DNA from: Tachypleus tridentatus
Taxonomy: Eukaryota > Arthropoda > Merostomata > Xiphosura > Limulidae
DNA: 64,000 bases
Assembly: GCF_004210375.1 (NCBI RefSeq)
Contig: NC_134825.1
Coordinates: forward strand, 42,898,348 to 42,962,347
Reading direction: 5' to 3'
Shown: positions 1-64,000 of the stretch, one piece after another
How positions within the stretch are numbered: position 1 is the stretch's first letter
How the letters are laid out: every line of letters begins with the position of its first letter
Translations under genes and position numbers: made by a program
The notes under the pieces: model-generated
What the model saw: the letters and a program-made list of their open reading frames with translations, nothing else
Databases searched by the model: none
Told to the model about the DNA's origin: nothing

Positions 1-2030
1 AAATTTGATACTATGGTAAACACCCTGAGTGATGTCAAATTGCTATAAATTGACATTTATGATAATCAAAATCACAATGCAAGCAATAGTAATGGTGTTG
101 GATTTATGGAAGAGCCAAAAAGTTACTTGTGTGGATTAATAAGTGTGAATGTTAGAAATGTTCTGCAGTTTAACCCTTTCACAACAGGCAACAAACACAA
201 GTTTGTCTGCATATTTTTACATGTTACGTATTTGCACTATAACTTTTGATACAGTGTGTGTACCTTAACAAAATTTGGTTGACTATTATTATTAAAGATT
301 ATAAGTGTTTTATAAACAAAAAATCAGAATTTTTAATAAAATATTTTTACTAAATATTTGTATAAATAGCCTGTTTTGTTACTAGTCTGAGAGCAAAGTG
401 ACTTCATGCTATGATAAAAAAATGAAAATAATTTCTACAACCTCTTAAATACATTTCATGTGTTTGTTTTCAGTAAGACAAACTGAATATATATATCATA
501 TATCATGTTATTTTCTATACTCTAACTGTGCAGGGTCTGTCACTTAACCAACTTTGTAACCATCATAAAAATATTAGGAAATAAATATAAATTATGCTTT
601 TTTCATGGTAGAATGACTATGTATTACAACATAAAAATACAAATGTTTGATCTAAGTAGCTTAAGTCTCATAATGCTACATATGAACACATATATTTATT
701 ATTTTTTATTATACTGATCTTTCAGTCATGCCTACCTAACATTACATAATTTTCATCAATGTGGTACACATGTACTCTGATCATGTATCCAGTAATATAA
801 AACTGACCTTTAGTCTTCCCTGTCTTGGCTGTGTTTCAGTGGACTAGTACTCTGTAATACAGTCACATTTCAATTATTATACATTATATGTATGTATATA
901 AATTATTACTATTTAGAAATAAATTATTAAACTTATTTTTATTAAAATGTAGAACAACAAATCAAGAAATAAAGCAAACAGTTATCTCTTCTTGCTATTA
1001 TCTTTGTACTCTGTTGTTGCTGGACGTAGGTTGCTAAGCCTTTTAAAATTTGACACAGAGGATATCAAACAAAATTTTTTTAGGTTTATATATACAATTG
1101 AATAACCAAAAAATCATATATAACTGCACTGATACCATAGAATTTCATTATAATTTATTAAGCTTGGTAACTCAGATTTATTTTCATTTTAGTAAATATG
1201 AATCTTTAAGCAGACTAAAGACACAACCTACCTTCTTGAAAACTTGGATTGAAAGAGTTTGGTAGCTTTCTCAAAGATTAAAATAGCTGAGAAAAACCAT
1301 TCTGGGGAACATTCTAAGCTGTTAATTAGTTATTCATATGTCATATACTGTAATAAAAGTATGTTAGTGACTGTTTCAAAAAAATAGAGGTGAACTGGGC
1401 CATTGTGTTTGATTCAAAATATAAGCTATATTTCAACAAAATAAAAAGATATGAGGTTCTTATTTTATATTCTAGCTTGCCAATATTAGTAATTTGAGTT
1501 CCTAATTTGTACAAAATTATAGACTTAGTATTCTGACATCACAAGCATCTAATTTTAAAGTGCTACATTCAACATACCACATGAATTACTAAAATGCATA
1601 TTTAAATGTGTTCTTTTAATATTTACTTTTATGATTTGTTATATATTTACATATATAATATTAATGTTTGAATTACAATCTGCAATTCTGATTCCAAACT
1701 TATTGACATAAATTCATAAATAGTAATTCAATAAAATTTTGAATGCAAATCACAAATGCAATGACAGTCTTTGAACCCTGACCTGTTGTGAAAGAGTTAA
1801 GCAGGAATGACAGAACTTTCTAATTGCTTTAGTAAATAGAATCATACATGTTTCATCTATGCTCTAGTCAGAAACCATCATTATATTTAACAAAAGTTAT
1901 TTTTGCAGAATCTAAATTAGTGTGCCTCCAAATTCAAATTAGTTCTTCGTGATCTTGTTCTCTGTAACAGACTGAACACAAAATTTTGGTGAGATCTCAA
2001 GCCAGTTTGCAGAAACTTGCTGCAAAGATT
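1..2030. other. AT-rich sequence, nothing recognised
   Basis: No open frame with a recognisable protein, no paired splice signals around coding-like text and no repeat I can name. The one reading frame of 71 codons (1050-1265) has random-looking composition. Confidence 0.5.
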
Positions 2031-2311
2031 AAGTAAATGGTAACCTGTAGATACTTCATTCCTTGAAATACTGTAACAAGTACAACAGTTTGTGGGATAT
2101 TATTAAAATATTTCTTGTTTTACGTAGCCAAACAGGTGTAGAGCATACTTTCTCCATTAATAAGAATATTTCTCAAGATAATCTGAATATCTTGGCTGGA
2201 TGTATTGTAAATAACTACACTAATCATATTGGAGGTTTGAAAGTAGTAGTTATTATTAGAGAATTATTAGATTCTGTGGTGTGTGCTAAGATTTCTGCTG
2301 CTCTTAAGTGA
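2031..2311 (+). pseudogene. C-terminal remnant of a transposon-type protein (GQxxVERxFSxNK family)
   Basis: The frame reads YNSLWDIIKIFLVL, then QTGVEHTFSINKN and RELLDSVVCAKISAALK. I recall a repeated arthropod family whose C-terminus reads LSHGQA-VERGFSINK followed by a helix with KELL-SVxSAR. Here SHGQA has become RSQTG and ER has become EH, so the copy is decayed. It sits 3.4 kb upstream of the small plus-strand gene and is not part of it. The family name is not known to me; hAT-like dimerisation domains are one possibility. Confidence 0.5.
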
Positions 2312-2399
2312 TGTTTCTTACATGATAAAAGTCTTAAAACTTTTAAAAATACATGTATTTTAAGGCTCCCTGATGAAGGAGAAGTCTGGGAATTTCATT

Positions 2400-3530
2400 T
2401 TGCACCACAAGTGAGAACCATCTAAATAACATTAAAAATATCCTGGTAATGTGTTTTTCTTTGTATCTTTCACACAGGTGTTGTTTCAAAAGTTGAGTAT
2501 AAAAACATTGTATCATTACTGTACATGTTGCTTAGATTGGCTTTCTTGCAAGATCGTTATAATGGTTAATTAATTTTCATGATAACATGTGTACAACCAA
2601 TAATTGTTTTTAATCAGTTTTGTTTCAACTGTTGTTGTTGAACACATTTTGGAAAATGTAACTTTTTTTGTGTTTGCAATTATTTTGACAAGTATGGATG
2701 TGTATCATGTTAGTTTTTATCAAATAGGAAATTGTTGATGTTTTCAGTTCATTTACTTTAATTTTTAAATATAATACAGTATATATTACATGTTTTTAGT
2801 TTGGATTGACAGAACTCTCATCACTTGTGTTTGTTTTTAAATGTTATTCATGGTAGTTGATATTTTACTTTTATTCAACTTTAGCAGAAATACACCCAAG
2901 TAATTGTATGTCATAGCTGCATTTTTTCAAGTTAGTATGTTTTCTTTTTGTTCAGTACTTGTGGGTACTATTTTCTACTCAAAATGAACTGTAATACTCA
3001 CTAGAGTTAAATGATTAACTCATTTAATTTATATAATCAATTACAAATAAGCATTGATTACATCAAATTAGTATTATGAAAATAATCAACTAGCATTTCA
3101 ACTATCCAGTAATTCAAATTATGATTAAATAAGTTAATGTAACAAAAGTAATAGGGCTTTTGATTATAACCATTTTTGATTATTCCAACTATCCAAATAA
3201 TCAAACTATTGCCATTATATTTGTTCTGTTTTCACATACACAAAAAAAGAGCTATCCATGCTGAGATCATTGCAAGTATCAAAACCTAATTTTCAATGTT
3301 AAAATTTTTTAACCATCTTGTTAGAATTTTTTTCTTCAGTTATACCTGTCATAAGATGTTAGTATTAAGCCTATGCCCTTTTTAAACACTACATTCTTAA
3401 CTAGTCCATTAAGGATTTTTAAAATTAGAAGAGATTGTAGTAGGAATGTGTATCTCAGTGTAGCAGTCAGTAAAATACGTATCAACATATGTTGGTGTTG
3501 CAATACAATGCATATATAGATACTGGTCAT
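2400..3530. other. AT-rich sequence, nothing recognised
   Basis: Low-complexity AT-rich text with short runs of T and A. No protein-like frame or inverted repeat stands out. Confidence 0.5.
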
Positions 3531-4340
3531 TCCATGTCAAATCATCCAGATTTTGGAAAATTTTCCATGTGACCCCTCAGAATGCCTTGAAAAAATTCAC
3601 ATGTGCTCATCTACCCATATAATGAAAAATTGCCAAAGATTAGATCAATATCTCTAATAGTTTCTGATTTACAGCCCTGTAAAATTTAGTTAATTTATTT
3701 TTATATTTGGCAAATTCATTTTCGAGCAAATTTGGCTGCTTAAAGCTGCAAGAGTAATGGTGGTAGAAGGCTGAAATTCGCTACACTGACTGAATTAATC
3801 TCACAGAATTAAAAAATGGTCTCAAACCAAGTTTATCTCTCTTAGGATTTGCATAGTGAGGCTGTAAAACCACCTGAAAACCCAAAATCATAAAAAAACA
3901 TTTTTTTTAATAAGCCATAGCTCTAAGACTTAATATGATACAAAGCTGAATTTTGTTTTCAACTTTCCTATAACATATCAGTTGATAAATCAACAATTGT
4001 TGTAACTAAAAATCTGTTAGATCTTCTGTAAAAAATATGTAGCAGCATGCAACTTTTTATGATTTAGCTAAAAATAGCCCTACTTCAGGCTACAGTTTGA
4101 CCATGTCACCAGTTATTCAGCCTTTTCAGATTTTTACCACATATTCTTACATCTCTGAATATGATCTTCAAAAGAAATCAGGATGGCGTTCAACCTACGT
4201 TTTGAGTTATAATTTTTTAAAGTATCCTCTGACCATACGTTTTTTATTTAAAAAAAAGTTCAGTTCAGGTGTGTTACTGTGTGCAAATATATCCATACAA
4301 TTTTGAAAAATACCTGTCAGAATTTTATGAATCCCACTGA
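3531..4340. repeat. Suspected interspersed repeat, class unknown
   Basis: Starts with GGTCATTCCATGTCAAATCA, which I recall as a motif repeated in many invertebrate genomes, possibly a DNA transposon. The following 800 bases have a more even base composition than their flanks. I see no terminal repeat or coding frame that identifies the class. Confidence 0.3.
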
Positions 4341-5728
4341 AATATTCTAACCAGCCTTTCACAATGTTAAATAATGAAGTTGTAAGAAACAAGAAAGAAT
4401 TAATTCATTTCTGAACAAGTTTATTGGCATAACTAGTTAGATCACATGACAATGCAAATATATTGTGTATGCATTACAGTTATGCAGATATGGCTAAGTT
4501 TAAGATTCATAATATAATAAATACAAAGGTAAATCAGACACAAAAAGCACAGTGCTACAACAGGGGATAACTGAGAAAGATTATAGTCGCAACAAACTGA
4601 AATAATTATGACAATGAAATGTTTCAAAAATTGCTTTGGTGATAAATTAGCCTTAACAACATCAAATAAACATTGCTTTGTTCAGACAGCTTGAATAAAT
4701 TTCTGAAATTTGAGTTTGATTATGTAGAGATCACTTTGACTTAGTAGTTAGTGGCGAGCACTACTGCCTTGCACGGCAGGTGCATTTATCAGACAAAGAA
4801 TATGTTGGAAAGGAATCCAGCTTTCATCTTTATGTGACCTTGCAGGCCATGAGGACAGTTCGTTTTACCAATGATTTGTTACAAAGTTTGACATTCTTGT
4901 CTGTAATTTATTATCTATATTACTAACATTGTCTCATTTAAGTACTTCACACTTTACAGTGTTTTTGTTTCAGATTCTTAGGTTTGATCAAATAAGTGGC
5001 AGCTGGCAAGAGAAGTAAAATAATAAAAATTTATATATAAATGTTTTTAATCATAATATGATGATTGTTTTATGCTTGGAGCAGTGACTACTTTCGTTCC
5101 ATATGTTAAAGCATTAATTTTTATCAAATATACAGATATTTTAACTTATTTTCTGTAGAAGAGACTTGTAATGTTTACTGAAAGTTTGCCATATTTCGTG
5201 AAGATGTATGTATTAGATGATGTATAAATGCTTCACGATACAGTACTTATATTATATGCCTGTATCACAATACCTTTCAACAAAAGTATTCCAAATGTAT
5301 TGTATTAGTCATATTCATTGTTGATGATGCATTTTGCTCAATCCAGAGCTCTTCAGATCAGGTAGAATACTAAAAACACTATTTATATAAGGCATGTGAT
5401 ATAACAATAATTATCATGGTTGTGTATGTCTTCTGTATTCTATGCTGTCTCAGTTAACAGTAACTGATTGGTTGAATGTATATGATTGATAAGTCCAACA
5501 ATTTATCACTTAGAAAATTCCTTTAATTGCCCAGATCTGTACACTGTACAATGCAACTTTGTTACAACTAATTTTGTAAAACTTTTGTATTTTTCAGGGC
5601 ATGAGTTTTCATAGCAATACTTTTAAAACTTAGTAATTATTTTTATATGTTCTTTCAAAAAATCTATGTTGAGCATATTGAGGAAATTTTAAAAGTTATA
5701 TTCAGGAATGATTTTTTTTCACACTCAG
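4341..5728. other. AT-rich sequence upstream of the small gene
   Basis: Nothing recognisable apart from a short GC-richer patch at 4747-4790 (tggcgagcactactgcc). An upstream exon of the small gene could lie here, but I cannot point to one. Confidence 0.4.
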
Positions 5729-7540
5729 AAATGAAATCATCACGAAGTAAAACAACGCCAAGTTCAGGAACATCCAAAGTGTCAAAGCCACAACCTCTTC
5801 AGCAAAGTAAACCAAATTTGAAGAAAGAAATTAACCTTTTTCCAATTAGTCACAGACGTCTGACACTTTTAGAAAAGGTGTGTCTTAAAAACGAATACTG
5901 TTTAAGTGTATATCTACAGTAGTTTTTAAAATTTAAATCTTTAACCACATATGTATCAGTGCAAATTTCTTTGAAGTGAGAGCTGTTTTGTATCATTATA
6001 TGTTGGTAATCACTATGAGTCTAAAAAAAATACTACTGAAAATACTTAATGTATAGTTTTACTTTTATACTGTTTAAAGTATCATCACTAATTATAATTA
6101 AGATTATTCTTGGAAATGTGTTTTAAAAGGAATATTATATCTGACTTACATTTTCAAAGATAAGGTAGGTAAGTATGACATAACATTTTGGGGCAACATT
6201 GGACCTATTGGTCCATTTTGGCTGTTCTGCACTCTGAACTAAGTTAACTTTAAAAAAAAACAAAAAAAAAACCTTTAAAGCCAGTCTTTATAATTCATGA
6301 ACTTAATAAGCTTTTTCTTAATTTCATTTAAATTTATTGCATCTGACATCTAAAGGAAATTCATTCCAAAGCCCAACCACCCTGTTAGAAAAATAAAACT
6401 GTCTTTCTATCCTGTCAAAATTTGTACTTGAATCCCCTTGTCCTACTATTCTCATTGTTAAGTATGATAATAAAAGATGATACACAAACACTGTTGATTC
6501 CCTTTATAATTTTAAATGCCTCAGTCACATCACCCCTAACTCTTGTTTTTTCAAGAGAAGACAATTTGAGAGATTTCAGCCTCTCATCGTATGACAACCC
6601 CTCTGTCCCAGACACCCTTCGATATCATTCATAAGGATGAACACTAATACAAATGTGGCCTATCCAGTGACCTCCTTGTATTTAATATTTCTGTGTATAA
6701 AACCTAAATTCCTATTTGCTGTACCACTAGCAATAGCATACAATTTATTTTTGTGTTTTGTAAAATCATTTTGAGTAAACTCTTTAATTGTACTTGATTG
6801 TTTAAATATATTTCTATAAATAGTTTAAGTTAGTTGTTAACCATGTGTTAGTTCGACATCCTCTGGTTTGTTTAAATTTAAATGTGACCCCCATTTTAAT
6901 TGTTTTAACACACGAGAATAAACTGTAAGAGTCAGAAACTATGATAATATTTTTATTCTTACCCATGGATGAAGGCACCATGACTCTTAGTTATAGGCCA
7001 TAATATAAAAATAATTTCATAATTGCAGATGCTTATTTATGTATATTTTAATTTCTGTTTTTGGTTTGAAAATGAATAATATATGGAATGGGTGAAACAG
7101 TCGTTGACAAAAATCAAATATGTTCAGCTAAGTTGTTTTATTCAATATTTCTTGTAGTTTTAATTCTATTGTATACCATTGCTATATTTTGCTACTATTA
7201 GTGAAACAGCTTGATTTTATATTTTGCTCTAAAATTATTCTAACTTTTAAACTGCATGGCTGACATTTTATGCACGTATTAATAGTTATTTTTCCCAAGT
7301 ATACAAACTTTAAGTCTCTAAAAAGTTATATCAGTAGACATGTTATAGACTTGTAAAAAAACATGATTGAAGCAAAAAATATATACCTATAAATTATTTT
7401 TTTTTAATATATATATATAGCTCCTGGCCAAAGAAATCCGTCATGAGAGGAATATAATTTTCCAATGTGTACGTTACATTGTACAGAATAATTTTTTTGA
7501 AGAAAGAATATCAACACCAGCACCCTCAACAAATTTATAA
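5729..7540 (+). CDS. Small two-exon gene, 88 aa if complete; unrecognised
   Basis: Exon A (5729-5877) follows a tttttttcacactcag acceptor. It has ATG at 5731 and ends GAAAAG|GTGTGT in phase 0. Exon B (7421-7540) follows tatatatag and reads LLAKEIRHERNIIFQCVRYI, then a short tail to TAA at 7538-7540. The joined protein has a Ser/Thr/Lys/Pro-rich N-terminus (about residues 1-35) and a helical, basic C-terminal half (RRLTLLEK into LLAKEIRHER). I see no signal peptide or membrane segment. AATAAA near 7583 would suit polyadenylation. Because the first exon has an acceptor, upstream exons are possible: a 5' UTR exon, or coding sequence if the ATG is internal. I do not recognise the family. It ends convergently with the EFHC gene, 2.4 kb away. 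Confidence 0.6.
6285..6760 (-). mobile_element. CR1/L2-type LINE, 3' ORF2 fragment
   Basis: On the minus strand the frame reads GTEGLSYDERLKSLKLSSLE, then VRGDVTEAFKIIKGINSV and NRVVGLWNEFPLDV. These are the C-terminal blocks of CR1/L2-superfamily reverse transcriptase ORFs (RGLSYEERLK, FKIIKG, NRVxxxWNxLP). The 5' part is missing, as expected from 5' truncation. It lies in the intron of the small plus-strand gene, in the opposite orientation. A poly-A/T-rich stretch at 6251-6273 marks the 3' end. Confidence 0.8.
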
Positions 7541-8073
7541 AAGAGTTTTGTATGTTGTTAATCAGTATATTTCATCTTTGGAAATAAAATTTATAATAAG
7601 GTATTGATTGATTCTTCATTATATGTGGTATAACTTACCATTTCTATAACTTCAATGAAACACTTGTATGTGTAATTTTATTTTCCCCTTGAAATTATTT
7701 CTTAGAAAAGAACTAAACTGCTTTCCCTTTAACTCATGTTTTGCTAATATTGTTGTGAAATAGATTTTCTCATTTCCATCATGAAATATTAGTTATTAAT
7801 AAACATAAACCTTTTTTTTTCATTATGTGAATACAATATTGACATTTTTGCTACAGTGTGTTTGCTGTGTTAGAATGTATGCGTGCCATGGACAATAATT
7901 TGAAATTGTAAATCTAGGAGAAAAATGAGAAGAATCTGCAATACCAAGAAGAACAGTCTTATGTAAAAACAGTCTGTAATTTAAGTGAGTGCAAAGTAAA
8001 TAAACATTTTCATGGCAGAAATTCAATTTGTTGTTTAAAACTGAAAGACCCTGTTATTCCAATGAAACTTCAT

Positions 8074-8172
8074 TGTCATGGTTACTTATCTATATGATTA
8101 ACTCAGACTAATTATATTTTAAAAATAATAATAATTAGGCTGAGGTGATCACATAGCCTAGTAACCATGACA
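8074..8172. repeat. Imperfect inverted repeat, 99 bases, about 43-base arms
   Basis: The left arm TGTCATGGTTACT (8074) pairs with AGTAACCATGACA (ending 8172). Pairing continues inward through CTAT-TGAT-A-CTCAG-CTAATTA with a few mismatches, leaving a loop of about 10-15 bases. It lies between the convergent 3' ends of the two left genes. It could be a small foldback MITE or a transcribed hairpin; no clear target duplication flanks it. Confidence 0.75.
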
Positions 8173-9019
8173 GTAATTAATATCCAATCATTACAATTAC
8201 ACTGTAAGTACTAGAACAGATATGCCAAACATTTGCAGCCAACTTAGTATCTTTATTGCAACAATTATTCTTTAAATACAGAATTTGTACAATAATAATA
8301 AAGAATACTAATTGCAGACACCAAAATTGATAAGCTCGCTTGTCTTAGGCCTACCAGTAATTGAGCCTTTTTTCAATAAAATGATAAATTAATACTAATT
8401 TATGTACGTTTTTTGTTTAATTTATTTAGAACTGACCTTTACAATACTTAATGCTGTATAAAATATAAAATAAAGTACATTTACACCTGCCATTTTCTTT
8501 ATCTGTTGAAATGAAGTGCACTTGCATTTTAAGTACAGACAAAATGTATTTAATAGATTTGGTGAAACTTGTTGATGTGAATAGGTATGCATTCAAAACA
8601 TCCTTTAACTGTTTTTACATACGAGCAGCATATAAAAACAAATATGGAAGTAATTTTATAGTAACCTGTGCATTAGGGTGACACAATTGCAGCATTTTTA
8701 AATGTTTCAATTAAGCATCAGCCAAGATAGGTGATATAGATATTTTTGTTTGTGATCAAACTCTGAGTGTTTAAAAATTATCAGAAGTAATAAATTATGG
8801 CTTATTTGTTTTTAATATTTCCCCCACATTATTAATAAAAAACCAACTGAAGTCTAATCTGGAAATACTTGAGTGCCTAGAGAAACATGCATGTTTTAGG
8901 TCATTTGTATAAAAGAAGATGTAGCAGCCATAATTCTTCTCCACAGTTGCTAACTGTAGTTGACTGTAAATCACTCTTACTACTTCAGTTTAATCCTTCC
9001 ATAACTGTCATTCACTGAT

Positions 9020-9247
9020 CTGGCATGGCTAGGTTGTTAGAGTGCTCGACTCATAATCTGAAGGTTGCAGGTTCAAATCCTCATCACACCAAGCATGCCT
9101 GCCCTTTTAGCCATGGGGACATTATAATGTGATGGTCAGTCCCACTATTCATTGGTAAAAGAGTAGCCTAAGAATTGGTTGTTGGTGGGTGCTGCTAAAT
9201 TAGGGACAGATAGCCCTTGTGTGGGTTTGCACAAAATTCAAAACAAT
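9020..9247 (+). mobile_element. tRNA-derived SINE (family A), full-length copy
   Basis: The head has an A box (tggctaggttgttagagtgc) and a B box (ggttcaaatcc). The body has the family hallmarks CCACTATTCATTGGTAAAAG, AGAGTAGCC and TAGGGACAGATAGCCC, ending in AATTCAAAACAA. This is the commonest SINE in the window and one I associate with horseshoe crabs. It is decayed by many CpG-to-TpG changes. Confidence 0.88.
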
Positions 9248-9955
9248 CATTCGTTTTCACCCTGATCTGTTTGTGTGTGCCAATAATATTTATGTTGCAT
9301 TTTTAAAGACTGTTTTATTTTTCCTAGTATAATAATATAATTTAAGGACTGAGAAGTTCTGCATAGATTCATGAAACTTGGAACACGTAAATATCTACAT
9401 GTTTAACAAAAACGTTTCCATTTTTGATAGGTTATACAAGGATAATCAGAGAAAAATACAACTTTTTACATTTTTGTTAACATTCTCTTTTTATTTGTAA
9501 TTAAACTGATATCATTTATATAAAGTATGAAGTTTAACATTTAAATAATTTCATAATTACTCTATAAAATAAAACAATTTTGTCTATAGCAACTATACTT
9601 CACAGTTTTGCATAAAACATATTTCAAACCTTGCCTTCATCATTAATCAAGTGTTTGTAAAGAAGTATCTGAAAACTAATGTCTGTTCAATACAAAACTA
9701 TTCATTAAATAAAACTGATACACAAACAACTAGAATTTAAATCTAATATCACTTGTAACAATAAGATGGGGATTTATCATTCAGAAGAGGAAGTAAATAG
9801 TTTATTGGTTGAATTTAAAATATACCTCAATGTGTTTCTCCCAATATAAATTTGACTACAGTGATATTTCTTAAATATAAATCTGTAATTTATATTAGCC
9901 CCAAAACATGCATGAAGATATATATGTATAACCCAACTGAGTATACAATTTTATA

Positions 9956-10057
9956 TCACTCATTTTTATTCACTTCATTTCCTTGTTTGACACCCAGGAA
10001 AGACTTGTAATCAATCTTCATTTCAGACTGTGTGGTGCATCTCACTTTCCACTCGAA
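9956..10057 (-). CDS. EFHC2: EFHC terminal coding exon
   Basis: 102 bases including the stop, residues 676-708. It starts FEWKVRCTTQSEMKIDYKSF after acceptor actgcag and ends NEVNKNE with TGA at 9956-9958. A possible polyadenylation signal, AATAAA on the minus strand, lies at 9801-9806, about 150 bases downstream. The last residues are not conserved with vertebrates, so the terminus rests on the clean acceptor and the in-frame stop. Confidence 0.85.
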   Translation of the reverse strand, partial: FEWKVRCTTQSEMKIDYKSFLGVKQGNEVNKNE

Positions 10058-13000
10058 CTGCAGTAAAAAAGAAAATTATGTAAAGCTAACTTAAATGTAT
10101 TTACTGCCGTTAACTATTATGTTCACATATATAAACCATATAAGCACTTATAACTTTATAATTAGTATTTCTACCCAAGGTAACATCAAGAATTCTGATA
10201 TTTTCCTTAAAATTTGGCTGAAATATTCTCTTTAATCTTTATACCTATATCTGAAAATAAAAACTTATAATCCAGTCTATGACCAAAACATGGCTACCAT
10301 TTTTAAATTATCAAGTTTTCATAAACTAGTTTCTGATATAACCAGATATAAATATGGTTGCTTAAACAAATTTCATCTTTATTTCAAGCATTTTGCATAT
10401 GGAAAATGTTTTAACAATCTTCTAAGGCTGCCATCACAAAATATATCTTTAATTAAGTGTTTCCAAGATTAGTTGAAAAAAAAAAAAGAGAAATTATTCA
10501 AATCACATGTACTTTATTGATTACTTTAATGTTTCTGAAACTATATTTTGACATCTTCAGTGAATAATCTAAGAAGTCAATAAAAAATCATATAATTTAA
10601 AATTTTGAAAACAGTTCTATTGTGAAACTGCTAAGATTAACTAAATCTAAATCCACATCATATGTATATTTACAATAGATAATTTATTTATTTAAATCTT
10701 GATATAACAAAAGCATTTTAACATCTGGTTTGTAGTGCCTTTTCCCAACAAGTACGAGCATAGGCAAATTCTTTCTTACCTGTGGATGTACACTGACTGT
10801 TGTAGCTGATGGATTCTTTCCCCAGTCTATCAACTTTATAAAATTATGATATTCTACATTACCATCTTCATCAGTAACCCTACAATGTCACATAGTGTTT
10901 TTGTTTTCATTTTAATGTTTTATAAAATGTATTACAACGTGTAAAATTAACAAAACATTACATGCATTCAACACTAAGACACAGCTACCAAATGTTGCTT
11001 AATTCCTATGTAGAGAGTATAGTGGAGGTTTACGAGTTAATAGACATTATCAGTAACTTTTCATCAAAAAGCCTACCTACATTGATCTGAACTAACAATT
11101 ACTACAGCAGATAATACAATTTTATATATCATTTTACCTAGCAACATACAGTACTGTAAATTAATGAATTTAACACATTTATTCATCAGATGGATATTCT
11201 CACTCTTAGTAATATTTTTGTCATTGCAGTTTTGTAACTTATGGTTGTAGCATTACATTGTAGTTATGAAAACTGAAGCCTTCCTTAACCAGCTGAGTAA
11301 TGCATGTTTTTAATAGATTATATATAAAAAATTCTAGTAAATGAAATCAATTACAATAGTAAAGACATCCACAGAAGCTGCCAACTGTAGCAGCTATGTT
11401 GTTAAGTGCATCTTTAAAACACCACTTAGTTTAAAAGTGTTGCACATCTTTTGGACTGTTACACTGACAGTATTTCACTGGCCACCTTCTCATCGATGAT
11501 CGTTAAAAAATAACACTTTTTTGTGAAACTATTAATACACTAGTTTTTTTGTGATTACACGTCACCATAATTAAGCATAAATTACAGAAGGAAAAATTTA
11601 AATTTTATCAGTAAGGAATATAACAAATGAGTGATATTATAAAAAAGTAGCATATTTTTACTACCATTTTTTAATGAAAAAGACAGTTACAAAAATATAT
11701 TATTAATTATCTCTAGTATACTAATAACAAAACTGTTACACTAGACAACAAAGTTTCTTACTGGAAATATCTCAAATGATTCATGGTAATTTGATGCTGT
11801 TAATTTAAAAAATGCAGTTAAAATTTGTCCATCACCTCTAAATTTTGAGTTATTGTTATATTTCAATATTTTATCAACACAATGTGAAATACCATGCAAT
11901 CAACTCACTACAATAGATTTATGCTGTGAAATTAAGTTTACTTTGACAGCATGATTGGTAAAAGTCATACATTTTTGATAACTTCAAACATTGACTGTAT
12001 TGTAAAATGCCAAGTATATTGTTCATATGCACAATTTGTTCTTGATATATTTGTAGTGAATTGCACCACTTTTGCTTCATACCCACACTCACCTGCACTG
12101 CCCAGGAATCACAAAACCCTCATGTGTTCAGTTTGTTAGAACATTTGAGAAGTCCCTCAACTGAAGATGAAAGGTATGGAGTCAGATGCCTCTCACCCAG
12201 TTGGCCACTTCATCTCACTCCACACAAAGTCAAAGTCTGAGCTTCTTTGTGGCATTATACTCACAAGATAATTAAAATCTGCAAAATGTTGTTTCTTAAG
12301 ATCTTTTAAACTAAAGGTTTTAAAAATAATTTATTTTGTATTTTTTAGAAAATTATTTGAAATGCTGACTGCCTTCAGTTCAAGTAAGGTCTGAAGGTGT
12401 AAAAATCACCCAAAGAGTTTCTGCTGCATTTGTAGAAAAATAGTTTCATGAAGGAAGATATAGGTAACATATAACCACTATTACAACTTCTTACACCATT
12501 TGGTGTAAAATTGGAGACCAAGAAAAATACTTGGCTTCACATCTGTGTTCTTTTTGCATGGCCAATTTTTCTGGATATTCATGCAAAATTAAACAATAAA
12601 TTAAATATACAGATATTACATCTGCCATGAAGCCAGTACATCATGGGAATGATCTTCCAGTGCCACATACACCAGCAAATTGGGAAATAGAAGAGTTATC
12701 CTTCAAAGAGGACAATGAATCATCTTTGTTCTTTTTATCTAGTCTTTCTATTCCTGTGACACCTCAACATAAGCTTCCTCATCTGATCACACAAGAACTA
12801 AATAATCTGATTCATGACTTGTCTCTGTCAAAGAAGTATAGTGAACTTGGCTCTTGTTTGCAGTAATGGAAGTTATTAGCTCCATATACAAGCGTTTCAA
12901 TTTACTGAAGTCTCCATCAAAGTTTTGCTTCTCACTACAGCATGAAAACTACTCTGTGTTTCTGTGCAAATGTTGATGCACTGATGGAAGAATTAGGTAC

Positions 13001-16000
13001 TAAACATCATCCTTAAGAATGGAGATTTTTTACTGACTCATCTAAGGTTACTCTGAAAGCTGTACTTTTGTATATGGGGAACTCTGAACCATCAAATGCT
13101 ATGAACTTGAAATAAACCTATCAAAGCATGCAGATTATACATTTCTAAAAAGAATTTTCAGTTAATAAATAGTTATAAAAGAAAAGAAAAACATTATTTT
13201 TACAATATGTGTAAAAATATTTTGAATAATTTATCATAATTAAAAAACTAGAGACAATCAGTAATTTTCAACAGCTTTATATTTTCTATTAACAGAGAAA
13301 AGTTTGTTGTTGTTCATGATTAACCATTCAATTCAACTTCTCCATTTCCTGTTGTTCTTCTTTATTCACTTTGATGTATTATATAAGGAAAGGGACAAGT
13401 CAGAAACCTAATGTGACTAAATTAGATGTAAAAAGTGAACTTCTGAAAGTTCAATTTAGAATTCCTTTCAAATCTACAAGAGGGCTATTTGCATTAGTCA
13501 TCCCTAATTTATCAATGTAAGAGAAGGCAGCTATTCATCACCAACTCTTGGGCTACTCTTTTACCACTGAATAGTTGGATTGATCATCACATTATCATGA
13601 CCTTACAGCTGAAAGGGTGACCATATTTGATGCAATGGGGATATAAACACAACCTGCATATTATGAGCTGAGTACCCTAACCACCTGGTCATGTCAGGAC
13701 AGAACTACCAAAAGTCAGATCTTAAAAAGAGAAAAAAAGATGGTTTTGGATAAAGTTCAGTGATGTAGTGTCAGTAACAAGAAAGAGGTATTTTATTTTT
13801 AAAATTTTGATTGACACTGTCCTATTACATGTACATTGAATGTGTTATAAATTTAAAAAAAGTTTATAGTTTTGGGTTTTGAACCTTCAGAGAAACAAAA
13901 ATTGGGTATCAAAATTCATTAAATGAACAAAAACTATCTATTTCAAAAGATATTTGATAATGGTGCTAAACCCAAAGAATTTAAAGATCTAAAATCTCTG
14001 CTTCAGTCATCTTGTACAAAAACAATTATTTTAAAATATATTTTTTATAAATTTGCTAATCAATTATTAAGTTATGTGGTTAAGATTCAATTAATAAGAG
14101 CTGGGAACAATATATGTAACTAACAACCTCTTTTTCCTTTTTTTTTAATACCTTTGAAGAATATTGAATGCTATATAATACAGCAGTTATGTTATTAATC
14201 AAATGTTGTGGTAACTACTTGGTGTCCATGAGATGTGTGATGGTTTTATGAGGTATGTACTATTTAAATATTGAATGTAAACTTTTGAGCAGAAAATAAA
14301 AATTTGGCTAAATTTGTAATGTTGGTTTCCACTATAATCATTACACATTACATTTTTATAAGCTCCAGAAACCTCAAAACTCCAAAGAAAAACTTGCAAA
14401 CATCCAACTGGACACGACAAAGCTGTTATCTTTACTACAACAGTTTTGTGTCCTATGTATGTTTCCTGGCTTCAACTTGTATGTCCCCAGTTAATTTGGG
14501 GCTAGAAATGAAAAAGTAGCCTTGCTGGATAAACTAAAGCAATCCTAATAGTAAACATTTGACTGGTATGATGATAGATTTAGTAGATTAAGAAAGTTGA
14601 TCAAAAAAGGATGTATGAAAAAAGTGACCTAGAAATGTAAAAATTAATTGTATGGATTTCTTTAGATACATTAATGGTAAACAAAATGTTAATATGGAGG
14701 TAGGGTCCTTCAGGTGTGATAAAGGAAGGCTAGTATCTGGTGATTATAAAATGACTGGGTTATTAAATTTTGCTTTTTCTCCTTTTTTTACTGACAAAGA
14801 TTTAAACAGTATTCCTCATGTTGAACAATTGATAAATGGAAACAAAGTTGAACAAGATAACTATTTTAATTCTGAGATTGTTAACAAAAAATTGGGAAAT
14901 TTAAATAATGAATAGGCTCTTGGACCAGATAATACTTCCTCAAGGGTTTCGAAGGAGGTCAAGGATTGAATATGTGGGCCACTTTCTAATGTGTTTTTTT
15001 GTTTTGTTTTTTGTTTTTTTTGCTCTTGAATAGTGGATAGGTGCCAAAGGATTGGCATCAAGAGAAGTGATAAAAATTGTTCCAGTTTTTATAGACTCAT
15101 TAGTATTACATCAGCTGTAGGAAAAGTTTTGAAAAGTCTGATAAAAAATGCCTTGCAAAGTCATTAAATGTCATTCAACAGTTAATATGCTGACCCTAAG
15201 GGGAAATCTTGCCTCGCAAATCTTATATTCTATGAAAAGATTACTGCTTATGTAGATGAGGATAAAAGTGTCACTTTGGTCTATCTGGATTTTCAGAAAG
15301 CATCTGACAAGGTGCCACATAGAAGGCTTGTAAAATATCTCTACAGTTGTGTGGAATAAATTACTTAATTGGGTAGAAGAGTGGCTCAATGGAAGAAAGC
15401 ATAGGTTTGTTATAAATAGAGTTCAGTCAAACTATATTATTGTAACAAGTGGAGTACATAAAGGCTTAGTATTAGGACCACTGCTCTTTTTTATTTATAT
15501 CATAGCACAGATGAAAGAATGATCAACAAATTACTTAAATTTGCTTATGATATTCAGTTCTTGGGTGTTGCTAGCTGTGAAGAGAATGCTGCTGCTTTAC
15601 AAAAGGATTTAGATAATTTAGTGGGTTGGGTAGATAAATAGCAGTTTAATTTTAATTATGATAAATATAAGATAATGCATGTGGGTTATCACAATTTGAA
15701 TTATAATTTGGATTAGAATAACCTTAACAATGTTACAAAAGAAAAGGATCTTGGTGTAATAGTTGAACAGTCTCCAGAGCCATCTAAGCAGTGTGCTGTT
15801 GATAATGGTAGGGCATATTGTATTTTATTTTGTATCTCCAAAAGTCCTAAATATAAGTATAAAGAGATATCATTGTATAGGCCACATTTAGAATATTGTG
15901 TTCAGTTTTAAGCTCTTTATCTTAGGAAGGACATTAAGTTATTATAAAGGATCCAGAGGGGTATTACTAGAAGAGTGCCTGGGATGAAGGGGTTGTCAGA

Positions 16001-19000
16001 TTAAAATAGATTAAGGTCTCTGAAACTGTTTTCTCTTAAAAAAACGAAGAGTTTGGTGGATCTGATTGAGGTATTTAAGATTAAGTGAATTGACAGTGTT
16101 GATACACCATCTATTTTCATACTTAACAGCAAGAACAGTAGGACTAGGAAATACAAATATGAATGTTGGCAAGATAGGAGTCATTTTCAGCTAAGACAGT
16201 TTTGTTTTTCTAATAGGGTGCTTTTCCTCTGGAATTGGTTGCCTTTAGTTACGGGGTAGGCATTAAATTTAAGTGTGTTTAAAAGAAACCCTTGTAACTA
16301 TATGAATGATGACGGATGGGATTTCAATTTACAGGATGGGCTAAAAAGGTTCTTGTTGTCCATAAGCATGTTATGTACTACACCCACTTTAAAATTAATA
16401 TATATATATATAATTTGTTATAAACAAAAACAAGCCCAAACAAAAGTCAAAAACACTGCACCAATCAAAAAGATCCTCAAGGTACAGGCTATAACATGAG
16501 ATATAAAATGTATCCCAGGTTTTGGAAGTTACTGTAGAAGTCAGACCCATGTTGTGGTGGGGATACACCATCTATCAGTCTTAACATCTGTTCACCAGTC
16601 TCACATGAAGAATAATTAAATAAAATATTCAAAGGAACAGAAATAGAAATTAGGAAAGCAAGATGTGGATGCTTAAGCCCACAACGTCTCACATCTATAT
16701 CACCATTCACTGCCTGAAGACAATTGTGGAAAGTTGACTTCTCTCCAACATAAAAAATAAAAAGGTATTACCACATGGGGGTAGGTAAGTTAAATAAACT
16801 TACCTCCTAAATTTTGCATTCCAGCCTCCATTATGGTGGTAAGACACTAACTGTAGCCCATTAGACAAATTATACTAGTACCAAGAGTTTCAACTTGATA
16901 TCTACAGTAACTAGTATAACTCCTCACCAGTACCCATTAAGTCCACTGTAACTAACAGTTTTGTGACTCTGAACAAGCCTTTACATGTAATAAGGCATTC
17001 ATCTGCATAAAGTAGTAACAAGTTGTTTATACATATATATATTTTTCTGTCTAACTATATGTATAATATAATAAACCTTTTTATTGCTCACAACAAAGAA
17101 TGTACACAGTGTGATCTAGTTGTTTGTAAGTTATAAACTCTGTATCTTACCTGTCTAATAAAGTAAGAAGAACATCCATTGCTACAGGAAGGTGAAAGAT
17201 ACGACAGGTAATGTACACTTTTTTCTTTGATAACCTTTGGGTTCTGAAAAGTACAAGTTTTTGTATCTATTGCAAAAGGCAAAATAAAGAGTAGGGAGTT
17301 CAGAACCAAAAATTACATCACAAATTGTAACTTATTAAAAAATATTTAATTTTTTGTAAAAGAACATGCTTAAGAATATATTTATACAATTATACAAATA
17401 AATGTTTTGTTAAAAATACAATGTGCTTTCATGTTTAATAGTATGCTTTATTACATAGATTACTATGCAATTGAAAAAGAAATATACAAACAGTGCACTC
17501 TCTAATCTTGATTTATTTCAGGGTAATAAAACTGTATTAAACCAAAGCATTCATATACAAATCATTTTTTTGTTAAAATACAAATAATGATATATCAAAC
17601 AGTACATTGACTAAGTAATCACATAAAGATGATACAATAATTGCATTAAGAATGCTTAACAAACATGATTTAGTAGAATAATTTGTGAAAACAACTTTTA
17701 TTGGCAGCAAGTTTATAATTCTAATGTTTGTGGCATTTCATTGCTAATAATAAAACTTCTCTTATAAGTTAAAGGATTAAACAAACATACAGTCAAACAA
17801 GATCCAGATTTCAGAATAATGAGATACAGTTATTATTATTTACTTTATCTAAAGATAATAGAAGATTTGATGTAAAATTACTGCTACATACATGTTTAGG
17901 AATGAAGTTTGCAACTCATGTTTGATTGAAAAAACAACTTCACTAAAGCCAAAAATGAATGACAGAAAATTTCCACGTCTTAATAAGAAAAATTACCATT
18001 GAATGTATGTTGTTTTTTCAAATCTCAGAGTTATATAGTTTAAGTTTGATTTTTGGATTATGTAATAAATAGAACAGGTGGTTCTGACTTACCTTTCTGC
18101 ATCATACTGTTTAAATAATAGCTCCAAATTCTCAAAGTCACTGAAGTCTTTTTTCCTTAGCTCATTCTGTACAAATGCTACTAAGAACTCACTAGGTATA
18201 CCATTGTATTCATCTTGTTTTCTATATCTCCGAGCAATAGTCAATATTTCATGCTGTGTGAGCTTTGTGCCTATGACTTTCAGCAACTGTTGTCTGAAAT
18301 GCCAATAAACAAATATTAATGTAACAGCAAGTATCAGAGATGAAGGGAAATTTTCAAATAAATTAAAAAGTGTGATCAACCACTATAGTTAATAATGCAG
18401 TACAACTTTTTCATTGGCTATCAAGTATTCAAAAAATCATGTTATTCCAACATGAATGTCTTCTTTAAAGTTTTTGATGCAGGGCCTATTATGTTTTTTT
18501 ATTCATGTAATTAATTTTTCTTGTGTAATGAAAAGTAGAAAAATTTGTCTAAATTGAAACGTCAATGATACACTGTATTTTTAATGAAAGACAATTTGCA
18601 AACTTGTTTTCTCATACATTTGACTGAAATACTTGTATAAAATTTAATATCCTAATTCATGTATGTATTAGAAATAAAAGTGTGCTGTTTAAGTTATATT
18701 AAAGTGCATGCAAATATACATGCATGTACTTTGGTTATAATTTTATATAATTATATAAAAATGGAAATTTGCTTTATGACTGTTCTCTAAAATCACAGCA
18801 TTAATCAATTAATTAAATAATAAAAATGTTCAAAATCAAAACAGTAATAAAAACAATTATGAAAACTACTACTATTAAATAAAGCATATGTTACACTGAG
18901 AGATTTTTTCTCTTGCAGTTTTTTCACAGGCATTAATCTTTAGAGCACATATTACTCAGATGTAAACCTCCATATACACAGGTAACAGAACAGTGTTACC

Positions 19001-22000
19001 AAATACAGAACCACACTTGCATATTTAAGATTTAATTTGAATATTTCACTATTTTTGTTTTGCTTTTAGATATCTTTCTACAAATAATTCATCAATACTT
19101 GGTTGGTTGTTTTCAAAATGCTATTCATAATAGCTACCTCAGCTAGCTGTTCTTAATTTTGAACTGATACGTTACAGAGAAGGCAGCTAGTTAACAGCAT
19201 TCACTGCTAACTCTTAGGGTACTCTGTACAAACTGTTGGATGTCACTCTCATAAAACACTCAATCCCAAATTATGAAATAATTCCCCAAGTTACAGTTAC
19301 AGAACATGAATCATAAACTCTAGAGTGCACAGCCCAACACACGAACCACTACACTACAAGACATGAACAGATAAAAGATAACAGTGATAGGCCAAAAATA
19401 CAATTAATCTCTCAGATGACCTTTAAATTTCTTATTTTTCATAACATTTTTATCAGATCATAATGCTGTAATGTAATATGTGAATATTAAATTACCTTTA
19501 ACTGATATACAGGGTTTTTTTTTTGCAAAATAGACAAATTAGAGATAAAAACAATACTTTTGAAACTTAATCTATTTAAATCACAAGATATAAAAAAAAA
19601 ATACATGTTACTTAATTGACATAATTTGCCTAACAAGAAAATACATTTTTACTCGTTTCAAACTCACAGAAACTCAATTGTGAATAAAACATTATCATAG
19701 GTTCCTACTTGTAAGGAAATTACAAAGACTTATTACAACTTTTACATGACAAGATAATAATGTAATTGATAAGTGCCTACAGCACACTTACCAGTGCTTC
19801 AATGGACAATATAAAGAAACATTTTCCAACATTCAGTTACCCTAAAATGTTTAATTTTTTCAAAATTTCTCCCTGAAAATCTTTAAAATTTCACAAACAG
19901 CTGTAGAAGGCTGTAAAATAATAAATATTTATTACGTTTCCAATCATCTTAGGATGTTACTTTGATGAAGTTATCAACTTTAACTAGTATAAATAAGTTA
20001 GTTTCATTGTCCATTCAGACAACTGTCTGTTAAATTTCATTTGCTTGAAATTTATATTCGGTTGTCCCTTAAATTTCTTTTGCTTGAGTCTATAAAACAT
20101 ATTCATGTTTCTTCTCATATTTATTCTTATGTTCTGACTGTGTTTCTTGCCAAGAGTTGCTTCAGAGGTGCAAAATTCCACTAGCCTGACAGCTGGAATT
20201 GCCATATGTTGAGTTAAAGCTACTGTGCGTTCCATACAAATTAGCACAGAGTTAGTGAGGTTCTGATCATACAGAGTATGTAAAGTCCAGCTCTATCTTT
20301 AATTATTAAAACTATTCTTTGTGGTTAATGTTCCTCACAAACTATTAAATATTTATCAGTGATGTCGAGAACTCATTCCGATACTCAGTTAAACAACCCC
20401 TACCAAACATGTGGTCAGCTTCTGGTCAGTTACCTCTTTCTTTCTTTGTGAACCTGATGATGACCGAAGAAGGTTGAAACGTTGTTCGCTCTTCTACGTA
20501 AAATATTTTCTCAACCCAAATGAGCCGTTTTTGCATATATATGTTAAATATTTACTATCACTGGAACTTTTGTAAGATCAATAGCCTGCTTATTGAAAAT
20601 AGACCAATCAGCATAAGTCTGATATACAGATTCATATATGATGCAATTTCTGACTTGTCAGTAAAAATGTCCAGTTACTTAGTTTTGTATTCATAAGATG
20701 TTATAATCTTCATGATTATTTTCCACTGGGATTACAATAGTTACATTTCAGTTCAGAGTTTCAGAAATACATTAAAAAGCTACATTTGGGTAAACCCTGA
20801 ATCATTTTTATATCAGTGCTGGTCACCACACTGAACTAAATATTTGCCCTAATCTTTCTTAATATATTTTTAGAAACACATCCTTTTCTTTTCATTTATC
20901 CTAAATTTACCCATTTAAGTTTTTTAAAGGCTGAAAACCTTGAATTAAACATTTTTTAGCTGTCAAGGAATACCATTAAATAAGTACAAAATCAATTATT
21001 CAGTTTAACAACTAAATATTATACAATTAATAAAGAGAGAGAAGACATGCAGAGCTTAACAAGTTGTGTGTACATATATTAACAAGCATTTCAACAAAAT
21101 ATTCCAAAATGACTTTAAAAACTATTTTTTCATTTTCTTCTCACTTTAAAAGGCTAATTATCTCCACTTTGAAAAATATCAGTTATTACATATAAACTCA
21201 ACCTTTTTTTAGTATATTCTACTTTGAAGTGGCATACTTGCTACACTTTTATTACAGCATATGCATATAATTTCTTTTCAACTAATTCAAGTTATATTTT
21301 ATGATAAGTTAACAGGAATTCACAAAGCTATTAAAACAGAAGGAGAATGATAAGTGATACACGTACCTAAAATGTTGAAAACTAATGTAGCCAGTGTCAT
21401 CTGCATCCACTTCTTTTAATGACAGATATAATTCAGAATTCTTTCCATTCAAAATTTGCTCTAATTTCTGCATAACTTTGGTGATATCAGCTTTTGGAAA
21501 CTTTGAATAACATAAATTAAAAAGAAAAAAGCACTTATGCTCACTTTTTTCTTATTAAATAAGAACAACACATTCATTACATTCATTAATAAATGCATAC
21601 ATGAAGCTGAATGTTTATTCTGACATTACAACTTTATAACTCAAGTTTACTAATTTCTAGACTAAGGTTATAAAAATTTCAAACTGCTAGTTTTATATTT
21701 CATATTGGATACCTTATGAAGTTAAATAAATAATATACAAGAAATAGACAATACTGTGAGAAATACAGAAAAGTTGGTAACATAATTCAATAGTATTATA
21801 TAAGTTAACTTGTAACACTGCCTACATATAGGTTAATCAAATGTTCAGTATTTTTATACTAGCTTGTTGAATACCTTCAAAACATAAACTAATCACAAAA
21901 AGTAGCAAGAAAAGGGACTAATGCAGTCACATATGTGAGAAAAAACATATATATATATATATATGACTATAAGTTAATATTGTACTTCACCAATAACAGT

Positions 22001-25000
22001 CTATTTTTACTAGATGGGTTTTCATTACTCTCATAAATGGAAATACGTTTTCTATTTCACACATGGTATAATCAATAACTTTCACAATTATTCTATCAAA
22101 CCCAGTCTTGCATGTTCATTGATTTAAGTAATTTATTCAACAAAATATGGAAAATAAACTTATCACTCTTTTATACCAAGTATGGATCAGTGAAGAGATC
22201 TTAGACCTCTTAAACACAAGAAAAACGAAAGCATAATTTAATAATTTAATAATATGCAAGATAAATTAACCTCATCTTGTTTTCAATTTATCTAAATGAT
22301 ATTCACAAAAAATTCCCAAAGCTGATGATATAATAATATGTCATCTGCAATGCTTTAAAAAAGGTTTTGAAATATGCAAGTTAATTAAAACTAACAACCA
22401 ATCCAAGTAAATCTATGTCTGCATTTTTCACAACTAATGAACACTTACATTCGTGGAAACCTCAAATAAAACATAATAATGAGGTTATATCTTGGAGTAA
22501 AACCCTCTAATATCTAGGAGTACCTCTAAATCCAGGTATGATCTTTACTCAACCAATCAATGTTAGCTATTAAAGCTAAGAAAAGGTTAAATATCTTGCT
22601 GAAACTGTTCAGGATGCTGACCATGTCTCAAGTCTATTTCCATCTCATTTATAAGACCACTCTTACTATATGCCATACCTGCATGGACCTGTACCTCAAA
22701 ATCAAACTGGAATGAAATAAGTAAAATCCATTATAGTGCTGCCAAAATTAAATGTTGCTAAAGAAATAGTTGTCTCAGTATTACATCTGAACTTAAGGCA
22801 GACCTCCCTCCATTAAGGTCGCTAGGGCAGCTTCAAGCACTAAAATATATAAAATACAGCCCTACAACATAAACATATAACAGAACAACAAATTAAAAAA
22901 TGGAAACAAAGAACAAGAAAAAAAATTAAAGTCTTCAAAACAGGAAACAAATAGAAATATTTCCTGATATTATTCTAACTGAATCAAAGCAAGTATTAAA
23001 ACCTAAACCACACAGGAACAGAAATGTCCTGATAATAAACACTAACCTGGAGAAGATCTCAGCAAAATCACATGAACATCCAGACTTTTTCACAACTTTG
23101 AGTCCAAAACTCATGAACAGCATTGATAAGGATGTTATTATCTATACAAATGGCTTCCTCCTAGAAGATGAAGTTTCTGAAATAGGAATCTATAATACAT
23201 CTTCAGTATAATCACTAGAAATATCACTCGATAACACCATTGCCACTTCCATTTTCAAGGCTTAAATCATTTCCATCAAAGAGGTCATCTTCCTCATAGA
23301 TAAAAGTTTGTTCCATAAAATTCACAATATTAATAGATTAACAAACTGCAGTCAAAGCAATAGAAAAGTATTTTACCATTAAAATTGCAAAAAATTTATA
23401 AAAATTACATAATTGTAGAGAAGTTAAGATTCTTTGAATTCCTTCACATGTGGGAGCCCCAGAAAACAAAAAAACTGATATCCTGGCAAAAAAATAATTA
23501 TGAATCACGATCTGAGAAATAAAAACCAAATGCACCAGATGCATCAACTGCAAACAATAGAGAGAAAATGGATGCAAGAATGATCCAAAAAAATTAATCA
23601 CATACAGCTAGAACTCAGGAAGTAAACCTAATGCCACTATCAAAAGGAGTTTAAATGGATAAGATACAACCTGCATTGCAAGATTTAAACCTGGATACCT
23701 CAGGTACATAAAATTTCAAAATGGAATAAAAACCCACCTAACTGTGCAAAATTCAATAGGGAGAAAGCAAATGCTTACCATATACTAATGTGTTTAGAAA
23801 TTACAACTGACGAACTTCATGATAACCCAGGGAGAATTTTTAGTTTAGTGGATGCACATGCACTATCTTTGTAACCTGTTTTAGGGATAAGAGCCACCAA
23901 CATAAAGTAAAATATAATTTCATGGGAGCCATAAAATTTCTTCTATGAAGGATTGTTCATGATCTATTGTAACAATCTGCATAACCAATCTCCTCAACTC
24001 TGGTCATCCATGTGGTTTGTGACTTCACAGGTTGAAATCTTTTCATTACAATTCAGTGGAATACAGCATGTTACTAAATTTTTGCCAAGGAATTTGTTAT
24101 TATAGCTATAAATGCAAGTTAAAAAATCCAGAGAATGGGAAAACCATGCATACTAACACACTGACACAAATACAGTGTGAGGAAATAACATCTTTATTTG
24201 TACGAAATGGATGTCAGTAAGGTATAGCTCCATCAGGGCAAAGCACAATCAGTCAACTATATAATTACTTCTACCAGAAAAGCTACTAAAATTGGACAAT
24301 AATAGTTACTATTAGTAATAACTTGTCTTAACTATAAATAAAAATCAAACTACAAGAAACTTCTATGGCTACTCTGACCAAGATCATCAGTTGAGTATCC
24401 TCGCTTCTTGTGTGTTTTCAGCTGTTAACCGAAGAACACCCAACAAGATTGGGTCTGTTAAGCAGTATTATCGAGCACTAAAGCAAAAATTGTCATACAT
24501 AAAGTTCTATGTATCATGCCTATCACATTTTGTCAATGTAGTTATTACTACTTGAGAAATTTAAAGTTATATATTATTCTAACTAACACTATATGTAACT
24601 AAAATACATATTTAAGTTTCAAAATTCAATCCTTTGTAAATTACTACGACCTACATAAACACATACAAAGTTATGTCCTATTTAGTACGTCACAAGTTCC
24701 CACTGAATGCTTACACAACGACAGCATGGTCTATATAAATATATGGCTGCTAAAGTATCTGGTCTAGTTCTAACCCATCTCTAGTTCCTTTACAGGATGC
24801 AAGTAGAAATGAGAATTCATACTACGTTATTCACAGACATATTATATGCTGTTATGTGTCTTAAGATTACTCAAAGAGGCCTTTGGAAGTCCTTTTTTAC
24901 CATTGTTGATGGACTTAAGAAAGCAGGTAAATTGAAATCAAAAAGAGACTTTTACCCCAATGTAACGTGTAATAGCTTTCTACAGTAGAAACTAAATTAA

Positions 25001-28000
25001 ATAGTAACAGTCTATAAACAGGATCATCACAAATATGGTATAACAAGTGTCTGTAAAAGACTTCATCCTTGTATCATTACTACAGATCATGAACAAACCT
25101 TCTGCAGTCCACTTGAATTATTTCTGAGAAAATGTAAAATGAAAAGAAATCTTACTTCAGTTAGGATAAGCTGTAACAGACCTTCTAGTAAAGGAAAAAA
25201 AAACAGTAACTCAACATATCTATCTTCATGATTAATATATACTTGTGTGATCACTTACTCAATCTACCATTTTAGATCATAAAAGTATCTACCATCAATG
25301 ATATAAATGTATGTAATGTACAACATTAAAGCTCTTATAAAACGTTACATCAAAAATACAACAGTATTAGTGCCAAATCTCTCTTGAGGGGTTTAGTATG
25401 CCCCATCCTTATATACTTAATATTGTGGCTACATTTTTAGCAGTATTTGTTTAGTTCTTAAAATCAGTAAGCTAGAATTACTATATTCAAGTACAGGTGT
25501 AACTGCATTTGCTGTTCATCTACCATATTTAATTTATCAACAGACATACCTGTTCTGGATGTTGTTCCATATAGTTTAGAGCAAATTCATCTGCATCAGT
25601 GAGCAAAAACTTCAAACCAACAATATTGAGTACTGCACCGATGTACATATCACTGACTGTATAATACTGAGAAAAAGTGCTAGTTGAATCTGGTGTTTTC
25701 ACTTTACCTCTCTCAAGAAACTTTCCTCCAGCAAGTCCTATATGTTATATAGTGTACAATATTAGTTGTCAAAACAAATACTAAATAGTGGCATATGTAA
25801 ATTTCACACCTCAATTTCGTTCTTACTATATGAAATAAGTGTATTAAATATTTTTTTATTTTCTTGAGTGAAATAAAATTATTTATTTCATTCACACATT
25901 AGATGCTATAGAATGTTTGGCTAAAACACAATACTGCTAACAATAAGTGAAAAAAAATATTTTATCTAAATTGTTTTAACGTTTTTATTAAATCATAAAA
26001 CTTCTTTCAATGTTTCAAAGTTATCTAAACTTTCAAAACTTATACGTTATGTAATACAGCATTAAATTGATGATATCAAAAAGGTTCATATTTTTAAAAA
26101 AAACATTAATTAAAATTTTAAAATATTTTAAATTAGTCATATTATAATATCTGTGGTTGGAATTATTTTGAAAATTCAAGCAGATCTCAGAAGTCCTTTG
26201 AAAAGAAAAAAAACTTATTTACCAACCTACCTTAAAAGAAATCAGCAAGACAAAGCTTTCTTCTGAAAGTTTGAATATTATACATTAATAGATGAGAAAA
26301 AAGGTGTTTTAAAGTCTAAAACTCAAGTTATTTATTTGTTGTAATTCTTTTATTCATACCTAAAAAGGATTGAAATATCATATAACAGTCTGAAGTTTAT
26401 TCCACTTTGATAAAATGTTTGTAATTAACATTTTTAACTCTAGAATTACTACTGGGGTTCATACAGATCCTCTAAAAGCTTTTATAAAAGAATTATAAGT
26501 GTTTATTGTACCATACTGCTTAGTGATCCATGACATATTGGTTACAAGGTTCTTAATAAGGCTTATATGGATCACACAAACTATTTCCTATATTTTACAA
26601 ACATAATAAATTATTTCATCATATTACTTAGTATGATGCAACATACAATAACCTACTTCTTCATAATGATTCTATTCCTTATTGTATTATACTGAGTTAT
26701 CTTTTAACTTCATTTGAATCTCTTCTTTAATAACTTTTCAATGAGCAAAATGAGTTTCACTGGCAATTCTGAAAATGAATAAAAATAATGTGACATCAAG
26801 TAAAGAAAGTGAAGATCATTCATCTATTGATGAAAATGCTCATGGTACAACAACAAGTTCAGATGAAAATGAGGTTGTTAAGGAAAGTTATGCTGATAAA
26901 AAAACATAAATATATTTCTTGAAAACAAAGTAAAGAACAAGGCTCAATGGTGTGTTTTACAACCTCAAACAACAGCCAACTGGGACCATATCATTCTCTA
27001 ATCTTTGGAAAAAGACAGGAATAACTAGACACACAAGACAAAATAGTGAGATAGCATTGTCTTCATTAAATTTGTTGTTTTTTTTTAAAAAGCATTATGG
27101 AGGAAGTGCTAAAATAGACAGCGAAGCTGCATATTGAAAGAAAAATGGGTTCACTTATATTCCAACAAGCTGCAATGTTTCTTCCATGTGGTGGTGTTAG
27201 CTGGTGTTTATATATCAAAGAATGAAACAGCTCCGAAACCAGAAGAGTGGTAGACCAGATGTAAAATATTCCTTCAAATTTCAAGGTGTTTTCAAAATAA
27301 TAATGATGAAGAATGAAGAAAAAAATGGAAAAAGTTCATTTTATAAAAAAAATCACCTTAAATGAAGGAGTACAAATTTTTCAGCAGTGTTGTTCAATGT
27401 GACCATTGATGAGAAAGTAAACACATTTTATGATAGATGCCACTTTAAACAATATGTTCCAGACAGACTTAAAAAATAATTGCATCAAAAGTTTTGTGTC
27501 TTATGACACAGCCTATGTTTATAACAAGCAAATGCATACAGGGAGAGAAGGACAGCATAAGAGAACAAAACCAAAGAGAGAAGGTTGAACTAAATACTTT
27601 CCAATGGTGGAAGACATTGGAAACAATGTAATTTATGATAATTTCTTTACGACGTTGAAGTTGGCTATGAAATTCCTGAATATTTAAATAACCATACTTG
27701 TTACAATAAAAACAAACAAAATGGAACTGCCATCAGAGATGATGTCAGTGAAATTGCTGCTCTAGCTTCCAATTTTCCAAAGAAGATAAAAGCAGTTATG
27801 CTTCTAAATGCTACACATGATCAACCACAAACAGACAATAATAAACCAGCTAAAAAGCCAGTGATGATGATCCCAGGCCACAAGAGTACCAGTCTTTTAC
27901 ACAGAATATTAGATCTGTCATAATCCAATTTGTTTATATTTCCCTTGACCACAATTATGAAATGGAACTACTCATATTACAGGAAAGTATTTTACCAACT

Positions 28001-31000
28001 GAGATACAGGATGAACTTGTTAAAAATTGTTAGTGTGATACTTCTTAACACCTCAAACTATTACATTCTTCTCCCAGACAAGGCCCATTCTTGAGCTTTC
28101 ACATGAAGTCATAGGATAACCACTTTTAATCTTCCAATTTCCTTGAAATAATTTCAATTCTTTAAATCTTCCACATGCAGGATTTCAACCCAAATTCATT
28201 TGTACTGTAAATGAATACTCTAGAAACTGTTAACTATTGTTAGTAAGGCACTCTTTAACAATACAAAATACCACACCTATAAGTGATTTTGTTTTGCCAA
28301 TTTTTCTTGACCCTGATTGGCATAAAGAAAGATTACATAGAAACACCATTTTGCACACACAAGATAGTAACCCAATGCAACAGAATCTGACAACAGCTAC
28401 AAAATTAAAGAATGACATTACTAGATAGCATAGTTGTTGCAAATTCTGCTGTTAAAAATTGAAAAGGAAATGTACAAACACTTGTGAAAAGTTCCAAAAT
28501 TTTATGTAAAAAAAGCATTCCAATTTCTTATATAACAGCTATGATGTTGAAAATTATCTTTAAATTTATATAAATATGCTTTTTTTTTCAATTTCCACAC
28601 TACTTTCATTTTCTGATAATCAAATAAATTTTGAAGTTTTATAATGCTAATATTACTGTGTAGTAATCTCAATATAATATCCAGAAGTATTTAGAAACAA
28701 TCAATAGGGTATTTTTCACATGTATAAGTGCATAAAGTCTACATAGAACACATCACTAATAAATAGTGTAAAAACTGGTCATTAAAAAAAAAACTCACCT
28801 GAATTTTGTACTGGAGGTTCATAAATTTGAATTGTATTGTCTGACAAAAAGTAGGAAAGAATGAATGTGCGATCACTGTCTCCTGGGTCAGTAGTGACAA
28901 GGCAACATGAAAAACGAAGAACATCAGTCTCTTTCCCACTTCTGTAAGTACAACAAACACTACAGTATTTGGCACCATTCACATTTACTACTATTCTACA
29001 AGAAGTTTAAATAATTGTTGACACTGAAAGTGTACCAATCTTTTCTAAAGCATATTGTTCAAAATCGCTTACTAAAACAACTTGTTTCAAAGATAAATTG
29101 TTTAAAATCATTTGCTGGTTGGTATTGTATATTGATGAAAATTCTTCATTAATCATCCATACCATATTGATCATTATTGGAATGTATTGTTTAAAATATA
29201 TTATTTATAACAGTCATTCCAAGGTGTTTAATTTTAAGTAATTCATTCATAATAAGTATTTTAGCAGCCTCTTCTGAGACGTAGGTGTATTTTTCAGGTC
29301 ATTTATTAATATCAACATTTTACAAGCCATTTTTAAAACAAATTAAGACATTTTAAAATAATTCATTAATACTGTTAACTAAATTTTCACTTATTATAGA
29401 ATGCAAATACTTCATTTCATGTTAGTGTAGTAAAAACTAAGAAACATTTATAAATTTTTTTATATTTTTATTTCAAAAATATGAAGACGATAAATCAGAA
29501 ATATTCTAAAATCAAATGCAGTATTACAAACATTATTCTGCTTCTTTTCTCTACAGTTCTTTACTGAAATTGAGTTCTTATTCAAGTAGAGACATGCTAC
29601 ATGACAAACTTGGTAACTTAAAGTACACTAAAGTTGCACAAAAGATGTTCTCCTACTATCAACATACAATTATAGAAAATTTCAATATTAAGAATTTTTT
29701 ATACAATAAATAATTCATTTTTCTAGTTTAACCAAATCAATATGTAAAACATATTATCACTAAGAAATAACCAATAGTTTGGCCCCATATTTATATATAT
29801 TTAAAAGTTTAAGCACAAATGACACAAATAAAGTCGTAGGAAAATGTTTTAGAAAAGCTTTGAAGTAAAAGTAAGCATTTCTTTCAATTACTGATCTACC
29901 TGAATGTTTTTTTTATATTTATTTTTATTTATTTGTTTTATTGTTGAATGGCAAGTGTTAACTGCATTCTATAAATAAACCATGTTGTAATAAAGAATCT
30001 CTTTTGTTGGTATTCCAAATAATATAACATATCATCACAGATTTATGTATAACTTAAACATTTAGTTTTCAAATATGTAAATAATTAAATACAAAACTAT
30101 GAAGTTCAAATTATTGTACAAAACATTTGATACCAGTCTATGGTTTTAACAAAAGTGCTTTAATTGCAATGATTTTTTCTAAAAGATTTGGGTTATGAGC
30201 TGTGGATTAATTTATTCTTGACATATTTCTCATTAGTATTGAATCTTCCAAGAACTTCAAAATATCCATACCAGCAAGATTAATGTTCTAAGAAAATAAA
30301 ACAAAGTTTTTCATCACATTTTATTTCAAATGAAGATTTAGTACCTGAAATAAATGTTCATAATGGACAGGTAAAATAAATGTTTGTATTTATTCCAGTA
30401 TAAGTTGATATGTATGATAACTGTGTAGCATTTGTAACTATGGATGAATATTGTCTGTGCATCAAGTATAATGTTGATAAATTTTTGCATCTCAATCACA
30501 GATACAGTGGTAGATTGTTTATATTATTTATAAATCTAATAATTTGATGTAATCGTAGACATATAATATAACCTTCTTTTGGTGTGTTAGATGATTGTTG
30601 CTATATAATTAAGTCAAAGTTAAAACTTCTACAGAAATGTTTTAAAAAGCTAATATGATTTCTACAAAGTATGGTAAACTTTACAATAAATAGAAATAAC
30701 ATTTGTTTCAAAGCATTATAAAATAATTTCTTTATTAAAATGTACTGTTTTGAATATGAACATACATATTAGATGTATAAAGTATTTATAATAGTTTAAG
30801 GAAGTTGATTTTTATATATGTAACAAAGTAATTCAATTGGTTTTCTTTAATGTTTATTTCACAACTTTTGTAAGTTCATATTTGAAAAGGAGTGTGGATC
30901 AGTCAGGATAAATCAGAAATACGGGCAAATAAAAAAATTAATTATTTGAATGAAATGTTACTGCTTCAGCATGGGAGTCTGATAAGTATAAGGACCATAG

Positions 31001-34000
31001 TTTGGAGGGGAGAATTTGCACAACAACTAAAACTGCTACCCACATCTTACCTACTCCTCAAACCTATGCTGCAGTGAAAGATGAGAATATTGATTTATGG
31101 ATTCTTCAGAATGTTGAATAACTTACGTTTTATTAAATTATAAAAGAAAAGATCAGTAGAAATAAATATTTATTAACTGTAAAACCTATTTAGGTTTAAG
31201 TGAAATTTTTTGTAACTAATATTTCTTTATGAGACAACAATGTTCTCTTAAAACTACATTATTTAAAATTATGTTGTTGATTTTTTGCCAGAACATTCCA
31301 TTTTATTTGTATAATTTCGTTTAAGCTATTACACAAAAATGTTTACAGCAAATGGTATTTCAGATAAAGAGATACCCAAAAGAAGTGCCAAAATTATAAT
31401 TTTCCTATGCTGAAAATAAACTTTCAATGCATATTTACCTCCTCTCACACAACTAGGTATTTTCGTTCAGTGCTGCCATCTATATGCATAATTGTTTTGC
31501 AGGCCACAAGCTTTGAGCTCCACATACTTTACAATCGACTGATGCAAAAGTGTCTTACATGCAAATCATCATGCAACACCCATCTCCTAATAAAAGTGCA
31601 TCATACTTTCCTGATGCATGTGACTGACTCTCTATATTCAATTCTACTAAACTATCAGTTCTAGTTTTGGCAGAAAATAGCAGCACCAGTTTTCAGTAGG
31701 AAGGAAGAGTGAGAAAGGTAAGTAGTGCCTATCAGAAATATATTTTCAGTATAGGAAAATAATAGTTTCTGATATGATACATTGCTTTCTCTCACATAAA
31801 TAGCTAGAATCCCACCCTGAATAGGTGAATGGACTAATGCAAGGAAATATAAGAAATATCTTTCAAAGGCATCCAAAGGACACCCTAAAAGTGTAGATCC
31901 TCACAACACAGGATCATATATGGGAGACCATACCACTCCTGTATCTGGTTACTTATCGCCTGGTATGGAAAGAGGTATTGCAGACACGAGCAGAAAACAT
32001 CAACAGCTAGAATCCCGAAGAGAATGGGTGAAGGGACTGATGCAAAGAAAAGAAATAAGCATCCAAAGGAAACCTTAAAAGAGTAGATCCTCACAGTATG
32101 GGATCATATATAGGAGACTAGACTGCTTCTGTACAAGGTATACTCTTTGCCCAATGTGGAAAGAGATATCACAAACATGAGCAGAAAATGGGAGGAACTC
32201 CTCCAAAAGAGGAATAACAGTAGTTGGATAGGGATTTGAACCACACAATATTGGAACCTCAATCCCTTAAAGTACACCAATGTGTGTGAGAGTAAAAGGA
32301 TGTGCCTCAGGTGTAAGTAAGTCAACTGAATACAAAATACAAGTCACCAGAAACTGACATCCATGCAGGGGTAGAATAAGTATCATACTGTCATTAAGTC
32401 AACTACAATCCAAAACCCAGGCCACTGGGAACTGACATCCACATGGAGTAGGAAAGAGGAGTATACTGGCAGTAAGTAAACTACAATCCAAAACCTAGCC
32501 TCATGGTAGGGGAAAGAATGAAAATTGTATCATCTTGGCCTCAATATTATCAGACCTCTACTGTCTCAAAAACAAAATACTTAGCATAAACCCTCTTATC
32601 CAGGGAAGAAGGGAACCAAATACTGAGAAGAAGAGATATCATGTAACAAAGAAGAACGTGGATCATAAAAGTTCAGTTTGTCATATTCAGGAGAAAAAGT
32701 GGCAAGATTAGGAGAAGCAGATTGACTCACATAACAATCAATATCACAGTGGATGATAGATAGGAAGTGAAAAAATGAGTCACCTTAATGTGTAGCCTGT
32801 GTGAGAATGCTAGTTGAAGGTATGGTATCTGAAGTGGTAACTTGAATATTGGAATTCATTGTATAAAATTGAAAGTCAAACACAAGTGTTTGATTTAAAA
32901 AAAAAAAAAAACTGAGATAATAAGTTATCTAAAAAGTTGTTAACTGTTGAAAAGAAAAATTAACAAAATCCACTTTAGAATAATAACTAAAAAATCTCAC
33001 AAAGTTGATTAAATTTGAAGAGCACAAAGAAAACACACCTTGACACGAGTACTGTCAAATGAGAAATGAGTTCATTAGAATCAAAGAGAGAAAATCACAT
33101 TTATCAGGAGAGTGTGCTGCACTCTTATTGGTGAAGTATTGTCACATGATATTTACATTTAAGATGCATTTAAATCAGTTAAGTGTAAAGTATGTAGGAA
33201 ATCAAGGCTTGTGGCATGCAAAAATATATTTTTGTATATATAGGGCTGCACTGAATGAGATTAGTATTTATGTGAAAGGAAGTAATGTACTACATCAGAA
33301 ATAAAGTTTTTGTGACAGCTTTTGCATTGTCATGGTTTGTTTGAAAAACAATTAATATATAGTATGTTTTACTTGTTTAAGAAACCTAATGTTCAGAAAA
33401 ATAATTTTATGAAAACAGCTTTTTTGTGTGCTATGTAGTATAACCATACACTGTAATTCTTTAGCTGTTGTGATATTCAAAGTCAGTTTTACATTTACTT
33501 GGAATCAGTACAGGCACCAGCTGCTTCATACAAGTGTCAGCAGTAGTAATGCAAATGGTGACAAGGCAACAATCTGTCTCTGTCATTCTAAAATACTGTT
33601 AGTGATAGATACTAGATAAACAATAATACTAACTGTGAGATCACTCACAGTCAATCACATTTATATCATAGTTAAAGAGAGGTGACTTTTCACTTTTATA
33701 AAATTAAAACTTCTCCAGTATTATAATCAATTTTATACCATAATTCACTCTTCAAAGAGCAAGAGATAGTGAGTTACATATTTTATATCTCGACCATGAC
33801 GACTTAATGTCAATAATAATTCACATTTGTGATGCTCTTTCCAAAACTAGCTCTGCACAGATAACAAAACTTTTTTGCACTTCAATTCAAATATTTAAAG
33901 ATGTTTATTAGTGTCAGAGATAATTAATAAGAAAACATAGTCATAATTCAATCTTATTTATGTGTAAATCATCAACTAAAATATATTTTAGTAATTTCTT

Positions 34001-37000
34001 TAAACTAGATTTAAGCCTTCAAAATAAGTATTAACTGAATATATGCACAGCTTGAGTGTATTTATTATATTTAAGCTTGGTTTTGATTTGTTTGGAATTT
34101 CTTGTAAAGCTATGCCATGCCTATCTGCACTAACTACTCATAATTTAGCAATAAAAACAAAACAGAAAGCTGCTAGTCATCACAACCTGCTACCAACTCT
34201 TTTTTCCAACAAATAGGGGGACTAACTGTCACTTATTATAATGCCCCCAATGCTGAAAAGGCAAACATGTTTGGTAGGACAAGGATATGATATTTAAGTA
34301 ATCTAACATCAGAATTATCTATACTGAACTCGAGCTGTATTGTACATATCTCTTGGTTTGTAAATACATGTCTAACACAATCTGTGCAACTGATATTTTG
34401 ATTTTTCTATTTCTGTAATATGGAGTTTTAAACTAGAAGTTAAGATCAATATTGTATCTGTTGTCTTGACAATGCTAGTTTTTACCTTGATAGCATACCA
34501 ACTTACACATATGCTCGAAGTAATAAATCTACAATTAAATTGCATATTCTTATTTTGTTGTTGTTGTTGCTTTATATTCTTTATTACTTGAACTTACAAT
34601 ATTAAACTAATTAAAATAACGACAGCAAATCAAACACATTACCCTTCTTGTTCAATTTGCAAGGAGAAGGTTTTCTTAGGTAATTTAGGAAGTAGTGACG
34701 AACAATTCCCTAGAGAGTCTTCTTCTGAACCAAAACCATTATATGATGGGTGTTGATTTTTAAGTGAGAGGATGTTGTCTTTCTGAGGCATATCAAGAGG
34801 CTTCATTGCTGATAGTCATTAAAATATTATAAGAAATAAATATCTAATTGTTTTTTACTTTTAACATATTATTACTACAAACCTAATAATGCAAAAATGA
34901 CTGATAACATTGCATACAAATTCCCCTTTATATTTTTCATATGAAGCCACTCATTGTAAGCTTCATACAAAACAACTCATGAACAGAAACAGTAAAACAA
35001 CATACAGCTATTATCCTATTTTATAATTTTAACATACCTAAAAGTAACTCATAAGTGTACTTTAACAAGCATAATTAAAACAACTGTTTCATTTTCAGAA
35101 TTAACCAAAAATAAATCATGTGTTGTAGTTTATACAGGTTCATAACACCTGAGGAATGTGCAAGTTTGCATTCCCCTTTAATTTTTATATTGTGTGAAGC
35201 TAAATAAAAGTTTAATTTTGTTTTCAGAATTAACCAAAAAATAAATCATGTGTTGTAGTTTATACAGGTTCATAACACCTGAGGAATGTGCAAGTTTGCA
35301 AAAAAAATTATTATTAGAAAGTATTTTTAAAACCTTTTGTTAAAAAGTTTCAAACATAATTTTTTTCTACACCAAATATGTATTTCCAATTGGTACTTAC
35401 CTCCTTTCACAAGATTAACTATTATTTTTCATTGCTATTCTCTGAATGCAAACTTTTTCTTTACACATGCCACAAGCCTTGTGCTCTCCCCTTGTTGGAA
35501 TAGTACATTCCAACATATCTCTCATGCATCATCTGTCAACCAATAGTAGTATAGTATGCACACTTAACAAATGTAATTCCCTTTACCGAACCTTCACTTC
35601 AAAGTTTGGCAAAAGATGTGTGCACTGGAAAAGTGGTGAAGAAGGGTGGGAAGTGTGAGAAATGCATTTTCAGTATAGAAAAATTATAACTTCCAACATG
35701 GACCTACCTTCTCTCACAAGATTAGCTATAACCCCACACTAAGAAGGAGGAGGTATCTATGCAAGGGAACAATAAAAGCACTATTTGAAATGTCTGAAGG
35801 ATATCCTTGACCATAAGAAAAGAGTTCTGATGACCAGAGTAGGGGAACCACACTTCTTCTGAAGCAGGTACTCACTACCCATGTGTATACATTTGTAAAA
35901 TACAAAGACATAAATCATGAGGTGCAGAGTGGCTATGCACATCAGACTATACTCAGCAAGGTAATCACATCCAAAAAAGTGCACAGAGTGAACACAATAT
36001 CCTATTTTGAAAAGCAGACTATACACAGTTCTTCACTCAAAGCATGGCAAGGATGGGTGAGGGAGAGGAACTGGCATGTCTGCTGAAGTATGAAAACCAC
36101 TGCAGAGCATCACACAAAGAAGGAAGAAGGTAAATGGTAGCAAAAGAGGATCCTGTGCAAGGATTTATCATATGTAAAGTACCTACTGCAGGAATCCCAC
36201 ATGGACCCTGAAATATTCAACCTCCTCATGCACAACAGCAGATAAATCCATTGCCAGAGCATGTGCACCTGAGGCCCACAAAAATGCCAGTTGTTGGTGT
36301 AACTCCCAATGTGGTAGGATAACTTCATAATACCTTGCACAGAAAAGTTTCACAAAATTTGAGTGCAAAATAAAGCAAGTTTAATTAACTGAGAAATTAA
36401 AAAAATTGAATGACTTAAGAAATCAAATGAAGTTGAAAATGAACCACTTCACGAGGAAAACAAAATCAAACACATAGCAATAAATAAATAAAAATAAAAA
36501 GTACATATGACCATGAACACTACCAAATAAGATGTGAAGGTAGAGACATATGCATCACATGATGATTTGCATGAGAGATACATTGGAATGTACTATTTCA
36601 ACAAGAGGAGAGTGCAAGGCTTGTGGCATGAGTAAAGAAAAATTGAACAAGAATAGCTAATCTTGTGAAAGGTTTATTTCTTTTCTGAATGTTGTGCAAA
36701 GCTACAAGAGGGCTACCTGCACTAGCTTTTCCTAATATGGCAGTATAAAATTAGAGGGAAAGCAGCTAGTCATCACCACCCACCACCAACCCTTTGGTTG
36801 GCCATAACATTGTAATGTTCCCAAGGCTGAAAGGGAGAGCATGTTTGGTGTGAAAGGGATTTGAACCCACAAACCTCAGATTGTGATTTGAGTGCTCTAA
36901 CCACCTGGCCATGTCAGACCACATATAAAAGGAGGTAATTACAGTATCAGAATTTAATATATAGAAATACATCAACAGTAGTTGCATTAAAATTATCATT

Positions 37001-40000
37001 GTTTATTTTTCAAATTGATCACATGCATTCAAACTTTCATAAACAAGTCCATGTGTATACCCTGTCATTTTGAAACAATCACTGATGCATTTCTGTCACT
37101 TTTTTGTGTCTTTAGCAAGGATTATGTGTATCAAAGATTCTTCTCATCACTGATATATTGAAAATTTTCTAGTATTCTAGTAAATTTAAATAAAAATGTA
37201 AGATATCTACAAAAACAACCTTATAAGGAAATAATTACCCAGGCCATACTTGGCATGATAATATTGTTTTGTAAATTCATCACAATCATACAAGAGAAAA
37301 TTTCTTCCCCAAACGTTGATAGTAACCCCTATTCTAAGATCACTATCACGATAAGACTCCATGTTTCTGGATCCAACCTGGAAAATATTAACAAATTTGA
37401 ATCAAAAATATGTTTTAATAAACATTATTTTATGAATATGTACAAGGTCAACAAAATAACTGCAAGTTAACATTTTTTATTACTTTAACAAATCACCCAT
37501 TTAATAATTCACTGACAGGACCTAAAATTATTTTTCATGAAGAAAGTATAGAAAACCTTTTATAACGTTAAAAATTGATAAATATACTAAAACTTATATT
37601 ATGGAAAAACCTATGAGTTAACTAAACAAGAAATGCTATATCAAAAACAATTATCAGATGCAAAACAATTAATTTTTTTACCAATACATCACACAAAATA
37701 TATACATAATGACATATTTTAGGATCTCCCTCAGTGAAGCCTGTGTGTTGTGAATGACTTTGACTGATTAAATATGTTTATGGCTGTAAAATAGGATACT
37801 CTGGTGGTACAATTTTACTGGCATTCATGTTCATATAATTTTAAACACCTTTTTTTACATGTAAAATTGGAGTCAAAATTAAAACTATATACAAAGAATA
37901 ATCTCACATACTAAAAGACAGATGCAAAATAAACCCCAAATAAATGTATTTAATTAACTAATAGGTACTTACATTTTTCATTTTTTCTTAAAACAGTGTC
38001 CCACCTTAAATTTGTAATGGGACACTTGTCTCACTTCCTTCTAAAACCGTTTCTATGCAGTTAGAATGGTAAAAGCTAAAATTACTACCATACATTAATA
38101 TACAAATATTTCAAATTAATTCAAAGTTACACTCAAATGAAACTACACATTAGTAATATAAGAATTATTTACCTTTTGATTGTCATACATATACCAGCCA
38201 TTTTTTTCTGAATCTCCAAATGTGTTAAGTACAATTTTATTATTCCCACCAGGAGGAGCACTTTCAATATGCTGCATGAAAACAATAAACAAATTCTTTA
38301 AATTATAGTAAGAGATTGTTTTTTAAAATTACATATACATGTAATTATTTCTTAAGTAAGGGAACATAAGATAGATACAATTTTAAAAATACTACACAAT
38401 TTCTCCTTAAAGGTAATATTAAAACTTTTTTTCAGCTTTTAACTTTTATTTAATCAAAATACATAGATTCTACTGTTTTTGAGTGTGTATGTCTCAATTT
38501 CTAAAACAATCAATCTTGGATTTGCTACAAAATATGTTGCTGCTGTTTTGTGGTTTTGGTGGGATACTTATTAAAATAATTTTTGATAAGTAAATCCCAG
38601 AATTATTATTTATGTACACCATTTTATATTAAAAACTTTAAGTTTTTCCATCACAAAATCGACTTCATAAAAAAAGAAAGAGACTCTTGCTGTTTTTAAT
38701 TACCTTTGGCAACTTAGAACGTCGCAGAAAACAAGAATGTGCATCTTTCCCTGAGTTTGGAGAAATAGATTCAAGGATTTCAATACTATCATCTTCAAGG
38801 TAATAATGAAGAATCATTTTGTGGATATTTCCAGAAGTAGAATTTCTGTCATCCCAAAGACAGTAATATCGCAGAACTTGCCGATTATGATTAAGAAACT
38901 GTTTTAAGGTATCTACTTTCTCATATGGTCTATGAGGTTTCATAGTGGCTTTTAACTAAAAACACAATGACAGAAACAAAATACAGTATCTTAAGAAGAC
39001 AAAAAAACTTATGTCATTTTATGAGGATGTATGATTTTATAAACTTGAGTATTTCAAATAATGTAATGGAAAGTAAAATACAGAATTTTTTAGAGATTAT
39101 AAAATAAAATTGATATCTATAAGCATAAAAACAATGATATGAGTGATAATTAAGATATCTTAAAACGTTTTTTAAATTCTTCAAATGACATCCAGACTCA
39201 CAAAGATAACATGCCATTGACAACCTAATATCATACAATATTATAAACATACCTTTTTTCGATTTTCTGTATAAGGATCTTCAGGAATAATTTCAGGATT
39301 TTGAACATGACGTCCAATATTTGTAAGAAAGGATCGAGTGAACTTATCACAATCAACTATTTTGAAATCTTTCCCATAAATATTTACTTCCTCTCCAACA
39401 TTCAAATCATGCAAAGTGTAATACTGATTTTCATTTGGTGAAGACTTTGCAAAATGATGGCGGCGAATAAGAGTTCCTGATAAACATATGAATGGTTCAC
39501 TGTTAATTATAGTGTGTAAAGCCTTCAGTATACTGTTCTAACATCATTTATAATATTTTCAGCATAAAAAAATTTATTCAGTGAAATAGTGTACATGGAT
39601 GATACATTATTGGAAATGCATAATGTTAAACCTGTAGTTAGTATTATATTATTTTACTCATGTATTTTTTATTACTTTGTTTCCTTGGAATCACTGGATG
39701 AGATGATCTTTTCAGGAACTTGTTTTATATTTTTTTGTTTTTCACAACTAATCCACTCTTTTTTTTTCCAAAATAATCTTCAGAAATCAAATTACATATG
39801 CATGTACACATTACTCAAGTAGTTCATATTTCTTTTTATGGTGAAATTTTTGTGAAAAAAACTTGTCAGTGAGCTTTTTTTAGAAATTTGATGTGCCATT
39901 AGAACTTCACTTAGATCAGATATTGAATTTTGAATCAGACATGTTTGCAGAAATGTGTCAAATCCTTGGGATTAAAAACAACAGCCCTTCATCCATCTTC

Positions 40001-43000
40001 TAATACAGTATGGATGAATGTCAAAAAATGTGAGATCAAAAACTTCTGTTACTGATGAGTTATCATACAGCAGTATAAGACATTATTAGCAACAAACCAT
40101 CATCACTGTTGGTTAGGAGAGAAATGAAAATGCCATTGGACCTTTTGTAAACTCATTTGCAAAACAGCAGCTCAGTAGAGTTTTACACAGACTATGTAGA
40201 GATTAAGGAACACTACTGATGATATACATGACTTTACTCAAAAACGACTTAAATCAGCTAGCCTGGATTTCATCAAGATGACATGGTATGATGTAGAATC
40301 TCCACTTCAAAAAGGTCAAATCCAAGGTTAAGTAGATGTTGGAAGGAGCTATATGCTGTACTGAAAAGAATTAATGATGAGATTTATGGAACACAGAATT
40401 ATAAGCAATTGAAGCCCAAGATCATCCATAGTGATTGTCTTTTAAAATACGATGGTAAAAAAACAGTCAACTGAGTAACAACAAAAAAAGAACTTTCCAG
40501 CAGAAAGTTAACCTACTAACAAACCCAAAGTTCCTGATGAGACTAAATTCAGATGATCATCAAGACTGGGGCTTTCAGTAAATTCACTCAACCATCTACC
40601 CAGGAAGAACACCAGAGACAGAAAGCCAGGTGATAACAAAGGAGAAAACGCCATTCATCTTTATACAACTGGACTCTAAAATGAAAACCACCAAAATGAT
40701 TTGATGAATGGACAGTTTAGTATAGTATTTTATTATATAAATTTTCTAACAAAAGTGTTTATGAGAATTCAGAATCTAGGAAGGGAATAAAGTTGTAAGC
40801 TAACTTTTGATTTTTTAACACACTGTTAGCCAATGTTAAATTAAGTCTAGAAAAGTAAAGAAAGTTTTCCTCATACAGTCAAAGCTACCTTATAAACATG
40901 AGACAGTTGTGAAGCATGTACAGTTTTTATGAAATATAGAGCTGAATCAGTCAATGTGTTTTCATTGGATCTATATTTGCTATTGTGCTTATTGGGATCC
41001 AAGACAATACAAACACAGATCCAACGAAAAGATATTGATTGATTCTGCTCTATATTTTTTTAAAAAACTCTACATGCTACACAACTGTCTAATATTTATA
41101 ATCAACTTTGACTGTACGAGAAAAACATGATGTCAAATTAAACTTTCTTGTCTTGGATCTAGGACAATGTCTCACTGGAGCAAGAAGTATAGAAATACAT
41201 TATATGTTTTCTTGGGGGTTGACCATGACTCTCCTACACAATTAGGGTTGAAACTATTTCCTCATCCTTTCTCAAACTCTCTACAGCCTTCCAAAATGAT
41301 AGATGCTTGTAGCCAACCAATGCTCTGAAACCATTATTCCAAACTTTGTATAAGTTGTTTGTGCAGTCTTGCCCAGCCAGTATGACTGCATTAACATTCC
41401 ACAGAACCAAAGGGTATTGAGGAGATATTCAAAGCATTATGACAGGGACTTTGATGCAAAAATTTGGCATTACTTAGATAAAGCATAAGATACATAATTT
41501 GTGAAACATTATAACTATAAAGTTCAAATACAGTAATCAAATGCAGCCAACCACCAAAATGTCTCTAATTTTTATAAATAATCAAGAAGTTTTTTGAACA
41601 ATGTTTCAATTGTGGGTATTGCTCTAAGTTTTTTTTACATGAAATGAATCATCATATGTTTTGTTTTGTGTTCAGACAAAATTGTTTTTTGTATAATTAT
41701 GTCTTTTGTATTTTTCAATCATTTTTTTAAATTTTAGTTTCTTTTATTGGACTGACAAATGTGTTTGACAATATTTTTTTGAAATAAAACCATTTATATC
41801 TAATGAAGCATCAATGTTATGTAGAAAAGTGACAAATTTTGTGCAACAATATGTAATTTCTCATCTTGAAAAATATGAGCTATAATTACAAAATTACCTA
41901 CTTAATTAGATTTTCACTTCAAAACAAATACTCTTTTGAAGAAATTTTCCTGACATAATTAAGATCTCACTTTGAAACAAACAAGCCTAAAATTACAAAC
42001 AAACGAGCTTTCAAGATGTCTTCAAAAATAGTAATAAATAAAAAGGTAGATTATATAAAAAACATTTAGATGAGAAAGTGTTTTTTTTTTCAAAACCTGG
42101 TAAGACATTGTCTATATCCTTACTTATTGAATTATCTTCTACAACGAAGTTGATTTTATGTTATTTGTAATAATGTTGGAGTGGTTTTAATGTCATTTGT
42201 AACACAGTTCTACAACAATTTACAAAGCTTGTGCAAACTTTAAAGGAGAGAATAAAGCTCGACATAATAACAAAAATATGTATCTTACATGTTTATGCCA
42301 TCAGTGCTATTGGTTCTGTGCATGAATCATCCAAAAAGATTTTCACAATCATCTAATAACTTATACAGTGTAACTGAGAGAGCATTCTAAATTTTAACCA
42401 ATTTTTTGTATGTAATTTTTATTGATAGTTTTTGACTCCCCAATAAGTATTTTTGTTGGCTTCATATACATTTTGAAGACTTTTAACACTCCTACGAAAA
42501 GACGTTTCTAGTCCTGATTTTTCCAAGCCCGTTCCCCTGGCTGTGGTTTTGCTAGATAGTAGATAGGGACAGTGGAAATCTCGTTAATCCATTCATTAAT
42601 GGATTTAAATGGCAATTTCATTTAAATACAAAATTATTAGCCTAATATTAATAACCTTTCAAGTTGCTCTGGGGCCTATTAGGCCCCACTTTTCGTAGGA
42701 GTGTTAACTATCTGATTCTGATAACATTGGTTTCCACCAAAAGACATCTCTTTCAAAGACATTTGTTTATTTTATGCTTCACCTTTACACATCTTTTTCC
42801 ATTCCCTGTTAGTTCATACAAATGAACCTGTTGTAACTTATGTCTCACAACAGTACACACCTAATATTTATCAGTCTACCCTCCCAAAATTCTAAGTTTA
42901 AGGTTTCTTCTTTTTTTTCATTATTTATACATTTTGATAATCCTACATGCTTGTTTGCAAAATTGTACAAAATGGAGTGTTTTATTGTATACTAGTTAAT

Positions 43001-46000
43001 CACAGATTGTCCTGTCTATCAAAATACTGCATTTGAAATAATTTATAACTTTTATTTTAATATCTTGCTTTAACATTTGAAAAAGTTATTTTTAAGGCAC
43101 TTCTACATTATATATCTAAAATGATTGAAATTAAGTTTGCAATCACTTTTCAGTATCTAAAAAACAAATTTTGATTCATCAAACTTAAATAAGTTTGATA
43201 TTTCCCTTCACCATTTAAAAAAAACATAAAGCACAGTATAGGAAAGAAAAATATTATTATACTCTTATATGAAGACTAGTAAAAAACATTAAAGGAGTAA
43301 AATACACTAAATTTATTTACTGACTTTGTAAAGCTAATACAACACAGATAATGCAAACATGCATATAATTATAAATTATTGGTACATTAAAAAATGACAG
43401 ACTACAATACTTTTTTCTAAATATGAATAAAATCTTTAACATACAATGTTCAGAAAAACTTTATCATATAAATAAAAATTTCATTGATTCCGATTGTCAT
43501 TTAGTTTCAATCTCATTAAATTTAAGTTCACAAAAAGCTCTTCCCCTTTCTATTTATTAATGTAGTGCACGTTTTTCAGTGCAAATAATTTCAACTCAGC
43601 TGAGCACTATCTTGAGCATATAATCTGTGAAATATAGAACAATCAATGAAGTGTGATATACAGGAAAGTCAAAGTTTTAGTTTTTAATTAATATGAATAA
43701 ATTTTCAGATTTCTTCCTCTTGTCTACATGAAGTTTCACTGATATATATCTATTCACATTTAGTAAAGCATATTCAATAAATTACATTGATGACGATGCA
43801 AAAAAAGCTGTCTTTTATTTAGAAGAGAGGTACAGAAAATATTTATAAAGGCTCTTGTACTAATAAATTTACATGTAACACATTAAAGACTGTGTGTTAA
43901 TACAGGCATTTTATGTTTTCTACCACCTTAGATAATATATAAGTTTTTCCAAAATCCTGTACAAATTATGTATGTAGTCTTAATATAAAATTTCAGTTAA
44001 AGGACACAGTAAATTCTTCTCACTCTAGTTATCTACTAAACTACATCGCACAACTAGGATATCACGTGCATATTCTCGTGAGAAAAAATTATAAAGAGTA
44101 GATCATGCTGTATAGAAATAAACATTGATTTTTTACAGTGGCAAATCAGGTGATATTTAAAGGATACAACATCCCTTATTCTATAATTAGTGTGACCTTG
44201 GGTCACATAGGTGTGTCTGTGTTCTGAGAAGAAGGACATTGCTTTTTGTACATAATGCCATGTTTGTTTTTGTTACATTAATCAATGTAATTACTACTCA
44301 TAGATAATTGACCCTTAGATAGCAGCCATCATTAACTGATGCTGCTACCTATAACATCTCTGCTATTTAAGGGTTAAATCACCCAGCTATAGTAATGACT
44401 GAATATAGCCACAAATTTTACCCTTCCATAACAAATATAGAATATATTTTCATTCATACAATATATTTTTAAATTACTATGTACTTTCTACATGTATTTA
44501 ATCACAATCATGTTAAACATCATGAATGTAAGCATCTTAATACAGCTAAAGGCTGTATACTCCAACCTTTGTTTTGAAATCTGAAGCTAGCACAAATATG
44601 CTTCTATATGAATTTCTTGAAATGTAGTAAATTAGAATGCAATACAAAAACCTGTATATAGAAAATTGGTTGATGCACGTAATCAGTGAACTCGTGGTAT
44701 GCTTAATTTTCCATAATTATGTTGTTTGATTATCTCTTTTTGATATTAGCTCTCTTGTCCCCAGCTGTTAGATGAAACAGGAGAAGCCTGGTAAGTTTTT
44801 ATAAAAGAACACCATGGTTGTTAAATAAAGAAATTTTATGTTGCAAATTATCAACACTTGTGTTTGATTCTTTTCCTTTACTGTCAGTATTCAATTTAGT
44901 CTTCACTTAAAGTTTTGTACCTAGATTTTAAGTTTTTTATATTTTTTATTGGACTCAGTACAAGAACATTGCAGCATCTAGAAAAAAACAACCTTTTGAA
45001 TCTAAAAATTCCAACATTCTGGTAGGAGAACTTTCAGTATTTGGTTCATGTTGAAGGTTACTTTAGTTGGGAAATCCCAGTCATCCATGATGCAATCTCA
45101 AATAGTTACATGCTATATGTAAGAGCATACAGAGCAGTAGAGAAGGATCACGGTGGTAACAAGTGACCTGTACATTTCAAGACTTACTGAGGTGGTCTCT
45201 ATCAGATTCCAAGAAGCCATGAACATGCTCTAGTATTGAAAAATACTGTGTGAAGTCATCAAGGCTGAGGAGAGCGTACATGCTGGACAAAGTAAATTGC
45301 AAATTATTACAGTGCAGTTAGCATCTTATTATGATCCAGTGAGAATAACATCTAAAAGCCTTCAAGGCAGGCAAAACATACTGATGACATTCTTAAACTA
45401 TGTTCAATACCTAAGGACACTATGAGATGATGTTACAAAGTGTGGAATCACACACTTTCACATTGCAAAGGCAACAATGACACACCTTAGCCCAAAGATG
45501 TCACATTTTTGAGAATGCATACATCTTCAGAACTTCAGATTCAATAGCTTTCTATGGTTTTATTTGGAAGTATAAATTGGCAGAGTAAATTTGTGAAGGC
45601 ACAAATACTAACACTTTCATGTTAGTGGAAACAGAGAGAATTTAAAAATATCTTGAGAGGGGATGCTGCTTGGAAGCAAAATTCTCATGGCATGACCTTG
45701 CTCAGATTCAAGATTCAGATTCTGGTGGCTGAAAATACTAGGGTGTGTGAAAGTGATGTGTAGTATCACACACACTGTCATCACAATAGCTATAAATTTG
45801 GGTATTGTCATGTACCAAGCTACCCACAGAAGCTTTGGCCTGAGGACTCTGCATGCATCAGGATGATATAAATGTCTTCAAACTTCAAGACAAAGACAAG
45901 GAGCTCCTTAAAATACCTCAGCCAGATTTTGTCAAAGAAACTAATACTTGAAATCTTTGGACACCACTCATTATTAAGACAGACCCATCATACAATGGTA

Positions 46001-47745
46001 AAAGGTACAGCAAAAAGGAGAGATAAAATGGAAAAGTTAGATAATCAAATACTAAAAGGAAGCAGTGTTTCTTGCTTTCCAAGCTATCATGTGTTTTTTC
46101 ACAATTAAATATATAAGCAATATACTATGTGACAGTCATCTGACTATTTTACAGTTAAAATAGTTGTTTGGTTAAAACATTGTCTAGTGAAAATGCACTA
46201 CACTTTCCAAGCTATCAAGCAATATCTATAGTGAGACAGTGGTCTGATGTTTCTATTATTTTGCAGTAATTGCTTGATTTATATAACTGAGCTATAGTGA
46301 AATATCTACAAAGTACACTTCAAAAAACTTACTTGATACAAAACTGGGACAGCTGAAATTGTTGGATGAAAATCCATGGCAAATATAGAATTAAATCCAA
46401 TTATTAATAACAACCAAAAATTCCTGCAAGTTTTTGTTTGTTTGTTTTTGAATTTCACACAAAGCTACACAAGAGCTATCTGCACTAGTCATCCTTAACT
46501 TAGCAATGTAAGACAAGAGGGAATGCAGCTAATCATCACCACCCATGGCCAACTCTTGGACTACTCTTTTACCAATGAATAATGGGATTACCATCACATT
46601 ATAATGCTCCATGGTTGAAATGGTGAGCATGTTTGATGCAATGAGGATTCAAACCCACAACCCTCAGATTACGAGTTGAATGCCTTAACACACCTGGCCA
46701 TGCCAATCCTCATGCAAGTTAAGTGGAAAATAATTTAGAATTCTAGCTTCCTGAGCACTCAGGTTAAGTGGTGAATGTTAGATGACATGTTATTGCTTGA
46801 TTTATATAACTGAGCTGTAGCAAAAATCTACAGAGCAGACTCCATAAAACTTAATAGATACAAAACTAGGACAGCTGAAATTGCTGAATGAAATTCCATG
46901 GTAAAGTTAGAATTGAATCCAACTATTAATGACAACTAGATGTTCTTGCAAGTAAGCTGAAAGCATTTTAGCTTCCTGAGCACTCAGATTAAGTGGTAAA
47001 TGTTGGCTAACATTTGTTTATAAAATGTGCCTGTTGTGCTGTTCTGCAAGCTTACACCTGACAATCAGGTAGGAACATACCACTCTTCCTGAAGTATAGT
47101 CATAAGCAAAGTATGTTTTCTGTTTACTTAATTATCATCTTGCAAAATTTCAATATAATCAGTCAAGAGTTGTTTAATTATTGACACTTTATCAGAACAT
47201 ACACAACAAAGGCAGTTTATCCATTTGTTTATGATAGTGCATACAGTTTATACTTTTAAATTTCAATTCAAATTGCAAAAACATTATTACAGCATAAACG
47301 ACAATACAGATTTTAATGATTGTGATTATCATATTTTGATATAAGAAAAGAACACATTTATGTTTGCAAAATGGAGTATTCTTTAACAATCATACTTCTC
47401 AAATGTCAAATACTCACTAAAGGAATATCTTCTGATGTGTATACATGGACAAAAGTGAATAAAACTTTCACTTATTAACTATACACTGCAGTAAGATCAT
47501 ATTTCTGATAATTTATTAAACAACTGCACATATTAACGAAATAATCTATTAAAAACTGAATTATTTTTGTATGTACTTTGAAGCTATACAAATCAAATTA
47601 ATATATAACAAAAATATTTGAAAGATATTGCTAATTTAATATTTCTCAAGTGTCTGCTTCATCAACTGGTGATCCAGAATCACACTATAGATTCTTGAAA
47701 GATCATTACACCCAGGAAAATATGTCCACACCTATTATTGACCAT

Positions 47746-47777
<32 letters not shown>

Positions 47778-50700
47778 AAATAGTCTTAAAAGGTTGTTTT
47801 AAACTGTTTATAATGTGACAGCATATTACATTTTGATCATTCATATATTTCTATTAAATTGCATTTGATATTATGAATTCTTTTTGTAGCTTTTTTAATC
47901 TATAATTTTATTTTTTAAAATCAGCCAGCTGTCTTTTCATTGTGTTAATTTATTTTTGAGTTTAATGTATTTTTGCATTTATTATTTTAAATTGTCATTC
48001 TTTAGGTGTTGTGGAATTATATGTCATCTAAACAATATGATTACCACTTTTTGCAACCTCTAAAATAATTATCTAATTCATTCATCATATAACATTACAG
48101 ATTAGGGCAATGTTTCTAGTGAAACAAGAAAGTGGTTGTAATGGCTGTAACAGCCATGAATCTTGTGCTTCTCAGACTATTACAGAATATAGCTTTGTTC
48201 AGGCATATTTTTCACATTTCTATGCAGTTTCTGCTTGTAGTTAATCATATATCTCAAAATAGTAAGCATGTGCTAATCCTTTTACCTGGGTGTCTCTATC
48301 CCTTTATGGACTTCATGAATGAGAGCCTATTTATAGAGGCAAAACAAACCTCTATGCTTCACTTTCCATAAGTTTGTGTTTAGGCTATTGGTTGAAACAT
48401 GTGACCAGTAACTTTCTGTGTGTCGTTAGAATATTTAAGTCTGATATTTCCATAATTCTGTCTCTTGACTCTTGATCTTAGTTTTTTGCTCTTGTTAACC
48501 ATAGCAACCAAACAAGATAAAAGATGTCTTGTAAGTTTTGTATTGTGTTTGTTAAACAAGGAAAATGTCATGCTTCAAACTACTTTCTGTGTTCAGTTTA
48601 CCTTTCATTTGGAAATACTTAATCTGCAATTTGCAAGAACCTTTAACTTTTCTGTTGAACATCAGTATTCTTGAATGCCACACTTTTAATATGAAACAGA
48701 TTACATCTTTAAAATTTGATTCACTTTTGATATAAATCTCAAAGTCAAGTTTGAAAAAATGTGAGGTTTTTAAAAGGAATGTCAAAATTCTGACAAATTG
48801 TATTTCTAAAATTTGCCTATTTTATTCTTAGGTTCAAAGTTTTTTAGGTAAATAGACTTTTACTATCTTCATACCAAAATGAAAAGAGTTATTGGAGTAA
48901 TTAAGATGGATGCTTTTCTTTTAATGGCTTTGTTTGGAAGAATGAAGTTATTGAACATATAACATACATATGACATTTATTTAATTTGTGCAGTTCCAAT
49001 TTTCATATAATTTTTTAGCTATATGCGTGTAAATACTTTTTTAGTGTTTATTTTCTATACATCCATATAATTATTTAAAATGACACTTAGAATAAGCAAA
49101 AATAGAATTTTTCTTTGTGCAATGCAATTCTTCTTGAAACTGTAACCATATTTTTCTTTTTTCTCAAGTCCTTAAAACATATCCTGCAACCTTTATTTTA
49201 TTACTTATGAATCCTTCTTTGTTATTAGGCAAGATGTAGCTCTACCTACGTAGGGATGGCTTGGGTTCTTCATCAAAATGGTATTTTAAATATCTTCTCA
49301 ATAGGTTAATCAGAGCTTTACAATACAATACAGTGTTTCCTTTTATAACAATATCTACATAGTGAATGAGTCACAAGTTCTGGCAATGTCTATAAACTTC
49401 ATAGCAAAAGGTTTGAATTTCTTGTTCTTTTTTATTACAATGTAACTCAAAAGCCAAAACAATGGTGTCAGCCATTTTCACTAAGGTGACATAGTTTCAA
49501 CAGAGTATCTGCTTTTATAAGTAATATTAACTAGTAGTAATTAAAAATAAGAATCATAATTCCAATATAAACAATGTTAAGATTACCCCCTTGAAGTCAG
49601 CTTTCTTACAGACATTTGTTATTCCTTTAAAACATTTCAAGTAAAAGGTGAAATAGGAATTACCAACCAATAATAGATAAATAATAAATATAATGCCAAT
49701 CACACTGAACTTGGAACATGGTTATAAACACAACCTTCCTGTGTCTATTGAAAAAAAAATAGTACAGGCAAGAATTAACATATGACAATATACGTAACTA
49801 TTCAATCACAGTTGAGATTAATTTATTATATTTTTATCTGCTAAAATTATGTAGGGATGATGCAAATGTCAACACTACTGTCTTATTTACATTGTTTCTG
49901 AAAGACTGATATTTACTTCCTTTTTGAAAAGTTTTTCTTTACTTATTTAATTTTAAGTATTATTATTATTATTACTGTAAGAAATCTCATACGTATTTCT
50001 TGAGATGTAGTGACACTGGGTCACTACAGTGTATTTATACTATTCTTATACTAAAGGAGCTTATCATACTGAATATCCTAAAACAATTCTCAATTTCTCC
50101 TTGTATATAATTCTTTTATTTAACATTAAGTCATGTTATTATTACACATTCTTCACCACTAACCAACTCTAAAATGTATAAGCATTGATAAGACTGAGGA
50201 AAAGTGACTACACTAAGAAAGTCAAAATCTCATAAATATATACCTTTATTTCAAGTAACTTAATGTTATTATTAGATCTTATCTTATGCATTCTTCAAAT
50301 CTTCACATTTGTGTAGCTTCTTCAATTAAATGAAAACATACTAATAATAGCACAATTGAAAGCAAAAAATACACAAAATACAAATGGAACCTACTTTGAT
50401 TGAATATAAAAATCACTAGCTACTTCAGATATTTACAAAAAGGTCTCAACTGACAAGTAAGGTTTGGAGGTTATACCTTTCTTTACCTAACACACTTGTA
50501 CAAAACCTACGTGCAACATTTTCTTTCAACAACCAGAACAACTATCATGAGTAAGATTATTGTCTAAAATGATCAACTCTAACTTCAAACTTTTGAAACA
50601 TATCAACAAGCATAACACATTTTAAGAATAACAGGCTAACTTAATTAAAATTTGATAATTTTCCTGAAAGATATATTCCAACAATAAATCACATATCTAT

Positions 50701-53700
50701 TTTCATAGCATAGCTTTCAGGTATGATTCAAACGGAATGCAGCTTTCATTATGCATCAGATCAAAAACTTGTGAAGTGAATATTGAGAACATAGAATAAT
50801 ATCAAATAAAAATTTACCTTGTGTCATACAGCTATTAGAAACAGGAGGTTCAACAACTTGCATAGTATCATCTTCCAAATAATAGTATATCTTACATTTC
50901 CGAACTCTGTATGTTTCCTCCTGACTTTCATAAATAGGTTCAGTGAAATATCCATAGAAGCATAAAATCTGGAATACAAAGATTTATTAAAATAGTTATA
51001 ACAATTTATAGTTTAATAAAACTTAAAAATTACACATTCTTGTAATACTGCAATAAGATACAACAAAAGAAGTAAATATTTTATCTCTTCACTTTATATA
51101 ATTTTGATGAAGAAGATTGTGTTTTACATACTCTAAATGATGATATATGTTTATATAAAACTGTCTTTTACATTGATTTGAAAAATATGTAGAAAAAAAG
51201 TACTATTTAAAGAAACAATGCAACTGAAAGATAAAAACATGTAATATTTTTCAAAAATAATTATTTACCAAAGCAAGCTATAGAAAATTCTGCAAACTTA
51301 CTCAGGTATACCTGTCAAGTTCAACACTGTCCACAATAATTACATTTTTATTACTTTAAAATGCCTGCAGTCATACTATTGCTTCCTATAGATTCAATGT
51401 CATGTAGATTCAAGTTATTTTATTTGATGCAGTAGATTCTTTGTCTTAAATTCACACAACATTAAAAAACAAGAGATATTTTGGTCCATGGGTCATCCAA
51501 TCCACCAAGTTAAACACTAAGAAACTTAAAGTTAGCCCTTATTATTCAAATATTTATTATGCTTTCTGGTCCTTTTCAGCTCCTTCCAGAAATACACCAC
51601 CACATCATTGGACATTAAAAATTGTATGAAAGTCACAACTTTTTTCTTCCAAAATGGTGATTTTCTGTAAGAAGGTAAAATCCTAACAAAGTGTAAGAGT
51701 TCATGAAGGAGTGAATTTTGCAGAGAATAACTGCAAAGTCCAGTCTAGGAAAAAGATATACTAGATGAAAAGTATGCAACTGTGACATTAAGGTTACAGC
51801 ATCAAGCATTTACAATATGAAAGAACATATAAAAATGGTGTTACGTCAACAAATTGTTTTTCTTTTGTTTTAACGTTTATTATCACTGTTATTGAATGGC
51901 TTTGGAAAGAACTAATTTGGTTTGAACTTATAAACATTTATCCTCACTCCTTAACTGTTTGAGAAAGGTATGTTGCACTTGCCTCCAAGGACATGAAACA
52001 ACTGTACTCAAACAATGACCCAGAATAGAGCCACTCCATTTTTGAATTATGAGAAGACAGTGAACCCTTTCCATTAACAATATACTGAGCTGATATTGAT
52101 AAAAAAGGAGGGCATTGCACCCCCTTCTCCAGCCAGATAGCCTAGCATCAAATCTGAACTGTTATTATGAATAGGTTCCTGCATAGGCTTGTGCCATTCC
52201 TACCAACATTCTGTGAAAAACATCCAGGAACCTTGATAGTAGGGCTCATAATTTCACCCTCTTCTCCAAGAGTGAAAGAAAATCCTCCATCTACAACAAC
52301 AATGACTGGAAATTGGGTTTGGTAAGGACTCTGAAGCTCCACTACTAGAATCTGGGGGGTAATGGGCATTGGAGAGTCCTGAGGAATAGTGCAAAAGGTA
52401 AACCAAGTTCTCTAAATTTATAAAACAGACCCACCCTGATTTATTCAACCCCAAAAAAATCTTGGACAGGCATGATCCCCTTATGCTTTACTCATGACAG
52501 TCCATGAGTGGCAGTCCCTCATATTACAGTAATACTACCCAGTCAGCCTCTAGGTGGTCTTATGTAACACTCCATTTCTACAGAGCCTCTTGCAACTTCT
52601 AAAAAGTATATGGAATTAGTGGTTGCTAGTGTGGAATTGGTTTGATAAAAGCATGCCTACCTGGGAAAATCTCGCCATAGAGTTGGATCCAGTGAAAAAA
52701 AGAGAGGTAAGGGACCCTGTTAAGTAAAGGAACAAAAGGGGTTAAAAAAATACCACTCATTATAATCTAGTTGATGTAGTCAAAATGGTCATAGGTGGTA
52801 GTTAAAAACATTCAGAGGAGAAAACTGCCAGATCATGCAAATAATGTAACTATAAAAGTGTCAGAAGAAATCCACATAACAGCCTGTATGATGTCCTTTA
52901 GTGTGCATTTCAACCTGGCAGCTAACAAATTTGATGCAATGAAACTCACAGAAATTTCCTTACCTGCAAAGAGAGCCCAGAATAAACAATATGGATCAAT
53001 ATTTGAACCCAGCTCATCAAGGTAAACAGAGATATCTTACAGTAAACAAAAGCATCCTAATGAATAAAACATCAGTGCCTACCCCTCAAAAGGAGATAGT
53101 ATAAGCCATATACCACTTAAGGGTCCTAGACTGAGCATAAAAAGCAATCAGGAACCAACCAGCCTCAGATGTGAGTAATAGCAGGCAAATGAATTGGTGA
53201 GAATTTATCCCCTTCTCTTGCTGCCAGAGGCTTAGATAAGAAGTACCTATCTCAGTGTAGAAGGACACAGAGTGAAAGAGTCCTGTGCACATGCAGTGCA
53301 AACAACTTTGACCTACAACATCCACAGGCCAGTAACAACAATAGATAAACTTTAAGGATACAGTGATATATGGCACATAAGGCTAATGGTTTAAATGTAT
53401 GTCAAGACAAAGCATGTAATATCACCTTAATATACTAGTAACTGAAAGGTCTTTTGGGGCAAAGGACATGAAAAGACTTAATAAGGCTGGATAGAACTGT
53501 GAACTCAAATAATTTCTTAACTTTTGAATATCAAAATGTAATTAATAAGGCTGTGTTATATAAGACAATTGTAGATGGTGTTTTGTCACAAAGCTAGGTC
53601 AAAAAATGAGTTACAGTTGGCATATTTGAGCAAAGTGAATTCTATTTCCTCATAAGACACTATTGTTGATAAGTATGCCATTGCCTTTGATAACTGCTAC

Positions 53701-56283
53701 AGTGACTCTATGAAAATAGTGAGACAAATATATGGCAACTTTAGAAGCTAAACTCTGATGTTGCACAAAAGACCATATAACTTCAATGTGTGAAGCTTGA
53801 GCATCATCATGTCTGGGTGTATATAATCTTGTATCAGGGTTGCCTCAACATTGGTGGGCATTCATGAAGATACTGAAGAAGAGGAAACTATGATTGAGCC
53901 AACCAATCTGTGGCTTCCAACAGCACCTGACAAGGGGTGGATCAAAATATAGCCAGAACCCTGGATATCAGATAAATTGGAAGAAAGACATAGGGGATGC
54001 AATCCTTCCAGTCCTGACTGAATGCATCTGTTGCCAATGCCTAAGTGTGAGGTAGTGATAGCCAAAATGTCTATAGTTGAGAGTTCCAATGAGTGACAAA
54101 TGTATCAAATATCAGTGTCCTGAACAAGGAGCAAATATGCCAGAAAACCTCTTGATGTAGCATTCATTCAGTCAGGGGAATCCAGTTATGTTGAGACAAA
54201 TGATCTCCTACCAAACTCATCACCCCTGGAACATGGCAAGCTACGAGGCTAATATAAAGGAGTGAGTCCAATAAAGAAGATCCAATGTTTGAACACAAAG
54301 CTACCATGATCAAGTGTCCCCTTGATGGGAAATATAAGATACCACCATGGAACTTTCAAAGAAAAGCATGTTAATTTTTCTTTTAAAATTCTAGACATTG
54401 AGACATTTCCCTCTGACAAGTGACAAGATCTAAAATATTGATGTAGAAGGAAGATTTATTGCCTATCCATAAGTGCTGAAATTTCTGACTGGTGATGTAT
54501 GCACCTCATCCCTGAACTAAGGCATCTGTGAAGAGATGGATCTCAGGATGAGGTGATAGTAGAGGAACATCAACTGCAGTACTGTTCTGATCTAATCTCT
54601 GCTGAAAATCTAAGATGTTGATCTTGAAGGATACTGGGTGATCCATTGGATCAATATTCATGTAGGGATCTCATGTGTGTCTGTTCCAAAGGAATAAGAA
54701 ATTCAAAGTATGCCTACATCTCCAAAAACAGAAAAAGCTATCCACTCAGTGGGAGAAGGAGATGTGAGTAGGAGTTTGACTGCCCATTCAATAGCATTGA
54801 GCCAGGTGGGATTTGACTGATCTCAAATTAGATTCATGTTGATAAAGACACTCAGATGGATAATGTACTGAGTTGGCACAAGAATGTATTTCTTGGCTCT
54901 GATAATAAATCCTGCCTTGGTGGCTGCTAAAAGAAGAATCTGAGTAGATAGTGCCAAGAGTAATAAATCAAACACATAATAGTGTGTGCACAATACTAAA
55001 ACATTATGGAGAAAAGAAAAGGCTCATATTATTTTGCAGAACATATATGGCAAAGATCCTAGTCCAAAGGGTTCAGCTTTGAATTGCAGTACCTGACCAT
55101 TTTACACAAGATGTAAATAGCAGCAGGATGGCTTTACTAAGAAAATCAGGCAACACTGAACTTGGTCATCCACAACCTGATTAAAAATGCCAATTTTAGG
55201 TGAGGAGTGACTCTTTTATGAGCCTGGGAGGATCTACGGATTGGTTAAGAAGAGAAAAATCAGTGATCAGACACCAATCTCCCATCGTCTTGAGCACAAC
55301 AAATAAACAGGAATAAAATCCCAAAAGAACTAGGTCAACTCTTTCTATTGCTCCCTGAATCAATAATTCATTTATAGTCATGGAATGAAGGTCCAAAATA
55401 CAAGGTTCTAATGGAGGTAGAAACAATACAGATCAAGGGAATAATAGTGGTGGAGATGAAAACTGAATGACCAACTCCAATGCGAGCACCTGGAATACCC
55501 ATGGATCTGTAATAAAAGAATTCCTTATGCCCAAAAAATGTTGTAACCATCCTCCAACAAACCTCCCTAGTAACAGTCTGCTAAAGTGAAGGAGCCTCTT
55601 TGATAAGAACAGAATTTATTCTGGGTTCCAATGAATCAAAAGGTTGAAGTCTTTGTACTTTCTTAGAGAAACCCAATCCTAAATACTTTATTGAGAAAAA
55701 GTGATAACATTATCTGAATAAGGTGTTTATATAAAGGACTAGGATAGAGGATGCACTAACACAGGTGAAGAGTGTTACAGGATAAATATTGCTAAGGGCA
55801 ATTGAAGGGGTCTAGTAAAACTGAAGCATACAAGAAAAAAATAGATCAGTGCTTAGATTGGTGAAGGAAGAAACCCTAGAAGTTGAGTAATAATTATAAA
55901 GGCATAAGTTTGTTTTAGAATTATATTGCTTTGCTGACTTTTTGTTACTTAATATTAATGTCACTGATGGACCAGATGCTTTCATTTCTCCTGCCTACTT
56001 TGATGGAATAATTAAGTATAATTGACATGAAATTATTATAGGCAGGAATAAAGGATCTAATACCACATGTATTTTAGAATCCAGAAAATAATATTTTCAA
56101 GCATTTCATTTTCTTGAAACTGTACCACATAAATGAAATGGGTTTCACCTGCTTGTCAAAATATCTCCATGCATCATGTCTTCCACAGAAATTGGACTTA
56201 TTAACATCTCTGTCACTTGAAACAAAAGGAACACTCTTGACAAATCCAAAATGCTGCTTTTTGTGATGGCTGGGCTCATAAAT
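9956..56283 (-). CDS. EFHC2: EFHC1/EFHC2-family ciliary protein, spliced gene (14 exons seen)
   Basis: Joining 14 minus-strand exons gives an open 708-residue frame ending in TGA. Every junction is GT/AG and every phase matches. Residues below count from the first base of the exon at 56283. DM10 domain 1 covers about 41-165, domain 2 about 186-333 and domain 3 about 390-499. An EF-hand helix-loop region follows (loop DADDTGYISFQH near 532-543), with a second degenerate EF-hand near 640-655. Family knowledge: EFHC1/EFHC2 (Rib72 in algae) are microtubule inner proteins of the axonemal doublet A-tubule, and EFHC1 is linked to juvenile myoclonic epilepsy. EFHC1 is about 640 aa and EFHC2 about 750 aa. 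The tail beyond the EF-hand, with the block LIDWGKNP, favours EFHC2, although the linker LLPKLPKK also resembles EFHC1. The usual N-terminal LPxLPG motif is missing, so the 5' coding end is incomplete. Introns range from about 0.3 to 11.3 kb and are packed with transposons. Confidence 0.93.
10058..10779. other. EFHC intron, nothing recognised
   Basis: The last intron of the EFHC gene is AT-rich. It holds no protein-like frame; the 60-codon frame at 10290-10472 lacks family resemblance. Confidence 0.6.
10780..10879 (-). CDS. EFHC2: EFHC exon: second degenerate EF-hand
   Basis: 100 bases, phase 2 to 0, residues 642-675. It encodes VTDEDGNVEYHNFIKLIDWG followed by KNPS. The match to IDYKSFFSALNWRKNP of vertebrate EFHC2 is clear and is the best evidence against EFHC1. 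Acceptor cattgtag, donor CAG|GTAAGA. Confidence 0.92.
12490..13140 (+). pseudogene. Fragment of a repeated transposon-type protein (decayed)
   Basis: Frames read AMKPVHHGNDLPVPHTP, then, after a stop, SMKTTLCFCANVDALMEELG, EWRFFTDSSKVTLKAVLLY and GNSEPS. I recall a family common in arthropod genomes with the blocks LPVPxPP, SLxxxxCYCxDVxxLMxxLG, EWRLFIDSSKxSLKAVLLHNGN. Here internal stops and shifts break the frame, and it ends at the GN-PS block. The class is unnamed to me. It is an intron insertion in the EFHC gene. Confidence 0.6.
13470..13700 (-). mobile_element. tRNA-derived SINE (family A), minus orientation
   Basis: Reverse-oriented copy of the 9020 SINE: CTACAAGAGGGCTATTTGC, GAAGGCAGCTA, ACTCTTGGGCTACTCTTTTA, and the tRNA head ending CACCTGGTCATGTCAGGAC. 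The B-box region is diverged. Confidence 0.85.
14560..16345 (+). mobile_element. CR1/L2-type LINE with decayed reverse transcriptase
   Basis: Frames, broken by stops and shifts, read ALGPDNTSSRVSKEVKD, VDEDKSVTLVYLDFQKASDK and VPHRRLVKYL, then KDLGVIVEQSPEPSKQC, YRPHLEYCVQF, DLIEVFKIK and NRVLFLWNWLPLV. These are in order the fingers, palm (YLDFQKAFDKVPH), thumb and C-terminal blocks of CR1/L2-superfamily reverse transcriptases. The YADD block is changed to a YDIQ-like text near 15550. No endonuclease is present, so the copy is 5'-truncated. It sits in the EFHC intron between 10879 and 17151, in the opposite strand sense to the gene. Confidence 0.9.
17151..17243 (-). CDS. EFHC2: EFHC exon: C-terminal helical segment
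   Basis: 93 bases, phase 2 to 2, residues 611-641. The frame fixed by the flanking exons reads RTQRLSKKKVYITCRIFHLP, then VAMDVLLTLLDR. This aligns with the RLCKSSRLPLSDDLLESLLSR part of EFHC2. Acceptor ttttcag, donor GACAG|GTAAGA. Alternative frames look open on either strand but break the splice phase. Confidence 0.88.
18093..18293 (-). CDS. EFHC2: EFHC exon: C-terminal EF-hand region
   Basis: 201 bases, phase 2 to 2, residues 544-610. It encodes GTKLTQHEILTIARRYRKQ and FLVAFVQNELRKKDFSDFEN, comparable to LAEQEFVTIARHYR and FLIALAHEKFKKNMFENF of EFHC2. EFHC1 lacks a segment of this length here, which supports the EFHC2 assignment. Acceptor atttcag, donor GAAAG|GTAAGT. Confidence 0.93.
19175..19370 (-). 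mobile_element. Highly diverged family A SINE
   Basis: AGAAGGCAGCTAGTTAACAG, then AACTCTTAGGGTACTCTGT, CTGTTGGATG and CGAACCACTACACTAC follow the family A order in reverse. The tRNA head is barely recognisable. Diverged relative of the SINE at 13470. Confidence 0.6.
20300..20545 (+). mobile_element. Penelope-like element 3' tail with hammerhead-like core
   Basis: The text GAACCTGATGATGACCGAAG then AAGGTTGAAACGTTGTTCGC is a tail I associate with Penelope-like retroelements, which are known to carry minimal hammerhead ribozymes. CTGATGA (20454-20460) and GAAAC (20476-20480) fit the conserved core. Between them GACC and GGTT can form stem II around GAAGAA. No reverse transcriptase is visible beside it, so this is only the tail. 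Confidence 0.55.
21367..21500 (-). CDS. EFHC2: EFHC exon: helical linker and EF-hand
   Basis: 134 bases, phase 0 to 2, residues 500-543. The EF-hand-like loop DADDTGYISFQH has Asp at loop positions 1 and 3, Thr at 5, Gly at 6 and Ile at 8. It ends in His where a canonical EF-hand has Glu at 12, so calcium binding may be weak. Acceptor ttcaaag, donor TTTTAG|GTACGT. Confidence 0.93.
22440..23850 (+). mobile_element. Non-LTR retrotransposon (I/Jockey-like) 3' end with RNase H
   Basis: From 23131 the frame reads DVIIYTNGFLLEDEVSEIG, an RNase H start (D-G-x..E), then TSIFKA-IISIKEV with the expected Glu mutated to a stop. A later block resembles HVWEPQKTKKL, like the final RNase H motif H-x-P-G-N. 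Upstream (22590-22860), text such as HLIYKTTLTICHTCMDLY fits the end of a reverse transcriptase ORF. Many stops and shifts. Which LINE clade is uncertain. Confidence 0.65.
25550..25737 (-). CDS. EFHC2: EFHC exon: DM10 domain 3, second half
   Basis: 188 bases, phase 1 to 0, residues 437-499. It encodes GLAGGKFLERGKV, YYTVSDMYIGAVLNI and LLTDADEFALNYMEQ, matching the GGKYLGRTKV and DTDEYVLKYME blocks of human EFHC proteins. Acceptor tatatag, donor CAG|GTATGT. Confidence 0.95.
26438..28000 (+). pseudogene. piggyBac transposase relic
   Basis: The frame opens near ATG 26772 with an acidic Ser/Glu/Asp-rich N-terminus. It then reads VVVLAGVYISKNETAPK, YDNFFTTLKLAMKFL and FPKKIKAVMLLNATHDQ, then KKPVMM. 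These match the piggyBac DDE transposase order (ILxGVYRSK, DNFFTS, AVxLLSTMH, KKP). Stops and shifts break it repeatedly, so it cannot be active. A possible left end is TTAA at 26434-26437 followed by CTCTAGAATTACT, but I see no matching right end. It lies in the EFHC intron between 25737 and 28799. Confidence 0.8.
28799..28941 (-). CDS. EFHC2: EFHC exon: DM10 domain 3, first half
   Basis: 143 bases, phase 2 to 1, residues 389-436. It contains DVLRFSCCLVT, TFILSYFLSDNTIQIYEPP and QNSG, the standard opening of the third DM10 domain. Acceptor cttacag, donor TTCAG|GTGAGT. The acidic pair seen in domains 1 and 2 (EDD) is SDN here. Confidence 0.95.
28942..31380. other. EFHC intron, AT-rich, nothing recognised
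   Basis: Long AT-rich stretch with short frames only. None has recognisable protein motifs and I see no terminal repeats. Confidence 0.5.
31386..33312. mobile_element. Unclassified element with long inverted ends and tandem interior (copy A)
   Basis: The left arm (about 31386-31610) and the reverse complement of the right arm (about 33060-33312) share the order: TTTACCTCCTCTCACA-like end, GTTCAGTGC, GCCACAAGC, CACATACTTTACA. Inside, a unit with AGCTAGAATCCC, GGACTRATGCAA, AGTAGATCCTCAC, GGATCATATA and GAGCAGAAAA occurs twice (31799-31990 and 32003-32190). A second tandem of about 84 bases with CAATCCAAAACC and AACTGACATCCA follows (32310-32520). There is no coding frame of note. It lies in an EFHC intron. 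Confidence 0.65.
34081..34290 (-). mobile_element. Truncated family A SINE
   Basis: Body blocks GTAAAGCTATG, TATCTGCACTA, AAGCTGCTAGTCATCACAAC, TATTATAATGCCCCCA and GCTGAAAAGGC, then breaks off within the tRNA head. Degraded. Confidence 0.75.
34643..34808 (-). CDS. EFHC2: EFHC exon: linker with the YNGFGSEEDSL signature
   Basis: 166 bases, phase 1 to 2, residues 334-388 plus two bases. It carries PSYNGFGSEEDSLGNC, the most diagnostic family motif, then LLPKLPKKTF. It links DM10 domains 2 and 3. Acceptor ctatcag, donor GAAGG|GTAATG. The completed codon GG|A (Gly) in the next exon confirms the phase. Confidence 0.95.
35092..35300. repeat. Near-perfect direct duplication of 79 bases
   Basis: 35092-35170 and 35221-35300 are the same apart from one inserted A: TTTTCAGAATTAACC at the start, GAGGAATGTGCAAGTTTGCA at the end. 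The offset is about 130 bases. The identity implies a recent tandem duplication in this intron. Confidence 0.9.
35345..36674. mobile_element. Unclassified element with long inverted ends (copy B)
   Basis: The left arm from 35403 (CCTTTCACAAGATTA, ACATGCCACAAGCCTTG, CTCTCCCCTTGTTG, GTACATTCCAA, ATCTCTCATGCA) is matched by the reverse complement of the right arm, 36560-36672, with one gap of about 25 bases. A forward motif, TTTTCAGTATAGAAAAATTA (35669-35688), is followed by a second unit start, TCTCTCACAAGATTAGCTAT (35712-35731). Interior text is shared with copy A (31.4 kb) and with 58.3-59.3 kb. A SINE lies directly against its right end. Confidence 0.7.
36674..36920 (-). mobile_element. tRNA-derived SINE (family A)
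   Basis: GCAAAGCTACAAGAGGGCTA at the tail, AAGCAGCTAGTCATCACCAC in the body, and a tRNA head reading on the minus strand TGGCCAGGTGGTTAGAGC (A box) and GGGTTCAAATCCC (B box). It abuts the right end of the long-inverted-repeat element, so one probably inserted at the edge of the other. Confidence 0.9.
37239..37377 (-). CDS. EFHC2: EFHC exon: DM10 domain 2, second half
   Basis: 139 bases, phase 0 to 1, residues 288-333. It contains YRDSDLRIGVTINVWGR and LLYDCDEFTKQYY, a near-exact match to the second DM10 domain of EFHC2. It ends in KYGLG, equivalent to KYGIE. Acceptor ttccag, donor CTGG|GTAATT. Confidence 0.95.
38173..38271 (-). CDS. EFHC2: EFHC exon: variable loop of DM10 domain 2
   Basis: 99 bases, 33 codons, phase 0 to 0, residues 255-287. 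It encodes a Gly/Asn-rich stretch, then IVLNTFGDSEKNGWY, the counterpart of AVLNSYGDF in EFHC2. Acceptor catgcag, donor AAAAG|GTAAAT. This is the least conserved exon. Confidence 0.88.
38704..38955 (-). CDS. EFHC2: EFHC exon: DM10 domain 2, first half
   Basis: 252 bases, 84 codons, phase 0 to 0, residues 171-254. It encodes RPYEKVDTLKQFL, YYCLWDD, ILHYYLEDDSIEI and LRRSKLPK, each nearly matching the second DM10 domain of vertebrate EFHC2. The open frame runs a few codons past the donor AAAG|GTAATT. The acceptor ttttag precedes TTAAAAGCC; an internal ATG at 38943 is not a start. Confidence 0.96.
39253..39476 (-). CDS. EFHC2: EFHC exon: second half of DM10 domain 1
   Basis: 224 bases, phase 1 to 0, residues 96-170. 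It completes Gly from G|GA, then encodes TLIRRHHF, the DM10 motif VNIYGKDFKIVDCDKFTRSF and the linker EDPYTENRKK. This ordering (RRxR, GxxFxIxDCDxFTR) is typical of DM10 domains. Acceptor atcag, donor AAG|GTATGT. Confidence 0.95.
39905..40720 (+). mobile_element. Ty3/gypsy LTR retrotransposon, integrase-end fragment
   Basis: Decayed frames read FAEMCQILGIK, TTALHPSSNTVWMN (equivalent of TTALHPQSDGxVERFN), VRREMKMPLDLL, TDYVEIKEH, RCWKELYAVLKRINDEIYGT and KPKIIHSDCLLKYDG. This is the C-terminal integrase core and tail of Ty3/gypsy Pol, in order. Stops and shifts are frequent, and no LTR or upstream Pol is seen. It lies in the 11 kb EFHC intron. Confidence 0.8.
40876..41114. mobile_element. Foldback MITE, 239 bases, TA target site
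   Basis: Arms of about 97 bases (40876-40972 and 41017-41114) are inverted copies: CAGTCAAAG at one end, CTTTGACTG at the other, then GACAGTTGTG-AGCATGTA, ATATAGAGC and TTGGATCT. TA flanks both sides (40874-40875, 41115-41116), as for Tc1/mariner/pogo elements. Similarity continues about 10 bases outside the TA (TTTTCCTC against the reverse of GAGAAAAA), so the true ends may lie further out. Confidence 0.85.
42487..42703. mobile_element. piggyBac-type MITE, 217 bases, TTAA target site
   Basis: Perfect 15-base terminal inverted repeats CACTCCTACGAAAAG / CTTTTCGTAGGAGTG are flanked by TTAA on both sides (42483-42486 and 42704-42707). Just inside the right end is a perfect palindrome, GGGGCCTATTAGGCCCC (42671-42687). 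No coding capacity. TTAA with short terminal repeats is the piggyBac signature. Confidence 0.92.
44312..44373. repeat. 62-base hairpin with TTAA-like flanks
   Basis: CCCTTAGATAGCAG at the left pairs with CTGCTATTTAAGGG at the right, with TTGA before and TTAA after. It resembles a minimal piggyBac-type MITE but is very short and its internal loop is unrelated. Confidence 0.6.
45000..46068. other. Decayed, possibly once-coding sequence, origin unknown
   Basis: Base composition is less AT-biased than the surrounding intron and many short frames persist on both strands, for example 45872-46108 on the plus strand. I cannot match any to a family. It may be a processed copy or transposon interior. 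Confidence 0.3.
46070..47030. repeat. Tandem duplication, one copy split by a SINE
   Basis: The unit TTGCTTGATTTATATAACTG, GATACAAAACT-GGACAGCTG, CCATGG, TTCCTGAGCACTCAG starts near 46271 and again near 46792. Excluding the SINE the period is about 233 bases. A further smaller repeat, TTTCCAAGCTATCA (46077 and 46205), lies upstream. Confidence 0.85.
46433..46712 (-). mobile_element. tRNA-derived SINE (family A) with 8-base target duplication
   Basis: The best-preserved family A copy. The target-site duplication TGCAAGTT occurs at 46425-46432 and 46713-46720. The tail carries TGTTTGTTTG repeats, the body CAACTCTTGGACTACTC, and the head, on the minus strand, TGGCCAGGTGTGTTAAGGC and GGGTTTGAATCC. 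The empty site is preserved in the second tandem copy near 46953. Confidence 0.93.
47031..50817. other. EFHC intron, AT-rich, little recognised
   Basis: Contains a (GT)/(AT) microsatellite at about 47746-47778 and otherwise AT-rich text with short uninformative frames. No element or exon recognised. Confidence 0.5.
50818..50968 (-). CDS. EFHC2: EFHC exon: first half of DM10 domain 1
   Basis: 151 bases, residues 46-95 plus one base of a split Gly codon (phase 0 to 1). It contains the DM10 core motifs YRVRKCKIYYYLEDDTMQV and VEPPVSNS. The acceptor is ttccag and the donor CAAG|GTAAAT. The upstream intron holds the DIRS element; the downstream intron is the longest in the gene, about 11.3 kb. 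Confidence 0.95.
52050..55900 (-). mobile_element. DIRS-type retrotransposon (tyrosine recombinase), decayed
   Basis: Read on the minus strand from about 55.4 kb, the relics appear in DIRS order. Reverse transcriptase comes first: ELLIQGAIERVD, GFYSCLFVVLKT, LITDFSLLNQ. RNase H follows near 54.5 kb: LFTDALVQG-GAYI, then SSFYINILDL. A block like VPGxMSLVGDxLSQHNWIP lies near 54.2 kb. The tyrosine recombinase is near 53.3 kb: ILHALS-HTFKPLALC, LLLLACGCCRSKLFALHVHR, ending in an HYLHDLAVF-like block near 52.8 kb. Stops and shifts are many. Termini are not resolved. It lies in the EFHC intron between 50968 and 56149, in the gene's orientation. Confidence 0.82.
56149..56283 (-). CDS. EFHC2: EFHC exon: N-terminal segment leading into DM10 domain 1
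   Basis: 135 bases, 45 codons, phase 0 at both ends. The acceptor is ttacaacag and the donor CAG|GTGAAA. The encoded KKQHFGF matches the KSQHWGF block near the EFHC2 N-terminus, and the exon ends in YFDKQ, equivalent to FDKQ at the start of the first DM10 domain. The intervening variable linker is shorter than in vertebrates. Confidence 0.9.
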
Positions 56284-57649
56284 CTGTTGTAATATGAATA
56301 AATACAGACATATTAAGCATTAACACATAAAATATGTATTTGATATATTATGATGTTAAACAAATCGGTATCATAATTTTCTCATTCTGTAGACTCACAT
56401 CATAAATGTACAGATAGTATTTTGCTCTTTAAGCATGTATGTATTATGAACAGGAAGGCAATAAACACACATTCTCTTCTTTGAGGTCACTCTTCATCTC
56501 ACCAATAAAATAATCAACCAAACATATCAAAGCCAAATTAAATGTATAAATGATATCAAAGCCTAATTAAATGTATAAATTTTGCCCAAGGCCTTCACAT
56601 TCATATATCTGTCTAACAAGTTTAAAATAATTAAAAATAACTCTATACAGTATCTAAAGGATCAGAAAAATCACCCCATGAATCTATAACTGTAACCAAA
56701 AATTTTTATCACATACAAAAGAGTTCATTTGGTTCCACTACTATTATCTCTTATTAATTTTGCTTTTACATCAGGCCTTTCTTCTCCACTTTTGAAATAG
56801 ACTCCTAAAAGGATGTTTTCTAAAACCTTCAATAATGTTAACATTGGAATCCACTAATACATAAAAATATCTTATAACAAGTTCTGGAAATCTGAGCATA
56901 AACTTCATCACAGGTTAAATTTCTAAGATCAAGGATCATTGTAATAGTTCATTTTTGTGTTCTATTGATAACTTTATTGTATTATGAAACCAAACCTATA
57001 CACTGTACTCAGATGAGGTGTTATCTTATACAAGGTTACAATAACCACTTGGAACCATATTTTAAAATTCATACAAAAATAGAATTCTGAAACCTATTTG
57101 ATTTTTTCTATCTACCAGCCACTAAACTGAATGTCTTATATTTTACCAACAATAACATCTATATCCTTCTCTTTTCCACATCACAAGTGCATATAATCAT
57201 TTATATACACAATAAGTCCCTAAGCAGATCCTTAAAATAAAGAAAAAATTAAAACAGACTTCCAAAGGAAACCATTGGTTACATTTCTAAAATAGAGAGA
57301 ATATATAATTTTAAAAATAAATTTCCTGACTTTTTCTAAGTTTCCTTGATCAGTCATTATACTCAGAAATCATCGCACTAAATACTTTAAATTAATTATT
57401 CAGCTTATATACTAGACACAGTAATTAGCCAATGCCATTTTGTTACTGATTACTGGGTAAGGAAAATAATACATTAAAACATTCCTTGATATTAAACATT
57501 CTTTCCCTGACTGTACACATCTTGGAACACCCCCTTTTGTTTTTATAAGGGCAATTTTCTATCTACTTCTTAAATTTATTTAATTAACCTGTAAAGCTTT
57601 CTGAAACAAAAGATACTCATCATAGGTTCCACATATAAAATAAAATAAA

Positions 57650-58160
57650 AACTTGTTATGGGTAAATACACAAGTGCCAACTTTAAGATTTTTTTTTTTG
57701 GGGAGAGGCATCCTTAACCTTCTTCAACCATATCATAAATTAAAAATGAATATCTATATCTATGTGAACAAATGTCAATACACTTATAATTCACACCATA
57801 ACTTGTTTCTCAAAATATTATTGACATATCCAAATGAAAAAGGTCAGTACAATTATAATCTACACCACCATTCTTGTTATATTGACAAATATGCAAAACC
57901 TATTAAAAATAACTTCATATAGAACAACACACAGACATAAAAAAACAAAGCATTTATATTATATCATGTCAATCCTGTGAGAAAACTTATGTAGGTGAAA
58001 CCACAATAAGTGTACACAAGATTCTTAGCTTAACAAAAGAAAAGTCTTTAAATAGAGTAACACACACACAATGCCATTTTCCTCCATAAGAGAGAATCTG
58101 ACTATCAAGTTGATTGGAAAACAATGGGAATTTTATACAAAATACATAATATATATTTTA
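57650..58160 (+). mobile_element. Penelope-like element, GIY-YIG endonuclease fragment
   Basis: From about 57948 the frame reads FIYIISCQSCEKTYVGETTI, the GIY-YIG start with the C-x2-C and YVGET blocks typical of Penelope endonucleases. It then shifts to RESDYQVDWKTMGI, matching the downstream DHxIDW block. Upstream text to 57650 may be the end of the reverse transcriptase but is unclear. No hammerhead tail is seen beside it. Confidence 0.7.
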
Positions 58161-58189
58161 AAAAGTTGCTTAATTTCAGCAACTCTGTA

Positions 58190-60900
58190 AGTTGCTTAAG
58201 CAGCTTCATGACTTTTTGTCTCTGATGCAAATCATCATGTGTCACTTGGTACCTAACAGCAGCATGAATATGCATATGGCTCCCTCTACACTCTCCTACC
58301 TAACCCTCTCTTCAAAGTGTAACAGAAGGTAAATACCTATTGGAAGTACGTTTTCAGCAAAGGAAAATTATAACTTCCAGTTCTTTGATATGGAAGAGGG
58401 ACTGGTACAAAAGAGAAACATAGATAGCCATGAAAGTTTCCAAAGGATATCTCTTATCATGAGAAAAAAAGTGGGGGCAACACACCACTTCTGAAATACT
58501 CTTTGGCCTTGTGTATAATTCATAAAACACAAGGGCAGAAAACATGTGGCTAAAGTGGTGGAGCTTACATGGCAGGTAAACATCTTCTGGTACCACCTCT
58601 ATGAGAAACTGACATCTCGTGAGGGTAAGATGAGGAACATGCCTACTTCACTTCAAACCCAGAAACTGGGGATTACAATCTACACCAATTCCAAAATGTT
58701 TCTACTCATGTGAAGACTTATGCAGACCTATTCACTCTAGTACAAAACCTCTTCTCCAGGTAACCAATATCCTGTGAGAACAAGATAAGGATCTATTCCA
58801 CATGTGCAAATGTAATATGGATGCAACTAGTGTAAAAAATGTAAGGATTAGTTCACTCAGTCCTAAACCTCCTTTACAAGGAATTGGCATCATAAAAGGG
58901 TAAAATGAGCACACTAAATCTGTACATGTAACACCAGTGAGGGCCACATATTTTTGTGCTTTATTTTACACTGCTTTACTCTCAACTGAAAAGTTATAGT
59001 CATCTCTGTGGAACCCATCCATGAGAGAGCCTCCATGGTTCACACTCCAGTAACTTGAAACTGGAAAGTGGCAAGGACTCCTGTACTCAAGTTGAAGAAG
59101 AGAAGAAATAGCACACTGGGGAGTCTGAAGGACCTTGTTACTAGAGACAGTACAATGGGTGACCATGAAACTCCCTTTTGAAAACCAGACCATACCACCC
59201 ATAGATTAGAGGAGTAAAACAGACAGAAATAACTACCCATTCTTATCATGCCTTGAGTGAAGAACTCAGTGTGTTATGAAGCAATTATTGTGAGATTATT
59301 CTCCAACAAAAAGATGCTGCAGCAACTATATAAGACCAATGATCTCTGCAGGTAAAGAGGAGAGGGAATACCCTTGAAGGAAAGGGGAAGTGAATAGCAC
59401 AATACAAGAGATGCAAACAGAGGTAAAGTAATGGAATAGAGTACAACATGAATATACAATTCAGAATTACTGAAATACAGAGGCAGCCAATGCATTCAAA
59501 AAAGTAAAATAAGAGCTAAGAACAGGAAAAGGAAAGATGATGTGGTAACAAATAACAAATGGAATGAGGAATAAGAAACAACACCCAACATAAGATTCAA
59601 ATCATTCTGTCAGGAACAGGACAGTAACCAGGTGTGAAGATGAAGGACAGTAAAGTTGGGATGTAGATTCCTTGGAATTGATCAAAGAAGGAATAATGGA
59701 AGAGGTAGCAGAGGAATAAGTGAAACTGAAACAAGAAAAAGACCAGAGTTAAGCAGGCTAGGAAGGAACAATCTAAAGAACAATAATTGAATGTCAAGTA
59801 GAAGGGAGATGAATGAACAAAGCAGAAGTCTGAAGGCATCCTATGTACGTACAATATCAAATTAATCTGACCATCGTGAGCCCAAAATATCCAAAAGGAA
59901 AAACATGGGGATCCTGACTAGGTGCATCCATGAAAATATGAGCCACAACTATAAGTGATCAGATTGAAACATGACCAATTAATTTGAGGGAGCAAAAAAA
60001 GACCCTGGCATGGCCAGGAATCCTAAAGGGAAAGAAAGGAGCAGGCATGCTGGACCTGGGAGGAAAAAGAAAAGGATAAAGAAACCATATGACAAAAGAC
60101 CAAAACTCAATGAAATATATAATGGTTCCAGTGATAAACAAAGTCAACAGATGAGATCCCACCTGACAGCCTCCAGAACCGATATTGGTGTGCTTTACAT
60201 CTTTGAGAAAATTGATTAACTTTGGCACAGCAGGAAAAAGGAAAAGTAATGACAGAAAACTGGTTGACAAAAAGAGGTTGCATACATGGTGCAGACTTGG
60301 ACAAACATGTCACCAGAGAAGAAAGAATGGAAAATTGTTGGACTGAATACACACTAGATGCCAGGACTTTGAAAAAATAATAAATATGTCATGTAAAAAA
60401 ACAAGACCACATGTGGAGTCCATAGAAAAGGAGTCTGAAAATATGGTCCATGAAATAAGATCTCATGGCCAAAAATATCTCGTTAACAAAGAAACTGTGG
60501 TTATAAGGTCAAAGCTAAAGACAACAGGAGGGCAAACAGAAAAGTAAAGATGGAGAAGAATCCTGCAGGAAATCCTTCTGGGATATATAAATGAATGAGA
60601 GAAACTGCAATAATCAGAGTTAGATATTAAAGATGGGAATGCAGTGCCCCAGTGAGCCATACAGGAGTTCTGGAATATGTTCCACAAACCAGTAAAATGA
60701 ATGCAATATATGTAAAGTCCATTAAAGATAGTTTAACCATTGAGGGGCAGCAGACTGATCTGAAGACCATGGAGGACAAGGAAAACTAATGTAGTCTCCA
60801 AAAAGGAGGCAAAACATAAAGCATAAACCCAAAAATTAGGAAAAAGTGTGTGTGATGTGTATATATATATATATATTGTAAAGGGAAGAAGGCATAACTA
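58190..60900. repeat. Repeat block related to the long-inverted-end family, then purine-biased sequence
   Basis: 58329-58375 carries the forward motif ACCTATTGGAAGTACG, TTTTCAGCAAAGGAAAATTA. 58380-58560 matches the interior of copies A and B. 58590-58900 holds degenerate repeats with GAAACTGACATC, CACTC-AGTACAAAACCTC and GGGTAAGATGAG. 59230-59265 matches copy B (36017-36060) in inverted orientation. From about 59300 the plus strand is strongly purine-rich, and the opposite strand gives spurious hydrophobic open frames. An (AT)n microsatellite lies near 60856-60876. Confidence 0.55.
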
Positions 60901-61787
60901 ACAAAAAAGGGGTAGGATGAGAGTCATAAAATTAAACAGCACTTGACAAACATCCCTACATTATAGACATGGTCAACAGAAACCAACATAGATTGAACAG
61001 AATCCATAGGTAGTGTGCTAGAAAGCACATCATACATGGTGCTAAGAGCATTGTTAACTGTGCAAGGTACAAAAGGCACAGATAAAAATCAAAGGTTTTA
61101 CTTTTAAGTCTTCATTACCTAAGCTGTATATAACAAATGATTGGACACAGATTATTTACTTTCTTTGAAATACAATATTTTTCTAAACAATATGTTTCTT
61201 TTAAATTCTTAATATCCAAGTGTAAGCCTACATTATAAACACTTCAATAACTAAGGTTATTCCTATTAAGTTTCTCAAACCCACCGGGGTTAAAAACAAA
61301 CGTATCTAGTGTTATTACTGGCAATTAATTAACTTTAACCTACTCAATCTTAGAGCAAAAATATCATCTTTGCTTCTTATAATACATTTACGTTATGATT
61401 GGAAACCTTTGCTAAATGATGTGCAATGTAAATTGTACTTGAAAGAGAAAGTATGAATGATGACTTAGTGCATCATAATTTGTACTGATTAATTTTAAAT
61501 TTAATGTTTAAGCAATATGCTTCCTAATCAATTAAATAAGACATGGCATGATGTTCTTATGTCACTTCTTTTAACTGTTCATGAACTAGTATTGAGTTAC
61601 AGCCCAGCTGATTTGCCCTCTGTTTAAAAGCGTCATTCACAAAATATTGATATTTTCTTTAATCTTTCATTAGCACATGTTATTGAATGTTGTTAATATT
61701 ATTGTTAAGACAATCTTTATTTAAATTAAAACAAGAATACAAACTTAAGTATAGAGTAAGAAAATAACGAATTAACTTTTATTTTAC

Positions 61788-61796
61788 CCCTGCCAT
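61788..61796 (-). CDS. EFHC2: Candidate first coding exon of the EFHC gene (ATG GCA GGG)
   Basis: On the minus strand ATGGCAGGG is followed directly by GTAAAA, a plausible splice donor. It ends in phase 0, as the exon at 56149-56283 requires, and would give MAG before IYEPSHHKKQ. It lies about 620 bases from the start of the divergent plus-strand gene, a reasonable place for a promoter. Against it, vertebrate EFHC proteins start with a longer stretch containing LPxLPG, which three codons cannot encode. Another first exon may have been missed in the 5.5 kb intron, which is full of repeats. Confidence 0.25.
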
Positions 61797-62067
61797 GGCT
61801 TCCCTTTCAAATTCGTTATGAAGCATTCCGTCTTTCTTTTAGTATACTAATATCTTCATAGTAAATTTGTAATCACAATTATTCATTGAGCCAACACTTA
61901 AAGAAATATATACAAGTAATCTCCATGGTTACTAAAAACTCAAACTATTGCCCTCTACAATCAAAGGATCAATTTTATTAGCATTTTGAATTATTATTGT
62001 CTTATGACAAAAAACATTAAAATTTTGTTTGTATTCTTGGGAAGATATTAATATACATTATAGACTG

Positions 62068-62155
62068 GTCTGCCGACGGGGAAGGGGATGGCAACCACCC
62101 AGGATTCCGGGTGAATGAAACTTAGTTATGCGGTAACGTCCGCAAAGCACTTTTA
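62068..62155. promoter_or_regulatory. CpG-bearing patch between divergent gene starts
   Basis: About five CpG dinucleotides occur within some 90 bases (cgacgggg, ttccggg, gcggtaacgtccgc), in a region otherwise almost empty of CpG. It lies between the candidate EFHC first exon (61788-61796) and the plus-strand start at 62419. This fits a promoter or 5' UTR exon. An ATG at 62088 meets TGA after seven codons unless spliced, and splicing at 62107 would break the frame of the next exon, so I treat it as non-coding. Confidence 0.4.
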
Positions 62156-62418
62156 GGCTATATCTTCATTTAATCATAAAAATAATAGTTTTTGGCTCTT
62201 CTTTGCATATAGATGCTTGATACTGTAAGAGTAATTGAAATAATAATTTTATTACTGATTAAAGTTGTTACTATATATATTTAATAAATATTCGTTGTTA
62301 CTTTGTTAAAGTTTCAACGCTTATACTGTGATCTAAAAATTATTGCTACTATGATTGTGCCTTGCTTATGAACTTTTTGTTGTCTAATTTAACATATTCT
62401 TTTTAACAATTCTTAAAG

Positions 62419-62502
62419 ATGTCAGAAAAGAGAGTGAAAAGGGACCCGGCGAAAATATTTGCCCCTGGTCCTGTGCTGACTCTCGACATTCCTGACCATA
62501 AA
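62419..62502 (+). CDS. First coding exon of a divergent gene; unrecognised product
   Basis: ATG at 62419 follows directly on an AAAG acceptor-like sequence. The exon gives 28 codons, beginning MSEKRVKRDPAKIF and ending in IPDHK, then the donor AAA|GTAAAT in phase 0. The text is C/G-richer than its surroundings, typical of coding sequence here. A CpG-containing patch at about 62080-62150, with a possible donor at CCGG|GTGAAT (62107/62108), could be its 5' UTR exon. No later exon is visible before the window ends at 64000, so the gene continues beyond it. I cannot name the protein. Its head-to-head placement with the EFHC gene suggests a shared promoter, which is inference. Confidence 0.55.
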
Positions 62503-62909
62503 GTAAATCATTTTCCATTATTTATGTTTTAATAAACCATTTCAAGAAAATCAATAGTATAGGCATAAATATAATTAGGTAATGAATAACAAAAGTATTC
62601 TAGTGACTATAAGCAAATAAATACTTGCAGTTTCTCTTCCCAAAACATAGTACCCTTGAGATTCTAGGGTATGTCTAAAGGCTTATAACGCAATAAAAAA
62701 AAATCACGTTTCGATATGACTGTTTCTTTAGAAAATAAAGCTAACACCCATATTAAAAGTAACAAAAAGAAATAAGTAATGTTCTATGGAATAAAATCTT
62801 AAAGTTTAAGTTTATTCTGTAACTTAAAGACTAATGCATCTTAGTAAACTTGGTATTCATTTTAATAGCCGTTGTTATTCTGTCTTCTCATTTTTGTGGA
62901 TTTCGGTTC

Positions 62910-63278
62910 CAGTGGCGGCACCAAGGAAGGAGGGATTGGGGTGGCTTGAGGCAAGTCCCCCTCAGCCTCCCCAACCAATATTGTTACCTACATATATTCA
63001 TAAAATATGGAAAACACTTACTCTTTTACATATACGCATATTTTCATAAACAGATTATTTCTAATTTGTAATAATGAATTATTAATCAGAGTACGAGTTT
63101 CCAATTAAAACTCCATTGAAAACGCAGTTCAAAATAGCACACCTTTCTGAAATGTACCTTGGTATTTACATTATTATAATTTACCATCTATACTTCATAT
63201 TGATGGCATTTGGGAAGCCCCTCCACAGTTTACTTGACCCCCCCCTTCCCCAACGAAAATATCCTGGCGCCGCCACTG
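62910..63278. mobile_element. hAT-type MITE, 369 bases, with 8-base target duplication
   Basis: Terminal inverted repeats CAGTGGCGGCACCA / TGGCGCCGCCACTG (13 of 14 match). The target duplications are TTCGGTTC (62902-62909) and TTCGATTC (63279-63286), one mismatch. CAGTG ends with 8-base duplications mark the hAT superfamily. The ends are GC-rich and the centre AT-rich and non-coding. It lies in the first intron of the divergent plus-strand gene. Confidence 0.92.
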
Positions 63279-63430
63279 TTCGATTCAATTTAAACTTCAG
63301 TTTTTGACGAATGGAAATTTATCAAAGTATTAAGGTATAACTTTGTATATTAATACAAAATGAACATATTCAAAAATCAAGGTTTTGTTGTTTCTTAACA
63401 TCAAGTTATATTCTATTAAAGCCCATTGAA

Positions 63431-63449
63431 TGACGTGAGCCATACGTCA
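63431..63449. promoter_or_regulatory. Inverted CRE-like half sites
   Basis: TGACGT, seven bases, then ACGTCA, followed by a small CpG cluster (cccgcg, tttgcg). It resembles a bZIP-type palindromic site, but it sits about 930 bases into the first intron of the plus-strand gene and may be chance. Confidence 0.25.
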
Positions 63450-63713
63450 TTCCCGCGTAACATTAACTGAGAACATATTTGCGTTATGAAATGCGAATGG
63501 AAAACTCTGGAAATTGTAAATTTCATGAAGTATTTGTTGCAATGTATACATAGCTAAAAACATAATAATTTGCTTGTGCCTGTTCTTTCCATTTTCTTAG
63601 TTATTTTTTTTTCTAATATGTTAGACAGAGTTCACATAAAAGTTTCAAGTTTTCGGAGATGATATGATAGCAGTCATAACGTAATGTATGTCATCATGTT
63701 TACATCTCGAAAA

Positions 63714-63833
63714 GCCCCCCACAGGTACAGCAGTATGTCTGCAAACTTACAACGCTAGAAATTGATGGTGGGCAGAGCACAGATAGCCCACTGTGTACCT
63801 TTGTGCTTAATTATAAACAAACATGTAGTAAAA
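63714..63833 (+). mobile_element. Second tRNA-derived SINE (family B), internally deleted
   Basis: GGTACAGCAGTATGTCTGC, ACTTACAACGCTAGAAA, GGTGGGCAGAGCACAGATAG, CCTTTGTGCTTAATTATAAA, then CAAACA. I recall this family from horseshoe crab sequence. The B box (about 20 bases after CTAGAAA) is missing. Confidence 0.8.
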
Positions 63834-64000
63834 TATTTCCTTTCATAAGATAGACGCAAGAACATGGGATAAATGCATTATAAAATGTTATTTATAAAGT
63901 AATTTGTGGAATATGCAATGAATTTTTCACTGAAAAAACATTTTGTGCATAACACGACAGACTTTAAAACTAACTGATAGTTAGGTCTACCAGTTTTTCA

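What the first reader, a model, noticed from the sequence alone, without database searches (positions are those of the whole stretch)
31386..36674. Unclassified repeat family with long terminal inverted repeats and internal tandem units
Two copies 2 kb apart (31386-33312, 35345-36674) each have inverted arms well over 100 bases. They share the motifs CCTTTCACAAGATTA, GCCACAAGC and TTTTCAGTATAGGAAAAT, and interior units repeated in tandem. Neither copy codes for a protein. The inner start of each unit (CTCTCACAAGATTAGCTA) recurs about 300-350 bases inside the left end, so ends and interior appear to come from one module. I know no named family with this layout. It might be a non-autonomous relative of the DIRS element at 52 kb, since DIRS elements can have inverted ends, but I saw no shared terminus.
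Basis: partly seen in the sequence, partly recalled or inferred. Interest (0 to 1): 0.7.

Follow-up and report, generated by a model that had tools for sequence, protein, structure and literature searches.

The report
Decayed DIRS1-like retrotransposon copies
The two odd repeats with inverted ends are old, internally deleted copies of a known kind of jumping gene (a DIRS1-like retrotransposon), so the strange layout is that family's own signature and not a new kind of element.

Summary
The repeats are real but not unclassified. Read on the minus strand, each shows the layout that defines DIRS1-like retrotransposons: inverted terminal repeats (ITRs), a right extension, and beside the right ITR an internal complementary region (ICR) made of the reverse complements of both outer ends. 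In copy 1 the two ICR halves overlap by exactly 3 bases, 31766-31768; these and both termini read TTT/AAA. The start that recurs about 300-350 bases inside is this ICR. Both halves beat shuffles in 25 of 35 right-terminus rows, and in 22 of 30 without loci fetched by the ICR pattern.

Of 29 loci fetched only by DNA similarity to copy 1's other end, 14 carry a DIRS-type RT segment, 14 of 14 on the predicted strand. An RT-bearing member sits in a high-copy repeat; its empty site shows one ATT where the filled site has ATT and CTT at the element's ends.

Copies 1 and 2 are separate internally deleted members. RT, RH and YR names rest on recalled motifs and weak Pfam scores; layout, termini and footprint do not. 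A new member of a known kind; low interest.

The parts
31391..33301 (-). Copy 1 (c1): internally deleted DIRS1-like element, sense strand minus
   Evidence: Termini from aligned copies; TTT at both sense ends; arms
33050..33301 (-). c1 left terminus / left ITR (sense 5' end)
   Evidence: Profile match 33284-33050; inverted to 31435-31633
31391..31677 (-). c1 right ITR with right extension (extension about 31391-31434)
   Evidence: Profile match 31436-31677; 31391-31423 is complementary to the ICR, not to the left ITR
31736..31802 (-). c1 internal complementary region: 31736-31768 pairs with the right terminus 31391-31423, 31766-31802 pairs with the left terminus 33265-33301; 3-base overlap 31766-31768
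   Evidence: Inverted pairs I3 and I4; shuffle test p 0.0025 for each half
31794..32188 (-). c1 tandem duplication of a 200-bp interior unit, single in 10 of 13 relatives, double in 1, not found in 2
32312..32498 (-). c1 tandem unit of about 77 bp, copy number variable in relatives
32454..32563 (-). Place of c1's internal deletion: relative L041 has about 730 bp here, with an RT-like segment
   Evidence: Colinear blocks c1 vs L041; RT in L041 at 453-665
35352..36690 (-). Copy 2 (c2): internally deleted member of a second subfamily; both ends approximate
35352..35617 (-). c2 right ITR with extension
   Evidence: Profile match 35398-35616; terminus by alignment
35659..35735 (-). c2 ICR
   Evidence: Complementary to both c2 ends in local alignments; recurrence 35384-35422 / 35691-35729
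36555..36690 (-). c2 left ITR, outermost bases decayed
   Evidence: Profile match 36671-36555
35976..35978 (-). Place of a c2 deletion: 8 relatives carry 0.70-1.07 kb here
   Evidence: Block coordinates in L010, L015, L017, L023, L025, L030, L032, L036
36053..36204 (-). c2 remnant that in relative L022 overlaps a protein-level match to an RT-bearing member (probable RNase H region)
   Evidence: DNA match to L022 2436-2597; protein match at L022 2472-2579, E 4.4e-6
58215..58379 (-). Third, fragmentary copy: inner part of a right ITR plus ICR
   Evidence: ITR profile E 8e-15 and c1/c2 matches
53653..55615 (-). Degenerate DIRS of another family (RT-like 55199-55432; YR-like 53653-53844); source of the RT seed, not the parent of c1/c2
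   Evidence: Frames; 150 RT-peptide matches in the genome; no ITR block beside it

Best explanation
Both copies are old, internally deleted members of a DIRS1-like (tyrosine-recombinase) retrotransposon family, lying on the minus strand. Shown here: ITRs, right extension, an ICR that joins the complements of both ends with a 3-base overlap, NTT-type termini, no TSD seen, and a base-level empty site for one RT-bearing relative. Inferred from the published DIRS model: the RNA lacks parts of the ends; the ICR serves as template or splint to complete and circularise the cDNA; a tyrosine recombinase inserts the circle by recombining its 3-base junction with a matching NTT in the genome. c1 and c2 lost the coding middle; if the deleted forms ever moved, it was with enzymes from coding relatives.
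For: ICR with exact 3-base overlap in c1. Both ICR halves p<=0.01 in 25 of 35 rows, 22 of 30 without loci fetched by the ICR pattern. 168 genome sites within 3 mismatches of the 38-base joint, 0 for the reversed pattern. RT-like segment in 14 of 29 loci fetched by left-ITR-side DNA only, 14 of 14 on the predicted strand, about 0.8-1.6 kb inside, against 0 of 36 other-end or c2-type loci L002-L008 and L010-L038. YR-like segment in 7 loci and RH-like segment in 4 besides the query locus, all on the predicted strand. No exact TSD in 9 of 9 tested end pairs. Empty site: joined flanks run through the joint in 34 of 40 listed matches; 7 fetched, 7 of 7 uninterrupted, ATT at the joint in 6 of 7.
Against: Profile support for the enzymes is weak: RVT_1 only E 0.0097 in L090 and 0.15 in L084, below Pfam's cut-off; nothing in Pfam for the 4.8-kb RT-bearing element; PF00589 found nothing in the genome; no PDB match. 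Only 3 of the 29 loci showed the RT in the single-sequence search; the other 11 came with the iterated profile. 10 of 35 rows fail one or both ICR halves. c2's ends are decayed and its ICR is imperfect. No copy with intact genes was seen, and methyltransferase and gag were not sought.
Confidence: 0.94

Rival explanations
1. A non-autonomous cut-and-paste or foldback DNA transposon with long composite terminal inverted repeats, in which the inner repeat is just a part of the arm.
For: Long inverted arms and noncoding interiors.
Against: The inner repeat is the complement of both ends joined; no TSD in 9 of 9 pairs; the empty site shows a single NTT; DIRS-type RT, RH and YR remnants in relatives on the predicted strand.
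Confidence: 0.02
2. Short trans-mobilised non-autonomous DIRS subfamilies: deleted forms keeping ITRs, extension and ICR that themselves multiplied using the enzymes of coding DIRS copies.
For: c1, L055 and L047 are of similar short length, roughly 1.6-1.9 kb, with both ends and ICR kept. RT was found in 0 of the 29 c2-type loci.
Against: c1, L055 and L047 do not share one deletion; the c2 deletion point is filled in 8 relatives; RH-like or YR-like remnants occur in some c2-type loci, so these are coding elements in decay.
Confidence: 0.12
3. The inverted arms are independent insertions of a short repeat and do not form one element.
For: Many matches cover only one end.
Against: The two ends have different, specific outer termini and fixed relative orientation; a site holding a whole 2.3-kb relative is uninterrupted in other copies of the target repeat.
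Confidence: 0.01

Closest known systems
DIRS1-like retrotransposons (PMC3266345, passages read)
   Same: ITRs, right extension, two ICR halves overlapping on a 3-base circular junction beside the right ITR, NTT termini, no target duplication, length of coding members about 4.8 kb (C2 element), RT then YR on the sense strand.
   Different: c1 (1.9 kb) and c2 (about 1.3 kb) lack the coding middle; all copies seen are decayed; gag and methyltransferase were not looked for; sequence identity to a named family could not be checked without a repeat library.
DIRS-1 of Dictyostelium (PMC5633606, passages read)
   Same: ICR complementary to the outer parts of both inverted repeats; proposed role as template for completing the cDNA before circle formation.
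   Different: No transcript, circular cDNA or self-targeting was tested here.
Ngaro- and PAT-type elements (described in PMC3266345 and PMC8969392 passages)
   Same: Also tyrosine-recombinase retrotransposons.
   Different: They carry split direct repeats; here the ends are inverted, with an ICR.
TRIM-like non-autonomous retroelements (recalled)
   Same: Short, noncoding copies that keep the ends.
   Different: Those have long terminal direct repeats, and no shared deleted founder was found here.

Membership tests
DIRS1-like retrotransposon | Inverted terminal repeats | tested here: met
   c1 74.5% over 204 columns, c2 89-90%
DIRS1-like retrotransposon | ICR halves complementary to the two outer ends, beside the right ITR | tested here: met
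   c1; 25 of 35 rows with both halves p<=0.01, 10 of 35 not
DIRS1-like retrotransposon | ICR halves overlap on a 3-base circular junction equal to the terminal trinucleotide | tested here: met
   c1: 31766-31768 TTT, sense termini TTT and TTT; not scored base by base in the other copies
DIRS1-like retrotransposon | Right extension complementary only to the ICR | tested here: met
   c1 31391-31434 outside the ITR match, pairing with 31736-31768
DIRS1-like retrotransposon | Termini NTT | tested here: met
   TT at left ends in 29 of 31; right ends CTT/CAT type, AAG-TT read on the other strand with G in 30 of 33 (low-scoring and duplicate rows dropped)
DIRS1-like retrotransposon | No target site duplication; integration at one trinucleotide | tested here: met
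   9 of 9 pairs without exact TSD, one of them (C13:231) with a poorly placed left end, two planned pairs not tested; one empty site
DIRS1-like retrotransposon | DIRS-type RT and RNase H | tested here: inconclusive
   Conserved segments on the predicted strand, but Pfam support weak and PDB none; motif names recalled
DIRS1-like retrotransposon | Tyrosine recombinase | tested here: inconclusive
   Segment with recalled DIRS motif (LLCPVxxLxxY) in 7 loci besides the query locus; PF00589 none
DIRS1-like retrotransposon | Gag and methyltransferase domains | not tested
   No profile at hand; copies decayed
Ngaro/PAT-type elements | Split direct repeats A1-B1-A2-B2 | tested here: not met
   Ends are inverted; within-copy repeats are the ITRs, the ICR and local tandems
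TIR DNA transposon | Target site duplication | tested here: not met

The most novel reading that the evidence does not exclude
This genome holds true non-autonomous DIRS subfamilies: short elements keeping only ITRs, extension and ICR, multiplied in trans by coding DIRS copies, as TRIM elements are by LTR retrotransposons.
Probability: 0.12. Interest if true: 0.4.

Novelty: new member of a known kind. Interest (0 to 1): 0.2.

Why it matters
It removes an apparent unknown: a layout that looked like a new class is the DIRS1 signature in old copies that have lost their genes, which protein-based scans would miss. The joint in the ICR is a usable search signature: one 38-base pattern found 168 sites within 3 mismatches and none for the reversed pattern. 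The empty site gives a base-level view of DIRS integration at a single NTT.

Tried and rejected
Rfam on the window: nothing at gathering scores. Pfam on six frames of 50-60 kb: only a DM10 domain. PF00589 over the genome: nothing. Pfam on three adjoining pieces of the C2:131 element: nothing; on DIRS loci L082, L084, L085: weak RVT_1 in L084 and three other sub-threshold matches (SPRY, Baculo_gp41, CreD) taken as chance; on L090: RVT_1 E 0.0097. PDB with the RT alignment: nothing. The 52-57 kb DIRS as parent: rejected, no ITR block beside it. The block and the downstream RT of L086 as one element: judged not, since the block is the far end of an element on the other side. A deletion shared by c1, L055 and L047: not supported. 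Tandem Repeats Finder: no rows. A first boundary regex found only 17 sites and a fuzzy-regex script timed out; profile-anchored alignment replaced them. In one search some ends of the other type were counted as left ends and the script stopped with an index error after its tables; counts used are. One search gave the real left-half stretch two extra Ts that its shuffles lacked; the test was redone fairly (25 of 35 instead of 24). Dropped as duplicates before that count: L001, L009, L036, L039, L051; so c2 was not in it and was checked separately. The 29 loci include two duplicate pairs (L047/L051, L048/L049), none with RT. C12:35331000-35336271 was taken at first for an element with both ends; its right terminus was not located in the stretch fetched (L078), and the outer right end of C2:131 was not located either.
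Full report
Observation. The arms of c1 are 74.5% complementary over 204 columns, those of c2 89-90%. The quoted motifs are shared only approximately, and tandem units were found only in c1. No open frame of 120 aa lies within the window. The family is abundant: 3424 and 2555 first-look candidates, of which only 40 were scored in each search, so copy number is not known.

Anatomy. Alignment of the ends of fetched loci showed a sharp start, AAGTTATAATTTTCC, preceded by unrelated sequence, and about 270-360 nt inside it an inverted copy of that start, directly followed by a copy of the element's other end. In c1 this is explicit: 31391-31423 pairs with 31736-31768, and 31766-31802 pairs with 33265-33301; the inner stretches overlap by exactly three bases. 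Those three bases, and both sense termini of c1, read TTT. So the inner block is the two ends of the element joined and reverse-complemented. With each copy's own right end (36 nt) and a consensus left end, against 400 shuffles, both halves reached p<=0.01 in 25 of 35 rows (34 loci; right half 27, left half 30). Five of those loci had been fetched by the ICR pattern itself; without them it is 22 of 30. Ten rows fail one or both halves. The 38-base pattern across the joint has 168 matches with up to 3 mismatches in the genome, and none when read backwards.

What that is. On the minus strand the order is left ITR, interior, ICR, right ITR, right extension. [quoted passage not shown] c1 meets each of these noncoding points.

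Coding relatives. I fetched 30 loci by DNA similarity to window 32900-33330; one is c1 itself. Among the other 29 (two duplicate pairs included), a single-sequence search with an RT-like peptide of this window (55199-55432) found 3 (L050, L062, L066), and the iterated profile found 14. In 14 of 14 the segment lies on the strand that the ITR predicts, about 0.8-1.6 kb inside it. The same profile found none in the 36 loci L002-L008 and L010-L038, which were fetched by other parts of the copies. A segment resembling DIRS tyrosine recombinase was found in 7 loci, and one resembling RNase H in 4, besides the locus the queries came from, all on the predicted strand. One RT-bearing element, C2:131856834 to about 131861624, is about 4.8 kb long with left terminus, RT, ICR and part of the right ITR; its outer right end was not located. 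The names RT, RH and YR rest on motifs I recall and on weak Pfam matches (RVT_1 E 0.0097 in L090 and 0.15 in L084, both below Pfam's cut-off). Pfam found nothing in the C2 element, PF00589 nothing in the genome, the PDB nothing. These proteins are heavily decayed.

Integration footprint. In 9 of 9 elements tested, no exact flanking duplication was seen; in one of them (C13:231) the left end was poorly placed, and two more pairs were not tested because a right end was not located. One RT-bearing element, about C2:61348725-61351035, with both termini located, lies inside a high-copy repeat. Its joined flanks gave 40 listed matches: 2 are its own flanks, 4 are short partial matches, and 34 run through the joint. 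Seven of these 34 were fetched: 7 of 7 are uninterrupted, and the joint reads ATT in 6 of 7. Empty: TATAA-ATT-TTGGCAGGG (majority). Filled: TATAA-ATT-CTGATTTGG ... TTACAA-CTT-TTGGCAGGG. One target trinucleotide became one NTT at each end of the element, as the DIRS circle-integration model predicts.

Why these copies look noncoding. c1 is colinear with L041 except that about 730 bp of L041, holding its RT segment, stand where c1 has 110 bp (32454-32563). c2 lacks 0.70-1.07 kb that 8 relatives carry at 35976/35978, and keeps a stretch, 36053-36204, that in L022 overlaps a protein-level match to an RT-bearing member. c1's 200-bp tandem unit is single in 10 of 13 relatives examined, double in 1 and not found in 2, so it is not a family hallmark. 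Short copies c1, L055 and L047 do not share one deletion; I found no evidence that a deleted form has itself multiplied.

Literature. The phrase 'non-autonomous DIRS' gave 0 papers in the held library. Combined-term searches listed 4 and 3 papers; in the passages read of four of them (PMC5633606, PMC8969392, PMC9210276, PMC8498967) no ICR-bearing non-autonomous DIRS family is described. PMC6681497 and PMC7599744 were seen only as listings. This is a limited search and no proof of absence.

Verdict. DIRS1-like membership of the family: about 0.94. c1 and c2 as individually deleted, decayed members: about 0.85. The mechanism (completion at the ICR, circular cDNA, tyrosine-recombinase integration) is taken from the published model; only its footprint is shown here.

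Noticed in passing
   Followed up: partly
window 53653-55615 (-): A degenerate DIRS element of another family: RT-like 55199-55432 and YR-like 53653-53844; its own ITRs were not found. The RT peptide has 150 scored matches in the genome.
   Followed up: partly
window 34154-34290 and about 36690-36925: Two copies of a SINE-like repeat (77-78% alike over 49 and 56 nt), also beside several fetched loci (L042, L044, L046, L060); the second abuts copy 2's right end.
   Followed up: no
window 35107-35170 and 35237-35300: A 64-nt stretch repeated exactly 130 nt apart, just outside copy 2: a recent local duplication.
   Followed up: no
window 50807-50971 (-): DM10-domain match (Pfam PF06565, E 1.3e-13), probably an exon of a host gene.
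   Followed up: no
flanks of C2:61348725-61351035 (L041, L079) and L091-L097: The target repeat is itself a high-copy family (2378 first-look candidates, about 72-76% alike in the matches through the joint) that was not classified.
   Followed up: no
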